Of a stretch of 64,000 bases of DNA, positions 1-64,000 are shown piece by piece (position 1 is the stretch's first letter; every line of letters begins with the position of its first letter). This DNA comes from Dactylococcopsis salina PCC 8305. GTDB taxonomy: Bacteria > Cyanobacteriota > Cyanobacteriia > Cyanobacteriales > Rubidibacteraceae. The stretch covers positions 3,121,840-3,185,839 of the forward strand of contig NC_019780.1 in the NCBI RefSeq assembly GCF_000317615.1. The letters are read 5' to 3'. A model generated the notes under the pieces. That model was not told the DNA's origin. It made no database searches and was given only the letters and a program-made list of their open reading frames with translations. Both the position numbers and the translations under genes were made by a program.

Positions 1-636
1 AACGTGATTATTCAAGGGAAAAACGATGCAAAAGTGAGAGTAACTTACGACATTCAAGATACCACACGAGGAACGGTTCAACAGCCTCTCATTCCCATGA
101 ATCAAACCATTAACCTCCTCAAACTTTCCTCCGAAGCTCGTTGGCAGTCCGGTCGCCTTGTTAGCGCGAATAATGTCACCAACACTGAACAATTGTCTTG
201 GATGGGAAGCCCCAGTAATGATAATGGGTTTGTCCGTTTAGAGGAAGTAACTCTAGAAAATGGTAAAACCACTAACGCTTTACGCACGCATCCGAAATGG
301 GTTTCTAATGGTACGATTAAAGGATGGCATCCAGAAGTAGAACTTCCTGAAAAAGCCGTGTTTTCTGCTGATGTTGGCTTTGTTGAAGGGGCGCAAAACA
401 CCGATGGTGTCACTTTCCAAGTGTGGGAACATCACCAAGAAGGAGGGCGCAGAGTTTGGAATAAAGTTGCTGAAGTCGAAAAAGATTACACAGGTAACTT
501 AAGACAGATTGAAGCTGATCTCTCCCACCTAGCGGGAAAAGAAGTCAAAATCGAGTTAAGAGTGGATGCGGGAGAATCATCGGGTCAAGACTGGGCAGCC
601 TGGAGTGATGTTAAAATTAATTCTGCATCAAACTAA
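1..636 (+). CDS. Unidentified protein, C-terminal part (5' partial)
   Basis: The frame is open at the window edge, so this is probably the end of a longer gene; a GTG at position 4 is the first possible start seen. The visible ~210 residues have no cysteine cluster or membrane segment. The second half (about residues 115-205) alternates short strands, with VTFQVWEHHQ and KEVKIELRVDAG, and ends in WSDVKI. That pattern is typical of a jelly-roll, carbohydrate-binding-like beta-sandwich, so an extracellular or binding module is plausible. I do not recognise the family and assign no function. It ends 75 bases before rsmB. Confidence 0.6.
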   Translation, partial: NVIIQGKNDAKVRVTYDIQDTTRGTVQQPLIPMNQTINLLKLSSEARWQSGRLVSANNVTNTEQLSWMGSPSNDNGFVRLEEVTLENGKTTNALRTHPKWVSNGTIKGWHPEVELPEKAVFSADVGFVEGAQNTDGVTFQVWEHHQEGGRRVWNKVAEVEKDYTGNLRQIEADLSHLAGKEVKIELRVDAGESSGQDWAAWSDVKINSASN

Positions 637-711
637 ATCTTCATAAAAATTCAGATACATGGAGGGTGCATTCCATCCCCCTTCAGTTGTCGGGGAAGAT
701 TCTTATATAAA

Positions 712-2058
712 ATGAAAATCATGACAAACGCCAATCCTCGACAAGTTGTATTTAACGCCCTTTATGATGTGATCTTGAAAGATGCTTATACGGAAGTGGC
801 GATCGATCGCGCTTTCCAGTCTTCCCATTTCTTACCACAAAACTATGGATTTGTCAAGGAATTAGTCTCTGGCATTGTCCGCCGTCAACGCACCCTCGAC
901 GCACTAATCAGCCAATTCGCCAAAAAACCGCAACAACCGCCAAAACTCCGCCTCATTCTCCAAATTGGACTGTATCAGTTACGCTATCTCACCCAAGTTC
1001 CCCCCTCCGCCGCCGTCGATACCAGCGTCGAACTCGCCAAAAACAATGGTTTAAGCAAACTGTCTGGGGTGGTTAATGGCATTTTACGCCAATACATTCG
1101 CCAAGCCGAAACTGTAGCTGATCCTCTGATTTTACCCGATGACCCGATCGAAAAATTAGGAGTTAAACATAGCTTTCCCAATTGGATTATAAAACTGTGG
1201 CGGGACGAATGGGGACAAGAAACGGCGGAAAAACTAGCAGCCTGGTTTAATCAGTCTCCCACCATTGACCTAAGAATTAACCCCTTAAACGTCTCAAAAG
1301 AAGCCGTAGAAAAAGCCTTTATGGAAGCGAACATTAATTACGAGTTTCTTTCTCTTCCCTATGGTTTAAGACTTACTTCTAGAGTTGGGAACATTCAGCA
1401 ACTGCCAGGCTTCTCAGAAGGATGGTGGACGGTTCAAGACTTCAGCGCCCAACTGGTGAGTTATTTACTTAATCCACAGCCTGGAGAAACCATCATTGAT
1501 GCTTGTGCCGCCCCAGGAGGAAAAACCACTCATATTGCCGAATTAATGGGAGATGATGGATTAATTTGGGCGCTCGATCGCGCTTCTAGTCGCCTAAAAA
1601 AAGTGATTAGTAACGCAGAAAGATTGCAACATAAATCTATCAAAACTTGTGTAGCAGACGTGCGAGAAATGAAGCAATTTCAGCAAGCCGCCAACCGAGT
1701 CTTAGTAGATGCCCCTTGTTCTGGACTGGGAACACTCCACCGCAGAACCGACCTCAGATGGCGACAAACCCCCGAAAACCTAGTAGAATTATCGCAACTG
1801 CAACAAGAAATATTAACCACTGCTGCCACTTGGGTGAAACCTAAAGGAACATTAGTTTATGCCACCTGCACCCTGAACCCTTTAGAAAACGAAGATGTCA
1901 TTCAAACCTTTCTCAGCAACCATCCGCAATGGGAAATTGACCTTCCCCCAGACAACTTTCCTAGCAAGTCTCTTGTCTCTGCTTCAGGTGGGATAAAACT
2001 TATTCCCACCGAACACAACAGCGATGGGTTTTTCATGGTGAAATTAAAACACAGATAA
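712..2058 (+). CDS. rsmB: 16S rRNA (cytosine(967)-C(5))-methyltransferase RsmB
   Basis: SAM-dependent methyltransferase that makes m5C967 in 16S rRNA. The 448 residues match the family's usual length. An N-terminal NusB-like RNA-binding domain (about 5-140) is followed by a Rossmann methyltransferase domain. Visible motifs are the SAM-binding loop DACAAPGGKT (~262), DAPCSGLG with the motif IV cysteine (~333) and YATCTLNP with the motif VI catalytic cysteine (~383). Both cysteines needed for m5C chemistry are present. ATG at 712 and ATG at 721 are both possible starts; the second gives MTNANPRQ, a normal family N-terminus. The TerB-like gene follows after 13 bases, suggesting co-transcription. 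Confidence 0.95.
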   Translation: MKIMTNANPRQVVFNALYDVILKDAYTEVAIDRAFQSSHFLPQNYGFVKELVSGIVRRQRTLDALISQFAKKPQQPPKLRLILQIGLYQLRYLTQVPPSAAVDTSVELAKNNGLSKLSGVVNGILRQYIRQAETVADPLILPDDPIEKLGVKHSFPNWIIKLWRDEWGQETAEKLAAWFNQSPTIDLRINPLNVSKEAVEKAFMEANINYEFLSLPYGLRLTSRVGNIQQLPGFSEGWWTVQDFSAQLVSYLLNPQPGETIIDACAAPGGKTTHIAELMGDDGLIWALDRASSRLKKVISNAERLQHKSIKTCVADVREMKQFQQAANRVLVDAPCSGLGTLHRRTDLRWRQTPENLVELSQLQQEILTTAATWVKPKGTLVYATCTLNPLENEDVIQTFLSNHPQWEIDLPPDNFPSKSLVSASGGIKLIPTEHNSDGFFMVKLKHR

Positions 2059-2071
2059 CGAATAATCAATA

Positions 2072-2485
2072 ATGAATAACAAACCAACAAACGCATCCAA
2101 ACAACTGCTAAAAATTCTAATCGGGGCCGCTTGGATTGATGGTAAATTCCAACCAGAAGAACGTCAATACTTAATCAAAACCGCCGAAAAACAGCAACTT
2201 GCAGATGATCCAGAAATTCGTCCCCTGCTATATGAACTCAAAACCGTCAAACCCGAAGAATGTTATCGCTGGTTAGAAGAATACTTCGGCGGTTATCCCA
2301 CCCAAGAAGACTACGAGAACTTAATTGAAGCCATCAGTGGTTTAATCTATAGTGATGGGGAAATGGCAAGCGAAGAAGCCAAACTTTTAACCGAAGTGCA
2401 ACAATATGACCCCGCGAGTACCTCCTCCCTCGACAAAGTATTAAAAACTGTACAGAAACTTTATCAGAGATATGTAACAAGTTAG
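2072..2485 (+). CDS. TerB-like (tellurite resistance B fold) protein
   Basis: 137-residue, all-helical, acidic protein with the two-fold pattern of TerB-like domains. One half carries WIDGKFQPEERQYL (~22-35) and the other YSDGEMASEEAKLL (~92-105). Each DG-x-(F/M)-x-x-E-E segment is the conserved acidic, probably metal-binding, loop of the fold. No membrane segment or signal peptide. TerB-like domains are widespread in cyanobacteria, often as stand-alone proteins with no proven role, so tellurite resistance should not be inferred. It lies 13 bases behind rsmB and 32 bases ahead of the DUF1537 gene, probably in one transcript. Confidence 0.75.
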   Translation: MNNKPTNASKQLLKILIGAAWIDGKFQPEERQYLIKTAEKQQLADDPEIRPLLYELKTVKPEECYRWLEEYFGGYPTQEDYENLIEAISGLIYSDGEMASEEAKLLTEVQQYDPASTSSLDKVLKTVQKLYQRYVTS

Positions 2486-2517
2486 TCTAGAAAGAGTCGT
2501 TCTATAAATAATTCCCT

Positions 2518-3843
2518 ATGACAACCTCTCCTAAAATTATTGTTCTTGATGATGACCCCACAGGTTCTCAAACCGTACATAGTTGTTTACTCTTAATGCA
2601 GTGGGACATAGAAACCTTACGCATCGGACTCCAAGATGAGGTTTCTATCTTCTTTATTCTCACCAACACCCGCGCCTTATCTCCCGAAGACGCAACCCAA
2701 CGGACGCGAGAAGTCTGTCAAAACCTAAAAACTGCACTAACCACAGAAAACATCACCGACTTTTTAGTCGTCAGTCGGTCAGACTCCACACTGCGTGGAC
2801 ATTATCCCCTCGAAACCGATGTTATCGCCGCCGAACTCGGACCCTTTGACGCACACTTCTTAACCCCTGCATTTTTTGAAGGCGGACGCATCACTCGCGA
2901 CAGCATCCATTACATTGTTTCCGAAGCGGGAGAAACTCCTGTTCATCAAACCGAGTTTGCCAAAGACTCTGTTTTCGGTTACTCCCATAGTTACCTTCCC
3001 GACTATGTAGAAGAGAAGACCAACGGAAAAATTAAAGCCAACCAAGTGGAATGCTTAACCCTCCATGATATTCGTCAAGGAACAAAAGACCGTTTGCTTC
3101 AGCTAAAAAATAATCAATGTGTCGCAGTAGATGGAGAAACCCAAAGCGACTTAGACCGTTTCGCATCTGATGTTCTCGCAGCAACACAAGAGGGAAAACG
3201 CTTTTTATTCCGTAGTGCCGCCAGTTTATTAACTTCTCTCGCGCAACTGGGAAAACAACCCATTCCTCCTGAAGAAATGGGGAAATATGACGCAACACCT
3301 AAACCAGGGGTGGTGTTAGTGGGGTCTCATGTGAAGAAGTCAACCGCGCAACTTTACGCATTGTTAGAAGAAGCAACAGTGACAGGAATAGAAGTAGATG
3401 TGAAACGGTTGCGAGACTTTCCAGAGACAAGAGACCAACAGTTAACAGAAATTTTGCAAAGCATTAAAGCCACTCATCAAAACCAACAAACACCTGTTAT
3501 TTATACCAGCCGTGAGGAATTACAATTTAAGAATACCCAAGAACGTTTAAACTTTGGGGTAAAAGTTTCGTCCTTTTTAATGGATATTGTCCGCAGACTT
3601 CCTTCTGATATTAGCTTTCTTATCAGTAAAGGGGGAATTACCTCTAACGATGTCTTGAGTGATGGGTTAAGATTACAATCAGCACGACTTTTAGGACAAA
3701 TTCTTGCGGGTTGTTCTTTAGTTCGCAGTCCTGAAACTCATCCCCAGTTTCCGAATCTTCCAGTGGTTTTATTTCCTGGAAATGTCGGAGACAATCAAGG
3801 TTTAGTTACTGCTTACCGTCGCTTAAATAAACATCATAATTAA
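2518..3843 (+). CDS. Four-carbon acid sugar kinase family protein (DUF1537)
   Basis: 441-residue member of the DUF1537 kinase family, whose characterised members phosphorylate four-carbon acid sugars such as threonate, erythronate or their 2-oxo forms. The N-terminal domain starts with VLDDDPTGSQT, the family's substrate-binding loop, and has SRSDSTLRGHYP (~87-98). The C-terminal nucleotide-binding domain has FLISKGGITSNDVL (~363-376) and ends with LFPGNVGDNQG (~423-433), both characteristic. Full length, no lesions. None of the usual partner genes (dehydrogenase, isomerase/aldolase, transporter) is nearby, so the physiological substrate is not indicated. The stop codon is immediately followed by a six-copy tandem repeat. 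Confidence 0.85.
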   Translation: MTTSPKIIVLDDDPTGSQTVHSCLLLMQWDIETLRIGLQDEVSIFFILTNTRALSPEDATQRTREVCQNLKTALTTENITDFLVVSRSDSTLRGHYPLETDVIAAELGPFDAHFLTPAFFEGGRITRDSIHYIVSEAGETPVHQTEFAKDSVFGYSHSYLPDYVEEKTNGKIKANQVECLTLHDIRQGTKDRLLQLKNNQCVAVDGETQSDLDRFASDVLAATQEGKRFLFRSAASLLTSLAQLGKQPIPPEEMGKYDATPKPGVVLVGSHVKKSTAQLYALLEEATVTGIEVDVKRLRDFPETRDQQLTEILQSIKATHQNQQTPVIYTSREELQFKNTQERLNFGVKVSSFLMDIVRRLPSDISFLISKGGITSNDVLSDGLRLQSARLLGQILAGCSLVRSPETHPQFPNLPVVLFPGNVGDNQGLVTAYRRLNKHHN

Positions 3844-4250
3844 CGTAGGTTGGGTGTAACCCAACATTCAATTTAATTTACAGTAAACATCATAATTAAC
3901 GTAGGTTGGGTGTAACCCAACATTCAATTTAATTTACAGTAAACATCATAATTAACGTAGGTTGGGTGTAACCCAACATTCAATTTAATTTACAGTAAAC
4001 ATCATAATTAACGTAGGTTGGGTGTAACCCAACATTCAATTTAATTTACAGTAAACATCATAATTAACGTAGGTTGGGTGTAACCCAACATTCGATTTAA
4101 TTTACAGTAAACATCATAATTAACGTAGGTTGGGTGTAACCCAACATTCGATTTAATTTACAGTGACCAGTGATTGATGTTGGGTTTCGTAAACTCCACC
4201 CAACCTACACCTGATTGATGTTGGGTTTCGTAAACTCCACCCAACCTACA
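3844..4250. repeat. Tandem array of the GTAGGTTGGGT hairpin repeat
   Basis: Six head-to-tail copies of a 56-bp unit begin at 3844, 3900, 3956, 4012, 4068 and 4124. Each contains GTAGGTTGGGTG, a short loop and the complementary ACCCAAC, followed by an AT-rich spacer. Copies five and six share a one-base change (TTCGATT instead of TTCAATT). Two copies of a related unit in opposite orientation follow (about 4173-4250). The array begins right after the stop codon of the DUF1537 gene. No gene is visible here. Confidence 0.95.
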
Positions 4251-4287
4251 TGGATTTGTTACCAAGAACAAAATAGTAAATCATACG

Positions 4288-4761
4288 ATGAAATGGCAAG
4301 ACGTTATTGAACATCCGAGTTTAAAAGATTTGCCATTTAAGATTGAACTCGATGAAAATGGCAAAATTATAATGAGTCCTACTTCTAACCGTCATGGACG
4401 ATTACAGGTTAAATTAAGTTTACTTTTGGCAAAATATGCGTCAGACGGAGAACTCTATTTAGAATGTTCAATTGATACGAGAAAAGGGGTGAAAGTAGCA
4501 GATGTGGCTTGGAGTTCCCCAGAATTTTTTGCAGAATATGGGGAAATTACTCCTCTTCCTGTTGCGCCAGAAATTTGTATAGAAATTGTTTCTCCCTCTA
4601 ATTCTCAACGGGAAATGATGGAAAAAATTGATTTGTATTCGGCGAAGGGAGCGCAAGAAGTTTGGCTTTGTGATGATGATGGTCATCCGACTATACACAC
4701 GCCAAAAGGAATGATACAACGATCGAATTTGATTACGGAGTTTCCCAGTTCTATTCTTTAA
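4288..4761 (+). CDS. Uma2 family endonuclease-like protein (DUF820)
   Basis: 157-residue protein of the Uma2/DUF820 family, a PD-(D/E)XK nuclease fold greatly expanded in cyanobacteria. Visible family marks are IIMSPTSNRHGRLQVKL (~29-45), VADVAW with the metal-binding aspartate (~72-77) and APEICIEIVSPSNS (~94-107) with the following acidic residues. Shorter than the usual ~180-200 residues, with a reduced N-terminal segment. No partner toxin, antitoxin or methylase gene adjoins it. Natural role of the family is unsettled. Repeats flank it on both sides. Confidence 0.85.
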   Translation: MKWQDVIEHPSLKDLPFKIELDENGKIIMSPTSNRHGRLQVKLSLLLAKYASDGELYLECSIDTRKGVKVADVAWSSPEFFAEYGEITPLPVAPEICIEIVSPSNSQREMMEKIDLYSAKGAQEVWLCDDDGHPTIHTPKGMIQRSNLITEFPSSIL

Positions 4762-5024
4762 TTTATCTTATTTTTAGGAAGTGATGAAAAAAGATTAAGG
4801 TGCTTTGCGCTAAAATTAGAGGAGGTGGTTTCACTATCTATTAAAGGTAGGTTGGGTATAGGAAAAAGTCAATTTACTGTAAATCCCCCCTAACCCCCCT
4901 TAGAAAGGGGGGAATCAATGGAGTAACGAAACCCAACATCACTCAAAAGTCGATCAAAGTAGGTTGGGTGTAGAGTAGCGAAACCCAACATCACTCGGAT
5001 GTAGAAAATTGGGAGTTAAAATCA
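4762..5024. repeat. Intergenic stretch with hairpin repeats
   Basis: Contains a partial GTAGGTTGGGT unit (~4849), a C-run/G-run hairpin of the form CCCCCCTAACCCCCC...GGGGGG (~4886-4912) and two AACCCAACATCACTC half-units with an intervening GTAGGTTGGGTG (~4926-4996). These are two of the dispersed families seen all over the window. Nothing coding is visible. Confidence 0.85.
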
Positions 5025-5561
5025 ATGTCAGGTAAAATTGTTCCTCATCAAAGAAGTTATCCGACAGCTTATGCGTTATGGTGTTTTTGTTTTTTATCTG
5101 TGTGTGGCGTTCATCGCATCTACGCAAGACGCTATTTTTCAGGCTTTTTCTATTTGATCACGTTTGGCTTTTTTGGAATTGGTCAATTTATTGATCTTTT
5201 TATGATTCCAGGGATGATTGATGAGGAAAATTTGAAGATAAAAGCGCTTTATGGTTATCAACCTGACCAAGGTAGTTTTTATCAAACTCCTGAAAGTATT
5301 GTTATTAATTTGAAAAGGAATGATCCGCCTCAAGTGAATGGAGAGAAAACGGCGGAAAAACCCTTAAAGGGGAAAGATATCGATCGAGCGATTCTCCAAA
5401 CTTGTAGAAAAAGCAATGGCGCAACCCTAGCGGAAATCTTCTTAGAAGTAGATGAAGATTATGAAAAATTAGAAACACGGGTCCAAGATTTAATGAAGAA
5501 AAATCTCCTTTACATTGATAATCGTGCTGATGATGGCGCAGTCATTTATAAGATTAATTAA
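5025..5561 (+). CDS. TM2 domain-containing membrane protein
   Basis: 178-residue protein. The N-terminal ~75 residues form a TM2 domain: a short cytoplasmic lead, a hydrophobic helix with the marker GVHRIYARRYFSG (~27-39), then a second helix FFGIGQFIDLF (~48-58). The remaining ~100 residues are soluble and end in a small helical domain (~118-178: DRAILQTCRKSNGATLAEIF ... ALIYKIN-like ending) resembling a winged-helix reader. TM2 proteins are of unknown molecular function. No obvious operon partner; hliP lies downstream in the opposite direction, beyond a shared hairpin. Confidence 0.75.
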   Translation: MSGKIVPHQRSYPTAYALWCFCFLSVCGVHRIYARRYFSGFFYLITFGFFGIGQFIDLFMIPGMIDEENLKIKALYGYQPDQGSFYQTPESIVINLKRNDPPQVNGEKTAEKPLKGKDIDRAILQTCRKSNGATLAEIFLEVDEDYEKLETRVQDLMKKNLLYIDNRADDGAVIYKIN

Positions 5562-5630
5562 ATGGATAGGGAGGAAAGTTCCCTAAAAAGTGATGGTTGA
5601 AATCTTAGATTTTTAATCAGAATAAATATC

Positions 5631-5656
5631 GGGGTCAATGTCTGACTATTGACCCC
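5631..5656. terminator. Candidate bidirectional terminator hairpin
   Basis: Perfect 9-bp inverted repeat GGGGTCAAT / ATTGACCCC with an 8-base loop, lying between the convergent TM2 gene and hliP. The downstream tracts on both sides are A/T-rich but lack a long U run, so termination strength is uncertain. Confidence 0.5.
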
Positions 5657-5677
5657 TGAATAAATTTAATTAATTAA

Positions 5678-5884
5678 CTAAAATTGACCGAATAATCCGT
5701 GTCCTGTGGCGACTTCTAAAATTAATAAAGAGACAAAACCAATCATTGCTAAACGTCCGTTGAGGAGTTCTGCGTAAGGGGTAAAACCAGCGCGGGATTC
5801 CTCTTGTACATATACGTCTGGTTCAACTGCGAAGTTGTTCATTTTACCTTGATCGTCAACGATCGAGCCTTTTCCAGTAGTCAT
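5678..5884 (-). CDS. hliP: High-light-inducible protein (HLIP, one-helix Lhc-like)
   Basis: 68-residue thylakoid protein of the HLIP/SCP family. The single membrane helix carries the chlorophyll-binding motif [12 protein letters not shown] (~38-49), where E, N and R are the conserved pigment-ligand and helix-pairing residues. HLIPs bind chlorophyll a and carotenoid, quench excess energy and protect photosystem II and chlorophyll synthase complexes under high light. The hydrophilic N-terminus and the C-terminal HGLFGQF are typical. Single-gene unit on the minus strand, divergent from the epimerase gene. The symbol is the generic family name. Confidence 0.9.
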
Positions 5885-5973
5885 TAATTTAATCCTTATG
5901 TTTAATTCAACGTTAAACTTACTCTAACAAGGTTAATTAAGTTTTGTAAATAGATTGAGGGAAAGATTTACAG

Positions 5974-7059
5974 ATGGAAATTACTGTGATAAAGTTGCCA
6001 GTTCAAAAACGCTTTCCTTTGACCATTTCTAGGGGAACAACCGCTAAAACCACCAATCTCTGGATTAAACTGGAACAGGAGGGGATTGAAGGGTGGGGGG
6101 AAGCAGTTCCGTTTTCCATCGGTGGGGAAAGTAAACAAGATACAGAGTTGTTACAGAAACAGGTTCGAGAGATTATACCCATCTTAAAATGTTTCAAACC
6201 GACGGCGCGATCGAGCATTCAAGCTAAACTAAAAGAGGCGAAGGTTTCTTCTGCGATTTGTAGCGCGATCGATGTGGCGTGTTACGATTGGTTAGGAAAA
6301 CGCGCGGGACTCCCGTTGTGGGAAATTTTGGGACTTGATATCAATCAAACTGTTCCCATTTCTGTTACCGTTGGCATTAGTTCCCCAGAAGAGGGAAAAA
6401 AACGCCTTGAAAATTGGCAAACCGTCACCACAGGAAACCGTATTAAAGTAAAATTAGGCAATCCCGACGGACTAGAAGCAGATCAAAAACTCTTCCAAAC
6501 CCTTTACCAAAACTCTCCCAACAGTGAATTTACCATTGATGCTAACGGTGGATGGACATTAGATCAAGCCATCACCATGAGTCATTGGTTAGCTGACTAC
6601 AATGTTGCTTACTTAGAACAACCCCTTTCTGTGAGAGAAGACGAAAAACTTCCGACACTTGCGAAACATTCCCCTCTCCCCATTTTTGCTGATGAAAGTT
6701 GTTTCACCAGTGAAGATATTCCTCGACTGATGGCTTTAAATGTTGATGGCATTAACATTAAACTGATGAAAGCGGGAAGCCTCACGGAAGTCTTACGAAT
6801 GGCTTACACGGCTCAATCTTGTGGCTTAAAAGTGATGTATGGCTGTTACTCTGATAGTAGTCTGGGGAATACCGCTATGGCCCATTTAGGCAGTTTAGCA
6901 GACTATCTTGATCTCGATAGCCATCTCAACCTCAAAGATGATCCGTTTTGCGGCGCGGTGTTAAATAATGGATATTTACAACCCAATTCATCACCAGGAC
7001 TAGGAGTGACTTACAATGCAGCTAACGGCGGAACATCGGGTGGCGATTTTACTCTATGA
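5974..7059 (+). CDS. L-Ala-D/L-Glu-type dipeptide epimerase (enolase superfamily)
   Basis: 361-residue enolase-superfamily protein of the muconate-lactonizing subgroup. The catalytic set is complete: KVK (second lysine of the KxK motif, ~158-160), metal ligands in IDANGGW (~188), EQPL (~215) and ADES (~239), and the opposite-face lysine in INIKLMKAGS (~262). This is the layout of dipeptide epimerases, which racemise the second residue of dipeptides such as L-Ala-D-Glu released from peptidoglycan. o-Succinylbenzoate synthase is a less likely reading. The DUF1611 gene overlaps its end by 44 bases, a pairing known for epimerases in other bacteria. Confidence 0.85.
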   Translation: MEITVIKLPVQKRFPLTISRGTTAKTTNLWIKLEQEGIEGWGEAVPFSIGGESKQDTELLQKQVREIIPILKCFKPTARSSIQAKLKEAKVSSAICSAIDVACYDWLGKRAGLPLWEILGLDINQTVPISVTVGISSPEEGKKRLENWQTVTTGNRIKVKLGNPDGLEADQKLFQTLYQNSPNSEFTIDANGGWTLDQAITMSHWLADYNVAYLEQPLSVREDEKLPTLAKHSPLPIFADESCFTSEDIPRLMALNVDGINIKLMKAGSLTEVLRMAYTAQSCGLKVMYGCYSDSSLGNTAMAHLGSLADYLDLDSHLNLKDDPFCGAVLNNGYLQPNSSPGLGVTYNAANGGTSGGDFTL

Positions 7060-8077
7060 TGGCATTCGTGGGGAACAAGGCAAAACAGGATTGGCTTTTT
7101 TACGCTACAGTGAAGCCAATATTGTCGCAGTGATTGACCAAGATTGTGCAGGAGACTCTTTGTTTCGTTTGAGACGCATCGATCGAGACGTTCCCATTGT
7201 TGCTGATGTTACCACAGCCTTAACCTATCATCCCAATGTTTTATTAATCGGAATTGCCCCTTCTGGTGGACAACTCCCCCCAGCTTGGAAAGAGGAAGTC
7301 AAACAAGCAGTAAAAGCAGGTTTATCTGTCGTAAATGGGTTACACACTCCTATTCGATCTTTATTTGAGGAAGAATTGGTTTTACAATCAGGACAATGGT
7401 TGTGGGATGTGAGAGAAGAACCCACAGGGTTAGGAATTAGCGGTGGTCGGGCGCGGTTTTTATCTGCAAAAAGAATTTTAACAGTAGGAACAGACTTTTC
7501 CATTGGGAAAATGTCCACCAGTTTAGAATTAGTGACAATCGCAAAACAAAAGGGATACCGTGCTAAATTTCTCGCCACTGGACAGGGAGGAATGATGATT
7601 AGTGGCGGTGGAATTCCTCTCGATGCGATACGGGTTGATTTTGCGGCGGGTGCGGTGGAAAAGATGGTTTTAGAGGCTGGGGAAACAGGAGAAGATTTCT
7701 TATTTGTAGAAGGACAAGGTTCGCTGTTTCATCCTGGTTCAACGGCAGTTTTACCATTATTAAGAGGAACTCAACCCACTGATTTAATTTTAGTGCATCG
7801 TGCTGGACAAAGGGAGATTCGGAACTTTCCAGAGATTAAAATTCCACCTTTATCTGAGGTGGTGAAACTGTATGAAATGTTAGCCAGTGGTGTGGGTGCA
7901 TTTGGTGAGATTAAAGTGAAAGGAATTGCTTTAAATACGTTTCATTTGGAGAAAGAAACAGCGAAACAGGAAATCGCAAAGGTTTCGGAAATGACTGGTT
8001 TACCTTGTAATGATGTGGTGCGTTTTTCTGGAGAGAATTTATTCTCTGCGTTGGTTTCAGCTTCGGAGAAACAATGA
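7016..8077 (+). CDS. DUF1611 domain protein (P-loop NAD-dependent epimerase/dehydratase-associated)
   Basis: 353-residue DUF1611 protein. The N-terminal domain (~1-125) resembles a Rossmann domain (VAILLYDGIRGEQGKTGLAF). The C-terminal P-loop domain begins near VGTDFSIGKMSTSLEL (~158-173), with the nucleotide-binding loop GTDFSIGKMS, and has FVEGQGSLFHPGST (~234-247). The family is frequently encoded beside dipeptide epimerases, and here the start lies inside the epimerase gene, indicating translational coupling. A role in handling peptidoglycan-derived dipeptides is an inference from this pairing; no activity is established for the family to my knowledge. Confidence 0.8.
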   Translation: MQLTAEHRVAILLYDGIRGEQGKTGLAFLRYSEANIVAVIDQDCAGDSLFRLRRIDRDVPIVADVTTALTYHPNVLLIGIAPSGGQLPPAWKEEVKQAVKAGLSVVNGLHTPIRSLFEEELVLQSGQWLWDVREEPTGLGISGGRARFLSAKRILTVGTDFSIGKMSTSLELVTIAKQKGYRAKFLATGQGGMMISGGGIPLDAIRVDFAAGAVEKMVLEAGETGEDFLFVEGQGSLFHPGSTAVLPLLRGTQPTDLILVHRAGQREIRNFPEIKIPPLSEVVKLYEMLASGVGAFGEIKVKGIALNTFHLEKETAKQEIAKVSEMTGLPCNDVVRFSGENLFSALVSASEKQ

Positions 8078-8099
8078 GAGAGTTTCTCCTTCCAATAGA

Positions 8100-8546
8100 T
8101 TAGGGAAAATAATTAGGATCAAGGATAGTTTTGAGAGTAAAAGGAGACTCCACGGGAACAGTTGTTTCCGATAATTCTGATTTTCGCAAAAATACTTCTC
8201 TTGCGTCTTGGTAAGTAGTTGATAAGAGTTCAGGGAGAAATTGTTTTAGGCTAGGACTTTCTCTGAAAAGAATTTCAATTTGTTTTCTTTGTTCAATTAC
8301 TGTATTTTTCCATCCTCTGGCGTTATCTTCTTTCTCTGTTTCCCAATATTGGAGTTTTAGCAAATGTTCAATCAGGATAAATAAACGACTGATTAACTCC
8401 CGCTTCTCCCGTTTTCCCATGCTTTCTAGTTCTGTAATTAAGTTGTCTAAGTCAAGGTCTTGAAATTGTTTCTTTTGTAAGGAAGTTACGGTTTGTTCAA
8501 TCCAAAGATAAAAGTCTTTTTCGTATAAAGATGATTGAAGTTGCAT
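8100..8546 (-). CDS. DUF29 family protein
   Basis: 148-residue DUF29 protein, a family very common in cyanobacteria and of unknown function. Recognisable by the N-terminal YEKDFYLWIEQTVTSLQ (~8-24), the helical LDNLITELESMGKREKREL (~33-51) and LIEHLLKLQYW (~57-67), a segment conserved in the family. Predicted all-helical and soluble. It converges with the DUF1611 gene (23-base gap) and lies downstream of trhO on the same strand with a 35-base gap, so it could be read from the trhO transcript. Confidence 0.85.
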   Translation of the reverse strand: MQLQSSLYEKDFYLWIEQTVTSLQKKQFQDLDLDNLITELESMGKREKRELISRLFILIEHLLKLQYWETEKEDNARGWKNTVIEQRKQIEILFRESPSLKQFLPELLSTTYQDAREVFLRKSELSETTVPVESPFTLKTILDPNYFP

Positions 8547-8580
8547 GATGATTGTTTCTAATTTCTGGCTAGGCTAAGTT

Positions 8581-9495
8581 TTAGTTGGTCGATATTTCTG
8601 CACCAATATGTTTTTGATTGCGTTGTTTTGCAAGTTCTTGTTGTCGCCGACGTTCCCAAAATCGATCGCGCTGTTGCTGAGTTAAATGATCATAACAGTA
8701 AGGACAAGAAACACCAGCTTCATATTTTTCTGACTGACGTTCTTCGGGAGATAAAGGTTGACCACATCCATAACAAAGTTCATAGTTTCCTTTTTCTAAT
8801 TCCTCATTAACCGCGACGCGATGATCAAAGACAAAACACTCTCCTTTCCATAATGATTTGTCCGAGGAAACGGTTTCTAAATAGTTCAAAATTCCCCCAT
8901 TCAGTTGATAGACTTCCTCAAATCCTTGTGCGATTAAATAAGCGCTTGCTTTTTCGCAGCGAATGCCACCAGTGCAAAACATAGCAATTTTTTTGTGTTT
9001 GTTTGGATCAAGATTTTCCGCAACAAATTCTGGAAACTGACGAAAGTTATCTGTTTGCGGAGAAACTGCATTTTGAAATGTTCCCACTTTATATTCGTAC
9101 TGGTTGCGCGTGTCTATTACTAACACTTCTGGATCAGAAATAATCTGATTCCAAGTTTCAGGATCAATATGTTTTCCTGTGCTAATTGCTGGCTTAATTT
9201 CGTTGACTCCCATCGTGACAATTTCAGATTTTATTTTTACTTTCAGGCGATGGAATGGTGGTTGATCTATGTCGGAAATTTTAGGTTCAATGTCAAGGAA
9301 ACGATCGTCTTGTTGGAGAAACTGGAGAAAGTTATCAATACTTTCTGCTTCTCCAGAAAGGGTGCAATTAATGCCTTCTGTAGCTAAGAGAATTGTTCCT
9401 TTGATTCCTTCCTGTTCACAGAATTTTAAGCATCGATCGCGCCAGGTTTCTAAATTATCTAACTGTATAAATTTATAAAATGTTGCAACTTTCAT
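8581..9495 (-). CDS. trhO: tRNA uridine(34) hydroxylase TrhO (rhodanese family, YceA type)
   Basis: 304-residue protein with the TrhO/YceA layout: an N-terminal UPF0176 domain (~1-95), a central rhodanese domain with the cysteine loop MFCTGGIRCEKA (~172-183) and a C-terminal cysteine-rich tail with CYGCG and CPYC (~242-270). Characterised homologues use O2 to hydroxylate C5 of uridine 34 in tRNA, making ho5U, the precursor of mo5U and cmo5U. cmoA (same strand) and cmoB (divergent) are the next genes, so all enzymes of the cmo5U route sit together here. Both rhodanese-loop cysteines are intact. Confidence 0.9.
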   Translation of the reverse strand: MKVATFYKFIQLDNLETWRDRCLKFCEQEGIKGTILLATEGINCTLSGEAESIDNFLQFLQQDDRFLDIEPKISDIDQPPFHRLKVKIKSEIVTMGVNEIKPAISTGKHIDPETWNQIISDPEVLVIDTRNQYEYKVGTFQNAVSPQTDNFRQFPEFVAENLDPNKHKKIAMFCTGGIRCEKASAYLIAQGFEEVYQLNGGILNYLETVSSDKSLWKGECFVFDHRVAVNEELEKGNYELCYGCGQPLSPEERQSEKYEAGVSCPYCYDHLTQQQRDRFWERRRQQELAKQRNQKHIGAEISTN

Positions 9496-9520
9496 TTGGT
9501 TCTATTCCTCCTTTTATTTT

Positions 9521-9920
9521 GCCCCCTAGCCCCCAAGTTTGGGGGGATTTTTGATTTTGCCCCCTAGCCCCCAAGTTTGGGGGATTTTTGATTTTGCCCC
9601 CTAGCCCCCAAGTTTGGGGGATTTTTGATTTTGCCCCCTAGCCCCCAAGTTTGGGGGGATTTTTGATTTTACCCCCTAGCCCCCAAGTTTGGGGGGATTT
9701 TTGATTTTGCCCCCTAGCCCCCAAGTTTGGGGGGATTTTTGATTTTGCCCCCTAGCCCCCAAGTTTGGGGGGATTTTTGATTTTGCCCCCTAGCCCCCAA
9801 GTTTGGGGGGATTTTTGATTTTGCCCCCTAGCCCCCAAGTTTGGGGGGATTTTTGATTTTACCCCCTAGCCCCCAAGTTTGGGGGGATTTTTGATTTTGC
9901 CCCCTAGCCCCCCTTCGTAA
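9521..9920. repeat. Eleven-copy 37/38-bp C-rich tandem array
   Basis: Units start at 9521, 9559, 9596, 9633, 9671, 9709, 9747, 9785, 9823, 9861 and 9899. Each reads GCCCCCTAGCCCCCAAG-TTT-GGGGGG then ATTTTTGATTTT, a C-run/G-run hairpin plus T-rich spacer. Variation is limited to a 5- or 6-G run and G/A at the unit's first base. The last unit is a different hairpin whose loop is split by a MITE. It starts 26 bases upstream of the trhO start codon, so it occupies that gene's promoter region. Confidence 0.95.
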
Positions 9921-10151
9921 GCAGGGCTGTTTCATTCTCGGGGTCAAAATTGGCAGCGATTGCGCTCCGCGCACCGATGCGAAGCATCGATCGCCTGAAC
10001 CTCTTACGGTACGTTCGATCGAGACGTTTTTCCTACTTTTTGGCTTTTTCATAAGAAAAAAGAGTCCTGAAATCTCCCCCATCTCCCTTGTCTCCCTTGT
10101 CTCCCCCATCTCCCTACCTCCCTTAATTTTAAAAGAATGAAACAGCCCTGC
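9921..10151. mobile_element. MITE, copy 1 (231 bp) with 9-bp target duplication
   Basis: Bounded by inverted termini GCAGGGCTGTTTCATTCT and its complement. Flanked by an exact 9-bp direct repeat CCTTCGTAA (9912-9920 and 10152-10160). No coding frame. Inside are a short GC-rich hairpin (~9957-9993) absent from copy 2, a CGATCG-rich segment and a run of CTCCC-type microsatellite. Its body matches the reverse complement of the element at 40958-41132. A non-autonomous transposon mobilised by an unseen DDE transposase is the simplest reading. Confidence 0.9.
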
Positions 10152-10194
10152 CCTTCGTAAGGGGGGAAAGAAGACGGGTTTCTTTAATCATTCA

Positions 10195-10905
10195 TTATTT
10201 TATGGCTAAAAAACCTTCAAAACAAATATATTTCATCACGGTGGTAATATCAACAAACCCTGCTCTTTGTAAAAGTCCTAAATTTCCAGCAGTGGAAAAC
10301 GGTTCTAAAATTCCTTTCAAGCTGCGATTCTTGGCGATGATTTCATCTCCTGAATAACCTTGATCTAATTTATAATCGGTGTAAAGTGTTGTCATCATAT
10401 CTTGAAATCGTGCGTCAGGACTTCTCACTTTTTCAAACAGTAAAAACCCTCCTCCCCAGTTTAATGCGTCATAGATTCGATCGAACAAAAGTTGACGATA
10501 TTTTGGTTTAATAAACTGCATCGTATAATAAGCAAAAATCAAATCTGCTTTTTCCAACTCTAAATCAATTAAACTCTCACAACGCACTTCCACATTAGAA
10601 TAATCTTGACACCAATTTTGAGCATGGTTCACCATTTCTGCTTCGATATCAATCCCAATAAACTGGACTCGTTTATTCTGATGATGGGTGGCGAGACGAG
10701 TTAATAAACGTCCTGTTGAACATCCTAAATCATAACAAATTGAACCATCACCCAGGAAAAAATCAGACAGATTAACCCCTAATTGATGGGAGGTTTCATA
10801 AAAGGGAATTGATTTCTGGATATGCTGATCAAAGTGTTCACTAATTTCGCCACTAAATGACCAATTTGCGTTTTCTGCTTCGATTCGATCGCCGACATTT
10901 TCCAT
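10195..10905 (-). CDS. cmoA: Carboxy-S-adenosyl-L-methionine synthase CmoA
   Basis: 236-residue protein matching CmoA along its whole length: FDQHIQKSIPFYETSHQL (~25-42), the SAM loop DLGCSTGRLL (~59-68), LLFEKVRSPDARFQDMM (~156-172), YSGDEIIAKNRSL (~183-195) and the C-terminal TVMKYICFEGFLAIK. CmoA combines SAM and prephenate to form carboxy-SAM, the carboxymethyl donor used by CmoB. The charged segment with KNRSLKG, which in known CmoA surrounds the carboxylate-binding arginine, is intact. Divergent from cmoB across a 495-base gap and downstream of trhO by position. Well known in gammaproteobacteria; its presence in a cyanobacterium is less usual. Confidence 0.93.
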   Translation of the reverse strand: MENVGDRIEAENANWSFSGEISEHFDQHIQKSIPFYETSHQLGVNLSDFFLGDGSICYDLGCSTGRLLTRLATHHQNKRVQFIGIDIEAEMVNHAQNWCQDYSNVEVRCESLIDLELEKADLIFAYYTMQFIKPKYRQLLFDRIYDALNWGGGFLLFEKVRSPDARFQDMMTTLYTDYKLDQGYSGDEIIAKNRSLKGILEPFSTAGNLGLLQRAGFVDITTVMKYICFEGFLAIK

Positions 10906-11400
10906 AGATTTTAATAAGAATCAAATTGTAACTTGTACTGAAATTAACCTAAAAAAAGAATACAGTCTGGAAACCAGCAACGGTCACTAAACATAAGTTT
11001 CCTTAAAGAGTAACTTAGCTTTGATAGTTATATCTAATCAATGAGCAAACTTCATCTTTCTTAACTTCTTACGAATTAATCAGGGTTTAAGCGCGATCGG
11101 GCTTGACAATGAGGTGCACTTAAATTAAAGTAACGCTGTATGGGTGCTAACTGTGTCTAAATTGCAAAAAATCAGGCTGTAATTCCCATGACTTCGTTAA
11201 CGATGACAAAAATTGCTCAATTTGACGGTGAAGGCAAGAAACTAATTTGAAAACAGGATTTTTTACAAAATGTAAATAAAGGTTGACACAGCAGGAAAAC
11301 CGATTCAATTATCTTTTGGTAATCGGAGGCAAAAGAGAATCGATCGAGATGGTAACATGAGGAAACCTGATGGGATTCCGAAGAAACCGTCAACACTTTA
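10906..11400. promoter_or_regulatory. cmoA/cmoB divergent intergenic region with candidate promoters
   Basis: 495 bases without an ORF. On the plus strand, TTGACA at 11103-11108 and TAAAGT at 11126-11131 are 17 bases apart, a reasonable sigma70-type promoter pointing to cmoB. A second TTGACA lies at 11283. The final ~80 bases before cmoB are purine-rich (GGAGGC, GAGGAAACC) and may form a structured leader, but I match them to no known riboswitch. No tandem repeat is seen, unlike most gaps in this window. Confidence 0.35.
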
Positions 11401-12372
11401 ATGTTTAACTATCAGCCATTATACGACCAACTCGCGAACTCCCCTGCTGCGAAATGGTTGGAGACACTTCCTCAAGACGTAGAAACCGCATTACAACCGA
11501 ACCGAAATGGACATTTCTTAGCATGGAAGGAAACTGTCGAGAGTCTTCCTCCTTTACCACCGAGTCTGATTGATCTCCAACAAGGAGTGATTAAAATTGG
11601 TTCTCCAGATGACACCGATGAAATCACTCGTCAGCGTTTAGAAGTCGGTTTGAAAAAACTTTGTCCTTGGCGAAAAGGTCCGATCGAGCTATTTGGGGTG
11701 TATATTAATACAGAGTGGCGTTCAGACTGGAAATGGCAACGACTCGAAAACCACATCACCCCATTAAAAGGACGAACTGTTTTAGATGTCGGTTGTGGGA
11801 ACGGCTATTATATTCTAAGAATGCTCGGAAATGGCGCGGAATTGGTGATTGGAATTGATCCATCGGTGTTGTATGTGATGCAATACCAAGCCATAAAACA
11901 GTATTTTCCCACAACGAGGGGTTATGCAATACCGTTAGGAGTTCAACATCTTCCCGAGAAATTACACGCCTTTGACACCGTTTTCTCGATGGGAATACTG
12001 TATCATCAACGATCGCCGCGTGACCATCTCAAAACCCTACGCGATACCCTCAAACCTGGGGGAGAATTAGTCCTCGAAACAATTGTCATCCCAGAGGATT
12101 ACACCGACGTTCTCATTCCAGAAAAGCGTTACGCCAAAATGCGAAATGTGTGGTCTATTCCCAACTGTTCAACTCTGGAGTCTTGGTTAAGCCAATGTGG
12201 CTTTAAGAATATCCGCTTAGTTGATGTTACCATCACCAGCACCGCCGAACAACGACGCACGGAATGGATTAACTCTCATTCTCTAGAAAACTTCCTTGAT
12301 CCCAACGATTCCAGTAAAACCATTGAAGGATATCCAGCGCCACGAAGAGGGATTTTTATCGCCAACAGTTAG
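11401..12372 (+). CDS. cmoB: tRNA U34 carboxymethyltransferase CmoB
   Basis: 323-residue protein with full CmoB architecture. An N-terminal helical domain includes PWRKGPIELFGVYINTEWRS (~89-108), the family signature that contacts carboxy-SAM and tRNA. The Rossmann methyltransferase domain has LDVGCGNGYY (~128-137), GIDPSVLYVMQY (~149-160) and FSMGILYHQRSPRDHL (~196-211). CmoB transfers the carboxymethyl group from carboxy-SAM to ho5U34 to give cmo5U34, widening wobble decoding by family-box tRNAs. Its donor enzyme (cmoA) and the ho5U-forming enzyme (trhO) are adjacent, so the pathway is self-contained here. nadA follows after 71 bases. Confidence 0.95.
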   Translation: MFNYQPLYDQLANSPAAKWLETLPQDVETALQPNRNGHFLAWKETVESLPPLPPSLIDLQQGVIKIGSPDDTDEITRQRLEVGLKKLCPWRKGPIELFGVYINTEWRSDWKWQRLENHITPLKGRTVLDVGCGNGYYILRMLGNGAELVIGIDPSVLYVMQYQAIKQYFPTTRGYAIPLGVQHLPEKLHAFDTVFSMGILYHQRSPRDHLKTLRDTLKPGGELVLETIVIPEDYTDVLIPEKRYAKMRNVWSIPNCSTLESWLSQCGFKNIRLVDVTITSTAEQRRTEWINSHSLENFLDPNDSSKTIEGYPAPRRGIFIANS

Positions 12373-12443
12373 CCGTGTCTCTGACAGTTTTGGTAAATTC
12401 AACTATAATATATGGTAAAACTAACTATAATTATTGAACAACT

Positions 12444-13412
12444 GTGTTTACAACTGCTTTCGCAAAATCGAAACCAACAACTCATCAACTTCCGACGGAT
12501 TTATTTACAGCTATTGAAAATCTAAAACAGGAACTCAATGCGGTAGTTTTAGCCCATTATTATCAGGAAGGAGACATTCAAGATGTCGCTGATTATATCG
12601 GCGACTCATTAGGATTATCCCAAAAAGCGGCGAATACAGATGCTGATGTGATTGTTTTTGCTGGGGTTCATTTTATGGCGGAAACCGCGAAAATTTTGAA
12701 CCCTAATAAATTGGTTTTAATTCCAGATTTGGATGCGGGTTGTTCTTTAGCAGAAGGTTGTCCTCCCGAAGAATTTTCTCGATTTAAAGAGAGATATCCC
12801 GATCATTTAGTGGTGTCTTACATTAACTGTACCGCCGAAATTAAGGCGATGAGTGATATAATTTGCACGAGTTCTAATGCGGTGAAAATTATTAATCAGA
12901 CTCCTGAAGAACAACCGATCATTTTTGCGCCCGATCGCAATTTAGGACGCTATGTAATGAAAGAAACAGGACGAGATTTAGTATTATGGGAAGGGAGTTG
13001 TATTGTCCATGAAACCTTTTCCGAAAAAGCGATCGTGCAACTCAAAACCACTCATCCCGAAGCAGAAATTATCGCCCATCCTGAATGTGAAGAACCCGTT
13101 TTACGTCATGCTAATTATATCGGTTCAACCACTCGTTTGTTAAAGTATTCTCAGGACAGTTCCCAAAAAGAATTTATCGTCGCCACCGAACCTGGAATTA
13201 TTCATCAGATGCAAAAAGCGACACCCGAAAAGACCTTTATTCCCGCACCAGCAATGAATAATTGCGCCTGTAATGAATGCCCTTATATGCGTTTAAATAC
13301 CTTAGAAAAACTGTATTTAGCCATGAAAAATCGTAGCCCTGAAGTGACACTTCCTGAAGAAATTCGTCAGGCTGCCTTAAAACCGATTCAAAAAATGTTA
13401 GCAATGAGTTAA
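12444..13412 (+). CDS. nadA: Quinolinate synthase NadA
   Basis: 322-residue [4Fe-4S] enzyme that condenses iminoaspartate with dihydroxyacetone phosphate to quinolinate in de novo NAD synthesis. Cluster ligands are recognisable in [12 protein letters not shown] (~96-107), GSCIVHETF (~186-194) and [11 protein letters not shown] (~271-281). [20 protein letters not shown] (~35-54) is the family's N-terminal substrate site. The chosen start is GTG at 12444, which gives the usual short leader; no better ATG exists nearby. An AT-rich TATAATATAT-like stretch (~12405) upstream may be its own promoter. Confidence 0.95.
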
Positions 13413-13490
13413 ATTGTAAGGGTGTGTTTTTGCGGTCGGGTGGCGGTAACAAAACTCAACCTTGATGTTGCCCTTAAAACTGAATTGCTG

Positions 13491-14060
13491 ATGATTACTC
13501 AAACTAGATTTTTAACTTTAGAGGAGTTTCTAAAGTTACCAGAAACGAAACCTCCTTCGGAATATATCAATGGTCAAATCATTCCAAAACCAGTGCCTAA
13601 AACTCGCCACTCTCGACTACAAGGAAAATTAATTCATAAGATTAATGAAGTCGTCGAGGCGAAACAAATTGGTTATGGATTTCCAGAATTACGTTGTACC
13701 TTTGGAGAACGTTCTATTATTCCTGATATTGCTGTATTTCGTTGGGAAAATATCGCGATCGATGAAACGGGAGAACCTTTAGATCAGGTGATTATTCCTC
13801 CCAATTGGACAATTGAAATTCTTTCTCCTGATCAAAGTTCAAATCGAGTCATTGGCAATATTTTACATTGCCTTCAATATGGCAGTGAGTTAGGATGGTT
13901 AATTGATCCTGACGATCGCTCAATTCTGGTCTTTCAGAGACAACAACAACCAGAGTTATTTCAAGGAAATGATCAGTTAGTCGTTTTAGAAGGGATTGAT
14001 TTGGATTTAACCGCAGAAGAAGTATTTAATTGGTTAAAAATGGGAACTTTCCCCACCTAA
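13491..14060 (+). CDS. Uma2 family endonuclease-like protein (DUF820)
   Basis: 189-residue Uma2/DUF820 protein, the second in this window. MITQTRFLTLEEFLKLPETK is the typical N-terminus, so ATG 13491 is preferred over an in-frame upstream TTG/ATG that would add an unrelated tail. PPSEYINGQIIPKPVPKTRH (~20-39), PDIAVF (metal ligand, ~81-86) and PPNWTIEILSPDQSSNRV (~102-119) give the PD-(D/E)XK-like core. GWLIDPDDRSILVF is the usual C-terminal strand pair. The family has many copies per cyanobacterial genome and its natural role is unresolved. Confidence 0.9.
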   Translation: MITQTRFLTLEEFLKLPETKPPSEYINGQIIPKPVPKTRHSRLQGKLIHKINEVVEAKQIGYGFPELRCTFGERSIIPDIAVFRWENIAIDETGEPLDQVIIPPNWTIEILSPDQSSNRVIGNILHCLQYGSELGWLIDPDDRSILVFQRQQQPELFQGNDQLVVLEGIDLDLTAEEVFNWLKMGTFPT

Positions 14061-14093
14061 CTTTTTTTGATGATTAATTGTCAGGACAAAAAT

Positions 14094-14342
14094 GTAGGTT
14101 GGGTGGAGGTAACGTAACCCAACATAAATTAGTCATTAGGTAGGTTGGGTGGAGGTAACGTAACCCAACACAAATTAGTCATTAGGTAGGTTGGGTGGAG
14201 GTAACGTAACCCAACACAAATTAGTCATTAGGTAGGTTGGGTGGAGGTAACGTAACCCAACACCATCAAGAGGGGAATGATACCAAGTTTAGGTAATTCC
14301 TTGTAATTGGTGTTGGGTTTCGCTTCGCTACACCCAACCTAC
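14094..14342. repeat. Four-copy 46-bp tandem array of the GTAGGTTGGGT family
   Basis: Units start at 14094, 14140, 14186 and 14232. Each is GTAGGTTGGGTGGAGGTAAC plus GTAACCCAACA, followed by the spacer AAATTAGTCATTAG. An opposite-orientation unit with a different loop (GTTTCGCTTCGCTACAC) ends the block at ~14342. Spacer and loop differ from the 3844 array, so the two arrays were amplified separately. Confidence 0.95.
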
Positions 14343-14362
14343 GGTTTATCTACGGTACTCTA

Positions 14363-14678
14363 AAAATATGGTATGCAAGCCGAGTTTAAGTTGAATAAAA
14401 CATCATATCAACTCGGAAAAGCAAATTTTTTTTCAGGGGTTGCGCTCGATCGAGTTTCCTGATAAAGTATTTCTATATAATGGGAAGTGTTGCCAATTTT
14501 AGAAAACGTCTCTGAAAGCAAGGAAAATCGTTACTAACATCCCCCCTCCCCGTATTGACAAGCCTCGATCGAGCATTAGATTTCCCAAAATAATTAAACA
14601 GCAGTCATCAGGAAAACCAGTGGGCAAAATTAGGAAAATATGGTATGCAAGCCGAGTTTAAGTTGAATAAAACATCAT
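14363..14678. repeat. Pair of 44-bp direct repeats 272 bp apart, no gene
   Basis: Two identical 44-base segments (14363-14406 and 14635-14678) start AAAATATGGTATGCAAGCC and end AATAAAACATCAT. The 228 bases between them have no coding frame and include a CGATCGAG-type site and a C-rich stretch. The rest of the gap to 14774 shows no gene. The pair may be the scar of a duplication or the edges of a lost element. Confidence 0.75.
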
Positions 14679-14774
14679 CCCAATCTCCACACCAAGGTTG
14701 TTTCATTGTGAATGAAATCAACTCGCCCTGAGAAAGAAAGGGGGGAACAGCAACCCAACCCATGATTTCTCTTA

Positions 14775-15311
14775 CTAACTGATTCGCTTTTCTAAATATT
14801 GACCAATCATAATTTCCTCACCAGCGCGAGAAATGATGGTTTGACGAGTGCGATATTTGTCGCTGATTAGTTTCAATTCTTCTTCAAAAACTGATCCATT
14901 GTATTCGGTTCGCAAACATAACGTATTGGGATTCGTAAAATAAAAATTAGCGGTGACTGGGGTAGAAATTGCAAAGCCCCGATCGCGATATAATGTATTT
15001 CCTAGCGCCCCGAATAGAGTGGAATCTTCTGACTGTTTTTTCCCCGTAACACTGTCCTCACTTTTCCAACTCACTTTCGCGCCACAAAGAAGGGTGTGAG
15101 GATGAAAGTGATGTAACCCTTCTAATACTGTTAAATCATCGCATCCCGCTTCTAAAAATTCTATCCAAATCTCGCTGGTAACTTCTTTCGTTTTGCCGTC
15201 TGATAAAGTGTAATAACGGCGCTGAGAGTGCCATCGACCGGCGGTTGTACGGAAAAATTGTGCGATTAATGGTTCAGTTTGTAGGGAACGCTGGCTTGAT
15301 TGTACTTTCAC
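14775..15311 (-). CDS. Phycobiliprotein lyase, CpcS/CpeS family
   Basis: About 178-residue lipocalin-like chromophore lyase. Family marks are FFRTTAGRWHSQRRYYTL (~19-36), which holds the conserved RWHSQRRYY, then SEIWIEFLEAG and the C-terminal beta-barrel strands. These lyases attach phycocyanobilin (or related bilins) to cysteine 82-84 of phycobiliprotein subunits. The preferred start is GTG 15311, since GAGG lies six bases upstream of it; an in-frame GTG at 15323 has no such site. The CpcS-I, CpcU or CpcS-III subtype cannot be told from sequence alone. Divergent from the ABC ATPase gene. Confidence 0.88.
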   Translation of the reverse strand: MKVQSSQRSLQTEPLIAQFFRTTAGRWHSQRRYYTLSDGKTKEVTSEIWIEFLEAGCDDLTVLEGLHHFHPHTLLCGAKVSWKSEDSVTGKKQSEDSTLFGALGNTLYRDRGFAISTPVTANFYFTNPNTLCLRTEYNGSVFEEELKLISDKYRTRQTIISRAGEEIMIGQYLEKRIS

Positions 15312-15447
15312 AGATATCCTCACGCTAAAGTTTTTCTACCAGAAAAGTGAACTTTTCTCGGATTTGGTTTACATTATTTAATAAATATACAGCAAATCGC
15401 TTCCCTCTATTGTCAGAAATTTAACGGAATCTCCAAAAATCAGAACC

Positions 15448-16548
15448 ATGAAGAAAGTTGAACTGCAAAACGTATCACGGCGTTATGGAAACACCAGCGC
15501 GATCGAAGATATTTCCTTCTCTATTGCGGAAGGACAATTTTGTGTGTTGGTGGGGCCTTCAGGTTGCGGAAAATCAACTCTATTACGTGCGATCGCGGGG
15601 TTAGAAAAAGTGAGCGACGGTAGGATCTACATCAACGAGCAACGAGTCAATGATATTCCCGCAAAAGATAGAGATGTCGCAATGGTTTTCCAAAATTATG
15701 CCCTCTATCCCCATTTAACCGTTGCGGAGAATCTAGAATTTGGGCTAAAAATGCGGAAAATCGATCCGAAAATCAGAGAGAAACAAGTACAAAAAATCGC
15801 CCAATCATTAGGAATCTCTCATCTTCTCAATCGTAAACCGAAACAACTCTCAGGAGGACAACAGCAACGAGTGGCGTTAGGACGTGCGATTATTCGTCAA
15901 CCGCAAGCGTTTTTGTTAGATGAACCCCTATCCAACTTAGACGCACAACTACGAGAAGAAACCCGCGCTGAATTGAAACGTCTCCATCAAGAGTTAGGGA
16001 TTACTACCATCTATGTTACCCACGACCAAGGGGAAGCAATGACGCTAGGGGAACAATTGGTGGTGTTATCTGAGGGAAAAATTCAACAAATTGGCACACC
16101 AGAAGCAGTTTATCACTATCCAGCGAACTTGATGGTGGCGGGGTTTTTGGGGAGTCCTCCCATGAATTGTGTTCGCGTTCAATATATGGACGGTAAACTA
16201 CAATTGGGAAAACAGAGTCTTCCTGTTAACAGTGAACTGGAAAAACACCTACTTAATTACAATGAAAATAAATTTTGTTTAGGGATACGTCCCGAAGCAA
16301 TTTCTGCTGTTTCCCCGTCCTTAGAAGACGAATTCGGGACTTTAGAATTAGAAGTGAAGTTGATTGAGCCATTGGGTCGAGAAACGCTGTTACGGGGGGA
16401 AATTGTGGGAACAGAGGATGATCTAAATTTTCTAGTGCCAGGAATTTGGCAAGGAAAGCCAGAACAACGGCTGACTGTGAAAATTGACCTCGATCGAGTC
16501 TTTATTTTTGATCAGAATAATGGCGAGAGGATTTATCCTAGAAATTGA
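15448..16548 (+). CDS. ABC transporter ATPase, MalK/UgpC type
   Basis: 366-residue ATP-binding subunit of a carbohydrate-type importer. Walker A GPSGCGKST (~37-45), Q-loop VFQNYALYPHLT (~80-91), signature LSGGQQQRVALGRA (~134-147), Walker B with D-loop LLDEPLSNLDAQL (~157-169) and the switch histidine in VTHDQGEAMTL are all intact. A C-terminal TOBE-type regulatory domain (~240-360) marks the MalK/UgpC/SmoK group. No permease or binding-protein gene adjoins it; the sugar-binding lipoprotein at 32.6 kb is a possible but unlinked partner. Such stand-alone ATPases often serve several importers. Confidence 0.9.
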   Translation: MKKVELQNVSRRYGNTSAIEDISFSIAEGQFCVLVGPSGCGKSTLLRAIAGLEKVSDGRIYINEQRVNDIPAKDRDVAMVFQNYALYPHLTVAENLEFGLKMRKIDPKIREKQVQKIAQSLGISHLLNRKPKQLSGGQQQRVALGRAIIRQPQAFLLDEPLSNLDAQLREETRAELKRLHQELGITTIYVTHDQGEAMTLGEQLVVLSEGKIQQIGTPEAVYHYPANLMVAGFLGSPPMNCVRVQYMDGKLQLGKQSLPVNSELEKHLLNYNENKFCLGIRPEAISAVSPSLEDEFGTLELEVKLIEPLGRETLLRGEIVGTEDDLNFLVPGIWQGKPEQRLTVKIDLDRVFIFDQNNGERIYPRN

Positions 16549-16647
16549 TCGAAAACAATTAATCAGAGATAATATCTGTAAAATTGTGCAACTATAGTGG
16601 GTGTTAGCTGCTGAGTCGGAAAGCAATTAAGATGTCGTGTAACTCTC

Positions 16648-18372
16648 ATGGTCGAAAAAGTGGAAAAAATTGTTGGCGAACGCTATCAAATCATTAAAGA
16701 GTTAGGAAGGGGTGCTTTTGGTCAGACTTATCTGGCGCAAGATTTAACCGAACCGAATAACCCTCGGTGTGTCGTCAAGCATCTGAAGCCTCAAGCCAGT
16801 GATGAGTCAACCCTACGAGAAGCGAAACGACTGTTTGTGATTGAAGCAGAAGTGATGGGAAAGCTCAGTGATAGTGATCAGATTCCTAATCTTCTCGCTT
16901 ATTATGGTGAGGATTTTTACCTAGTCCAAGAGTTTATTGATGGGCATGATTTAAGTAAGGAGATTCGCATTGGACACCCTTTAAGCGAAGAAAAGGTAAT
17001 CGAGTTCCTGAAAGAAACCCTTCCCATTTTGTCATTCATTCATAAAAATAATGTGATCCACCGCGACATTAAACCGTCTAACCTCCGTCGTGGGAAAAAT
17101 GGCAGACTTTACCTCATTGATTTTGGGGCGGTAAAAGAGATTAAAACCCTCGTTTTGACTGCTGATGGACAGCCGCAACCCAGTATTGTCGCTGGCACAC
17201 AGGGGTATATGCCCCCAGAACAATTGCGAGGCAGACCACGCTTTAATAGTGATATCTACGCGGTGGGTTTGATTGCGATTCAAGCGTTAACGGGAAAAGC
17301 GCCGACGCAGTTAGAAGAAAACCCAGAAACTGGAAAGTTACAGTGGCGAGATCAAGTTCAGGTTTCTGAAGAGTTAGCAGAAATTTTGGAAACCATGACT
17401 CGATCGGAGTTTGGCGATCGATATCAGTCCGCCGATGAGGTGATTAAACATTTACAAGAGTTACATCAGTCGGGAAAAACTGATCTCAAAGAGCAGATTA
17501 AACAGAAAAAACGCATCCGAGAAGGGAAAACCTGGCGACGTTGGATTCCTTTGGGAATCGGAGGAGGGGTGGTGATGCTAGGGGTGTTTTTGTTCCCCAT
17601 CGCTAGGGCGATCTATTTGTTTAATCAAGCTAATGGCTTGGCTCGTGAGGGAGAATATGTGGAGGCGATCGCGCTTTATGAAAAAGGATTAGACTTATAT
17701 GAGAACTCAGCAGAAGCCTGGTTGAATCGGGGCTTTGCTTTAGCGCAGTTAAGACGCTTTGAAGAACAACTGTCTTCCTGTGATCAAGCGATTCAACTTG
17801 ATCCAGAGTTCGTGGAAGCACTGAATTGTAAAGGGTTAGCACTGGATGAGTTAGGACAAAATGAAGCATCCCTGCAATGGTTTGAAAAAGCGGTTAATAT
17901 GGAACGGGATTTTTATCAGGCTTGGAATAATCGCGGGGAAGTGTTAATGGAACTCGATCGGCATCAAGAGGCGCTAGAAGCCTTTGATACCGCTAAACTC
18001 TATAATCCCGACTATTTATTTGCTTGGAATAATCGCGGTAATGCTTTGTATAAATTAGAACGTTATGCCGAAGCGATCGCAGCTTATGATGAGGCGATCG
18101 AGATTGCTCCGAACTATTCCTATGCTTGGAATGGTAGCGGAAACGCACGACGTAAGCTAGAACGTTATGAAAAGGCGCTTTCTGATTATAATCAGGCGAT
18201 TGAACTCAACTCCGAATTTTACGAAGCATGGTACAACAAAGGGTTAACGCTGTTGGCTTTGGATCGAAGAAGAGAAGCTCTCGAAGCATTTAACCAAGCG
18301 GTTAAAATTAAACCTGATTATGAAGCCGCCATCAGTCGCAGAGAAAGATTGCGCGATCGTTTGAACAATTAA
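16648..18372 (+). CDS. Ser/Thr protein kinase with transmembrane helix and TPR repeats
   Basis: 574 residues in three parts. The Hanks-type kinase domain (~13-275) has the glycine loop GRGAFGQTY (~20-28), AIK-type lysine in CVVKHLKP, catalytic HRDIKPSN (~137-144) and DFGAVK (~157-162). One membrane helix follows (~297-322, GIGGGVVMLGVFLF). A C-terminal domain contains six or seven TPR units (~325-565), recognisable by repeated AWNNRGxALYxLxRYxEA. This is a common cyanobacterial receptor-kinase layout, with the kinase cytoplasmic and TPRs on the other face. The SLH lipoprotein gene follows 11 bases later, so the two are probably co-expressed. Confidence 0.92.
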   Translation: MVEKVEKIVGERYQIIKELGRGAFGQTYLAQDLTEPNNPRCVVKHLKPQASDESTLREAKRLFVIEAEVMGKLSDSDQIPNLLAYYGEDFYLVQEFIDGHDLSKEIRIGHPLSEEKVIEFLKETLPILSFIHKNNVIHRDIKPSNLRRGKNGRLYLIDFGAVKEIKTLVLTADGQPQPSIVAGTQGYMPPEQLRGRPRFNSDIYAVGLIAIQALTGKAPTQLEENPETGKLQWRDQVQVSEELAEILETMTRSEFGDRYQSADEVIKHLQELHQSGKTDLKEQIKQKKRIREGKTWRRWIPLGIGGGVVMLGVFLFPIARAIYLFNQANGLAREGEYVEAIALYEKGLDLYENSAEAWLNRGFALAQLRRFEEQLSSCDQAIQLDPEFVEALNCKGLALDELGQNEASLQWFEKAVNMERDFYQAWNNRGEVLMELDRHQEALEAFDTAKLYNPDYLFAWNNRGNALYKLERYAEAIAAYDEAIEIAPNYSYAWNGSGNARRKLERYEKALSDYNQAIELNSEFYEAWYNKGLTLLALDRRREALEAFNQAVKIKPDYEAAISRRERLRDRLNN

Positions 18373-18383
18373 TTAGGGAATAA

Positions 18384-19595
18384 ATGTTATCTCATCAATC
18401 TAGATTTCTCCTCGTAATCAGCTTAATGCTGCTAACTGGATGTAGTGAGGAAATTGAACAACGTCTTGCTCCTGATCCACAATTACAAGAACAACAAAAT
18501 AATTCCACTAATCCATCTGCTACTTCTGAGACGGAAACAGAAAGCCAGTCGTCATCTAATTCTAAAGACGAAACCAACACTGAAGAATTAGCAGTTTCAA
18601 CCGACGTTCCAGATATAATTCCCTTTTATCCCAACTCAGAAATCGTCAATCAAAACATCCAACCCGATCGTCAGTCTGGGGAGATGGAATTGATTTCTAA
18701 CGATCGCCGTAACTCCATTATCGAATTTTATCAGCAAGAATTAAACAATGATTCATGGGAAATCAAAACTCCCTCTGTAGAAACTGACACGAACACTGAT
18801 CAACAGAGAATCATTGCTGAATCCGATCAGTTAAAACTAACCATCTTTGTTGCTTCGCGAGATGATAGCAACAGCAATCGTATTCGGATACGCTATCAAC
18901 CGCTTTCTTCTTCCACTACTGAAACCGCTACCGATTCCTTTTCTGATTTAGACAAAACCCCTGATTCCTTAGAAACCTATGTGCGAGACGTGGCGAAATT
19001 GGGAGTTTTAAGCGCGATCGAACCTGAAAGCAAACAATTTTCTCCCAACGCAGAAATTACTCGCCGCACCTTCGCCCGTTGGTTATTCCAAGCGCATAAT
19101 CGCTTCTACCCCGATCGCCCCAGCCAACAAATTCGTTCAGTTGAACAAGCAGAAACGCCCGCATTTCAGGATATTTCCCCCAATGATCCCGACTTCAAAA
19201 TCATTCAAGGTTTAGCAGAAGCGGGAATCATCCCCTCCCGACTCACCGACGATGCGACAATCACTCGTTTTCGCCCTGATGCCCCCTTAAAACGAGAAAC
19301 CCTCCTCTTATGGAAAATTCCCCTCGACACTCGTCGCAATCTCCCAGAAGCGGATGTGAAAACCGTTCAGGAAACGTGGGGGTTTCAAGATGCCAGTGAA
19401 ATTGATTCTAAAGCATTCGGGGCTGTAGTTGCTGACTTTTCTCAAGGGGAACGATCGATCATTCGTCGTCTCTACGGTTACACCCAACTTTTACAACCGA
19501 ATAAACCTGTCACCCGCGCACAAGCAGCGGCTGCGCTTTGGTCATTTGGCACACAAGGAGACATCATCACCGCTAAGGAATTAACTGATGATTGA
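18384..19595 (+). CDS. SLH-domain lipoprotein
   Basis: 403-residue envelope protein. Signal peptide with lipobox LLTGC (lipidated cysteine ~20), then a low-complexity Ser/Glu/Thr linker (~25-70), a small alpha/beta domain (~75-170) and S-layer-homology segments (~190-400). SLH-like marks include [28 protein letters not shown] and [15 protein letters not shown] domains anchor proteins to peptidoglycan-linked polymers. The gene is 11 bases downstream of the TPR kinase. Its last 15 bases overlap the end of moaC on the other strand. Confidence 0.85.
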
Positions 19596-20057
19596 TGAAC
19601 CGCCCGTTTTTTCTAATAAACGAACCGATTGAATGATCATCGTTTTTTCCAGTGCCTTTGCCATATCATAAAGGGTTAAAGCACTAACAGAAACCGCAGT
19701 TAAAGCCTCCATTTCTACCCCCGTTTGCGCCGTGGTGACAACTTCAGCGCGAATTTGATAGCCTGGTAAATGTTCATCGGCGGTTAATTCGACTTTGACA
19801 TTTTGCAAGGGTAGAGTATGACATAAGGGAATCAATTGTGAGGTTTGTTTGGCTGCCATAATTCCTGCTAAACGAGCGGTGGCTAAAACATCTCCTTTCG
19901 GCGCATTTCCCGCTTCGATCGTCGCTAAAGTGTCTGAAGACATTTTGATTTCCCCTTGCGCGATCGCCCGTCGTTTCGTGACCGCTTTCTCCGAAACATC
20001 CACCATCCGAGCTTCTCCCGCCACATTGAGATGAGTTAAATTTTTTTCTTGCGTCAT
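19581..20057 (-). CDS. moaC: Cyclic pyranopterin monophosphate synthase MoaC
   Basis: 158-residue molybdenum-cofactor enzyme that rearranges the MoaA product to cyclic pyranopterin monophosphate. Visible motifs are [14 protein letters not shown] (~18-31), [25 protein letters not shown]-type region (~61-85, with the catalytic LCHTLPL) and [20 protein letters not shown] region (~112-131). Length is standard. The start is ATG 20057, close to the divergent tRNA-Arg promoter. No other moa gene is nearby. The end overlaps the SLH gene by 15 bases tail-to-tail. Confidence 0.95.
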
Positions 20058-20078
20058 AGCGATGATCTGTGTTATATT
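20049..20078 (+). promoter_or_regulatory. Probable promoter of tRNA-Arg
   Basis: TTGCGT at 20049-20054 and TATATT at 20073-20078 are separated by 18 bases. The -10 box ends 29 bases before the tRNA 5' end. It overlaps the start of moaC on the other strand. Confidence 0.55.
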
Positions 20079-20107
20079 TAATTACTGTTGATTAAAACTC
20101 AACATTT

Positions 20108-20181
20108 GGGCTTGTAGCTCAGTGGACTAGAGCACGTGGCTACGGACCACGGTGTCGGGGGTTCGAATCCTCCCAGGCCCG
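20108..20181 (+). tRNA. tRNA-Arg (anticodon ACG)
   Basis: 74-nt cloverleaf. Acceptor stem GGGCTTG pairs with CAGGCCC, discriminator G. D-arm AGCTC...GAGC, anticodon stem CGTGG/CCACG with loop CTACGGA (anticodon ACG), T-loop TTCGAAT. CCA is not encoded. ACG is expected to be edited to ICG to read CGN codons. Confidence 0.95.
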
Positions 20182-20286
20182 CTTCGGTTAAGATTATATC
20201 AATTTTAAGGAGAGGCGATCGTTTCTCCTAGTTTTGCTGTTTAAATTGAGGAAAAATAGGACGTGGAGAAATTTAGAGATTACCCC

Positions 20287-20316
20287 TTGACATTCTCAAA
20301 AATGTCTTGCTATATT
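20287..20316 (+). promoter_or_regulatory. Promoter of tRNA-Gln
   Basis: Consensus TTGACA (20287-20292) and TATATT (20311-20316), 18 bases apart. The -10 box ends 25 bases before the tRNA. One of the clearest sigma70-type promoters in the window. Confidence 0.7.
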
Positions 20317-20341
20317 TATAGAGGTTGAAAAACAAAGCCAT

Positions 20342-20413
20342 TGGGGTGTAGCCAAGCGGTAAGGCAACGGGTTTTGGTCTCGTCATTCCTAGGTTCGAAT
20401 CCTAGCACCCCAG
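20342..20413 (+). tRNA. tRNA-Gln (anticodon TTG)
   Basis: 72-nt cloverleaf. Acceptor TGGGGTG pairs with CACCCCA, discriminator G. Anticodon stem ACGGG/CTCGT with loop TTTTGGT gives anticodon TTG; T-loop TTCGAAT. CCA is not encoded. The TGGGGTG/T-start acceptor and TTTTGG loop are typical of bacterial tRNA-Gln. Confidence 0.95.
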
Positions 20414-20429
20414 TTAAAAAAAAAGTTAG

Positions 20430-20457
20430 CCCCAACTCACAGAGTTGGGGTTTTTTT
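20430..20457 (+). terminator. Rho-independent terminator after tRNA-Gln
   Basis: Perfect 9-bp stem CCCCAACTC / GAGTTGGGG with a 3-base loop, followed by seven T (20451-20457). It also lies just beyond the stop of the minus-strand RTX gene. Confidence 0.9.
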
Positions 20458-20465
20458 GATCCAGT

Positions 20466-21920
20466 TTAGGGAATAAAATCAGTAAGCGGGAGGGGGAAGG
20501 AAAAGTCTTCACTGCTTAAACTTTCAGGTGTAGTTTGAGCAAGACGAGCAATATCTTGGTCAAAGATGGTGACAATTGTAGAGCTTCCCGCAGAGCTTAA
20601 GGTTATATCTTCCCAAGTTAACCGCTCAAATCCAGCAATAGCGATTGTATCTTCTCCGAGGGTAAAATCTCTGACTAAGTTCATTGTTTGTGGAATATCC
20701 GCAGTAGCTAAATAAAACGTATCTGCTCCCAAACCACCGATTAAGGTGTTATCACCGCCATCAGTCACGAACAAACTGTCATCACCAGAGTTTCCAAACA
20801 AATGATTGCCATGACCTGCAATCAAAATATCATCACCTGATCCAGCATAAAAGCGTTTTCCTCCTTCACTCCCAGAACCATCAATGATATCGTTACCAGA
20901 ACCAGCAAAAACAATCGAACGCTCTGAAGTCATAACTTGACTGAGGTTTGTGGTTGGAAAAACGTTATCTTCTGTCGTCCCAAAAATTGGCATACTTTGA
21001 GCGATTGGATTAGCAATTTCTATGGCTTTTTCTTGCTCATTGGAATTTTCCTCTGATTGATTGTTTCTTGATTGATTAAAATCATCCTCATCAAAATCAT
21101 CCTCATCGTCATCCTCATCGAAGCGGAAAACCTCTCCATTACTACGAGTGATAGTAATAGCATCTAAATCTTCGTCGTCAGCTTCTCCAAAAACCGTGAT
21201 CCTTTCACCGACTTGTAAACTCATGGGGAGAGTCTCATCAGAATCAGGTTCAACGAGAAAGGTTTGTCCATTACTGTCTAAAACTAATTCCTCAGAGACA
21301 AGATTAACAATCGTTCCAGAAACCTCAATCAGTCGGTCATCTTCATCGAAATCATCCTCATCGAAATCATCCTCATAGTCATCTTCATCGAAATCATCCT
21401 CATCGAAGCGGAAAACCTCTCCATTACTACGAGTGATAGTAATAGCATCTAAATCTTCGTCGTCAGCTTCGCCAAAAACAGTAACTTCTTCGCCAACTTC
21501 TAAATTCAGTGGAGAGTCCGTATTGGCTTCCACTAAAATTTCCTCGCCGTTACTGTTTAAGATGAACTCATTTTCAAAGATGTTGACCACTTCGCCAGCA
21601 ATTTCTGTGAGAAAGTCATCATCATCATCGAAATCATCTTCAAAGTCGTTGCGATAATTTTCACGTTCTCCTGCCCAAGGAGGAGGTCCTTGCGGTTCCC
21701 GAATACTAATGATTTCTCCGTTGCTGCGAGTAATGCTAAAAGCATCAAAATCTTCATCGTCTGCTTCTCCAATTACGGTCACTTGTTCTCCTTCTTCTAA
21801 GTCAAGTGAGAAGTACCAACTGGGACCAGTATCAACTAAGATATTCCCGAAACTACTGTCTAAAATAAACTCGTTACCAAAGATGTTGAGAATTTGTCCT
21901 TGAATTTGTAGGGTTTCCAT
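20466..21920 (-). CDS. Three-domain OB-fold (YgiW/YdeI-like) protein with acidic linkers and RTX repeats
   Basis: 484 residues without a signal peptide. Three copies of an OB-like domain (~3-75, 104-172, 197-266) each end in GEADDED(F/L)DA-x-x-ITRSNGE. The first is followed by REPQGPPPWAG. Acidic linkers of Asp/Glu and Phe separate them (~87-104, 172-196, 266-282). Then come RTX-type glycine/aspartate nonapeptides (GSGNDIIDGSG ~340-350, GSGDDILIAG ~360-369, GNSGDDSLF ~376-384, GGLGADTFYL ~395-404) and the usual C-terminal RTX cap (DFTLGEDTIAI). Lack of a signal peptide plus RTX cap suggests type I secretion and Ca2+ binding (inference). It is last in an apparent operon behind its single-domain paralogue and a two-component system. 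Function unknown. Confidence 0.8.
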   Translation of the reverse strand: METLQIQGQILNIFGNEFILDSSFGNILVDTGPSWYFSLDLEEGEQVTVIGEADDEDFDAFSITRSNGEIISIREPQGPPPWAGERENYRNDFEDDFDDDDDFLTEIAGEVVNIFENEFILNSNGEEILVEANTDSPLNLEVGEEVTVFGEADDEDLDAITITRSNGEVFRFDEDDFDEDDYEDDFDEDDFDEDDRLIEVSGTIVNLVSEELVLDSNGQTFLVEPDSDETLPMSLQVGERITVFGEADDEDLDAITITRSNGEVFRFDEDDDEDDFDEDDFNQSRNNQSEENSNEQEKAIEIANPIAQSMPIFGTTEDNVFPTTNLSQVMTSERSIVFAGSGNDIIDGSGSEGGKRFYAGSGDDILIAGHGNHLFGNSGDDSLFVTDGGDNTLIGGLGADTFYLATADIPQTMNLVRDFTLGEDTIAIAGFERLTWEDITLSSAGSSTIVTIFDQDIARLAQTTPESLSSEDFSFPLPLTDFIP

Positions 21921-21983
21921 ATTTAATTAACTCCTGATTGTTGTGTTCAATTGTGGAAAAAAGCAGAAATTTAAATCTCATCA

Positions 21984-22358
21984 CTACCAATCGCGCCCTG
22001 AAGGACCACCTGCCCAGGGGGGAGGGCCTTGGGGTTCTCGAATACGGATTGTTTCTCCATTCCCCCGAGTAATCTGATAGGCATCAAAATCATAATCGTC
22101 ATACTCGCCAACAACAGTGACGGTTTCTCCTTTACGCAAATTTAACCGACGATACCAACTCGGACCCGCATCAACGATGATTTCTCCAGTGCCATCGCTT
22201 AAAATGAATTCATTGCCAACAACGCTGCGAATTTCTCCTTGAATTGTGACGCCAGAGGTGCGTCTTAACTCGTCAATGGAGACTTGCGCTTCGGCTTTGG
22301 GGGTGACAATCCCGACTAATAGGGCGGAAATTAAGCCCATACTGAGTGTTAACTTCAT
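21984..22358 (-). CDS. Secreted single OB-fold protein (YgiW/YdeI/BOF-like)
   Basis: 124 residues: a signal peptide (~1-24, ending KAEA-Q) and one OB-like domain (~35-108) with VTIQGEIRSVVGNEFILSD, IIVDAG.SWY and VTVVGEYDDYDFDAYQITR. This resembles the bacterial BOF family (E. coli YgiW/YdeI: V-x-L-x-G-x-I ... D-x-x-G-x-I-x-V-D ... G-E-V-D). It ends with REPQGPPPWAG, the same tail that follows domain 1 of the three-domain protein downstream, so the two are paralogues. Periplasmic by signal peptide. E. coli/Salmonella ygiW is also next to a two-component system (QseBC/PreAB), a suggestive parallel. Confidence 0.8.
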   Translation of the reverse strand: MKLTLSMGLISALLVGIVTPKAEAQVSIDELRRTSGVTIQGEIRSVVGNEFILSDGTGEIIVDAGPSWYRRLNLRKGETVTVVGEYDDYDFDAYQITRGNGETIRIREPQGPPPWAGGPSGRDW

Positions 22359-22422
22359 AGCATGATTAGTGTGAACAACTAATTACAAGATAGAAAGCAA
22401 CTATGACCAGAAAATGACCCGT

Positions 22423-23841
22423 TTAAAGATTAGAGATTTGGGGGAGAAAAATCGAGAAAGTAGAACCTTGTCCGATCTCGCTGGTGACGGTGATTTTGCC
22501 CCCGTGAGCTTGAATAATATGTTGCGCGATCGCGAGTCCTAACCCAAATCCTTGTGTTTTCTGACGAGAGTGATTACCGCGATAGAAACACTCAAAAATG
22601 TGAGCTAATCCCGTCTCAGGAATCCCGATTCCTGTATCGGTGACATGAATAGAAATCTGTTCCTCATGGAGTTGGAGGGCTAAAGAAATCCTGCCACCCG
22701 GATTAGTGTAACGACAAGCATTGCTTAACAAATTTTCGATCGCGCTGCGTAAAAGAGTCTCATCTCCTTGTACCTTAACCTTCACTGAGGGACACTTTTT
22801 AGAGAAATCCAATCCTTGATGTTGTGCTGTTTTTTCCCATTGAAGGGCTAAAGTTTCGATTAAGCGGTTTAACTCCACTGGTTTTAACTGTTTTGAAGAT
22901 AATAACCCCTCATGTCGGGCGAGAAATAACAAATCACTGACTAAGGTACTCATCTGTTTGGTGAGATTGATAATATTATCTAAACGTTTCTGCATTTCTT
23001 GGGATGACTCTTCCTCATCCTCTAAGATCATTAACCCCACTTGAGCATTACTCAAAACCGCCGCCAGAGGAGTTCTCAGTTCATGGGAAGCGTTAGCCGT
23101 AAATCGTTCTAACTGCTGACAAACTAAGGACAAACGTTGATTGGCTTCGCGGAAATTCATTTCTCGCTGACTTAACTCTCTTTCTAATTCATAAAAGAGA
23201 CGAATCGCCAAAACACTACCCAAAAGCGCGATCGCGCCAAAGATACATAAAACAATCCAAGTCACTTGACGACTCAAATCTCGATGTTTTCTCCGTTGTC
23301 GTAATAAAGTTTCCTCTGTCTTCGCAAACTGTTCCAGCGCTTCACGAGTCCGATCCATTGTTCCTTTCCCTTCTTCTAGCCAATCATAAAGAGCAGCAGT
23401 AGAACCCTGATTTTCACTCCCGATGCGTTTTAAATCACTGGTTAAAGTCACTTTCTGCTCAAATAGGGCTAAATTTCGATTAACCAGTCGTTCGATTTGA
23501 TCCAGTTGTTTTAGTTGTTGAGGATTATCTTGTACTAAGGTTTCTAAACGTTGTAGAGACAAAGGAATCACAATTTGTGCTTTGTTATAAGGTTGTAAAA
23601 ACTCATCCCGTCGCGTTAACCCAAATCCTCTCACACCTGTTTCCGCATCCACCAAGGCTTTCAAAAGGCGTTTAGTTTCTAAGCGCACGGTTTGGGTATG
23701 TTGAACCCAAGTTTCATCTTCCACCAAACTGGCTTTTAACCAAGCAAATGCAGAAATCGCAGTCAGTAAACAAACCACAGGAATACCGAGAATCACTGTT
23801 CCGCGTACACGAATTGGAAGATTTCTCCAAGATTTAGCCAT
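22423..23841 (-). CDS. Sensor histidine kinase with CHASE3 domain
   Basis: 472-residue membrane kinase. First helix ~13-33, extracytoplasmic CHASE3-like helical domain (~38-190, with ALVDAETGVRGFGLTRRDEFL), second helix ~195-218, then HisKA with ASHELRTPL (phosphoacceptor His ~251) and HATPase with N-box SNACRYT, DTGIGIP and GFGLGLAIAQ. All catalytic boxes are intact. The start overlaps the response-regulator gene by 8 bases, so the pair is translationally coupled. The secreted OB-fold gene follows 64 bases downstream on the same strand, making it a likely target or accessory of this system. Confidence 0.93.
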   Translation of the reverse strand: MAKSWRNLPIRVRGTVILGIPVVCLLTAISAFAWLKASLVEDETWVQHTQTVRLETKRLLKALVDAETGVRGFGLTRRDEFLQPYNKAQIVIPLSLQRLETLVQDNPQQLKQLDQIERLVNRNLALFEQKVTLTSDLKRIGSENQGSTAALYDWLEEGKGTMDRTREALEQFAKTEETLLRQRRKHRDLSRQVTWIVLCIFGAIALLGSVLAIRLFYELERELSQREMNFREANQRLSLVCQQLERFTANASHELRTPLAAVLSNAQVGLMILEDEEESSQEMQKRLDNIINLTKQMSTLVSDLLFLARHEGLLSSKQLKPVELNRLIETLALQWEKTAQHQGLDFSKKCPSVKVKVQGDETLLRSAIENLLSNACRYTNPGGRISLALQLHEEQISIHVTDTGIGIPETGLAHIFECFYRGNHSRQKTQGFGLGLAIAQHIIQAHGGKITVTSEIGQGSTFSIFLPQISNL

Positions 23842-24517
23842 GTTGATCCATCGGTTCCAGACAATAGCCGATTCCGTAAATAGTTTGAATCCAAGTATCT
23901 AAACCCAGTTCTCGCAACTGTTTCCGTAAGCGTTTAATCCGAGCAGTAACCGCATTACTTTCTGGTTGCTCTCCCCATTCCCAAAGGGCGAGTTCAATTT
24001 GATTATAGGTCAGAATTTGTCTTGGATGACGCATCATGTATTCCAACAATTGAAAGTTACGACTTTTTAGCTTCAGACTTTGCTCTCCCCACTCAACAGA
24101 CATTGTATCTAGATGTAACACTAACCCTTCTACCTTTACCTGATCACTACGCCACAGAGGTGAGCGTCTCCGTAAAGCTCGTATCCGCGCTAACAATTCT
24201 GTGATATCTACGGGCTTGACTAAATAATCATCTGCCCCAGCATCTAACCCCATGACTAAATCTTCGGTGGTATCCTTAGCGGTGAGAATCAAAATTGGGC
24301 TAGAGATTCCGTTGTGACGAAATTCTTGGCAAAGCACTACACCATCATTTTCTCCTAACATCCAGTCTAAGATCAGCAAATCATAAGTTTTTTCTCCCAT
24401 TAACCACCGCGCTGTTGTTCCTTCTTCTACCGCATCGACAATATTTCCACAACGGCTTAAAGCCACATAAAGGGGTTCAAGTTGAGCCGGATCATCCTCT
24501 ACTAATAAAATTCTCAT
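23834..24517 (-). CDS. OmpR/PhoB-type response regulator
   Basis: 227-residue regulator: receiver domain (~1-118) with acidic pocket EDD (~7-9), phosphoacceptor in LLILDWMLGEND (~47-58) and the conserved lysine in DDYLVKPVD (~96-104), followed by a winged-helix DNA-binding domain (~128-222; RNFQLLEYMMRHPRQIL, then VTARIKRLRKQL). Cognate to the overlapping CHASE3 kinase. First gene of the minus-strand run regulator-kinase-OB protein-RTX protein. Confidence 0.95.
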   Translation of the reverse strand: MRILLVEDDPAQLEPLYVALSRCGNIVDAVEEGTTARWLMGEKTYDLLILDWMLGENDGVVLCQEFRHNGISSPILILTAKDTTEDLVMGLDAGADDYLVKPVDITELLARIRALRRRSPLWRSDQVKVEGLVLHLDTMSVEWGEQSLKLKSRNFQLLEYMMRHPRQILTYNQIELALWEWGEQPESNAVTARIKRLRKQLRELGLDTWIQTIYGIGYCLEPMDQHG

Positions 24518-24656
24518 GGTTTCATTAGCGTTCTAGAAGTTCTTTCGGTTTTTCTTCGATATACTCATAATAGGTTATCGCAGAGTTTTATATCACTGAT
24601 TGCTATAATTTTTGTCAATTAAAAACAAGGTTGGAAAAAAGTAGAGGTGAGTTCCC

Positions 24657-25430
24657 GTGTTTAATGCGACATTTCCCCATATTCTCGCTTTAGATTTTGA
24701 TGGTGTTTTGTGTGATGGTCGTGGCGAATATTTAGAGAGTAGTTGGCGCGTTTATTCCGAGATTTGGGGAAGTTCTGATCTTGATCTAGAGACACTCAGA
24801 CCGCGTTTTTATGCGTTACGATCGGTAATTGAGACGGGTTGGGAAATGCCTTTATTGCTGCGATCGATGCAACAGGGGGTTTCTGATTTGGAAATCGAGG
24901 AAAACTGGTCATCGCTTGTTCCTAAAATGCTAGAAAGGGAAGGATTAACGTCTTCAGAAATCGCACAATTATTAGATGAAAAACGCGATCGATGGCTTGA
25001 AACTCATCTCGAAGACTGGTTAGCCCATCATCAATTTTATCCCCATGTTCTCCCAACATTAAAGAAACGATTAGAGTCAACCGCGACAAAAATTTATATT
25101 ATCACCACAAAAGAAGGACGTTTTGCAAGGAAACTTTTAGAGAAAAACGGAATTAATTTCCCTTCGGATCAGATCATTGGGAAGGAATACCAACAGCCGA
25201 AAACCCAAACACTTCTGAGTTTAATGAAAACAGAAACCACAGTCTGGTTTGTTGAAGATCGTCTGAAAACGTTACTTTCTGTGCAAAAATTTTCGGGGTT
25301 AGAAGCAGTGGGTTTATTTTTAGCAGACTGGGGATATAATACCGCTCGATCGCGCGCGATCGCAAGCAAAAATCAAGGGATTAGAATATTATCTTTAGAA
25401 CAATTTAACCAAGATTTTTCCCTCTGGTAG
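24657..25430 (+). CDS. HAD-family hydrolase
   Basis: 257-residue haloacid-dehalogenase-type phosphatase. Motif I is LDFDGVLCDG (nucleophile Asp ~14 and general acid Asp ~16), the helical cap lies at ~25-120, motif II is IYIITTKEG (Thr, ~141-149), and the motif III lysine and motif IV acidic VWFVEDRLKTL (~196-206) follow. The start is GTG 24657; a codon-sized search finds no nearer ATG. Substrate not indicated. The second half of the gap downstream is filled by repeats. Confidence 0.85.
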   Translation: MFNATFPHILALDFDGVLCDGRGEYLESSWRVYSEIWGSSDLDLETLRPRFYALRSVIETGWEMPLLLRSMQQGVSDLEIEENWSSLVPKMLEREGLTSSEIAQLLDEKRDRWLETHLEDWLAHHQFYPHVLPTLKKRLESTATKIYIITTKEGRFARKLLEKNGINFPSDQIIGKEYQQPKTQTLLSLMKTETTVWFVEDRLKTLLSVQKFSGLEAVGLFLADWGYNTARSRAIASKNQGIRILSLEQFNQDFSLW

Positions 25431-25511
25431 AGGACAAACTGCCGTGAGATTGCTTAAGCTAAAATATGGGTGATCTAACGTTAATTTATTAATATAGCAA
25501 TCCCATAAGAA

Positions 25512-25641
25512 TTGTGAATTAATCCCCCCTAACCCCCCTTTGAAAGGGGGGGATTAGAGGTAAATTGCCTTTGTCAGATTAAAAGTAGGTTGGGTAGAGG
25601 CGTTCCATGGAACGTCTCCACGCGAAACCCAACACAAATTA
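25512..25641. repeat. C-run/G-run hairpin plus nested GTAGGTTGGGT repeat
   Basis: A CCCCCCTAACCCCCC...GGGGGGG hairpin (~25512-25551) precedes GTAGGTTGGGTAGAGG (~25587), an inner palindrome centred on GTTCCATGGAAC, and the closing CGAAACCCAACAC. The same nested palindrome recurs inverted at ~47217-47266. No gene. Confidence 0.85.
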
Positions 25642-25703
25642 TAAGCTAACCTTTTTCAGGGGGGAATTGAAGGTAACTTAACTTGATTAATGATGGTATA
25701 AAT

Positions 25704-27017
25704 ATGACTCCGAATCCTCTCCTTACCAACTCAATTGAAAAACTCAACTATCGCGTTACAGTGGGCGATGTTTCCGCAGAAACTGGCTTAAAACTACAGG
25801 AAACGCAAAAAGGATTAGTCGCCTTGGCTGCGGATGCTGGTGGACATTTACAAATCAGTGAAACTGGGGATATTACTTATTTATTCCCTCAAAACTTTCG
25901 CAGTATTCTTCGCAATAAATACTTCCGATTACGCTTAAAAGAATGGTGGGATAAAATTTCAGGGGTTTTGTTTTACTTACTCCGAATCTCTTTTGGTATT
26001 GTTTTAATTGCGTCCATTATTCTCATCGTAATTACAATTTCTATAATTATAATTGGGGCGCAAATGAATTCCGACGAGGGAGATGCTGATAATGGCGGAG
26101 GAGGCGGTTTTTCCTTTGGCTTTTTCCCGTTTTGGTTTGGCCCCGATTTATTTTGGTTTTTCTCTCCTGGCTATTATGAAGATGAAGAGGAGGAACGGAT
26201 TTCTAGACGCAACACTCGTCAAAAAAGTGAATTGAGTTTCCTAGAAGCGATCTTTTCTTTCCTATTTGGTGATGGTAATCCTAATGGTAAATTAGAGGAA
26301 AAACGTTGGCAGGAAATTGGGGCGGTTATTCGTAACAATGGTGGCGCAGTGGTAGGAGAACAAATTGCGCCCTATCTCGATAATATTGATCAGAAAAGTT
26401 GGGAAGATGAAGATTATATGTTACCTGTTTTAACTCGGTTTAATGGTGTTCCAGAAGTGACGGAAGACGGAAATATCATTTACTATTTTCCTGAGTTACA
26501 AGTAACTGCAACTGAGAAAAGAAAACAATCCGTTGAGTCTTATTTGCAAGAAAAATCATGGCGGTTTACCAAAGCCACCAGTACCCAAAAAATGATTGCG
26601 ATCGGTTTAGGAGGCGCAAATTTAGTTCTGGCGTTGATGTTAGGATCGCTTTTATCAGGGGAATTAGCGGCGCAAATGGGCGGTTTAGTTGCTTTTGTGA
26701 ATGGGATTTATGGGATTATTTTGACTTACGCGATCGGGTATTTAATTATTCCTTTGATCCGTTATTTCTGGATACAACAAAAGAATCAAAAAATTGCCTC
26801 TCGCAATGAAAGTCGATCGCAACGTACTCAAATTTTAACCAGCCCCGATCGAACGTTACAAAATAAACTAGAAAAGGCACAAAAATTCGCTTCAAATCGG
26901 GTGTTAAGTGAAGAAGAAATCGCTTATTCTACAGAAGAGGATTTAATCGATCAAGAAGCGACGCGCAGCGATAAAATTGATGAAGACTGGGAACGCCGTT
27001 TGAACAGTGAACAGTGA
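25704..27017 (+). CDS. Cyanobacterial conserved membrane protein, function unknown
   Basis: About 437 residues with two similar small N-terminal-type domains, each ending in a strand such as ITYLFPQNF (~55-63) or IIYYFPELQ (~257-265). This suggests an internal duplication of a winged-helix-like module (LKLQETQKGLVALAADAGGHLQ in the first). Four predicted membrane helices lie at ~95-122 and ~305-370, with a Gly/Phe/Trp-rich segment (~135-165) between the halves. ATG 25704 is preferred; an upstream TTG at 25683 adds seven unlike residues. Known to me only as a conserved cyanobacterial protein. The ABC exporter gene follows after 44 bases. Confidence 0.75.
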   Translation: MTPNPLLTNSIEKLNYRVTVGDVSAETGLKLQETQKGLVALAADAGGHLQISETGDITYLFPQNFRSILRNKYFRLRLKEWWDKISGVLFYLLRISFGIVLIASIILIVITISIIIIGAQMNSDEGDADNGGGGGFSFGFFPFWFGPDLFWFFSPGYYEDEEEERISRRNTRQKSELSFLEAIFSFLFGDGNPNGKLEEKRWQEIGAVIRNNGGAVVGEQIAPYLDNIDQKSWEDEDYMLPVLTRFNGVPEVTEDGNIIYYFPELQVTATEKRKQSVESYLQEKSWRFTKATSTQKMIAIGLGGANLVLALMLGSLLSGELAAQMGGLVAFVNGIYGIILTYAIGYLIIPLIRYFWIQQKNQKIASRNESRSQRTQILTSPDRTLQNKLEKAQKFASNRVLSEEEIAYSTEEDLIDQEATRSDKIDEDWERRLNSEQ

Positions 27018-27061
27018 CCAAACAACAAATGACAAATAACAAGTAACAAACAACAAACTAG

Positions 27062-28774
27062 ATGCAAAAACGAATTAATTTGACATTACTAAAACGCTTT
27101 TGGTCGATCGCGCGACTATATTGGTTTGGTGAGGAAAAATGGAAAGCCAGAGGGTTACTCGCTATCATTACCCTCATGTTAGTTACCTATACCGTTTTAA
27201 GTGTTATCCTCAATCAGCAACGGGGAAGTTTAATTACCGCGCTTTCCCAAATGAGTGAGGATGAATTTTGGCGTGGATTACTGATTTATTTTGGTGTCAT
27301 TCTTGCTTATATTCCTTTATTTGCTGGTGCGAATTATTTAATTGATCTGTTAGGATTATTTTGGCGCAGATGGTTAACGGGACGTTTTCTTGATAACTAT
27401 TTTCTCGATCGAGCCTATTACAAATTAACTTCTAACGGCGATATTGATAACCCTGATCAACGAATTTCACAAGATGTTCGTTCCTTTACTCAAGACTCAC
27501 TCACCTTTTTATTAGTGACCATTTCTTCTCTATTTCAAGTCATTGGATTTAGTAGCCAACTTTGGACAATTTCTTTTCCTTTAGTGATCTTTTTGTTTAT
27601 TTACGCCATTGCTGGAACATTAATTACGGTGGGAGTGTTTGGTCGTGCTTTAGTAAGATTAAATTTTGAACAACTGAAGCGAGAAGCAAACTTTCGTTTT
27701 GGATTAGTTCGGATTCGAGAAAACGCAGAATCGATCGCGTTTTATCAAGGAGAAAATCAAGAGGAAAGTCAAGTCAAGTTTCGTTTTGATGATGTTTTTG
27801 ATAATTTTAGACGCTTGATTTTATGGCAAGACTTAGGCTTAAAATCTTTTACCAACAGTTACCAGTTAATTACTTATGCTGTTCCTTTTTTGATTTTAGC
27901 CCCAAGAGTTTTTTCAGGAGAGTTAGAAGTGGGAAAAGTAACGGAAGCACAAGGTGCTTTTTTACAGATTTTCTTTTCCTTAAACTTAGTAGTTAGTCGT
28001 TTTCAATCTCTAACCGAATTTGGCGCTGGAATTAATCGGATTTATAGTTTTGCTAACTATATTAATCTTGCTAAAGCAGAGAAAGAACAGACTTATATCA
28101 GCGATTATCCAACTATCGAAAGGGTGAATGAAGAACAAATTGCAGTGGAAAATTTAACCCTACAAACCCCTAACTATCAGCGTACTTTAGTCCAAAATTT
28201 AACAGTGGAAGTGCCACAAAATGGAGGATTATTAATTATGGGTGCGAGTGGTTGTGGTAAAAGTTCTCTCCTCCGCGCGATCGCAGGGTTATGGGAATCA
28301 GGAAGTGGGAAAATTGTTCGTCCTCCTTTATCAGAAATTTTGTTTTTACCCCAACGTCCTTACATGATTTTAGGTAGTTTACGGGAAGAATTAATCTACC
28401 CTCAAACTGAAAGTAATCTCAGTAATGAAGAATTAGCTAACATTTTAGAACAGGTGAATCTCCCTCATTTAATTGAACGGTTTGGCAGTTTAAATGTAGA
28501 AATGAATTGGGGAGATGTTTTATCTTTGGGAGAACAGCAAAGAGTTGCCTTTGCTAGAATTTTAATTAATGAACCGCGTTATGTGGTACTCGATGAAGCC
28601 ACCAGTGCTTTAGATGTGGAAAACGAAGAATCTCTCTATGAGAAGTTACAAACAATTGCGGTAACTTATGTGAGTGTTGGACATCGTCCGACGTTACAGA
28701 AATATCACCAAATTGTTTTACAATTAGCTGAGGATCAATCTTGGCAGGTTAACCCAATCAATTTACAGAAATAA
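27062..28774 (+). CDS. SbmA/BacA- and ABCD-like ABC transporter (fused permease and ATPase)
   Basis: 570 residues. The ABC_membrane_2-type N-terminal domain (~25-320, six helices) carries the SbmA/BacA-like FWRRWLTGRFLDNYFLDRAYYKL (N-terminal half within ~97-118) and DNPDQRISQDVRSFT (~128-142) segment. The ATPase domain has Walker A GASGCGKSS (~395-403), signature LSLGEQQRVAFAR (~487-499) and VLDEATSALD (~510-519). Relatives move cobalamin, bleomycin-like peptides or fatty acyl chains. Substrate here is not indicated. The stop overlaps the next ATG by one base (TAATG). Confidence 0.88.
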   Translation: MQKRINLTLLKRFWSIARLYWFGEEKWKARGLLAIITLMLVTYTVLSVILNQQRGSLITALSQMSEDEFWRGLLIYFGVILAYIPLFAGANYLIDLLGLFWRRWLTGRFLDNYFLDRAYYKLTSNGDIDNPDQRISQDVRSFTQDSLTFLLVTISSLFQVIGFSSQLWTISFPLVIFLFIYAIAGTLITVGVFGRALVRLNFEQLKREANFRFGLVRIRENAESIAFYQGENQEESQVKFRFDDVFDNFRRLILWQDLGLKSFTNSYQLITYAVPFLILAPRVFSGELEVGKVTEAQGAFLQIFFSLNLVVSRFQSLTEFGAGINRIYSFANYINLAKAEKEQTYISDYPTIERVNEEQIAVENLTLQTPNYQRTLVQNLTVEVPQNGGLLIMGASGCGKSSLLRAIAGLWESGSGKIVRPPLSEILFLPQRPYMILGSLREELIYPQTESNLSNEELANILEQVNLPHLIERFGSLNVEMNWGDVLSLGEQQRVAFARILINEPRYVVLDEATSALDVENEESLYEKLQTIAVTYVSVGHRPTLQKYHQIVLQLAEDQSWQVNPINLQK

Positions 28775-29481
28775 TGATGATTTTTCCAGGTGAAGTTTTT
28801 GCAGAAACAAAAGAGTTCGATCAGAATATTCGGCAACTTTTGCCTTATTATGATGAAATGTTAGACGCGATCGCGCTGTGTGTTCCCCCTGAAACTAAAA
28901 CCATTTTAGAGTTAGGTTGTGGCACAGGAGAACTAACGATAAAAGTCTTAAAACAATGTCCAGAAGCGCAATTAGTCGCGGTGGATTATTCGCCGCGCAT
29001 GATTGAATTTATTAGTGATAAATTAAGCGATCATCAAGATCGTTTAAAGACAATTCAATTAGATTTTGGGGCGTGGGCAAATGATGAACCGAACGCGGAT
29101 ATTGGTAACAATTTTGATGCGGTGATTTCGTCTCTTGCGATTCATCATCTCAGCGATGAAATGAAAGGAAAACTCTATGAAAAAATCGCCTCTTCTCTGA
29201 AGCCAAACGGCAGGTTTTGGAATGCTGATCCACTGCTTCCAGAGTTTTCAGAATTATCTGAAATTTATCAACAATCTCGTGAACGTTGGGCGGCAAAACA
29301 GGGGTTAGATTTAGAGACAGTACGCAGTAAAGTCGGAAAAAGTGACACTCAAGGCTATTCTAGCCAAGATCAATTAGCAACCATTGACACGCAACTGGCA
29401 ATGTTAAAAAATGCTGGTTTTTCTCAAACTGCCATTATTTGGAAATACTACAATATCGCGGTGTTTGGAGGGTTGCGCTAG
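28774..29481 (+). CDS. Class I SAM-dependent methyltransferase
   Basis: 235-residue Rossmann methyltransferase. Motif I is ILELGCGTGELT (~43-54), the post-I acidic residue lies in AVDYSPRMIEF (~66-76), and motif IV/V is DAVISSLAIHHLSDE (~108-122). ATG 28774 overlaps the exporter stop codon, and a second ATG lies one codon later. Coupling with the SbmA-like exporter suggests related functions, but the acceptor substrate is not visible. Confidence 0.85.
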   Translation: MMIFPGEVFAETKEFDQNIRQLLPYYDEMLDAIALCVPPETKTILELGCGTGELTIKVLKQCPEAQLVAVDYSPRMIEFISDKLSDHQDRLKTIQLDFGAWANDEPNADIGNNFDAVISSLAIHHLSDEMKGKLYEKIASSLKPNGRFWNADPLLPEFSELSEIYQQSRERWAAKQGLDLETVRSKVGKSDTQGYSSQDQLATIDTQLAMLKNAGFSQTAIIWKYYNIAVFGGLR

Positions 29482-29526
29482 TTCTAAAATCGAGGTACAA
29501 TAGAATATTGTGTCTCCTGCTCGGAT

Positions 29527-29565
29527 CAGGTAAGACATTAGCAAAAGCGACTCGATCGCTACCTG
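29527..29565 (+). promoter_or_regulatory. Possible structured leader of the rplU-rpmA operon
   Basis: Nested stems CAGGT/ACCTG (29527-29531 with 29561-29565) and AGCGA/TCGCT (29546-29550 with 29556-29560) lie 25 bases before rplU. Ribosomal protein L21 operons in bacteria often carry such leaders, but I match no specific known fold. Confidence 0.35.
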
Positions 29566-29589
29566 TACGGCACTTATGAAGGATTAACC

Positions 29590-29982
29590 ATGACTTATGC
29601 AATTGTAGAAGCAAGCGGCACTCAGATTAAAGTCCAACCTGGCTATTTTTACGACTTAAACCGTTTGCACGTGGACGAAGAAGGAAATTATACGTTCGAT
29701 AAAGTCTTATTGATTAATAATGACGGAGAAGTAACTGTCGGTCAACCCTACATCGAGGGGGCGACGGTACAAGGAACGATTCAGCGTCACTTACGGGGAC
29801 GTAAGGTTATTGTTTACAAAATGCGACCGAAGAAAAACTATCGCAAAAAACGGGGACACCGACAAGAATTAACTCGTGTGATGATTAATTCCATTAGTGT
29901 CAACGGTTCGGTTATCGCAGAAGCAGAAAGCACAGACGCGGAAGCTGTTACTCCCGAAGTGGTAGAAACGGTTTCAGAGTAG
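29590..29982 (+). CDS. rplU: 50S ribosomal protein L21
   Basis: 130 residues. Core L21 (~1-104) includes MTYAIVEASGTQIKVQPG, GRKVIVYKMRPKKNYRKKRG-type basic segment (~76-95) and the C-terminal RQELTRVMINSI. A 25-residue acidic Ala/Glu/Val tail follows, longer than in E. coli; such tails are common in cyanobacterial and plastid L21. rpmA lies 35 bases downstream, the standard order. Confidence 0.97.
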   Translation: MTYAIVEASGTQIKVQPGYFYDLNRLHVDEEGNYTFDKVLLINNDGEVTVGQPYIEGATVQGTIQRHLRGRKVIVYKMRPKKNYRKKRGHRQELTRVMINSISVNGSVIAEAESTDAEAVTPEVVETVSE

Positions 29983-30017
29983 AATTGTAAAAAGATAGTG
30001 ATAAGAGAGGATTAAAA

Positions 30018-30290
30018 ATGGCTCATAAGAAAGGAACAGGAAGCACCCGTAACGGAAGAGATTCTAATTCAAAACGGTTAGGCGTAAAACGTTACGGCGG
30101 ACAAGCCGTTCGCGCTGGTAATATCTTAGTGCGTCAACGGGGAACAAAAATTCATCCGGGCTTAAATGTTGGTCGTGGCAATGATGACACTTTATTTGCT
30201 TTAATTGATGGCGTGGTTACGTTCGATCGATTTGGAAAAAGCCGTCGTAAAGTCAGCATTCGTCCTGTGGAAGAAGTCGCAGCCAATTAG
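30018..30290 (+). CDS. rpmA: 50S ribosomal protein L27
   Basis: 90 residues. [20 protein letters not shown] is the conserved N-terminus that reaches the peptidyl-transferase centre, with no cleavable extension of the Firmicutes kind. [20 protein letters not shown] and the C-terminal [11 protein letters not shown]-like strand follow. Ends the rplU-rpmA operon, with a terminator 43 bases downstream. Confidence 0.97.
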
Positions 30291-30332
30291 TTTTTTCACC
30301 CGTTGAAACGTTGAAAATTAATTTTAATCAGG

Positions 30333-30359
30333 AGGTCAAGAGAAATTGACCTCTTTTTT
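30333..30359 (+). terminator. Rho-independent terminator of rplU-rpmA
   Basis: Stem AGGTCAA / TTGACCT (30333-30339 with 30346-30352), 6-base loop, then C and six T. Confidence 0.85.
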
Positions 30360-30397
30360 GTTTTGAACGACTAATTTTAATAGGTCAATAACACAAA

Positions 30398-30427
30398 CTT
30401 AAAGATATCTTAACCATCATCAAGTAA
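30398..30427 (+). promoter_or_regulatory. Putative Pho box upstream of pstS
   Basis: Two 8-base repeats CTTAAAGA (30398) and CTTAACCA (30409) at 11-base phase, with a degenerate third at 30420. This fits the cyanobacterial Pho box (direct repeats of PyTTAAPyPy spaced by 3 bases, bound by SphR/PhoB). It lies 44 bases before pstS, so phosphate-starvation control is likely. Confidence 0.5.
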
Positions 30428-30470
30428 CCTATAGGCTGGACAATGTAAATCTAACCAAATTAATAGAAAT

Positions 30471-31415
30471 ATGGTAGTTGCTAAGAATAAGTTTTCCTTA
30501 AAGCGTGCTTCAATTGCGGGAGCAGTCGCCTTCACTGCTGCAACCCTCGGTTTAGCGGTTTCTGAAGTGCATTCTCAAGGTAATCTCGTTTCCATTGACG
30601 GTTCTAGCACCGTTTACCCGATTCAAGAAGGGGTTGCCGAAGAATTTCAAAAAAATAGTCCTTACAATGTGGTTGTCGGGGTTTCTGGTAGTGGCGGTGG
30701 TTTTGAAAAATTCTGTCGCGGCGAAACGGATATCTCAAACGCCTCTCGTCCGATTAAGGACTCCGAAGCTGAGAGATGTGCTAACAATGGTATCGAGTTT
30801 GTTGAATTAGAAGTTGCGTTTGACGGTATCACTGTTGTTGTTAACCCAGACAATAACTGGGTAGATGCCATGACCGTTGATCAACTGCAAACAATTTGGG
30901 AACCTAATGCTCAGGGAAGTGTTACTCGTTGGAGTGATGTTAACTCCAGTTGGCCCAATGATGAAATGAGCTTATACGGTCCTGGCTCCGATTCTGGTAC
31001 ATTTGATTACTTTACAGAAGTTATCGTTGGCGAAGAGGGTGCAAGTCGAGGCGACTACACTGCTAGTGAAGATGACAACGTTCTTGTTACTGGTGTCGAA
31101 AGAGATAGAAATGCTCTCGGCTACTTTGGTTATGCTTACTATGTTGAGAACCAAGATACGCTAAAAGCAGTGGGCATTGATAATGGTGATGGCCCTGTTA
31201 AGCCTAGTCAGCAAACCATTGAAAGTGGAAATTATGCTCCTTTATCGCGTCCCCTATTCGTTTACGTGAAAAAATCCGCAATGGAAAAACCAGAAGTGGA
31301 AACGTATGTTGAGTATATGCTCAGTGCGGATACAATTACCCCCATTGTCAATGAAATTGGTTATGTTCCTCTTACTCGTCGGGGCTACCTCAATCAAAAA
31401 GCAAAAGTTCGCTAA
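30471..31415 (+). CDS. PstS/SphX-family phosphate-binding protein
   Basis: 314-residue periplasmic binding protein with a signal peptide (~1-36, hydrophobic [14 protein letters not shown], cleavage near VHS-QG). Phosphate-site segments are [11 protein letters not shown] (~40-50), [23 protein letters not shown] (within ~69-92) and [13 protein letters not shown] (~169-181). The [14 protein letters not shown] segment (~214-227) and C-terminal IGYVPL are typical. No pstC/A/B genes follow, as is common for the additional binding protein SphX in cyanobacteria; PstS or SphX cannot be separated on sequence alone. Preceded by a likely Pho box. Confidence 0.88.
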
Positions 31416-31465
31416 GGTTACGAGTTAGGTTCAACTTTTCCTGTACTCAATCTATCTAGTTTTGG

Positions 31466-31494
31466 GGGCGATCGCTCGATCGCCCTTATTATTT
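31466..31494 (+). terminator. Terminator after pstS built on a CGATCG palindrome
   Basis: Stem GGGCGATCG / CGATCGCCC (31466-31474, 31477-31485) with a 2-base gap, then a T-rich tail TTATTATTT. The two arms each contain the HIP1 core. Confidence 0.6.
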
Positions 31495-31511
31495 GCACAA
31501 ATCAGCTGCTT

Positions 31512-31729
31512 AACTCCTAATTTTTCCATCAAGTCAGCCCCCTATCACTCCTAATTTTTCCATCAAGTCAGCCCCTAACCCCCAATCTTGGGGGAACTGT
31601 AGCTGGTTTTAGAGCGACGTGAAACCCAACGCAAATTATAAGTAACTATCTGAACTCGATATCACTCCTAATTTTTCCATCAAGTCAGCCCCCTAACCCC
31701 CAATCTTGGGGGAACTGTAGCTGGTTTTA
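31512..31729. repeat. Repeat shared between the ldcA-like gene end and its downstream gap
   Basis: A ~67-base unit starting TCACTCCTAATTTTTCC and containing CCCCTAACCCCCAATCTTGG is found at ~31545-31610 and ~31662-31729, with a partial copy at ~31512-31543. The last copy overlaps the 3' end of the LD-carboxypeptidase gene. A GAAACCCAACGCAAATTATAAG segment lies between the two full copies. Confidence 0.85.
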
Positions 31730-32609
31730 GTTCTCCTGTATCACCATCTAAAGTTACCGTTTCTCCGACGGGTAAAACAAAGTTAACCCCATCATGTCCA
31801 AACGGTAAGTTGGAGACGATCGGGCAATTTAAATCAGACGTTCGATCGCGCAATACCTCCTCAACCGTCCAACTTGCACTTCCAGAGGGGGCTTCGCAAC
31901 GACTAAACCGCCCCAAGGCTAAACCGCCAATTTTTGCCAGAACGCCAGAAAGTCGCCATTGGGTGAGCATTCGATCGATGCGGTAGGGAAACTCGGTAAC
32001 ATCTTCGAGAGCGAGAATTGTTCCTTCTAAATGCGGTTGTAGTGATGTTCCTAACAGATGAGTGGCAACCGTTAAATTCGCTGGCAACAGTCTTCCTGTA
32101 ACTTTTCCGCCGCCCCAACCTTCTCCCTTTAAATGCGACCATTTCCCCGTTTCTAAATAGTCAAATAGCCGTTGTATGGATTGCGATGACTCTTGAGGAA
32201 GAGTGGTTAAAACAGGGGCGTGTAAACTCATAATCCCTTGCTGGTAGAGACTCCACAGCAAGGCGGTGATATCGGAAAAACCCAGCAACCATTTTGGCGG
32301 CGAGGACATCTCCCAAGACCATTTTTCCAATAAACGCATACTCCCATAACCGCCACGAGTGCAAATAATTCCTTGATAGTTGGGATTCGTCCATGCTTCG
32401 CGGAGGGCGTGACGGCGTTGTTGATCACTTCCCGCGAGATAGCCTTCTTGGTGGTCGGGAGTGATTAGTTGTAACTTGTAGCCTCGATCGCGCCAGATTT
32501 GTAATCCTTTTTCTAGGACTTCTTTTTCTCGTAATGCGCCACTGGGAGAAATCACCGCAACTGTATCGTTGGGTTTTAACAGAGGAGGAGTGAGTAAAGC
32601 GTTTTTCAT
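31680..32609 (-). CDS. LD-carboxypeptidase family protein (peptidase S66)
   Basis: 309-residue S66 serine peptidase, the family of LdcA, which removes the terminal D-Ala from murein tetrapeptides, and of MccF. N-terminal VAVISPSGALREKEVLEKG (~18-36), nucleophile region LLGFSDITALLW (Ser ~112), HAPVLTTLPQ (~124-133), the glutamate in TILALEDVTEFPYRIDRML (~192-210) and the catalytic His in LPFGHDGVNF (~269-278). All catalytic positions are present. The last ~17 residues (after GELK) are encoded by a repeat unit also found downstream, so the native C-terminus may have been replaced. Confidence 0.87.
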   Translation of the reverse strand: MKNALLTPPLLKPNDTVAVISPSGALREKEVLEKGLQIWRDRGYKLQLITPDHQEGYLAGSDQQRRHALREAWTNPNYQGIICTRGGYGSMRLLEKWSWEMSSPPKWLLGFSDITALLWSLYQQGIMSLHAPVLTTLPQESSQSIQRLFDYLETGKWSHLKGEGWGGGKVTGRLLPANLTVATHLLGTSLQPHLEGTILALEDVTEFPYRIDRMLTQWRLSGVLAKIGGLALGRFSRCEAPSGSASWTVEEVLRDRTSDLNCPIVSNLPFGHDGVNFVLPVGETVTLDGDTGELKPATVPPRLGVRGLT

Positions 32610-32621
32610 GCTGACAATACT

Positions 32622-33890
32622 TTAATCTTGGAATACTAATTCTAATCGGTTTTGAGACTCTTTCAAGGCTTGTTCTGGCGTTTTCTTATCTAATAAACTC
32701 GCTTCGATCGCCCGCCCAAAATTTTCAGATAAACGGCTGTAATTAGCAATAATCGGACGAACTTTCGCCACCTTCATCTGTTCTAAAAATACCTCTAAAA
32801 CTGGATTGTCTTCTACAAATTGCTGATACTTTTCACTGTTTTGAGACTTAACATTAATCGGCAAATAACCCGTCCTTAGCGCCCATTCTGTCTGAAACTT
32901 CTCGCTTAAAACATATTCTAAAAATTGAAAACAGGCTTTTTCTCGTTCAGAATTCGTCTTAAAAACAAATAAATTTTCCCCACCAACAACCGCCGCTGAT
33001 TGCGCTTTTTGGGGAAAGGGAAACACATCATAATCAATATCCATTCCCTGTAATTGTCCCAACGTCCAGGGTCCTGTCACTTGCATCGCCGCGCGTCCTG
33101 ACAAAAAATTATCTAACTCATATCCTCTTTCTGGTGCTGATAAAGTTGCCCAATTTTTATTAACTAAATTTGCCCCAAAATTTAAAGCAGCAATTGTCCC
33201 TTCATTAACTAAATTAGGCTGTTGATTTTGGTTTAATAATTCCCCCTTAGCACTGTAAACAAAAGGAAGCCAAGTGAACACAGTCCACTCTCCTTTTCCT
33301 AACGATAAAAACATTCCATATTGGTCAATTAAACCATCCTGATCAAAATCTTGAGTTAATTTTTCGGCAGTTGCTTCTAACTCTTCCCAAGTTTCGGGAG
33401 TGCGTTCAATTCCCGCTTTTTCAAACAAAGAAGGACGATAAAAGATGCCAGCGTTATTAGTAGCAAAAGGAATCGACCAAATGCGATCGTTTAATTCCAT
33501 GCTTTCCAATAAAATCGGATCAATTTCCTCTTTTAATGGGGATCGATCGAGCCAATCATCTAAAGGACGAATCGCATCTAAGGCAACTAATTGACCCGTT
33601 AATTGTGGCACAAACCAAAGCATATCGGGAGGAACATCTCCCACAACGGCTGTTAAAATTTTCGGTAATTGTCCGTCAGGTTGACCAATATAAATCGCTT
33701 CTAATTCAACGTCTTGATGAGTTTGGTTAAAATCATTTACTAAGTCTTGAAATACCTCTCGATTAGCAGGGGGATTAATGCCATGCCAAAGGGTTAATTT
33801 AGTAATATTGGGGTCAGGATTTGTATTATTAACAGCGCTACAACTGGTAATCAATAAACTGATGATTAAGGCAATCAGATTAATGAGAAT
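32622..33890 (-). CDS. Sugar-type ABC transporter substrate-binding lipoprotein (start codon eroded)
   Basis: Extracellular family 1 binding protein of ~410-422 residues: LTLWHGINPPANREVFQDLVNDFNQTH-type N-terminus, GQPDGQLPKILTAVVGDVPPD region (within ~57-77) and the PW-containing VTGPWTLGQLQ (~259-269). The frame is open upstream of the only standard start, TTG 33854. Codons from 33890 spell a hydrophobic ILINLIALIISLLITSC, a clear lipoprotein signal peptide with lipobox ITSC. Starting at TTG 33854 would remove it. The only options are ATT 33890, preceded by GGGAGG, or CTG 33878, so the original ATG seems to have been lost next to a tandem repeat. No permease genes adjoin. Confidence 0.8.
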   Translation of the reverse strand: MLINLIALIISLLITSCSAVNNTNPDPNITKLTLWHGINPPANREVFQDLVNDFNQTHQDVELEAIYIGQPDGQLPKILTAVVGDVPPDMLWFVPQLTGQLVALDAIRPLDDWLDRSPLKEEIDPILLESMELNDRIWSIPFATNNAGIFYRPSLFEKAGIERTPETWEELEATAEKLTQDFDQDGLIDQYGMFLSLGKGEWTVFTWLPFVYSAKGELLNQNQQPNLVNEGTIAALNFGANLVNKNWATLSAPERGYELDNFLSGRAAMQVTGPWTLGQLQGMDIDYDVFPFPQKAQSAAVVGGENLFVFKTNSEREKACFQFLEYVLSEKFQTEWALRTGYLPINVKSQNSEKYQQFVEDNPVLEVFLEQMKVAKVRPIIANYSRLSENFGRAIEASLLDKKTPEQALKESQNRLELVFQD

Positions 33891-33897
33891 TACGCCT

Positions 33898-34080
33898 CCC
33901 CTCTTCTTTAAAAGGGGTTGGGGTGAATCAGAAATGATAATTACCTCTCCCCCCTTATTTAAGGGGGGTTGGGGTGAATCAGAAATGATAATTACCTCTC
34001 CCCCCTTATTTAAAAGGGGTTGGGGTGAATCAGAAATGAGAATTACCTCTCCCCCCCTTATTTAAGGGGGGTTGGGGGGG
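33898..34080. repeat. 51-bp tandem array abutting the binding-protein gene start
   Basis: GAATCAGAAATGATAATTACC recurs with period 51 (units anchored at 33925, 33976 and 34027), each with a CCCCCCTTATTTAA...GGGG hairpin. The fourth hairpin ends at ~34078. It reaches to within 8 bases of the ATT codon of the lipoprotein signal peptide on the minus strand. Confidence 0.9.
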
Positions 34081-34145
34081 ATCAAATATTAGGTTAATTT
34101 TAGAAGCAATGAAAGAGAAAACAGTTTTATGAGTTGTCATGGGGA

Positions 34146-34252
34146 TTAAGGGAGGTAGGGAGACAAGGGAGATGGGGGAGACAAGGGAGATGGGGGAGAC
34201 AAGGGAGATGGGGGGAGACAAGGGAGATGGGGGAGATGGGGGAGATGGGGCG
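34146..34252. repeat. GGGAGA-type purine microsatellite
   Basis: Built from ATTAAGGGAGGTAGGGAGA followed by alternating ACAAGGGAGATGG and GGGAGATGG units, purine-only on the plus strand apart from C and T at fixed positions. The same anchor and unit occur inside MITE copy 1 (10071-10129, other strand). Confidence 0.85.
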
Positions 34253-34267
34253 AAACAATTTACAATT

Positions 34268-34990
34268 TTAGATGACAGTATGAATGGGAACAACTTGTAC
34301 AACACAATTACTATAACCGAGTGCTTGTAAACTGTTCACAAATTCTGGTGTCCAAACCGTTTCTTGGACAGGGATTTTTTGCCATTTTAATTGTGAAATC
34401 AAGCGCGATCGAGCGATTCCAGATAAAGCCTGATTCACCAATGGAGTCCACCAAATTCCCTCTTTCCAGCCCCATAAATTCCCCGTACTGGTTTCTAACC
34501 AATTACCCTTTTCATCCACTAAAATCGCCTCTTGCGCCCCCTTTTCTTTCGCAGTTTGTAAAGCTAACCAACTACTTAAATAATTTCCCGTTTTATGAGT
34601 GGGAAAACTACGGCGGAATCTTTCCTCGTTGGCTAACCAAGCAATAATTCCCTTCTCTTGTCGTTGGGCTAAACCGGGGGGTAAATTGCGCCCTGTAATC
34701 CATTCTCGCCCATCGGGAAAGAGAGTCACTCGCAAAACTGGAAAATGCTGACTTAAGTTTTCTGCTCCTTCGCGCACTTGTTGCCAGTGCGGCTGTTTCC
34801 AATGAAAAGCATCGATCGAGCGTGACAGACGTTGACAATGATCAGCCCATTGAGTGAGACTATGATCTAAATTTTGTTCATAAACCCGTAAAGTCGTAAA
34901 AACCGTTGCACCATAAAGCAACGCTGGATCACTAATCGGGAGAGAAATCGTTTCACGGGTAAAGATTCGACCATCGTACCAATAAATCAT
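34268..34990 (-). CDS. Aminodeoxychorismate lyase-like class IV aminotransferase
   Basis: 240-residue fold-type IV PLP enzyme. MIYWYDGRIF is a normal start for the family, so ATG 34990 is chosen; an upstream TTG would extend into a C-run/G-run hairpin. PISDPALLYGATVFTTLRVYE (N-terminal part ~18-37), PLP-lysine in FPTHKTGNYL (Lys ~137) and ETSTGNLWGWKEG (~170-182) are visible. Aminodeoxychorismate lyase (PabC, p-aminobenzoate for folate) is the most likely role, but branched-chain or D-amino acid aminotransferases share the fold. Downstream lies a purine microsatellite. Confidence 0.8.
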   Translation of the reverse strand: MIYWYDGRIFTRETISLPISDPALLYGATVFTTLRVYEQNLDHSLTQWADHCQRLSRSIDAFHWKQPHWQQVREGAENLSQHFPVLRVTLFPDGREWITGRNLPPGLAQRQEKGIIAWLANEERFRRSFPTHKTGNYLSSWLALQTAKEKGAQEAILVDEKGNWLETSTGNLWGWKEGIWWTPLVNQALSGIARSRLISQLKWQKIPVQETVWTPEFVNSLQALGYSNCVVQVVPIHTVI

Positions 34991-35109
34991 TAATGATAGC
35001 CCCCCTTTCAAAGGGGGGTTGGGGGGATAACTCTTTAGAAATGGTATTACAAAAAATGGGGCGAACGATTTCGCCCCTATCAGATAGAAATTAACCCCTT
35101 GAGATTAAC

Positions 35110-35580
35110 TTAGCTGGCTTGATACCAAGGAATATCGCGTTCTTTGGACTCCCAGAACATATTGTGGATTTTTTGCACAGTGTCCATTAATTCTTGTGCG
35201 TGTTGCTGGTTAACTTCCATTTTGCAAGCAGAACAGAGCTTCGCCGCTTTCCAGAAAGTCGTGTGAAGGTCTGGATACTGTTGTAAATGCTTCTCTTTGA
35301 AGTAGTCTGTCCAAAGAATCAATAATTCTTCCTTCGCAATTTGTGCTTGTTCTTCTTTAATCTGAACAAAGCGAGAGAAAGTGTTTTGATAAGCAATTTG
35401 TGCTTCTTTGCTGTTGTCTTTGGGTTCTAAATCAATGAGCTTTTTCGTCATTGAAAGTACCGCTTCGGCTGCGACACGAGCGGAAGAAGGATCATAAACG
35501 CCACAGGGACCGTCGCAGTGTGCGTGTACGTCTTCTGCTGGTAGTAAGTTTTTCAGGGTTGTAGTAATTTGCTTCAACAT
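35110..35580 (-). CDS. sodN: Nickel superoxide dismutase
   Basis: 156-residue precursor. After a ~20-residue propeptide comes the nickel hook HCDGPCGVYDP (His1, Cys2, Cys6 of the mature enzyme), followed by the four-helix bundle (~35-150). NiSOD dismutates superoxide in the cytosol and frees the cell from iron or manganese for this job, as in marine picocyanobacteria. ATG 35580 gives the usual propeptide; an upstream in-frame start adds 18 residues unlike it. sodX, the protease gene that removes the propeptide and usually lies next to sodN, is not adjacent and was not found in the window. Confidence 0.95.
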   Translation of the reverse strand: MLKQITTTLKNLLPAEDVHAHCDGPCGVYDPSSARVAAEAVLSMTKKLIDLEPKDNSKEAQIAYQNTFSRFVQIKEEQAQIAKEELLILWTDYFKEKHLQQYPDLHTTFWKAAKLCSACKMEVNQQHAQELMDTVQKIHNMFWESKERDIPWYQAS

Positions 35581-35718
35581 AATTTTTATGAGTGCTTTAG
35601 TTTTCTGTTCTTTGTAAGCATTTACCACCATCATAAAACAAGAGCGACTATCCTCCTAGGGGGGATAAAGACTTTTTCCCTAATTCCCCTCTCACGACAT
35701 AGAACAACAGAGAATTAA

Positions 35719-35819
35719 TATAGCAATACTAGGTGATTCGTAAATTGTTTTGCCCCCAAACCCCCAATACTGGGGGCTTTCATAAATCAATTTTTTACAA
35801 ATGATTTGGGATTGCTATA
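35719..35819. repeat. 101-bp palindromic element with TATAGCAAT ends
   Basis: Bounded by TATAGCAAT (35719) and ATTGCTATA (35811), with near-complementary subterminal arms (GTAAATTG / TTTTACAAAT-like) and a central CCCCCAAACCCCC...GGGGG hairpin. Related elements occur at ~59613-59686 and as the 98-bp tandem array near 40.7-41.4 kb. A small non-autonomous palindromic element without coding capacity. Confidence 0.75.
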
Positions 35820-35907
35820 CCATTTTGGAAAAGTAGAGTAGGGTGGGCATTGCCCACCCTACTAAATTAGTCGTAGAGTTGATCGTGGTCAATTCCAGAG
35901 GTCATCA

Positions 35908-36648
35908 TTAACGTTCCCTGACTAACCATTGTTGTAAATCTTCAACGGAATTGAAATCTAACAAGTCTTCCGCTAACGTTTCTAATTCCGTTAAGGAAAG
36001 TTCTTGAATTTGACTCTCTAATTCTGGGGAAATTACTCCCACTCTTCGAGAAAGTAAACGAGAAATTAAACTCAGAGCCTCTCTTTTTTGTCCTCGTTCA
36101 ATTCCCTGTTCCATCCAACTGGTGACAATTTCCATAACTCCCTCCTTTTGTTCTGGTTGAAATTCCGTAATTTTTTCTTCAAAAACTCTTTGTTCTTCTT
36201 GATTTAATCGTAAATATGTATCGACAAACCCAGAAATTAATTGCATCTTGGCGGGATTGAGTTTTAAGGTTGCCAGAAGACGCAAACATTCCGCTTTCAC
36301 TTTCGGTCTTTCTTCAGGGCGAATCCTCATTTTTGACATTAACGCACTCACCACTGGATTCGATCGTTCTAGAAAGTCTCGCCAATACAAACGATTTAAT
36401 TGTACAACTTGATACTTAAATTCTAAGACCGTTCGATCGGGAAATTCTACACGATACACATCCGGTTCGAGTCTTAAGGGTTCACTATAAGAAAATAAAG
36501 CGATGGGATACACGGGTAACTGATGTTTTTCAAATAAACGAGCGAAGTATTGGAACATTTTTCGTCCCACTTCCCCTCGATTATCGGCGTAAGGTTCAAC
36601 ATTAATCAAGAAGAAGGAATCTTTTCCCCGAAACTTGGCTTTCACCAC
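35908..36648 (-). pseudogene. N-terminally truncated Rpn/PD-(D/E)XK transposase-like protein with DUF4351
   Basis: 246 codons from GTG 36648. The C-terminal DUF4351 helix pair (SLISRLLSRRVGVISPEL ... LSLTELETLAEDLLDF, ~190-235) and the preceding nuclease domain are recognisable. Family members start ~60 residues earlier. Upstream of the GTG the frame still encodes ITSGEKHEADL, the continuation of the family motif, but ends at a TAA (36712-36714) and has no start codon. So the catalytic N-terminal part was lost and the plus-strand DUF350 gene now begins there. Probably inactive, or translated only as a remnant. Confidence 0.7.
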
Positions 36649-36702
36649 TAAATCCGCTTCGTGTTTTTCTCCTGATGTAATAGATTGAGAGCTATTTTTA
36701 CG

Positions 36703-36912
36703 ATGAGAGTATTAATTGAAGCCATAATCGAAACAATTGGATGGGCGGTTTTAGGATTTATTATTCTGTTTACCGCGCTTCGCGTCTTTGATTTTATAAC
36801 ACCAACGGATTATCGATCTCAAATTCGTCAGGGAAACACCGCAGCTGCGATTTTTGTTGGTGCTTTTATTCTCTCTCTAACTGCAATTATTGTGGCGGTG
36901 ATTGTTACTTAA
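36703..36912 (+). CDS. DUF350 small membrane protein
   Basis: 69-residue protein with two membrane helices: WAVLGFIILFTALRVFDF (~14-31) and AAAIFVGAFILSLTAIIVAV (~46-65). Between them is TPTDYRSQIRQGNTAAAIF, the DUF350 (UPF0719) signature. Function unknown; relatives occur beside membrane stress or potassium channel-like genes. ATG 36703 is preferred over TTG 36685. The gene begins within the remnant reading frame of the truncated Rpn-type gene on the other strand, and ddl follows 101 bases later. Confidence 0.8.
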   Translation: MRVLIEAIIETIGWAVLGFIILFTALRVFDFITPTDYRSQIRQGNTAAAIFVGAFILSLTAIIVAVIVT

Positions 36913-37013
36913 AATTTCTTTAGGTGATGATTCGATCGAGGAGAGGATAACTGTAGAAGAACAGAGAGTATGGTAGGCTATGAGATTAAAATTAAAAGTA
37001 AATTAGTGTCATT

Positions 37014-38063
37014 ATGAGTAAGTTACGAATTGGATTATTATTTGGTGGGTGTTCTGGAGAACATGAGGTGTCAATCCGTTCTGCTAGTGCGATCGCGCAG
37101 GCTTTTCAATCCGAGAAGAACACTCCCCAATATGATTTAATTCCAATTTACATCCAGAAAAATGGTATCTGGAAGGGAGGAGAAACCGCGCAAACGGTTT
37201 TAGAAAAACAAACCCCTCCCACGCTTCAACCGTCAGGAAACCGATGGGAGTTTCCCTCAGAAGTGAGTGAGGTTGATGTTTGGTTTCCGATTTTACATGG
37301 TCCGAATGGGGAAGATGGAACAATTCAAGGATTACTAAAACTAATGCAAGTTCCTTTTGTCGGTAGTGGTGTGTTAGGTTCAGCTTTAGGGATGGATAAG
37401 TTAGCAATGAAAACCGCGTTTGCGGCGGCGGGACTGCCTCAAGTAAAGTATAAACAAGTGAAACGAGATAAAATCTGGTCGAGTCCTTGTGTTTTTCCTA
37501 AACTATGTGATGAAGTGGAGGAGGAAATTGGTTATCCTTGTTTTGTGAAACCAGCTAATCTAGGGTCATCGGTGGGCATATCGAAAGCGAAAACTCGATC
37601 GGAACTGGAAACGGCGTTAGATGAAGCTGCCAACTACGATCGACGCATCATCGTCGAACAGGGAATTATCGCCAGAGAAGTCGAATGTGCGATTTTAGGG
37701 AACGAATATCCCCAAGCGTCAGTAGTGGGAGAAATCAGCTACAATTCCGACTTTTACGATTACGCCACGAAATACACCACAGGTGAAGCGAAACTCTACA
37801 TTCCAGCCCCGCTTCCTGATAAAATCTTTAAACAGGTACAAGACCTCGCGAAACAAGCCTTTGTCACCGTTGATGCAGCGGGTTTGGCGCGTGTGGATGT
37901 CTTTTATGAGGAAGCAACAGGAAAGGTTTATCTTAACGAGATCAACACGCTGCCGGGATTTACCGCCACCAGTATGTATCCTCGTTTATGGGAAGCCACT
38001 GGTATTCCTTTTCCCCAGTTGGTTGATCGGTTAATTCACTTAGCCTTACAACGACATCAGTAA
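37014..38063 (+). CDS. ddl: D-alanine--D-alanine ligase
   Basis: 349-residue ATP-grasp enzyme that joins two D-alanines for peptidoglycan. N-terminal [17 protein letters not shown] (~8-24), [14 protein letters not shown] (~95-108), ATP-grasp [14 protein letters not shown] (~178-191), VEQGI, and the metal-binding [16 protein letters not shown] (~311-326). The tyrosine-containing YDYATKY omega-loop (~243-249) and EDGTIQG fit the D-Ala rather than the D-lactate type. Complete. Confidence 0.96.
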
Positions 38064-38071
38064 TCTTGAAA

Positions 38072-38561
38072 ATGTGGCAACGATGGCGTTTTATCATTTT
38101 ATTTGTTGTTCTGATCTTGGGGTTTTCTCTCAATGAAAATCCTTTTTTAAAATTGGATGATTTAGGAAGGGATCAAAATGGTAAACGCTACGCGATCGCA
38201 GGCTGGATTTATGGTAGCCCAGAACGATCGGTTTATCAAGCTATGTGTGCGATTTTCCTAGAGGCAAAAACAGCATTTTTGTGTGATAGTTATCCACGAA
38301 CACCAAGTTGGGAAAACTATCATTTTGAACAAGCAAAAAGGCTTTTGGAAGCGAAAGGATTAGAAGTGAAATTGATTAAACAACCAGAGGCTAGTTTAGA
38401 AACTTGGCAAAAAATTACGTCTCAATCTTGGCGTTATGATTTAGTTTTCATTAACTCTAGAGGAGGAAAAGCAAATTTTAGTTTCTTCTCGCTATGTGGA
38501 TACTCCCACTTGGAAAATTACAACGATTGGCGATCCTTTAATGTTAATTCAGAAAAAGTAA
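38072..38561 (+). pseudogene. Unidentified gene with a +1 frameshift
   Basis: Starts with a signal-anchor (MWQRWRFIILFVVLILGF) and reads through YAIAGWIYGSPERSVYQ and RTPSWENYHFEQAKRLL to WRYDLVF (~38448). From there the original frame turns into an unlikely sequence. The frame shifted by one base gives LEEEKQILVSS, then RYVDTPTWKITTIGDPLM, and stops at 38559-38561, five bases before the ATG of the next gene. This geometry argues for two genes, the first carrying one extra base in 38445-38470 (a four-T run is there). A sequencing error or programmed shift is possible. Family not recognised. Confidence 0.6.
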
Positions 38562-38566
38562 TTATA

Positions 38567-38923
38567 ATGACAAATTGGTCTTGTATGAAAAATTGCGGCG
38601 CTTGCTGCTATCTTAACCCATCGGAACGACCTGAATTAGACGATTATCTTTCCCCAGAAGAGTTAGAACAGTATTATGGTTTAGTCGGTGGAGATGGTTG
38701 GTGTATTAATTATGAAAAGGAAACTCGCACTTGTGGAATTTATGAACAACGTCCGTCATTTTGTCGCGTAACTCCAGAAAATTTTAAGCGAATGTTTGAG
38801 GTAGAAAATCAGGAGTTTGATGAGTTTGCGATCGCGTGCTGTTGCGAACATATTGCAAGTATGTATGGAGAAGAGAGTGAGGAAATGATCCGCTATCTGG
38901 ATACAGTAGAAGAAGCAGGGTAA
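38567..38923 (+). CDS. YkgJ-family cysteine cluster protein
   Basis: 118 residues starting MTNWSCMKNCGACC. Cysteine pattern C-x3-C-G-x-C-C (~6-13), then GDGWCINYE, TCGIYEQRPSFCRV (~57-70) and CCCEH. This is the YkgJ/UPF0153 zinc- or iron-cluster signature, in which the invariant CxIYxxRPxxCR is intact. Molecular function unknown. In the unshifted frame it appears fused to the upstream gene, but ATG 38567 gives exactly the family's normal N-terminus, so it is annotated separately. Confidence 0.85.
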   Translation: MTNWSCMKNCGACCYLNPSERPELDDYLSPEELEQYYGLVGGDGWCINYEKETRTCGIYEQRPSFCRVTPENFKRMFEVENQEFDEFAIACCCEHIASMYGEESEEMIRYLDTVEEAG

Positions 38924-38956
38924 AATGTATCAGAACCTTGAGGGAATACAGAAACA

Positions 38957-39289
38957 GTGACTAAACAGTGCGATCGCGCATCAACTCAAAATCGTCTTTT
39001 TCAAAAGGGATTTTCTGCGGTTTTTGTTTCTACATTTATCACAATTTTTCTCGCAGAAATTGGAGACAAAACCCAGTTAGCCACTCTCTTAATTAGTGCT
39101 GAATCTCAATCGCCATTTGTGGTATTTTTAGGGGCAGCATTGGCTTTAATTGCCACGAGTTTAATTGGGGTATTATTAGGACAATGGCTGGCAAAAAGAT
39201 TGTCACCGCAACGCCTAGAAATTATTGTAGCAACGTTGCTTTTGGTCATTGCGATTTTATTATTAGGAGATGTCGTAGAAGGAACGTAA
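38957..39289 (+). CDS. Half-size Gdt1/TMEM165-family manganese exporter subunit 1
   Basis: 110 residues, three membrane helices, with the UPF0016 signature FLAEIGDKTQLATLL (~31-45; E-x-G-D-K-T). The family normally has two such halves in one protein; here they are split into two neighbouring genes. Cyanobacterial half-size pairs (hemi manganese exchangers) work as hetero-oligomers exporting Mn2+ from the cytosol. Starts at GTG 38957; the second half begins 7 bases after the stop. Confidence 0.85.
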   Translation: MTKQCDRASTQNRLFQKGFSAVFVSTFITIFLAEIGDKTQLATLLISAESQSPFVVFLGAALALIATSLIGVLLGQWLAKRLSPQRLEIIVATLLLVIAILLLGDVVEGT

Positions 39290-39296
39290 TATTTTT

Positions 39297-39575
39297 ATGG
39301 ATTGGCAATTACTCGGATTAACATTTATCACCGTATTTGTGGCAGAAATTGGTGATAAAAGTCAACTCGCAGCGATCGCCCTAGGGGGAAATAGTAAATT
39401 TCCCACTGCGGTTTTTCTCGGTTGTATTGCAGCCCTTTTAACCGCTAGTTTTTTGGGCGTAATGTTAGGCGGAGGAGTGGCGCAACTTCTCCCCACTCGT
39501 CTTTTAAAAACCATGGCTGCGATCGGGTTTACCTTACTCGCTCTCAAGTTATTAATCTTTGAAGAAACCGATTAA
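39297..39575 (+). CDS. Half-size Gdt1/TMEM165-family manganese exporter subunit 2
   Basis: 92 residues, three membrane helices, with the second UPF0016 motif VFVAEIGDKSQLAAIAL (~13-29). It pairs with the preceding gene, and together they rebuild the six- or seven-helix Gdt1 fold. Manganese or calcium/proton exchange is inferred from characterised family members. No regulatory site was recognised upstream of the pair. Confidence 0.85.
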   Translation: MDWQLLGLTFITVFVAEIGDKSQLAAIALGGNSKFPTAVFLGCIAALLTASFLGVMLGGGVAQLLPTRLLKTMAAIGFTLLALKLLIFEETD

Positions 39576-39595
39576 TTAGGGGTTGCTGAAAAAGT

Positions 39596-39765
39596 CCATT
39601 GGTTGGTTAAGTAAGGCAAGAAGCAAGTTGCCTTAGGCAAGAGGCAAAAGGCTTGCATGCAAGAGGCTTGCATGCAAAAGCAAGTAGGTTGGGTGAAGTT
39701 TACGAAACCCAACACCAATCAGCAAGAGGCTTGCATGCAAGGTGCGTGACGATTGAACAATCAAT
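39596..39765. repeat. GCTTGCATGCAA repeats with an embedded GTAGGTTGGGT unit
   Basis: AGGCTTGCATGCAA occurs three times (~39650, ~39665, ~39727), each a perfect TTGCATGCAA palindrome, with GCAAGAGGC spacers. A GTAGGTTGGGTGAAG...ACGAAACCCAACACC unit lies at ~39685-39714. No gene between 39576 and 39879. Confidence 0.8.
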
Positions 39766-39879
39766 GAACTTGCATTTTTATCTGAACTGAATCGCCTCAA
39801 ATCCTTATTTGGTAAGACTTTCAGTTTCCCAACAGCAAGCCCTAATTAGAGGAGAACACAACCATGATCCCTAGAGTTT

Positions 39880-40383
39880 CTAGGGTTTCCAAGCGCGAAA
39901 ACTCCAAACTAACAAAATACCACCAGTAATCATTTTCATTAATTCTAATCCCCAATAAGCGCCATGAAACTCCATCATGGCTGCTGACATTGAGTTTCCT
40001 GAATCAAACCAATTTAAATCTAATCCTAAACCGCTCATTTGTGGTGTAAGAAAATAACTACAAATCAGGGCAATCAGTAATAATAATCCTCCCAAAATTA
40101 CTGACCATTGTTGCTGAGTTTTAGAAAAAGTATGATTTTTATTTAAAGCTAAAACTCCTGTTAAAACAATTCCCGCACAAAGTAACTCAACATGATTAAA
40201 AAGACCAAACATTGCATAACCAGCACTAGCAAAACCAGATTGAGTCATCATTCCCGCTTGCATTAAGGAAGGAATAATTACGAAATCTAACATTAAACTG
40301 GCACTTAACCAAAAACAGAGGGTGACAAAAACGACCACTGACCATTGGGTGGGATTTTGTTTCTGATAAAAAATAGTATTCAT
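39880..40383 (-). CDS. Four-helix membrane protein, function unknown
   Basis: 167 residues from ATG 40383 (MNTIFYQKQ). Four predicted membrane helices: ~18-40 (VVVFVTLCFWLSASLMLDFVI), ~60-85, ~93-113 and ~138-160. HVELLCAGIVL and FHGAYWGLELMK look like conserved faces. Resembles conserved cyanobacterial DUF4149/TMEM205-like proteins in layout, without a motif that fixes the family. An in-frame upstream ATG at 40413 adds ten basic residues and is less likely. Confidence 0.6.
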   Translation of the reverse strand: MNTIFYQKQNPTQWSVVVFVTLCFWLSASLMLDFVIIPSLMQAGMMTQSGFASAGYAMFGLFNHVELLCAGIVLTGVLALNKNHTFSKTQQQWSVILGGLLLLIALICSYFLTPQMSGLGLDLNWFDSGNSMSAAMMEFHGAYWGLELMKMITGGILLVWSFRAWKP

Positions 40384-40530
40384 CTTTCTCAAATGTTTTA
40401 AATAATATTCCATTTATTAGGATAACGATTTTTGGAGAGAGTGAGGAAGAAAAATTCTTAATTATTGTTAAGGTTTGAAACAAGTTTTCGGGATTATTAA
40501 GTATCTTTAATAAAAGATTGCTGACAACCC

Positions 40531-41387
40531 TTAAGGTTTAGGAAACAGTGGAATGCCCCCAAACCCCCAAATCTGGGGGCTTAAAGTTTCTACTTTTTAC
40601 AAATCATTGATCATTCCTTAAGGTTTAGGAAACAGTGGAATGCCCCCAAACCCCCAAAATCTGGGGGCTTAAAGTTTCTACTTTTTACAAATCATTGATC
40701 ATTGTTATAGCAGTTCTATATCATTTGTAAAAAGTTGATTATGGAAGCCCCCCAAAGTTGGGGGGTTGGGGGGCGTGCATATTTACAAATCATTGATCAT
40801 TGTTATAGCAGTTCTATATCATTTGTAAAAAGTTGATTATGGAAGCCCCCCAAAGTTGGGGGGTTGGGGGGCGTGCATATTTACAAATCATTGATCATTG
40901 TTATAGCAGTTCTATATCATTTGTAAAAAGTTGATTATGGAAGCCCCCCAAAGTTGGGCAGGGCTGTTTCATTCTATTTTTTTGCTTGTTCCAGATGTTA
41001 GGAATAACCGGGGTTTTACGGCTTTTTTCTTATGAATAAGTCAAAAAGTAAGAAAAAGCGTTCGATCGAACGTACAATAAGGGGTTCAGGCGATCGCATT
41101 CAATTTTGACCCCGAGAATGAAACAGCCCTGCCAAAGTTGGGGGGTTGGGGGGCGTGCATATTTACAAATCATTGATCATTGTTATAGCAGTTCTATATC
41201 ATTTGTAAAAAGTTGATTATGGAAGCCCCCCAAAGTTGGGGGGTTGGGGGGCGTGCATATTCACAAATCATTGATCATTGTTATAGCAGTTCTATATCAT
41301 TTGTAAAAAGTTGATTATGGAAGCCCCCCAAAGTTGGGGGGTTGGGGGGCGTGCATATTTACAAATCATTGATCATTGTTATAAATT
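40531..41387. repeat. Tandem palindromic arrays: two ~87-bp and five 98-bp units, split by a MITE
   Basis: Two units of 87-88 bases (from 40531 and 40618) carry TTAAGGTTTAGGAAACAGTG and a CCCCCAAACCCCC/GGGGG hairpin. They are followed by 98-base units anchored on GTTATAGCAGTTCTATATC at 40704, 40802, 40900, 41182 and 41280, with a partial end at 41378. Each 98-base unit holds GCCCCCCAAAGTTGGGGGG and arms TCATTTGTAAAAAG / TTTACAAATCA. The 282-base spacing between 40900 and 41182 is 98 plus 184, exactly the MITE and its duplication. Nothing coding. Confidence 0.95.
40958..41132. mobile_element. MITE, copy 2 (175 bp) with 9-bp target duplication
   Basis: Termini GCAGGGCTGTTTCATTCT and its complement, flanked by direct repeats CAAAGTTGG (40949-40957 and 41133-41141). 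The inside is non-coding, with ACGTTCGATCG-type and GAATAAGTCAAAAAG segments that align with the reverse complement of copy 1. The 184-base excess over the array period confirms the boundaries. It sits in the loop of a CCCCCC/GGGGGG hairpin. Confidence 0.95.
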
Positions 41388-41417
41388 CGATCGAAAACAG
41401 GATATAGAAATTAACAG

Positions 41418-42251
41418 ATGACAAGCAACTGGCAAAAGGTTAAAGAATACGAAGACATCATTTATGAACAGGGAGATGGTATCGCTAAACTAACCATTAA
41501 TCGCCCTGACAAACGCAATGCGTTTCGCCCGAAAACGGTTTTTGAACTGTATGACGCGATCGCGCGAATTAGAGAAGACACAAGCATTGGAGTGGTTTTA
41601 TTAACTGGCGCGGGACCTCATACAGATGGGAAATATGCCTTTTGTTCTGGTGGTGATCAAAGTATTCGGGGGAAAGCAGGATATATCGACGATGAAGGAA
41701 CACCGCGTCTAAATGTGTTAGATTTACAACGCGCCGTTCGTTCTTTGCCGAAGGTTGTCATTGCTTTAGTTGCTGGTTATGCCATTGGTGGCGGTCATGT
41801 TTTACATTTAATTTGTGATTTAACGATCGCGGCGGACAATGCAATTTTCGGGCAAACGGGACCAAAAGTTGGTAGTTTTGACGGTGGCTTTGGGGCAAGT
41901 TATTTAGCGCGAATTGTGGGGCAGAAAAAAGCAAGGGAAATCTGGTTTTTGTGTCGTCAATACACAGCCCAAGACGCATTAGAGATGGGGTTAGTCAATA
42001 CTGTCGTGCCAGTGGAACAATTGGAAGCAGAAGGAATCAATTGGGCGAACGAGATTTTAGAAAAAAGTCCGACTGCCATTCGTTGTTTGAAAGCGGCGTT
42101 TAATGCTGACTGTGATGGGCAAATGGGATTACAAGAACTGGCTGGCAATGCCACTTTGTTATATTACATGACAGAAGAAGGAAGTGAGGGCAAACAGGCG
42201 TTTCTAGAAAAACGAAAGCCTAATTTCCGAGATTATCCTTGGTTACCTTAA
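41418..42251 (+). CDS. menB: 1,4-dihydroxy-2-naphthoyl-CoA synthase
   Basis: 277-residue crotonase-fold enzyme of phylloquinone (vitamin K1) synthesis, which cyclises o-succinylbenzoyl-CoA. N-terminal [17 protein letters not shown]-like segment (~24-41), oxyanion-hole [11 protein letters not shown] (~75-85), [14 protein letters not shown] (~115-128) and [18 protein letters not shown] (~145-162), whose GSFD carries the MenB-specific catalytic aspartate. Length is standard. In cyanobacteria the product feeds photosystem I quinones. The tandem array ends 30 bases upstream, so the promoter must overlap repeats. Confidence 0.95.
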
Positions 42252-42468
42252 CTTGTCGGTTGGGTGGAGGAAACGAAACCCAACAACAATCAGTGACCAG
42301 TTAAGCAGTTACCAGTTACCAGTAGTTCTCAAACTTAATTAGTAACAGTAAATGCTCGATCACTTATTAATTTACTGATCACTGGTCACTGGTCACTGGT
42401 CACTGCAATGGAATGTTGGTACGCTGTACTAATCATCCTTTAAACTCTGTCGCTTTATATGGACTTCT

Positions 42469-44052
42469 ATGGACTTTACAAGTAATGTTTCTGCTCAACT
42501 TAACGCGGGGTTAATTCTTCCCGAAGGCATTGTCATCATTACCCTTCTGATTGTTTTAGTGGGTGATTTGATTGTTGGACGTGAAGGCGCTCGTGTACTG
42601 CCTTATATTGGAATTGGTGGGTTACTCACTTCGATCGCGGTGCTTTATTTGCAATGGAACACCGAAAACCCGATCGCCCTCTTAGGGAGTTTTAGCGCCG
42701 ATGATCTCAGCATTGTTTTCCGTAGCATCATCGCCCTTTCCACTGCGGTAACAATTTTAATGTCAATTCGGTATGTCGAGCAAACTGGATCGGCGCTTTC
42801 AGAATTTATTACCATTTTGTTAACCGCTACCGTCGGCGCGATGTTCCTGTCGGGTGCGAATGAATTGGTGATGATTTTTGTCGCTTTAGAAACCCTCAGT
42901 ATCTCCTCTTACCTGATGACGGGATACATGAAACGGGATTCTCGTTCCAATGAAGCCGCCTTAAAATATCTCCTGATTGGGGCTGCCAGTTCCGCCGTTT
43001 TCCTCTACGGTTCTTCTCTACTCTACGGATTATCGGGAGGCGAAACCAGTTTACCCAAAATTGCCGCTGGTATAGCCCAAACAGAAGGGGGCGAACTGGC
43101 TGGGGCGATCGCGCTGGTGTTTATGATTGCGGGAATTGCCTTCAAAATCTCTGCTGTTCCCTTCCACCAATGGACACCTGATGTTTATGAAGGATCACCA
43201 ACGCCTGTGGTTGCTTTCCTTTCTGTGGGTTCAAAAGCTGCTGGCTTCGCCCTTGCCATTCGTTTGTTAGTAGTGGCGTTCCCCCTCGAACAACCGCAGT
43301 GGCGTTTGATTTTTACGGCTTTGGCGATTCTCAGTATGATCTTAGGAAACGCGGTGGCTCTTGCTCAAAGTAGCATGAAACGGCTACTGGCGTACTCCTC
43401 GATCGGACAAGCAGGATTCGTTATGATTGGCATGGTTGCCGCCACCGAAGCGGGATATGCCAGTATGATTTTCTACTTGCTGGTATATTTATTTATGAAC
43501 CTCGGTGCTTTTACTGGGGTGATTCTCTTCTCCCTCCGCACGGGAAGCGACCAAATCACCGATTATGCGGGACTTTATCAAAAAGACCCCTTACTCACTC
43601 TCGGTTTAAGTATTTGCTTACTTTCCCTCGGTGGGATTCCGCCGTTAGCTGGATTTTTCGGTAAAATCTATCTCTTCTGGGCAGGTTGGCAAGCTGGTTT
43701 ATATGGTTTAGTAATTTTGGGACTGGTGACAAGCGTGATCTCGATTTATTACTACATCCGCGTCGTCAAAATGATGGTGGTAAAAGAACCACAAGAAATG
43801 TCAGAAGCGATTCAAAATTATCCTGTACTGCGTTGGAATCTGCCAGGAATGCGTCCTTTACAAGTGGGATTAGTCTTTTCTCTGGTTGTCACCTCTTTAG
43901 CTGGAATTTTGTCGAATCCTCTCTTTAGCGTTGCTAATGCGTCTGTGCAAAATACAGAATTTTTGCAAGGTGTCTCTGGTGTACAAGAAGCGAAAGCGGA
44001 ATCAGATCAACTTTCCCTCAACCCCACTGCACCTGCTATTCTAGACAAATAA
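42469..44052 (+). CDS. ndhB: NAD(P)H-quinone oxidoreductase subunit 2 (NdhB)
   Basis: 527-residue, ~14-helix proton-pumping subunit of the cyanobacterial NDH-1 complexes. Conserved segments include [19 protein letters not shown] (~140-158, with the key glutamate), [20 protein letters not shown] (~236-255) with a helix lysine nearby (GSKAAGFAL), [16 protein letters not shown] and [18 protein letters not shown]-type segment (~385-402). Serves cyclic electron flow, respiration and CO2 uptake in thylakoids. Single-gene unit as usual in cyanobacteria; no ndhA-like neighbours. Confidence 0.97.
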
Positions 44053-44157
44053 CTGCCTTAGTTCTGGCAGTCTCTTCCTAGAAAAAAGTTCACTTATGTT
44101 GGGTCAAACAAGGGTAAAACCCAACATAAGGATTTAATCATTTATTATCAAGCTGGT

Positions 44158-46362
44158 ATGGCTTATCCTCTCTACGTCGCCTTTGTTTGGCATCAGCATC
44201 AACCGCTTTACTATTCTGCTTCGGGACAATATCATCTGCCTTGGGTGCGACTTCATGGCACAAAAGACTATCTCGATTTGATGCTGCTGTTACAGCGCTA
44301 TCCTCAACTCCATCAAACGGTTAATTTAGTCCCCACCCTGATTCGTCAGTTAGAAGATTATAGCAAGGGGAATGCGCTTGATCCTTATCTTAATCTCACT
44401 TTAACCCCAGAAAATCGCCTCGATCGAGCGAAACGTCAATATATCATCGATCACTTTTTTGATGGAAATTATCGCACCCTCATCGATCCCCATCCTCGTT
44501 ACCGACAACTCTACGAACAACGCAAAAATCACGGTGCGGTTTGGTGTTTACATCATTGGACACAACAGGATTATAGTGATCTCCTCGCTTGGCACAATTT
44601 AGCTTGGATTGATCCCTTATTTTGGAGTGATCCAGAAATTGCCGCTTGGTTGGAAAAAGGCAAAAACTTCACCCTGCGCGATCGACAAAAAATTTACGCC
44701 AAACAACTGGAAATCATCCGTCAGATTATCCCTCAACACAAGCGGATGCAAGAAAACGGACAACTGGAACTGATCACTAGCCCTTACACTCATCCCATCC
44801 TCCCGCTACTAGCTGATACCAATATCACATTGATCGCCCTTCCTGAGATCACCCTTCCTCAACATCGGTTTCAATGGGAAGAAGATATTCCCCGTCACCT
44901 AGAAAACGCAAAAGCGGTTTATCAATCCCACTTTGAAACCCAACCGCAAGGGATTTGGCCCTCAGAACTTGCCATTAGTCCTCAAATTCTCCCGCATCTC
45001 GCCGATGCTGGCTTTAAATGGTTTTGTTCCGATGAAGCGATTTTAGGTTGGACACTCAAGCATTTTTTCCACCGCAACGAACAGGGAACTCTCTACGCAC
45101 CAGAATTATTATATCGTCCCTATCGTCTCCCCACTGAACACGGTGATTTAGCCGTTGTTTTCCGAGATCATCGCTTATCCGACTTAATTGGCTTTACCTA
45201 CAGTAAACTCTCTCCCAAAGCGGCGGCAAATGATTTTATTCAGCATTTAGACGCGATCGGTGCTAGTCTAGGAGAACCGATCGAACAGCCCTGGTTAGTG
45301 ACGATCGCCCTTGATGGAGAAAACTGTTGGGAACAATACCAACAAGACGGAAAACCCTTCTTAGAAGCATTATATCAACGCCTCAGTGACCATCCTGGTC
45401 TTGAATTAGTCACCGTCTCCGAATTTATCGAACAGTATCCCCCCACTGCGACCCTACCCAGCGAACAACTCCACAGTGGATCATGGGTTGATGGTAATCT
45501 CAACACTTGGATCGGTGATCCCATTAAAAACCGCGCTTGGGACTTATTAACCGCCGCCAGAGAAACCTTAGCCCAACATCCCGAAGCCACACCCGAAAAT
45601 AATCCCGACGCTTATGAAGCATTATATGCCGCCGAAGGATCAGATTGGTTTTGGTGGTTTGGGGAAGGACATTCTTCCAATCAAGACGCTATTTTTGACC
45701 AACTGTTTCGAGATCATTTAGCTAAAATCTATCAATCTCTCAGCTTACCCATTCCCCATGAATTAAAACAGCCTCTAGAATCGCATCAACGGAAAAAATC
45801 TCATCCCCCTTTAAGTTTTATTCATCCTTTTATTGACGGTATAGCAGACGAACAAGACTGGGATAAAGCAGGAAGAATCGATATTGCAACCAGTGGCGCA
45901 ATGCACCAAAATAGCGATATCACAAGACTATGGTATGGTTTAGATCATCTCAACTTTTATTTTCGATTTGACTTCAAAAAAGGAGGACAACCTGGAACCA
46001 ATTTACCCCCAGAATTACATCTATTTTGGTTTTATCCAGGTGTTACCTTATTAAACAGTCGCCTTCCCTTACAGAATGTTCCTCAACACCCCCCGCTTGA
46101 TTATTTCTATCATCATCATTTAGGGATTAATATTGTCGAAGAAATCGTCTGGTTAGAAGAAGCAACAGACAATAATCGCTGGTTTGGTCGTCGTACTCGC
46201 GCCAAATTTCACTTTAATGAATGTTTAGAATTATCAGTTCCCTGGGAAGATTTAGGAATGTCTCCCGATATTTTTATGAATATTATTGTTGTGTTTAGCG
46301 ATCACGCTCAATTTCGCAGTTATTATCCTGAAAAAGAGTTTATTGTTTTACAAATTCCTTAA
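44158..46362 (+). CDS. Glycoside hydrolase family 57 protein
   Basis: 734 residues. GH57 N-terminal HQHQPLYY (~12-19, metal or substrate histidine motif), LVPTLIRQLEDY (~58-69), catalytic nucleophile region GIWPSELAISP (Glu ~269), acid/base region LDGENCWEQY (~384-393) and LHSGSWVDGNLNTWIGDP (~440-457). A C-terminal beta-rich extension (~550-730) resembles a domain common in cyanobacterial GH57 proteins. Alpha-1,4-glucan cleavage or transfer is expected, acting on glycogen. Amylopullulanase-like versus branching or transferase activity cannot be decided. No signal peptide, so it is cytosolic. Confidence 0.88.
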   Translation: MAYPLYVAFVWHQHQPLYYSASGQYHLPWVRLHGTKDYLDLMLLLQRYPQLHQTVNLVPTLIRQLEDYSKGNALDPYLNLTLTPENRLDRAKRQYIIDHFFDGNYRTLIDPHPRYRQLYEQRKNHGAVWCLHHWTQQDYSDLLAWHNLAWIDPLFWSDPEIAAWLEKGKNFTLRDRQKIYAKQLEIIRQIIPQHKRMQENGQLELITSPYTHPILPLLADTNITLIALPEITLPQHRFQWEEDIPRHLENAKAVYQSHFETQPQGIWPSELAISPQILPHLADAGFKWFCSDEAILGWTLKHFFHRNEQGTLYAPELLYRPYRLPTEHGDLAVVFRDHRLSDLIGFTYSKLSPKAAANDFIQHLDAIGASLGEPIEQPWLVTIALDGENCWEQYQQDGKPFLEALYQRLSDHPGLELVTVSEFIEQYPPTATLPSEQLHSGSWVDGNLNTWIGDPIKNRAWDLLTAARETLAQHPEATPENNPDAYEALYAAEGSDWFWWFGEGHSSNQDAIFDQLFRDHLAKIYQSLSLPIPHELKQPLESHQRKKSHPPLSFIHPFIDGIADEQDWDKAGRIDIATSGAMHQNSDITRLWYGLDHLNFYFRFDFKKGGQPGTNLPPELHLFWFYPGVTLLNSRLPLQNVPQHPPLDYFYHHHLGINIVEEIVWLEEATDNNRWFGRRTRAKFHFNECLELSVPWEDLGMSPDIFMNIIVVFSDHAQFRSYYPEKEFIVLQIP

Positions 46363-46367
46363 GTCAA

Positions 46368-46545
46368 ACGTAGGTTGGGTGGAGGTAACGAAACCCAACG
46401 CCAATTGGTCTCTACAATCCCCCCTAACCCCCCTTTGAAAGGGGGGAAATGGAGGTAACGAAACCCAACGCCAATTGGTCTCTACAATCCCCCCTAACCC
46501 TCTTTGAAAGGGGGGAAATGGAGGTAACGAAACCCAACTGTAAGC
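46368..46545. repeat. GTAGGTTGGGT and C-run/G-run units in tandem
   Basis: GTAGGTTGGGTGGAGGTAAC plus CGAAACCCAACGCC at ~46371, then two ~70-base units with CAATTGGTCTCTACAATCCC, CCCCTAACCC, GAAAGGGGGGAAATGG and AGGTAACGAAACCC. The second has CTAACCCTCTTTG, an interrupted hairpin arm. No gene. Confidence 0.85.
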
Positions 46546-46577
46546 CGTAGCTGGTGTTCCTAAATTTTATAATAGCT

Positions 46578-47156
46578 ATGTATTCTTACACCTTAAAAAC
46601 CGCTCCCATACTAGCACTAAATGATGAACAATTCTGCCAACTTTCCCAAGCTAATCCTGAATTAAAACTAGAAAGAAGTCCACAAGGAAACTTAATTATC
46701 ATGTCACCGACTGGTGGGGAAACGGGAAATAAAAACGCTGAACTGATTGGTGAATTTATTATTTGGAATCGAGAGAAAAAGCAGGGAAAAGTCTTTGATT
46801 CTTCCACTGGTTTTAAACTTCCCAATGGCGCGATTCGTTCTCCTGATGTGGCGTGGATTGAACAGATAAGATGGGAACAATTATCAGCAGAATCCCGACA
46901 GACTTTTCCGAACCTTGCTCCAGATTTTATCTTAGAATTAAAGTCAGCGACCGATCGACTCTCGACTTTACAAGCAAAATTAGAAGAGTATGTGGAAAAT
47001 GGCGTAAAACTCGCTTGGTTAATTAATCCCACTGAAAAACAAGTAGAAATTTACCGTCAGGGAAAAGAGAAAGAAGTTTTAGACAATCCCAAAACCCTTT
47101 CTGGGGAGAATATCTTAGAAGATTTCTGCTTAGATTTAAGTCTCGTTTGGCAATAA
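46578..47156 (+). CDS. Uma2 family endonuclease-like protein (DUF820)
   Basis: 192 residues from ATG 46578 (MYSYTLKTAP). Uma2 marks: LKLERSPQGNLIIMSPTGGETG (~30-51 region), SPDVAWI (metal ligand, ~87-93), PDFILELKSATDRLSTLQAK (within ~117-136; E-L-K catalytic core) and AWLINPTEKQVEIYR (~148-162). The ELK core is complete, unlike some relatives. Third member in this window. An upstream in-frame TTG start adds eight hydrophobic residues and is not preferred. Confidence 0.92.
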   Translation: MYSYTLKTAPILALNDEQFCQLSQANPELKLERSPQGNLIIMSPTGGETGNKNAELIGEFIIWNREKKQGKVFDSSTGFKLPNGAIRSPDVAWIEQIRWEQLSAESRQTFPNLAPDFILELKSATDRLSTLQAKLEEYVENGVKLAWLINPTEKQVEIYRQGKEKEVLDNPKTLSGENILEDFCLDLSLVWQ

Positions 47157-47157
47157 A

Positions 47158-47312
47158 CCCCTTCTTTTCCCACCTTTCTGGGGGTAAAAGAAGGTTCGGG
47201 TACTTGCTTATAATGGGTGTTGGGTTTCGCGTGGAGACGTTCCATGGAACGTCTCTACCCAACCTACTTTTTATCATCTTTCCCCCCCTTTCAAAGGGGG
47301 GTTAGGGGAGAT
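47158..47312. repeat. Hairpins and nested GTAGGTTGGGT repeat between convergent genes
   Basis: CCTTCTTTTCCC ... GGGTAAAAGAAGG (~47160-47194) is a possible terminator for the Uma2 gene. It is followed by the inverted nested unit with GTTCCATGGAAC (~47217-47266) and a CCCCCC...GGGGGG hairpin up to the amidohydrolase stop. Confidence 0.75.
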
Positions 47313-47314
47313 AA

Positions 47315-48706
47315 CTAGCGAGTTGCTGCGACCGCTAAATTTTCAGGAAGAACATTGCGTAACCGTTGACCGTACAATTTCAAAGCATTACCACCGAGTA
47401 ACATAGCAAGGTAATCTCGATCGTAATCAGCAATTGTCGCCGCCTCAGTCACACAGCCTTTTAACACACCATCCCAATGACCATAATCACCAGAGAAGCA
47501 AGCGATATGTTTACCGACTTCACCCATTGCTTGGGGAAGATAAGAAGGACCTGGATCATCAGACTCAAACGACGCAAAAATCTGTCCTCGTTTAAAATAA
47601 TCTAACGGATCGCGATCGCGCAGATCATAATGTTCATAAAGACTGCTATCCTCAATTTTTGTCGGATCACTGTGTTTATTCCACAACAGATCAAACAGAT
47701 TCCGCGCTTGGGAAATGATATTAACATTATTTTCGTTCCCCTGCTCTTGAATCATCAACTTAGTAAAATCCATCAGAGAGGGACGATAGGGATTTTTTGG
47801 ATCAAAATCACGAATCCGTTTTTCCCAGTGTTCATGGAAAGCATGAGCGAGATCAGGAATCCAACCACAACCTCCCTCTAAGAAACCCACCCGTAGAGTC
47901 GGGAACTGTTCAAACGCCCCATCAAACACCATTCGCGCCAACGCCATCTGTTGTTGGTTACGTTGAACAAAAATATGACTGAGAACAAAGGTTTCCATGT
48001 GATCCGCAAGTCCGCCGATCATGTCGGAACCGGGGCCACCGTGAATCCCTAAGCCAATATCTAGATCAACTGCAGCTTGGAGGATGGGACGGAAATCAGG
48101 GTGAGAAATTGCTTTACAAGTGCGAATTTCAGGGAAAGCGTCTGGCGCTTTCGGATGAGGAATTGGGAGATTGGGCGCAACCGCCACAGAAATCATCCCT
48201 AATTCGTTAACACAGCGATACATTTCCTTAACCGCTTCCTCCACATCTTGTAAGCAGATGACACCGACTGGTTGAATGCGATTGTCATACCCCTTACAAT
48301 CATCCGCCATGTAGTTGTTGTAGGCTTTACATAGGGCAACAGCGAGGTCTTTATCAAGGATACTAGAGAAGATCAGGTTCAGCGTGCCGTAGATGGTGTG
48401 AACATCAATTCCTTCCTGATCCATGTGTTCGAGGCGCACTTTATTAAACATCGCCCCTAATGTCGTTTCAGGATTTAGCCCCCGAAAAACCCCTCTTCCT
48501 AATCCTTGAGGTTTCGGAAACATCCGAACGAAATCGTTGGTTTTGGTTTCTGGATTCCAATCGACAACTTTCGCCCGTTGATCGCCTAAACTATCAACCA
48601 CTAACCCGATGCGATCGCGGTATTCTGGTTCTAAGTAATCCCGCATAATCAGGGGATTTTCTAATTTATGGGCATCTGCGTCGATGACTAATAAGCCGTT
48701 ATACAT
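47315..48706 (-). CDS. Amidohydrolase_2-family metal-dependent hydrolase
   Basis: 463-residue TIM-barrel hydrolase related to aminocarboxymuconate-semialdehyde decarboxylase. VIDADAHKLENP (~7-18) replaces the usual HxH metal motif by DADAH, seen in a subgroup of the family. Further marks are IHGGPGSDMIGGL (His, ~221-233), FPTLRVGFLEGGCGWIP (~270-286) and FSGDYGHWDG (~409-418), where the Asp is the likely metal-coupled base. Substrate unknown. It is followed on the same strand by nothing close, but DUF962 and a fatty-acid hydroxylase gene lie immediately upstream in the same direction. Confidence 0.8.
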   Translation of the reverse strand: MYNGLLVIDADAHKLENPLIMRDYLEPEYRDRIGLVVDSLGDQRAKVVDWNPETKTNDFVRMFPKPQGLGRGVFRGLNPETTLGAMFNKVRLEHMDQEGIDVHTIYGTLNLIFSSILDKDLAVALCKAYNNYMADDCKGYDNRIQPVGVICLQDVEEAVKEMYRCVNELGMISVAVAPNLPIPHPKAPDAFPEIRTCKAISHPDFRPILQAAVDLDIGLGIHGGPGSDMIGGLADHMETFVLSHIFVQRNQQQMALARMVFDGAFEQFPTLRVGFLEGGCGWIPDLAHAFHEHWEKRIRDFDPKNPYRPSLMDFTKLMIQEQGNENNVNIISQARNLFDLLWNKHSDPTKIEDSSLYEHYDLRDRDPLDYFKRGQIFASFESDDPGPSYLPQAMGEVGKHIACFSGDYGHWDGVLKGCVTEAATIADYDRDYLAMLLGGNALKLYGQRLRNVLPENLAVAATR

Positions 48707-48745
48707 TAATTAAGACTCCTCACAAAGGTGTTTTCTGCAATCAAT

Positions 48746-49066
48746 TTAATGAGATTCTTGTCGCGTCTGTTGTAGTAACTGACGTAACCCAAACCAGTTT
48801 TCAAATGACCAAATCATAGAAACGATGATCACAATGCCTGGATATTGTTTGAATGCTGGTTCATTTTTCTCAAAAACAATGTGTCCGCCAATAGCTAACA
48901 CTTGGGTTAACACACCGCAAAGTAACGCAACTCGCCAGTCAATGAACAAATAACCAATTCCGACAAACACGAGGATATTAACAATATGGTGTAACGCCTG
49001 ATTAATTGGATTTTGGTGACTCGCGATGAAGTGGGTTTTTGCTTCTTGGAAGTAACTCAACGTCAC
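48746..49066 (-). CDS. DUF962/Mpo1-like membrane protein
   Basis: 106 residues. SHQNPINQALHHIVNILVFVGIG (start ~15), GHIVFEKNEPAFKQYP (~61-76) and the final hydrophobic segment are the DUF962/Mpo1 pattern; the two His clusters bind iron in yeast Mpo1, a 2-hydroxy-fatty-acid dioxygenase. Two or three membrane helices. Reading it as a fatty-acid alpha-oxidation enzyme is an inference. It lies between the amidohydrolase and a fatty-acid-hydroxylase gene. Confidence 0.8.
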   Translation of the reverse strand: MTLSYFQEAKTHFIASHQNPINQALHHIVNILVFVGIGYLFIDWRVALLCGVLTQVLAIGGHIVFEKNEPAFKQYPGIVIIVSMIWSFENWFGLRQLLQQTRQESH

Positions 49067-49171
49067 TCTCCTTATTAAATAATGTTGAGAATCTATTAGA
49101 CCAAGATACCACTTGGTACAAGAAATTTCCTGATCAAAACCTTAAATTATTCGGTTAATCACTAATGTTGA

Positions 49172-49669
49172 TTACCACCACTTGAGGGCAAAATACCCAG
49201 ACGCTTGGGACACTTCCTTTTCTGTCAACCAATCGACTGGTTTGTAAGTTCCGAAAACATGATCCCACCAGTCAACTCCTAAGCCAAAATTATGATGCCA
49301 CATTCCATATTTATGATGAACATAGTGGACTGGCATTTTCATCCAGAAACATTTTGTTGGGTTGTCATGTTGCAGTTGATGGGCGTAAGCGGAAAAAATC
49401 GAATAAGATAACGCACCGAGTAACCAGCCCATTCCCACTTCCCATGAGATTAAAAATGGCAAGAGCATCACGATCGCGCTACCCTTAACATAGTCTAGGA
49501 ATTCCCAGAGAACCCCTTGTCCTTCATTACGACGGTGATGATCTCGGTGACGTTCTCCTAATTTTTGGGAAGCGTGCATCAACCGATGAATCCAGTATTC
49601 CACCAAACTCGCAACGACAAAAGCACTAACAAAGCTAATAATTAAAATCATCATCACGATATTCCTCAC
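49172..49669 (-). CDS. Fatty acid hydroxylase/sterol desaturase superfamily protein
   Basis: 165-residue membrane di-iron protein. Histidine clusters HRLMH (~28-32), HRDHHRR (~41-47), HQLQH (~97-101) and HYVHHKYGMWHHN (~114-126) are the four boxes of the superfamily. Small members of this size in photosynthetic organisms include beta-carotene hydroxylase CrtR/CrtZ-like and other hydroxylases, so carotenoid or lipid hydroxylation is possible. Starts GTG 49669 or ATG 49654. The run with DUF962 and amidohydrolase may be an operon. Confidence 0.82.
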   Translation of the reverse strand: MRNIVMMILIISFVSAFVVASLVEYWIHRLMHASQKLGERHRDHHRRNEGQGVLWEFLDYVKGSAIVMLLPFLISWEVGMGWLLGALSYSIFSAYAHQLQHDNPTKCFWMKMPVHYVHHKYGMWHHNFGLGVDWWDHVFGTYKPVDWLTEKEVSQASGYFALKWW

Positions 49670-49745
49670 ACTTGCTTTTAAATTTTATACAAAATTTTAT
49701 CTTACGTCCTGAGAAGACTCCCATCATAATCGGCATCTGAGCCCC

Positions 49746-50009
49746 TCAACAAGTTCGGGGTATCACTTGTCGAAGATTTGATTTGATGGGTTGATGAATC
49801 AGGACAGTTGTGGTATAATGAAAATTTGATTGGGGCGGTAACTTAACAGTTTGTCCAATCATTTTCTGTACCGGTAGTCCATCGGGAATTAACGAGCAAG
49901 TGCGATTCGTTTCCTGTGAAGTCGCAGGAGTTCCAAAGAACTCCAAGATATAAACAGGAGCTTGGTTAGAACCCATCGGGGTATAGAACCTTGACAACTT
50001 GATTTTCAT
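49746..50009 (-). CDS. Small hypothetical protein next to the intron insertion
   Basis: 87 codons with even codon use and a plausible N-terminus (MKIKLSRFYTPMGSNQ), but no recognisable family. The gene's 5' side is directly at the group II intron: joining the flanks across the intron puts AGGA five bases before this ATG, so the intron seems to have landed between ribosome-binding site and start codon. The 3' end runs into a sequence resembling a dispersed repeat (GATACCCCGAACTTG). May be non-coding. Confidence 0.3.
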   Translation of the reverse strand: MKIKLSRFYTPMGSNQAPVYILEFFGTPATSQETNRTCSLIPDGLPVQKMIGQTVKLPPQSNFHYTTTVLIHQPIKSNLRQVIPRTC

Positions 50010-50573
50010 GCTGGTGAGAGCCTGTGGAGTTTCGGCAAAGAGACAGGTAGGGTCAAACCCGTTAATTCAAGTCCATCCCTCTTAGGATGTGAGAGGTAAA
50101 GCCTAACCCTCATCTACAGAGTTGACTACTTGAGGATGAAGCAGGGTTAAATGGGGTCACTGCTGGAAGCCTGAACTGGTAAATCCCTAGCAAGAGACTA
50201 TGCTTAGTCAACAAACCTACGTCTGAACCATCGTCATGATTAACCTGCGTAAAGGCTGTTCGCAGGGAACGAAATATGTTCATAGCAAGAAGATATAAGT
50301 CTTAGCTCACTTATATCACATCTTCAATTTTGCTCGGTGGAAAGTAGGAAGTTAAGGTCTCAATCAATGGAAATCAGGAACGAAGTAACCCTCGTTCATA
50401 CTCTTGAGAAAGGTCGATTTCTCAAGTAGTCTGTCGGGATGCAATCTCTGGCTCATTTGCTGGGTATAGCGAGGGCAGGATTGGATAAGAAGCAAACGCC
50501 TCCTACAACAGGAAGGATAAGCAGACGTATCCACTTTAGATTACGAAGATAATATGCAAAGTAGAGTAATGTT

Positions 50574-52475
50574 ATGAGCCAAATTAGGTATAAATGTGAT
50601 GCTCGGACAAAGACCTTCTTAATGCTCTGGTTAGGCTTTGGATTTAATCTCATGGCTGAGACGGAGTGGAATCAAATTGACTGGAAGGAGGTTGAAATAC
50701 GAGTGTTTAAGCTCCAAAAGCGGATTTATCGAGCTTCTCAAAGTGGTGACGTGGCTAGAGTTCACAAACTCCAAAAATTATTGTTACGGTCTTGGTGCGC
50801 CAAACTCCTAGCGGTACGGCGCATTTCGCAGGATAATCAGGGTAAAAATACCGCAGGGATAGATGGAGTGAAAAGCCTAAGTCCTAAACAACGGTTAAGC
50901 CTTGCAGAAAGCCTAACTCTTACAGGGAAAGGTGAATCCTTAAGACGGGTCTGGATTCCAAAACCAGGTCGCAAAGAAAAACGTGGCTTGGGTATTCCAG
51001 TAATGGAAGACCGTGCGAGGCAAGCACTCCTAAAATTGGCTTTAGAACCAGAATGGGAGGCTAAATTTGAGCCAAATTCGTACGGATTCAGACCAGGACG
51101 TTCTTGCCATGATGCTGGTGAAGCAATATACAAAGCGATTAATCTGAAACCTAAATGGGTTTTAGATGCTGATATTTCAAAATGCTTCGACCGCATAAAT
51201 CACAACGTTCTCTTACAAAAATTAAATACAACCCCGATCATGGCTCGACAAATTCGAGCTTGGTTGAAATCTGGGGTCTTAGATAGAGGTGATTGGATGC
51301 CAACAAATGAAGGGACACCACAAGGAGGGGTAATTAGTCCATTATTGGCAAATATAGCCCTACATGGACTTGAGGAGTACATTAAACAATGGACTGAAAC
51401 TTGGAAAGGACGAAAAGAGAAAAATCGAAAAAGTATCTCCCTTATCAGGTATGCAGATGATTTCGTTGTTCTCCATAAAGATAAATCCATCATCCAACAA
51501 GCAAAAATGCTGATTGAACAGTGGTTACATGGCTTAGGCTTAGAAATAAGCGAGAGCAAGACGAGAGTTTGCCACACCTTGCATGAAACGGATGAAACGA
51601 AAGCAGGGTTTGACTTTCTTGGATGGAATATCCGACAATACAAAGTCGGGAAACATCATTCGGGAAAAACAGCACATAAGGAAATTCTCGGATTCAAAAC
51701 AATAATTAAACCTAGCGACAAGAATATAAAAACACATTATGAAAAGATTGTTGAAGCGTTAGATTCAATGAGAGGTAAATCCCAAGAGGTTATCATTGAT
51801 AAACTTAACCCCATAATTAGGGGTTGGTGCAGCTATCACAAAACAGTCTGCTCTAAAGAAACGTTCCAACACATAGACCATCTAGTCTATAACAAATTAA
51901 ATCGCTGGATAAAACGCCGTCATCCTAACAAAACCCCTAAATGGTGTAAAGAAAGATACTTTCATTTGACTAAGGAGAAAGATTTAGCAAAAGAAGATAG
52001 AAAAGATAAATGGGTCTTCTCAACCCCTTCTGATGTACCAAATTCTCCTGTTGCGGGTACGCACGAACTGTGGAAACACGCATGGACACCAATTGAAAGA
52101 CATATAAAAATCGAGGGTACGAGGTCTCCTTTCGATGGAGATTGGCGGTACTGGAGTAAACGTCGGGGTGAATACCCTGGTATATCTAAAAGGGTCGCTA
52201 CCCTGATGAAACGTCAGGAAGGCAAATGTACCCGTTGTGGACTTTACGTTAAGGATGAAGATGTAGTGGAGGTTGACCACATCGTCCCTAAAGCTGAGGG
52301 GGGCAAAGACCATTACAAGAATTTACAGTTACTTCATCGTCATTGTCACCATCAGAAAACTGCCGAAGACCGACAACGACAAATGGATAATAAGGGACAA
52401 AAAGAAGCCCAAAAGAAAACCAAAAAAGGTCGTAAATCGGAAACTAAGCAGAGGAGTTCTGTTAGAACAGCGTAG
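50574..52475 (+). CDS. ltrA: Group II intron reverse transcriptase/maturase with HNH endonuclease
   Basis: Up to 633 residues. RT domain: fingers KSLSPKQRL and RRVWIPKPGRKEKRGLGIP, PNSYGFRPGRSCHDA (~163-177), GTPQGGVISPLLANIAL (~247-263) and catalytic IRYADDFVVLHKD (~287-299). Domain X/maturase: GWCSYHKTVC and the basic RWIKRRHPNKTPKW. C-terminal HNH: CTRCGLYV, VDHIVPKAEGG and LLHRHCHHQK (~545-600). Everything needed for retrohoming is intact. ATG 50574 or, more like the family, ATG 50652 (MAETEWNQIDWK) is the start. A basic tail of ~35 residues follows. Confidence 0.93.
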   Translation: MSQIRYKCDARTKTFLMLWLGFGFNLMAETEWNQIDWKEVEIRVFKLQKRIYRASQSGDVARVHKLQKLLLRSWCAKLLAVRRISQDNQGKNTAGIDGVKSLSPKQRLSLAESLTLTGKGESLRRVWIPKPGRKEKRGLGIPVMEDRARQALLKLALEPEWEAKFEPNSYGFRPGRSCHDAGEAIYKAINLKPKWVLDADISKCFDRINHNVLLQKLNTTPIMARQIRAWLKSGVLDRGDWMPTNEGTPQGGVISPLLANIALHGLEEYIKQWTETWKGRKEKNRKSISLIRYADDFVVLHKDKSIIQQAKMLIEQWLHGLGLEISESKTRVCHTLHETDETKAGFDFLGWNIRQYKVGKHHSGKTAHKEILGFKTIIKPSDKNIKTHYEKIVEALDSMRGKSQEVIIDKLNPIIRGWCSYHKTVCSKETFQHIDHLVYNKLNRWIKRRHPNKTPKWCKERYFHLTKEKDLAKEDRKDKWVFSTPSDVPNSPVAGTHELWKHAWTPIERHIKIEGTRSPFDGDWRYWSKRRGEYPGISKRVATLMKRQEGKCTRCGLYVKDEDVVEVDHIVPKAEGGKDHYKNLQLLHRHCHHQKTAEDRQRQMDNKGQKEAQKKTKKGRKSETKQRSSVRTA

Positions 52476-52484
52476 TTTGGAGAG

Positions 52485-52518
52485 GAGCGGTATGATGGGA
52501 AACTATCACGTACCGTTC
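52485..52518 (+). ncRNA. Group II intron domain V
   Basis: 34 nt starting GAGCGGTATGATGGGAAACT and ending TACCGTTC. Ends pair as GAGCGGTA / TACCGTTC with a bulge; the GAAA tetraloop is present. Lies 9 bases after the maturase stop. Confidence 0.93.
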
Positions 52519-52559
52519 TGAAGCCGAGTCAAGAGGGCGACCTCTTGACTTAGGTTAAC

Positions 52560-52934
52560 TCCTGAATTGGCAGGATGTCCAATTAAATTGGATGGAGATA
52601 TGACTAACCGTTAGGTAGTCAGCTTGGCTTTCCCTCAATTTGAGTGGAGGAGAGTCTGAGTGATCAGGTTCTAGAATCTCCTGTCATAATCTCTGATTTG
52701 ATGGGAGAGGTTCAAATAACAGACTAATTCTTTTTTCCCTTCATCGGTTTGCAACATTTTAGCATCGATCAATCTTAAGTGATAAAATTTCTAAAATAGC
52801 TGTAGGTTGGGTGAAACCCAACATGAAATCAAGTAGCTGTAGGTTGAGTAAAACCCAACATGGCATCAAGTAGCTGTAGTAGCTGTAGGTTGGGTGAAAC
52901 CCAACAATTAATTACATCATCGGAACTATTTATT
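52560..52934. repeat. Gap between intron and GvpV-like gene with GTAGGTTGGGT units
   Basis: The first ~240 bases after the intron show no ORF. Three units follow at ~52801-52906: GTAGGTTGGGTGAAACCCAACA, a variant GTAGGTTGAGTAAAACC, and a third identical to the first, each preceded by AGTAGCT. No other feature is visible. Confidence 0.85.
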
Positions 52935-53273
52935 ATGTCTTCTCGCCCTCATCAACGTTCTATTCCGCCAAAAATTAGTAGTATTCCACGCCAAAAATCA
53001 GAAGCGACGACTCATCTTGAAATTTATAAGATGAGTGTGGAAAAACATCGTTTACAACAAGAACTCAAAAATCTGAAAAACCGAGAAAAACAAATTTCTA
53101 AACGCTTAAAACAAATCGAACAACACACTGAAGATTTACTCTCTCAAGTTCATTCCCCAGAGGAGATTTCTTCATCTCCTCAGCCTTCCAAAATATCAAA
53201 AGGAAAGATAGAGGAAGGTTTTTCTTCTCCTCAGAGTGCGTTTGATTTTGAACAAGTTTATGTTGATTATTAA
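52935..53273 (+). CDS. Coiled-coil protein resembling gas-vesicle protein GvpV
   Basis: 112 residues from ATG 52935. N-terminal SIPPKISSIPRQKSEATTHLEIYK (within ~8-32) and a heptad coiled coil (~32-75, VEKHRLQQELKNLKNREKQI). This matches my recollection of cyanobacterial GvpV, which has PxISSxPRQKxEA...YLxIYK and the same coiled coil. No gvpA/C/N/J genes are within the window, so a gas-vesicle role is tentative. The C-terminus is low-complexity Ser/Pro. Confidence 0.5.
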   Translation: MSSRPHQRSIPPKISSIPRQKSEATTHLEIYKMSVEKHRLQQELKNLKNREKQISKRLKQIEQHTEDLLSQVHSPEEISSSPQPSKISKGKIEEGFSSPQSAFDFEQVYVDY

Positions 53274-53276
53274 CTG

Positions 53277-53457
53277 TGTTGGGTTTCATTTCTTCCACCC
53301 AACCTACAGAGGATGTTGGGTTTCATTTCTTCCACCGAACCTACAGAGGATGTTGGGTTTCATTTCTTCCACCGAACCTACAGAGGGTGTTGGGTTTCAT
53401 TTCTTTTCACCCAACCTACAGAGGATGTTGGGTTTCATTTCTTTTCACCCAACCTAC
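53277..53457. repeat. Five-copy 37-bp TGTTGGGTTTC tandem array
   Basis: Units begin at 53277, 53314, 53351, 53388 and 53426: TGTTGGGTTTCATTTC, TTCCACC(C/G)AACC and TACAGAGG. Two middle copies have CCGAACC, and the last two carry an extra TT (CTTTTCACC). It is tail-to-tail with the next gene: the array's last bases encode the end region of the methyltransferase stop. Confidence 0.92.
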
Positions 53458-54398
53458 TGGTTGGTGCGGACAGCGCGAAACATTCCGAAACGACAAAGCC
53501 CCGTGCCAAATGCAAGTCGCATTAAGAGTAAGGTGGGAACTTCTCTCAAAGATTTAATAAACCCATAAACGCCAAATTTCACTAAACCTCTGGGTCGTAC
53601 AATTCCTTGCCAAATTGAATCTAGCCATGAGGGAAGGGTGGCTTGTGTCCAATCATCTGTGATCACTTTTCCTTCTACGAAGCCAGTTGCTTCTAAGGTT
53701 TCGGAAAATCCTTCAATACTGGAAAATTCGGGATGTGACCATTGATCTAGTAGTTGTCGCATCACGGGTTTCTCCCAAGCATTAAGCGGTTTTTGCCGAA
53801 CATCTCGCTGATTCCAGTCCGCAACCACTAATAAACCTCCAGGTTTGACGACACGCAGTAATTCCTTGGCAAAACTTTCTTTGTCGGGAATATGGGGTCC
53901 AGTTTCGATCGACCAAACGACATCAAAGCTACCATCGGGAAAAGAGAGGGACATGGCATCATCCACCATAAATTTAGCGCTCAAGCCACCGGGAGTGAGT
54001 TCTTGCGCTCGTTTCACTTGTTGCGGACTAATGGTAACGCCAGTAACATTAAACCCATAATTTTGGGCAAGAATCCGACTACTTCCGCCGATTCCACAGC
54101 CGACATCTAAAACTGATGTACCAGCAGGAAGTTTGTCTAACCCTCCCCAACGCGCCATTTCATGGACAAAGTCGGCTTTGGCTTGTAAGAAGTCTTTTCT
54201 CTGTGGTGGTGTGCCATAATGACCGAGATGGATATGTTCTCCCCAATAAAATTCTAGGATGCCGTCTTCTGTCCATTCGTCATAGGAGTTGGCGACAGAA
54301 TCGGAGGATTGGTAACGCCTAGCAGTGGCTAGATACGACACAAGACCGGTGCTGAATAATAAGGCGGCTATGCCAAAGGTTAGTACGAATGAGTTCAT
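53454..54398 (-). CDS. MPBQ/MSBQ methyltransferase (tocopherol pathway)
   Basis: 314 residues closely resembling Synechocystis sll0418, 2-methyl-6-phytylbenzoquinone methyltransferase. N-terminal membrane anchor (~5-25), YQSSDSVANSYDEWTEDGILE (begins ~29), SAM motif SVLDVGCGIGGSSRIL (~94-109), VTGVTISPQQVKRA (~117-130), FDVVWSIETGPHIPDK (~158-173) and VVADWNQRD (~192-200). The C-terminal region IKSLREVPTLLLMRLAFGTG ends at a membrane-like helix. It methylates the quinone ring for alpha-tocopherol synthesis and possibly plastoquinone. The stop lies next to the tandem array. Confidence 0.9.
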   Translation of the reverse strand: MNSFVLTFGIAALLFSTGLVSYLATARRYQSSDSVANSYDEWTEDGILEFYWGEHIHLGHYGTPPQRKDFLQAKADFVHEMARWGGLDKLPAGTSVLDVGCGIGGSSRILAQNYGFNVTGVTISPQQVKRAQELTPGGLSAKFMVDDAMSLSFPDGSFDVVWSIETGPHIPDKESFAKELLRVVKPGGLLVVADWNQRDVRQKPLNAWEKPVMRQLLDQWSHPEFSSIEGFSETLEATGFVEGKVITDDWTQATLPSWLDSIWQGIVRPRGLVKFGVYGFIKSLREVPTLLLMRLAFGTGLCRFGMFRAVRTNQ

Positions 54399-54440
54399 TT
54401 TTTCCTCTAAATTTTGATCTTGTTAATGATCTTATCTAAT

Positions 54441-54560
54441 TCGTCCCCCTTACCCCCAAGTTTGGGAGGTTCGCCCCCTTACCCCCAAGTTTGGGGGGAT
54501 TCGCCCCCTTACCCCCAAGTTTGGGAGGTTCGCCCCCTTACCCCCAAGTTTGGGGGGATT
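54441..54560. repeat. Four-copy 29/30-bp C-rich tandem array
   Basis: TTCGCCCCCTTACCCCCAAG plus TTTGGGAGG or TTTGGGGGGA, starting at 54441 (first copy TTCGTCCCCC), 54471, 54501 and 54530. The array ends at the coaE stop codon (TAA 54560-54562). Confidence 0.92.
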
Positions 54561-55153
54561 TAAGACAACAATCGATCGATCTGCTGTTGGAGTTCACTGG
54601 TGCTTCCAGAATTATCAATCACCACATCAGCCAGCGCCATTTTTTCCTCTAGCGATATTTGCGCCTTAATGCGCGATCGCGCTTCGGTTTCTGAGAGTTG
54701 GTCTCTTGCCATCACTCGCGCCAACTGTTGCTGTGGCGAACAATAAACCACCCAAATTTCTGTCACTAAATCGGTCATTTCTGCTTCAAATAAAAGCGGT
54801 ATCACTACCACGACTTGCTTTGTACTTAAGTGATTTAATTCACTTGTTATGCACTGACGAACATAAGGATGAATTTTTTGTTCTAACCACTGTTTTTCTG
54901 CTGGCTGATTAAAAATAATTTTGCCGAGTTTCGATCGATTTAAACTACCATCTTCTTGTAATATCTGCTTGCCATAACGTTGTTTAATTGCTTCTAAAAT
55001 CCGCGATTCTTTGCTGACAGCCTCTCTTGCATAAAAATCAGCATCTAAAATCGGAAGATTATAAACCTTGTGCAAATAATTAGAAACGGTACTTTTTCCA
55101 GTTCCAATTCCGCCAGTAACGCCAATAATTTGTTTAACTTCTCCATTTGTCAT
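54560..55153 (-). CDS. coaE: Dephospho-CoA kinase
   Basis: 197-residue P-loop kinase catalysing the last CoA-synthesis step. Walker A GVTGGIGTGKSTV (~12-24), DADFYAREAV (~38-47), the lid region (~120-140) with VVIPLLFEAEMTDLV, and VMARDQLSETEARSRIKAQ (~146-164), the family's Arg-containing segment. Complete. Stop codon abuts a C-rich tandem array. Confidence 0.95.
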   Translation of the reverse strand: MTNGEVKQIIGVTGGIGTGKSTVSNYLHKVYNLPILDADFYAREAVSKESRILEAIKQRYGKQILQEDGSLNRSKLGKIIFNQPAEKQWLEQKIHPYVRQCITSELNHLSTKQVVVVIPLLFEAEMTDLVTEIWVVYCSPQQQLARVMARDQLSETEARSRIKAQISLEEKMALADVVIDNSGSTSELQQQIDRLLS

Positions 55154-55182
55154 AATTTTATGATTTACATTACTTTACTAAG

Positions 55183-55281
55183 TATATTGATCTACAAGAT
55201 GCGATCGAAGCAGAAAACAATCCTGAAAATCAAGAAAGAGTTTCTTGGGAGTTTATGAAACAGAATTTATCAGTTAAATAA
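55183..55281 (+). pseudogene. Fragment of an unidentified short gene
   Basis: An open frame without start reads YIDLQDAIEAENNPENQERV, then SWEFMKQNLSVK and stop. It has good protein character but the 5' part is absent (the coaE start region lies directly upstream). No family recognised. Confidence 0.35.
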
Positions 55282-55421
55282 ATATAAGCACCTATGCCAA
55301 ATGAATTCCACATCCGCCAACTGGGAAAGCCAAGCAGTGCCGTGCTTTTGAGGCTTGTAAATCGGCAATTTATTCTGTACACCTGCTTAGAAATTAGTTT
55401 AATTGCGGTATTACGACAAAA

Positions 55422-55711
55422 TTAACGTTGATCGATGCTTAATTTTCCTGCTGCAAGAGTAACAGTGGGTTGATAAAAAACATCTAATTGTCTTATTCTT
55501 GCAAATTCAGAGTTTAATTGTAGAACTTTTTTTTAATCTCTGGGCGACGGCTACCATATTCTTCGATCACGACTTGATTAACTGCTACTATTTTTAATGT
55601 TTTTGGTTCATAAATTAATGCGGGAAGTGGGAAAAGCTCGATCGCCCTTTGCGATCGATAATCAGAATAATAGGCTTAAAATTAGACAGCGAAGGGAATG
55701 AGTACATAATC
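55422..55711 (-). pseudogene. Degenerate, frameshifted minus-strand gene remnant
   Basis: Successive open stretches on the minus strand join into protein-like sequence only with frame changes: NFKPIILIIDRKGRSSF, then LPALIYEPKTLKIVAVNQ and VVIEEYGSRRPEI. A further shift at an A8 run (~55530) gives LQLNSEFARIRQLDVF and LAAGKLSIDQR before the stop. At least two shifts. PALIYEPKTLKIVAVN is PAS-like in pattern, but this is weak. Rest of the 55154-55735 gap shows no intact gene. Confidence 0.4.
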
Positions 55712-55735
55712 TGATTGACATTTTGATTGATAAAC

Positions 55736-56551
55736 TTACTGAAATTCCTGACGTTTTCCGCCAGAAATTCTTTCTGTGATTGCTTCTGTTAATCCTTCTA
55801 AAGTATATACTTTGGCTTCAATATCGCATTGATTAAGTAGTTCTTGACAGGATTGAGAAGTTTGGGGGCCAATAGAAGCGATATAGACTTCTGCTAAGAC
55901 TTCTCTTAAGCGTACCCTAGAACCCAATTCAGAAATCAAAAGATTATAAAAACATTGAACGGTTTTTGAACTCGCAAAGGTTATTATATCAACGGTTTGG
56001 GTTTTGAGGGCTTCGATCGCGATCGGATCGACTGTTTTCGGACAACCAGATTGATAAGCAGCAACCGCAATCACTTCCGCATTTTGTGCTTGAAATTCCT
56101 GAATTAATACCTCTCTCCCGCCACTTTCAACACGAGGAAAAAGGATTTTTTGTTTAGATAAATTTTCTGGAAATTTAGCAACTAGAGAATCAGCAACAAA
56201 GTTAGGAGGAATAAAGGTTGGTTTGATCCCTTCTTTTTCTAAAACAGCGGCGGTTTTTTGACCCACCACTGCCATTTTAAGGGAGTCTAAAAGGCGACGA
56301 TCGATGCTTAATTGTTTCAGCCGTTCAAAAAAGAATTTTACACCATTCGCTGAAGTTAGAATCAACCAATCGAAACTAGATAATTGTCGAAGCGCCTGAT
56401 CTAAATGTTCCCAAGTCGAAGGCGGACGAATTTCTAATGCTGCCATTTCGATAACAGTTGCGCCCTGTTTTTCTAATAAATGGCGAAAGGTTTTACTTTG
56501 TTTGGCGGCGCGAGTAACTAAAATGGTTTGATTGCTTAACGGAAGAGACAT
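55736..56551 (-). CDS. hemD: Uroporphyrinogen-III synthase
   Basis: 271-residue two-domain cyclase converting hydroxymethylbilane to uroporphyrinogen III, for chlorophyll, haem, bilins and cobalamin. N-terminal QTILVTRAAKQSKTFRHLLE (~8-27), SSFDWLILTSANGVKFFFERL (within ~57-78), ILFPRVESGGREVL (~136-149), VDIITFASSKTVQCFYNLL (within ~187-206) and ASIGPQTSQSC (~225-235). All typical. Its symbol rests on domain pattern, since HemD is weakly conserved. uvrA lies 92 bases upstream, same strand. Confidence 0.9.
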   Translation of the reverse strand: MSLPLSNQTILVTRAAKQSKTFRHLLEKQGATVIEMAALEIRPPSTWEHLDQALRQLSSFDWLILTSANGVKFFFERLKQLSIDRRLLDSLKMAVVGQKTAAVLEKEGIKPTFIPPNFVADSLVAKFPENLSKQKILFPRVESGGREVLIQEFQAQNAEVIAVAAYQSGCPKTVDPIAIEALKTQTVDIITFASSKTVQCFYNLLISELGSRVRLREVLAEVYIASIGPQTSQSCQELLNQCDIEAKVYTLEGLTEAITERISGGKRQEFQ

Positions 56552-56643
56552 TATTTGTTATTTGTTATTCGTTATTTGTTATTTGGCAACTCATCAAAGA
56601 GACCGTAGGGTGGGCAAGGCAAACCCTACAAGAGGCGAACTAA

Positions 56644-59475
56644 TTACTGTAATAAGTATTGTCCAGTATAAGATTTAGTTTCTTTAGCGACCATTTCTGG
56701 TGTTCCTGTTACCATGATTTCCCCTCCTTTGTCTCCTCCTTCGGGACCGAGATCAATTAACCAATCAGCACAACGAATAATATCAAGATTATGTTCAATA
56801 ACCAAAACTGAGTTTCCTTTATCCACTAAACGCTGTAAAACATTAAGTAATTGATGGACATCATAAAACGATAAACCAGTGGTCGGTTCATCAATTAAAT
56901 ATAAGGTTTTTCCCGTCGCCCGTCGAGACAATTCTGTTGCTAATTTAATCCGTTGCGCTTCTCCTCCAGACAAGGTGGGTGCGGGTTGTCCAAGGGGAAT
57001 ATAACCTAACCCGACATCCACTAAAGTTTGTAAACGAGTGGCGGCGCGAGGAATGTTTTCAAATACTTTTAAAGCCTCTTCTGCGGTGAGGTGTAAAACA
57101 TCTGCAATAGAATGTCCTTTATATTTTACTTGCAAGGTTTCACGGTTATATCTTGCGCCTTTACAAACTTCGCATTCTACATAAACGTTAGGAAGAAAAT
57201 TCATTTCAATGACATTAACTCCCTGTCCATTACAAGCCTCGCAACGTCCTCCTTTAACATTAAAAGAAAATCGTCCTGCTTTATAGCCTCTGGCTTTAGC
57301 TTCGACGGTTTCTGTAAATACCGATCGAATCGGATCAAAGACTCCTGTATAAGTGGCTGGATTCGATCGAGGCGTGCGACCAATTGGGGCTTGATCAATA
57401 ACAATCACTTTATCAACTGCATTTAATCCTTTGAGGTTTTCTAATCCTTTGGGAAAGGGAATTTTATACCCTAAACGATGTTGTAAAGCAGGATAAAGCA
57501 ACTCATTAATTAAGGTAGATTTTCCAGAACCGGATACACCAGTGACACAAACTAATTTACCTAATGGAATCTCAACATCAATGTGTTTTAAGTTGTTGGC
57601 ATAAGCATTAATTAAATACAAAGATTTTCCGTTTCCTTTTCGTCTTTCTGTGGGCGTTTCTATGACTCGTCTTCTAGCTAAATAGTCACCTGTAATAGAT
57701 TTTTTACAGTTAATTATTGTTTTTAATGTTCCCTGGGAAACAATTTCGCCGCCGTGAATTCCAGCGCCGGGTCCAATATCAACAAGTTGGTCAGCATTGC
57801 GGATGGTTTCTTCATCGTGTTCGACAACAATTAAAGTGTTTCCTAAATCTCTCAGTTTTTTGAGAGTTTCTAACAGTTTTCCGTTATCTCTTTGATGTAA
57901 GCCAATACTGGGTTCGTCTAAAACATAAAGTACACCAGTTAATCCTGATCCGATTTGTGTAGCTAGACGAATTCGTTGCGCTTCTCCCCCAGAAAGGGTC
58001 ATTGCTGGTCGATCGAGCGTTAAATAATCTAAGCCGACATCTAGTAAAAATTGTAATCTTGCTTCGATTTCCTTTAAAGCTAACTCCCCAATTTTTGCTT
58101 GTTTTGATGAGAGTTTTAAGTGTTGAACGCGATTTAAACTTTCAGCAATAGAAACACCTGTTAATTCAGTAATTTTATATTGTCCTAATTGAACGGAAAG
58201 CGATTCTGGTTTCAGTCTTTTTCCCCCACAAACTTCACAAGTTTGATCAACCATATACTGTTCTAATTTTTGTTTGTAGGTATCTGAAGCGTTTTCTAAC
58301 GTTCGTTCTAATCCTGTAATTACTCCCCAATATTGTTTTTCATAACCTCTAATTTCTCTTCCTCTGGCATCTTCATAAACAAAAATTGGTTCATTACTTC
58401 CATATAAGATAATATTTTGTTGTTCTACTGTTAGTTTTTTCCAAGGCGTTTGCAGTTCAAATCCGTAAGCCTCTCCTAAACTATACAGTAAAGAAAGATA
58501 ATAACTATTGTCTTTTTCTGACCAAGGCGCGATCGCGCTGTAAACGGGTTGTTTCGGATCAGGAACAATTAATTCTGGAGAAAACATCCGTAATTTTCCA
58601 ATACCATGACAGTTAGAACAAGCGCCATAAGGGGAATTAAAAGAGAATAAACGAGGGGATAATTCTTCCATGACTGCGCCATGTTCTGGACAAGCAAAGT
58701 TTTCAGAAAAAATAATTTCTTGAGGCGGTTTTTCTTCTGATGTTTCGTTTAAAATCTCGACAACTGCTAATCCGTCAGAATGTTTTAGAGTAGTGGCTAA
58801 AGAATCCGCTAAACGTTCTTGGATTCCTTCTTTTTTAATCAGTCGATCGACCACAACTTCGATCGTGTGCGCTTTATTTTTACTCAGTTTAATGCTTTCT
58901 GTCAGTTCTCTTACTGTACCATCCACCCGCACTCGCACGAATCCTTCACTGGCTAAACTGGAAAGTAACTGTTGATGCGTTCCTTTTTTGCCGCGTACCA
59001 CTGGCGCTAACAGTTGGAAACGAGTGCGATCGGGCAGTTCTAAAATGTGATCACACATTTGATCGATCGTTTGCGGAGAAATCGCGCGATCGCAGTGGGG
59101 ACAATGGGGTTCACCAGCGCGACCAAATAAAAGCCGTAAGTAATCATAAATTTCTGTGACTGTTCCCACCGTTGAGCGCGGATTGTGGGAAGTAGATTTT
59201 TGATCAATGGAAATGGCTGGACTTAACCCCTCGATCGCATCCACATCAGGTTTATCCACCTGTCCGAGGAATTGACGGGCATAAGCGCTCAAAGATTCCA
59301 CATAGCGCCGTTGTCCCTCTGCGAAAATTGTATCGAATGCAAGAGAAGATTTCCCCGACCCCGAAACCCCAGTAAAAACAATGAGTCGATCGCGCGGTAA
59401 TTCCAAATCAACATTTTTGAGATTATGCTGTCTCGCACCACGAATGCGAATGCTAGGAGAAGAAGAATCAGACAT
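56644..59475 (-). CDS. uvrA: Excinuclease ABC subunit A (UvrA)
   Basis: 943 residues, standard for bacterial UvrA. First Walker A FTGVSGSGKSSL (~33-44), zinc finger CPHCDRAI, second zinc finger CSNCHGIG and the CEVCGGKRL module, signature LSGGEAQRIRLATQ (~489-502), second Walker A VTGVSGSGKSTL (~646-657), CEACNGQG/CEVCKGARY and a second LSGGEAQRIKLA. Damage-recognition ATPase of nucleotide-excision repair. Complete and undisrupted. Confidence 0.98.
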   Translation of the reverse strand: MSDSSSPSIRIRGARQHNLKNVDLELPRDRLIVFTGVSGSGKSSLAFDTIFAEGQRRYVESLSAYARQFLGQVDKPDVDAIEGLSPAISIDQKSTSHNPRSTVGTVTEIYDYLRLLFGRAGEPHCPHCDRAISPQTIDQMCDHILELPDRTRFQLLAPVVRGKKGTHQQLLSSLASEGFVRVRVDGTVRELTESIKLSKNKAHTIEVVVDRLIKKEGIQERLADSLATTLKHSDGLAVVEILNETSEEKPPQEIIFSENFACPEHGAVMEELSPRLFSFNSPYGACSNCHGIGKLRMFSPELIVPDPKQPVYSAIAPWSEKDNSYYLSLLYSLGEAYGFELQTPWKKLTVEQQNIILYGSNEPIFVYEDARGREIRGYEKQYWGVITGLERTLENASDTYKQKLEQYMVDQTCEVCGGKRLKPESLSVQLGQYKITELTGVSIAESLNRVQHLKLSSKQAKIGELALKEIEARLQFLLDVGLDYLTLDRPAMTLSGGEAQRIRLATQIGSGLTGVLYVLDEPSIGLHQRDNGKLLETLKKLRDLGNTLIVVEHDEETIRNADQLVDIGPGAGIHGGEIVSQGTLKTIINCKKSITGDYLARRRVIETPTERRKGNGKSLYLINAYANNLKHIDVEIPLGKLVCVTGVSGSGKSTLINELLYPALQHRLGYKIPFPKGLENLKGLNAVDKVIVIDQAPIGRTPRSNPATYTGVFDPIRSVFTETVEAKARGYKAGRFSFNVKGGRCEACNGQGVNVIEMNFLPNVYVECEVCKGARYNRETLQVKYKGHSIADVLHLTAEEALKVFENIPRAATRLQTLVDVGLGYIPLGQPAPTLSGGEAQRIKLATELSRRATGKTLYLIDEPTTGLSFYDVHQLLNVLQRLVDKGNSVLVIEHNLDIIRCADWLIDLGPEGGDKGGEIMVTGTPEMVAKETKSYTGQYLLQ

Positions 59476-59612
59476 GATAATTAATAATTGGTCATTGCTA
59501 CTGGTTTGACCATTGGCTTGTCTTGCTTGATGGTATGACAGTTAATTGTCTATCTTAATGCAACAAAGGGATTCCCGTTAGATAGCAGTTTCATCTCTTA
59601 TGTAAACAGTTG

Positions 59613-59686
59613 GATTACTTAAGCCCCCCAGAATTGGGGGGTTGGGGGGCAAAACAATTTACAAATCACCTAGTATTGCTATAGCA
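59613..59686. repeat. Palindromic element with CCCCCC/GGGGGG core and TATAGCAG end
   Basis: AAGCCCCCCAGAATTGGGGGGTTGG and a right arm ACAATTTACAAATCACC, ending TAGTATTGCTATAGCAG. This is the right half of the TATAGCAAT-type element seen at 35719 and repeated in the 98-bp array. 19 bases later the aminopropyltransferase gene starts. Confidence 0.7.
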
Positions 59687-59705
59687 GAACGAAGGATTAA
59701 ACAAA

Positions 59706-61214
59706 ATGACTTCTAAACAACGCAATCTTCTCCTCCTCGCCGCCGCGATTTCTTCTGCTAGTGGGTTAGCCAGTGAATTATTATTAGGAACATTAGCGAG
59801 TTATCTCGTGGGAAATGAGGCGCTTTCTTATGGTCTTGCGTTAGGGGGGTTTCTCGCTGCGATGGGAGTGGGGTCATATCTCAGCCGTTTTGTTGGCAAT
59901 GAAAAAAATATGCTATTAACTGCATTTATGACGGTCGAGTTATTAATTGCGCCACTGAATGCGATTCTACCAGTGGGGTTGTTTCTGCTTTTTATTGTCG
60001 GTGGCGAAATTTGGTTAGGATTAGCTTTAGTCACCCTCATTCTGGGAACATTAGCAGGCTTAGAGATTCCCTTGTTAACCCGTATGGTCGAGCAAGAGGA
60101 GGGGGTAAAAGAGGCTCTCGCTGGTGTGTTAGCAATGGACTATTTTGGGGCGTTGGTGGGGTCGTTAGCGTTTCCTGTTTTATTGTTACCGCTAGTGGGA
60201 ATGTTTCCTGCGGCTGCGATTTTAGGCGTTTTTCCAGCAGTGATGGTATTTTTGCTCGGACGAGCTTTTCCTCAGTTGCGTCAGTGGCGGATTTGGGGGC
60301 TATCGATCGCCCTTGGTTTGACCATTTTTGCAGTGATTGTGATTTCTTTTACCCAACGTCTCGAAGATAATCTTTATGGTGCGCCAATTATGCAACGTAC
60401 CCAGTCTTCTTATCAACGTTTGGTTTTAACCCGTCGCGGTAATTATGTGCGCTTGTTTCTAGATGGTGATCTCCAATTTTCTAGCAGTGATGAATACCGC
60501 TACCATGAAGGGTTAGTTCATCCCGCATTAACCGCCGTTTCTCGCCCTCAAAAAGTGTTACTCTTAGGCGCTGGTGATGGTTTAGGGTTGCGAGAAGTTT
60601 TGAAATGGGACACGGTAGAGGAAGTGATGCTGATTGAACTTGATCCAAAAGTGGTGGAATGGGCGAAAACTTATCCCGCTTTGGTGGAAGCGAATCAAAA
60701 TGCTTTTTCTGATTCACGGGTAGAGGTGCGTTATGGAGATGCGTTTCAAGTGGTTTCCCAACTAGAAGCCAATTTTGATGTTATTATCGCAGATTTTCCC
60801 GACCCCGATCGCAACGTTTTGGCGAAGTTATATTCCCTTGGCTTTTATCAACAGTTAAAGGCTCATCTTTCTCCGAGGGGAGTCTTTGTTACACAAGGGA
60901 GTAGTCCTTTTTTTGCGCCTAAAGCCTTTTCTTGTATCGCAGCCACTTTAGAAGCTGTTGATTTCCAAGTCCATCCTTACACCGTTAATGTTCCCAGTTT
61001 TGGCCCCTGGGGTTTTGTTCTAGCCACATCAACCCCATTTCACCCTGAACAAATAACAGAACTCCCGATTAAAACTCGCTTTCTCTCTTCTGCTATGCTT
61101 CCGAGTTTATTTGTCCTTCCGAAAGATTTTCAACCACAAGCGGTAGAAATTAACACTCTCGCTCATCCTGTTATTGTTAATTATGAGCGCGATCGACGCT
61201 GGGTTTTATATTAA
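59706..61214 (+). CDS. Membrane-anchored polyamine aminopropyltransferase-like protein
   Basis: 502 residues. The N-terminal half (~1-215) has seven or so membrane helices (ISSASGLASELLLGTLASYLVG (part) ~16-36, and others). The C-terminal half is a spermidine-synthase-type domain: LFLDGDLQFSSSDEYRYHE (~248-266), HPALTAV, the SAM-like loop LLLGAGDGLGLREVLK (~282-297), IELDPKVVEWAK and DVIIADFPDPDRN (~356-368) with the catalytic Asp region. Homologues with this layout are annotated as spermidine synthases, although activity of the membrane type is not settled. Single gene. Confidence 0.85.
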   Translation: MTSKQRNLLLLAAAISSASGLASELLLGTLASYLVGNEALSYGLALGGFLAAMGVGSYLSRFVGNEKNMLLTAFMTVELLIAPLNAILPVGLFLLFIVGGEIWLGLALVTLILGTLAGLEIPLLTRMVEQEEGVKEALAGVLAMDYFGALVGSLAFPVLLLPLVGMFPAAAILGVFPAVMVFLLGRAFPQLRQWRIWGLSIALGLTIFAVIVISFTQRLEDNLYGAPIMQRTQSSYQRLVLTRRGNYVRLFLDGDLQFSSSDEYRYHEGLVHPALTAVSRPQKVLLLGAGDGLGLREVLKWDTVEEVMLIELDPKVVEWAKTYPALVEANQNAFSDSRVEVRYGDAFQVVSQLEANFDVIIADFPDPDRNVLAKLYSLGFYQQLKAHLSPRGVFVTQGSSPFFAPKAFSCIAATLEAVDFQVHPYTVNVPSFGPWGFVLATSTPFHPEQITELPIKTRFLSSAMLPSLFVLPKDFQPQAVEINTLAHPVIVNYERDRRWVLY

Positions 61215-61249
61215 GGCTTAAGATCATTTTTGTCCTTTGTCTTTCGTCC

Positions 61250-61430
61250 TTCGTCCTTTGTCCTTTGTTTTCCAATGACTAATGACCAATGACCAATGAC
61301 TAATTTGTGTTGGGTTTCGTTTCCTCCACCCAACCTACTTTTTATCTTTTCCCCCCAATCATCGGGGGGTTAGGGGGGATGATTCCTTGATTGATGTTGG
61401 GTTTCGCTTCTCTCCACCCAACCTACGACT
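61250..61430. repeat. Direct repeats and GTAGGTTGGGT units downstream of the aminopropyltransferase gene
   Basis: Short TTTGTCCTT/TTCGTCC and CCAATGACTAATGACC runs (~61230-61300), then inverted TGTTGGGTTTCGTTTCC/TCCACCCAACCTAC (~61307-61338), a CCCCCCAATCATCGGGGGGTTAGG hairpin (~61352-61378), and another inverted unit (~61395-61427). No gene between 61215 and 61528. Confidence 0.85.
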
Positions 61431-61528
61431 AATTTGATCTTAAGTGTTTCTTCCGATTAGACTTGATCCGAATCTTCGATCGATCCGTAAAGTAGGGAAT
61501 AGTAACGTTTCATGGAGCATTAAAAGTA

Positions 61529-64000
61529 ATGACTCAAACTCATGATCCCGCCCATGACTATTTGGGAATACGTCAACCTTTAGATGGAATTTTCAACCCG
61601 AAAAGCGTCGCTGTTATTGGTGCGAGTGAAAAGCCTGGCAGTGTCGGACGCACCCTATTATGGAATTTAATTAGTAATCCCTTTGGGGGAACGGTTTATC
61701 CCATCAACCCAAAACGAAATAGTATTCTTGGCATTAAAGCCTATCCTAGTTTAGACGCGATTTCTGACCCCATTGATCTCGCGATTATTGCCACTCCCGC
61801 GCCGACGGTTTCTGAAATTGTCAAAAGTTGCACTCGTAAAGGCGTGAAAGGGGCGATTATTATTTCCGCAGGTTTTAAAGAAATTGGAGAAGCGGGTATT
61901 GCCCTCGAACAGGAAATTAAAGCCGAGGCACAAGCGCATCAGTTACGGATTATCGGACCGAATTGTTTAGGCGTGATGAACCCGCATTCTGGTCTCAATG
62001 CGACGTTTGGCAGTGCGATGGCGTTACCTGGCAATGTCGGTTTTATTAGTCAAAGTGGGGCGTTGTGTACTTCGATTTTAGATTGGAGTTTCCGCGAAAA
62101 TGTCGGGTTTAGTGCCTTTGTTTCTATTGGATCAATGTTAGATGTCAATTGGGGCGATTTGATTGATTATCTGGGAGATGATCCCAATACGCACAGCATT
62201 GTGATTTATATGGAATCGATCGGGGAGGCGCGATCGTTTCTTTCGGCGGCGAGAGAAGTGGCGTTAACGAAACCGATTATTGTTATTAAATCAGGACGCA
62301 CCAGTGCAGCAGCGGCGGCGGCGGCTTCTCATACGGGGGCGTTAGCTGGCAGTGATGATGTCTTAGATGCAGCGTTTCGTCGGTGCGGTGTGTTACGAGT
62401 GGAGACGATCGATGATCTGTTTAATCTCTCTGAAATTTTAGCGAAACAACCCCGTCCTCAAGGCAACCGCTTGACTATTTTAACTAATGCTGGCGGTCCG
62501 GGTGTCTTAGCCACTGATGCGTTAATTCGTCGGGGAGGACAATTAGCAGAATTAGCACCAGCAACCATTACCGCTTTAAATGAATGTTTACCCACTCATT
62601 GGAGTCATGGCAATCCGATCGATATTTTAGGAGATGCTGATCCCCAACGCTATAAAAGCGCGATCGAAGTTGTTGCCACTGATCCGAATAGTGATGGTTT
62701 ACTGGTGATTCTCACCCCACAAGCGATGACGAATCCCACCGCCATTGCAGAAACTTTGTGTCAATTTTCCCACCTGAAAGGAAAGCCGCTTCTCGCCAGT
62801 TGGATGGGAGGAAACAGTGTAGAAGCTGGGGAAAAACGTCTCAATGAAGCCAATATTTTTACCCTTCCCTATCCAGACACCGCAGCGCAAGTGTTTAACT
62901 TAATGTGGCACTATAGTTATAACTTGCAGGGAATTTATGAAACCCCAATTTTAACCGAAGGAAAAGCGCCCGATCGCGCCCAAGTTGAAGAAATCTTCAA
63001 ATCTGCACAAAAATCAGGACGAACCCTCCTCACCGAATACGAATCGAAAAAACTGCTGAGTGCTTATCAGATTCCCACAGTGGAAACCCGTCTCGCCACC
63101 ACAGTAGAAGAAACCCTCACCGCTGCCGAAAGCATTGGTTATCCTGTTGTCTTAAAATTGTCCTCAGAAACCATTACCCATAAAACCGACGTGGGAGGGG
63201 TGAAACTGAATCTCAAAGACGCAGAGGCGGTTCGATCGGCTTATGAGAGCATTCGTGACGCTGTAGCGACGGCAGAATTTCAGGGTGTAACCGTTCAACC
63301 GATGCTGAAATTAGACGGCTATGAACTGATTTTAGGAAGCAGTCTTGATCCACAACTGGGTCCAGTGTTGCTGTTTGGGACAGGTGGCTCACTGGTGGAA
63401 GTCTTCCAAGACCGTGCTTTAGCCTTACCGCCACTGAATACCACTTTAGCGCGACGACTGATGGAACAAACTCGCATTTATAAAGCCTTACAGGGAGTGA
63501 GAGGACGTTCTACCGTTGATTTAGAGGCTCTAGAAGAAATTTTAGTGCAGTTTAGTCAATTAGTCGTAGAACAGCCCCAAATTAAAGAGATTGATATTAA
63601 CCCCTTGTTAGCTCAAACCTCAGAAAATGGGGGAATCATTGCGCTGGATGCACGGGTAGTGTTACATTCAGAAACAGAAAAACGTCCCAAACTTGCGATC
63701 CGTCCTTATCCGCATCAATATATCACGCAATGGGAACTCAACGATAAAACCCCTGTTACCATTCGTCCGATTCGTCCCGAAGACGAACCCCTAATTCGAT
63801 CGTTTCACGAAACCCTATCCGAGGAAAGTGTTTACTTGCGATATGCCCATCTGATTAAATTTAGTCATCGCATTGCTCATACTCGACTCACTCGTATTTG
63901 TTTTATAGATTACGATCGAGAAATGGCATTAGTTGCTGATTATCAAGATGAACAAGGAAAACATCAGATTCTCGGAGTAGGAAGACTGAGTCAAATTAAA
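61529..64000 (+). CDS. ADP-forming acyl-CoA synthetase fused to GNAT acetyltransferase (3' truncated by window)
   Basis: 824 codons visible and still open at the end. ATG 61529 gives a normal start. N-terminal CoA-binding domain (~20-140; [17 protein letters not shown]), succinyl-CoA-ligase-like domains with [11 protein letters not shown] (~143-153), phosphohistidine loop [13 protein letters not shown] (~269-281), a large linker, then ATP-grasp domain (~500-700; [28 protein letters not shown], and AYESI) and the beginning of a C-terminal GNAT domain ([11 protein letters not shown] ~745-755, [12 protein letters not shown]). This is the Pat-type protein-lysine acetyltransferase/acyl-CoA ligase family. 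Its GNAT end lies beyond the window. Preceded by repeats. Confidence 0.93.

Follow-up and report, generated by a model that had tools for sequence, protein, structure and literature searches.

Insertion of MITEs and an ISAs1-family insertion sequence at the centre of C-tract/G-tract palindromes in the cyanobacterium Dactylococcopsis salina

The targets of the insertion sequences (ISs) IS186 and IS231A consist of G/C blocks around a 5-7-bp spacer, in the order G then C. Members of the ISAs1 family generate target duplications of 8-10 bp, and to our knowledge the family is not defined by a strict C/G-tract target. Nezha is a cyanobacterial MITE made of short repeats with inverted ends and present in high copy number. 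ISs that target palindromes or REPs include IS1397, ISKpn1 and ISPsy8 (IS3 family), IS621, ISPa11 and ISPpu9/10 (IS110) and ISRm22 (IS4) (Tobes and Pareja 2006, PMC1525189). Palindrome targeting is published there for the IS3, IS110, IS4, IS256 and IS5 families, and the name ISAs1 is absent from the text of that article. Most REPs are described as a GTAG or CGTC tag beside a 20-40-nt palindrome (PMC3733652). Intrastrand triplex motifs are three-tract repeats (C-C-G or C-G-G) that occur in many copies and are abundant in certain cyanobacteria (Holder 2015, PMC4666352). There they are defined by three tracts, a stem of 6-15 nt and loops of 1-6 nt, and the E. coli motif is said by the authors to have no transposases. 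The authors who described the MITEs of Anabaena sp. 90 saw no evident similarity of the MITE ends to resident ISs (PMC3542288).

We analysed a stretch of 64,000 nt of the D. salina genome, hereafter the window, in which a 175-bp MITE (copy 2) interrupts one unit of a 98-bp tandem array (Table 1). When the interrupted unit is read without the insert, it has 98 bp and the same sequence as units 1, 2 and 5, and unit 4 departs from them by a single base change. The five occurrences of a 19-nt unit anchor are spaced by 98, 98, 282 and 98, and exact GTTATA anchors are found at 40704, 40802, 40900, 41182, 41280 and 41378. A reading made beforehand from the letters alone (the sequence-only reading) had explained the 282-base interval as one 98-base period plus a 175-bp element and its 9-bp duplication, and this arithmetic is exact. 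The terminal inverted repeats of copy 2 are perfect over 18 bp, and its boundaries can slide by one base because the flank and the end share G/C. In the single-strand minimum-energy fold of the site, the C-tract pairs with the distal G-tract, not with the adjacent one.

Table 1. Coordinates of the array, the two MITE copies and their flanking sequences in the window
Feature	Position	Strand	Remarks
98-bp tandem array, five units	40703..41376	+	TRF period 98; unit comparison
Array unit 1	40703-40800		
Array unit 2	40801-40898		
Array unit 3	40899-41180		interrupted
Array unit 4	41181-41278		
Array unit 5	41279-41376		
Copy 2, 175-bp MITE	40958..41132	-	strand relative to copy 1
Copy 2 terminal inverted repeat, 18 bp	40958..40975	+	GCAGGGCTGTTTCATTCT
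Copy 2 terminal inverted repeat, 18 bp	41115..41132	-	
Copy 2 left target duplication, 9 bp	40949..40957	none	CAAAGTTGG
Copy 2 right target duplication, 9 bp	41133..41141	none	CAAAGTTGG
C-tract half of the palindrome interrupted by copy 2	40944..40949	+	
G-tract half of the palindrome interrupted by copy 2	41140..41145	+	further G-tract at 41148-41153
Copy 1, related 231-bp MITE	9921..10151	+	same ends as copy 2
Copy 1 target duplication	9912-9920 and 10152-10160		CCTTCGTAA, within CCCCCC-TTCGTAA-GGGGGG

The related MITE of the window, copy 1, matches the opposite strand of copy 2 over 32 bp of one end (100% identity) and over a 76-bp inner block (89%). The opposite orientation ascribed earlier to the two elements is borne out by these blocks on the other strand, and calling them copies is fair, as the inner block is common to both beyond the ends. 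The window is also rich in tandem arrays, several of them around C-run/G-run palindromes (for example 3828-4250, 9512-9912, 33873-34088 and 54439-54560), and it contains a group II intron at 50574-52559, the catalytic RNA of which matches at 52482-52559, after a 633-aa ORF (50574-52475).

A further genome copy, at 3574821-3574998, agrees with copy 2 at every position over 178 bp, an identity that suggests a recent move. Of the five near-identical array units a single one carries the insert, and the element has this identical counterpart elsewhere; insertion therefore clearly came after unit formation, and it likely came after formation of the array. The earlier claim that insertion followed amplification thus agrees with the data, the units being 0-1 differences apart, but it falls short of proof, since uninterrupted units may have been gained or lost after the insertion and the unit number may have changed. 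In G150, the one genome of the same genus compared at this place, both neighbouring genes are kept and the array is absent between them. The 98-bp unit stems from a dispersed repeat, amplified locally to form the array: among the matches listed, 44 lie outside the array and its upstream neighbour, most of them partial and 74-97% identical. Insertions into arrays are common in the genome, given this dispersed repeat unit and the 27 of 57 insertions described below that have a flank recurring within 700 bp.

Genome-wide, the 17-bp end of these elements occurs 127 times at up to two mismatches (63 forward and 64 reverse, 3.78-Mb genome), and the reversed pattern used as control gave no match, so that the occurrences are not due to chance. 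By pairing ends with up to three mismatches each, in loci that hold 121 of the 127 ends (the remaining six are outside the loci examined, and ten unpaired ends were left out), we obtained 57 elements. They include 22 of 175 bp, eight of 200 bp, others of various short lengths and eight of 1201-1203 bp. The latter are copies of an IS, listed at 100% identity, which is an indirect sign of transposition activity; the transposase frame is uninterrupted in six of them and broken in two. Against the NCBIfam ISAs1 model NF033564 the transposase scores 257.1 bits (cut-off 70, E value 2e-76), and it contains the Pfam domains DDE_Tnp_1_assoc and DDE_Tnp_1. Together with the inverted 17-bp ends and duplications mostly of 8-10 bp, these features are those of the ISAs1 family. 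One further transposase match of the same Pfam was detected in the genome outside the IS copies, and a PDB sequence search returned only weak matches, to an unrelated protein. A Halothece MAG encodes a transposase that is 81% identical; judged by this protein, the organism is a cyanobacterium near Halothece.

Copy 2 is a non-autonomous MITE: it has 175 bp, is present in multiple copies, shares its 17-bp ends with a resident IS and is flanked by a target duplication. From their common ends, the MITEs are most likely moved in trans by the transposase of the ISAs1-family IS. Like the MITEs of Anabaena sp. 90, these elements are short, with inverted ends and a high copy number; unlike them, they come with an IS that has the same ends and with a defined target (PMC3542288). 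In addition, a 408-bp element at 3550187-3550594 has three segments in common with the full IS and has the appearance of an intermediate on the way from IS to MITE, formed by internal deletion.

The 49 elements with an exact duplication (7-11 bp, out of 57) enabled us to define the target. With IS and MITEs counted together, there are 28 duplications of 9 bp, 15 of 10, four of 8, one of 7 and one of 11 bp; the longest exact match was taken in each case, and G/C sharing may lengthen some. In 47 of the 49 elements, the centre of the duplication lies no more than 1.5 nt from the centre of a C4+/N5-8/G4+ palindrome. When the sites are aligned on the duplication centre, C is found at -7, -6 and -5 in 48, 48 and 47 of them and G at +5, +6 and +7 in 48 each, with variable loop bases. 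The two exceptions, at 870639 and 2871602, are situated between two G-tracts and two C-tracts. Since 47 distinct 24-nt sites were counted among the 49, the insertions are independent. The location of copies 1 and 2 in hairpin loops, as described from the window, is therefore both true and general. In six of the eight elements without exact duplication, a C-tract also stands to the left and a G-tract to the right; the elements at 1187379 and 3521874 do not fit this pattern. Among the six, near-duplications are found at 479660 (one mismatch) and 3678412 (two mismatches), and none at 3550187. In the other three (256366, 1583227 and 2442412), the two halves of the hairpin are clearly unlike each other (6-7 of 9 positions), as after recombination.

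Nearly all copies thus occupy a fixed place in an interspersed palindrome, as for ISs of the IS1397 or ISRm22 kind; nine ISRm22 copies lie in REPs and ISPsy8 inserts at the predicted symmetry axis of a hairpin (PMC1525189). In contrast with those systems, the loops vary here and the pair of C- and G-tracts is constant, and a large MITE population has the same habit. The sites do not look like REPs: 8 of 49 have a GTAG or CGTC tag, on either strand, at up to 20 nt from the centre, and no tag consensus emerged from the 49 aligned sites. A stable hairpin, GAGACGTTCCATGGAACGTCTC, recurs with variants between genes (sample loci L205-L224) and is absent among the 47 target palindromes.

We looked for similar sites in other genomes of the class. 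The 16-bp end with a 25-nt flank is present in 35 of 388 genomes, including D. salina. Among the matches listed, 134 foreign ends were collected from the 34 other genomes, subject to a ceiling of 10 per genome and to the presence of a base other than T at 25 nt ahead of the end, and a C-tract is close by at 62 of these 134. A two-sided view was obtained for 80 loci, drawn from 18 of the 34 genomes and accounting for 92 of the 134 end places; 25 of these loci were without partner end and one site was a duplicate, leaving 54 sites. As up to four mismatches were allowed in partner ends, some pairs without duplication may be false. A C4+ tract on the left with a G4+ tract on the right was found at 25 of the 54 sites, compared with 17 of 11,000 positions taken at random from these loci. 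This proportion flatters the class-wide trend, because a one-sided C-tract is present at only 6 of 35 end places in the 16 genomes outside the two-sided set. An exact duplication accompanies 26 of the foreign sites, and 12 of these fall in the motif.

Use of the motif differs between genomes. It is found at 6/6 sites in G150, of the same genus, 3/4 in G387, 2/8 in G300 and 2/5 in G323, and it is unused in G336 (0/3) and in G072 and G177 together (0/7), despite 105, 40 and 46 placements available in these three genomes, respectively. As the G072 and G177 elements have the same 16-bp end and skip the motif, the latter does not follow from the ends alone. Such palindromes are occupied at loci of Planktothrix (L121 and L147), Pseudanabaena biceps (L128) and Microcystis (L129), and two Trichodesmium sites (L154 and L166) have TCGCCC-ATAAGC-GGGCGA or similar, unlike a third (L146). 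No C/G pair was detected at the Gloeocapsa (L143), Spirirestis (L140) and Cyanomargarita (L150) loci or at some others. Strictness does not simply track transposase identity, with 0/3 for the 47% identical protein of G336 and 3/4 for that of G387, 45% identical over part of its length. Many of the related transposases are broken or split in two frames. Automatic end finding around 13 relatives gave usable ends for eight, with that of L128 shifted; those of L124-L126 and L268 look wrong, and L123 had none.

We consider it likely that the MITE is moved in trans by the ISAs1-family IS, with a symmetric C-tract/G-tract duplex motif as target. A transposase bound to two ends would pick a target with two inverted C4+/G4+ half-sites approximately 6-8 bp apart, and the ends would be joined at points staggered by some 9 bp (8-10) symmetrically around the dyad, thus giving rise to the target duplication. 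We infer that a symmetric transposase dimer reads the half-sites as double-stranded sequence or as C/G-tract duplex geometry, not as an extruded hairpin. The very many such palindromes, a large number of which are in intergenic tandem arrays, would offer a wide choice of insertion sites at which an element probably does little harm in most cases.

The sequence-only reading had proposed that the transposase recognizes secondary structure. It might bind a non-B structure, namely an extruded hairpin or cruciform or a C-C-G/C-G-G intrastrand triplex, and this rival is unlikely but still live, as none of the strict targets lacks palindromic symmetry and sequence and structure are therefore confounded at the 47 used sites. 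These sites are cut at the dyad, with longer stems favoured (at least 6 bp in 34/47 targets and 36/82 background palindromes, P=0.002) and loops of 6-8 nt in 46/47 targets versus 59/82; both preferences would equally suit a structure reader. Triplex potential, in the form of a third tract, is present in 44/47 targets, but it is no commoner than in a stem- and loop-matched background (50/53), and the third tract is therefore unsupported as an extra requirement. The C-C-G/C-G-G repeats of D. salina bear a resemblance to the published triplex motifs; the latter are a target sequence and not a mobile element, and their 1-6-nt loop limit excludes many of the targets, with loops of 7-8 nt in 27/47 (PMC4666352).

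As background we sampled 20 evenly spaced 20-kb stretches of the genome, 400 kb in total, counting array units separately unless marked collapsed. After collapsing arrays, 133 intergenic hairpins equalled or exceeded the weakest target in stability, 57 with C-runs and 76 without, and yet all 47 hits are in the C-run/G-run class (P=5e-18). The sample contains 124 C5/G5 palindromes (61 array-collapsed) and 45 G5/C5 palindromes (14 collapsed), and none of the 47 hits is in a G-run/C-run palindrome (P=1e-4 array-collapsed, 1e-6 raw). The two exceptions of the D. salina set lie between like tracts, and the 14 foreign off-motif sites with a duplication show no extra palindromy: their stems are of 1-5 bp, 12 of them of 1-4 bp, close to the random distribution. 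On the basis of the hairpin surveys and of the foreign-site stems, we rejected structure recognition as the main account. It is rather doubtful, too, that an ISAs1-family transposase awaits C-C-G/C-G-G repeats leaving the B-form, as hairpin or intrastrand triplex, and inserts at their dyad; if it did, the insertions would reveal the sites at which these structures arise in vivo.

Three other explanations fare worse than recognition of the duplex motif. There might be no target preference, with selection removing all insertions other than those in dispensable intergenic hairpins, and 108 of the 124 C5/G5 palindromes of the sample are indeed outside ORFs of at least 100 aa. However, palindrome centres ±3 nt represent at most 1.2% of intergenic positions in the 400-kb sample, a centring within 1.5 nt is impossible from survival alone, and G387 has 17 motif placements in 7.4 Mb, yet three of its four scored sites are in the motif, which makes this explanation very improbable. 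Equally hard to credit is a host protein or process acting on palindromes, such as stalled replication, a terminator or a nucleoid protein, that attracts a transposase with little sequence taste. In a large-scale survey, ISAs1 elements are reported to be over-represented between convergent genes (PMC9208149), in agreement with such a factor, but the fixed cut at the dyad and the near-invariant C at -7 to -5 and G at +5 to +7 point to contacts with the transposase. Lastly, the spread of copies by recombination among existing hairpins without independent transposition, for which the eight elements without exact duplication and the three with differing hairpin halves might speak, is hardly believable in view of matching duplications around 49 elements at 47 different 24-nt sites.

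The choice of such palindromes as targets accounts for the position of these MITEs within the tandem arrays of the genome. No report of ISAs1 insertion into such palindromes was found in the open-licence literature, subscription papers and ISfinder being outside the scope of the search, and as far as that literature shows ISAs1 is the sixth IS family with palindrome targeting. IS186 and IS231A also have a symmetric G/C-block target that is cut between the blocks, but they belong to other IS families and the order of their blocks is opposite. The D. salina target is unusually clean and countable, the genome has a great number of unoccupied sites, and such a compact pair of tracts is easy to test in a laboratory strain. 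As the relatives differ in strictness, comparing them could reveal which residues determine the choice of target.

The related transposase of several genomes is encoded in two overlapping frames, with the split at about the same place, near residue 180. G387 has seven copies with this layout, and at locus L278 the seam coincides with an A8 run shortly past an FDSLHC stretch. A programmed frameshift or slippage is possible, judging from this arrangement.
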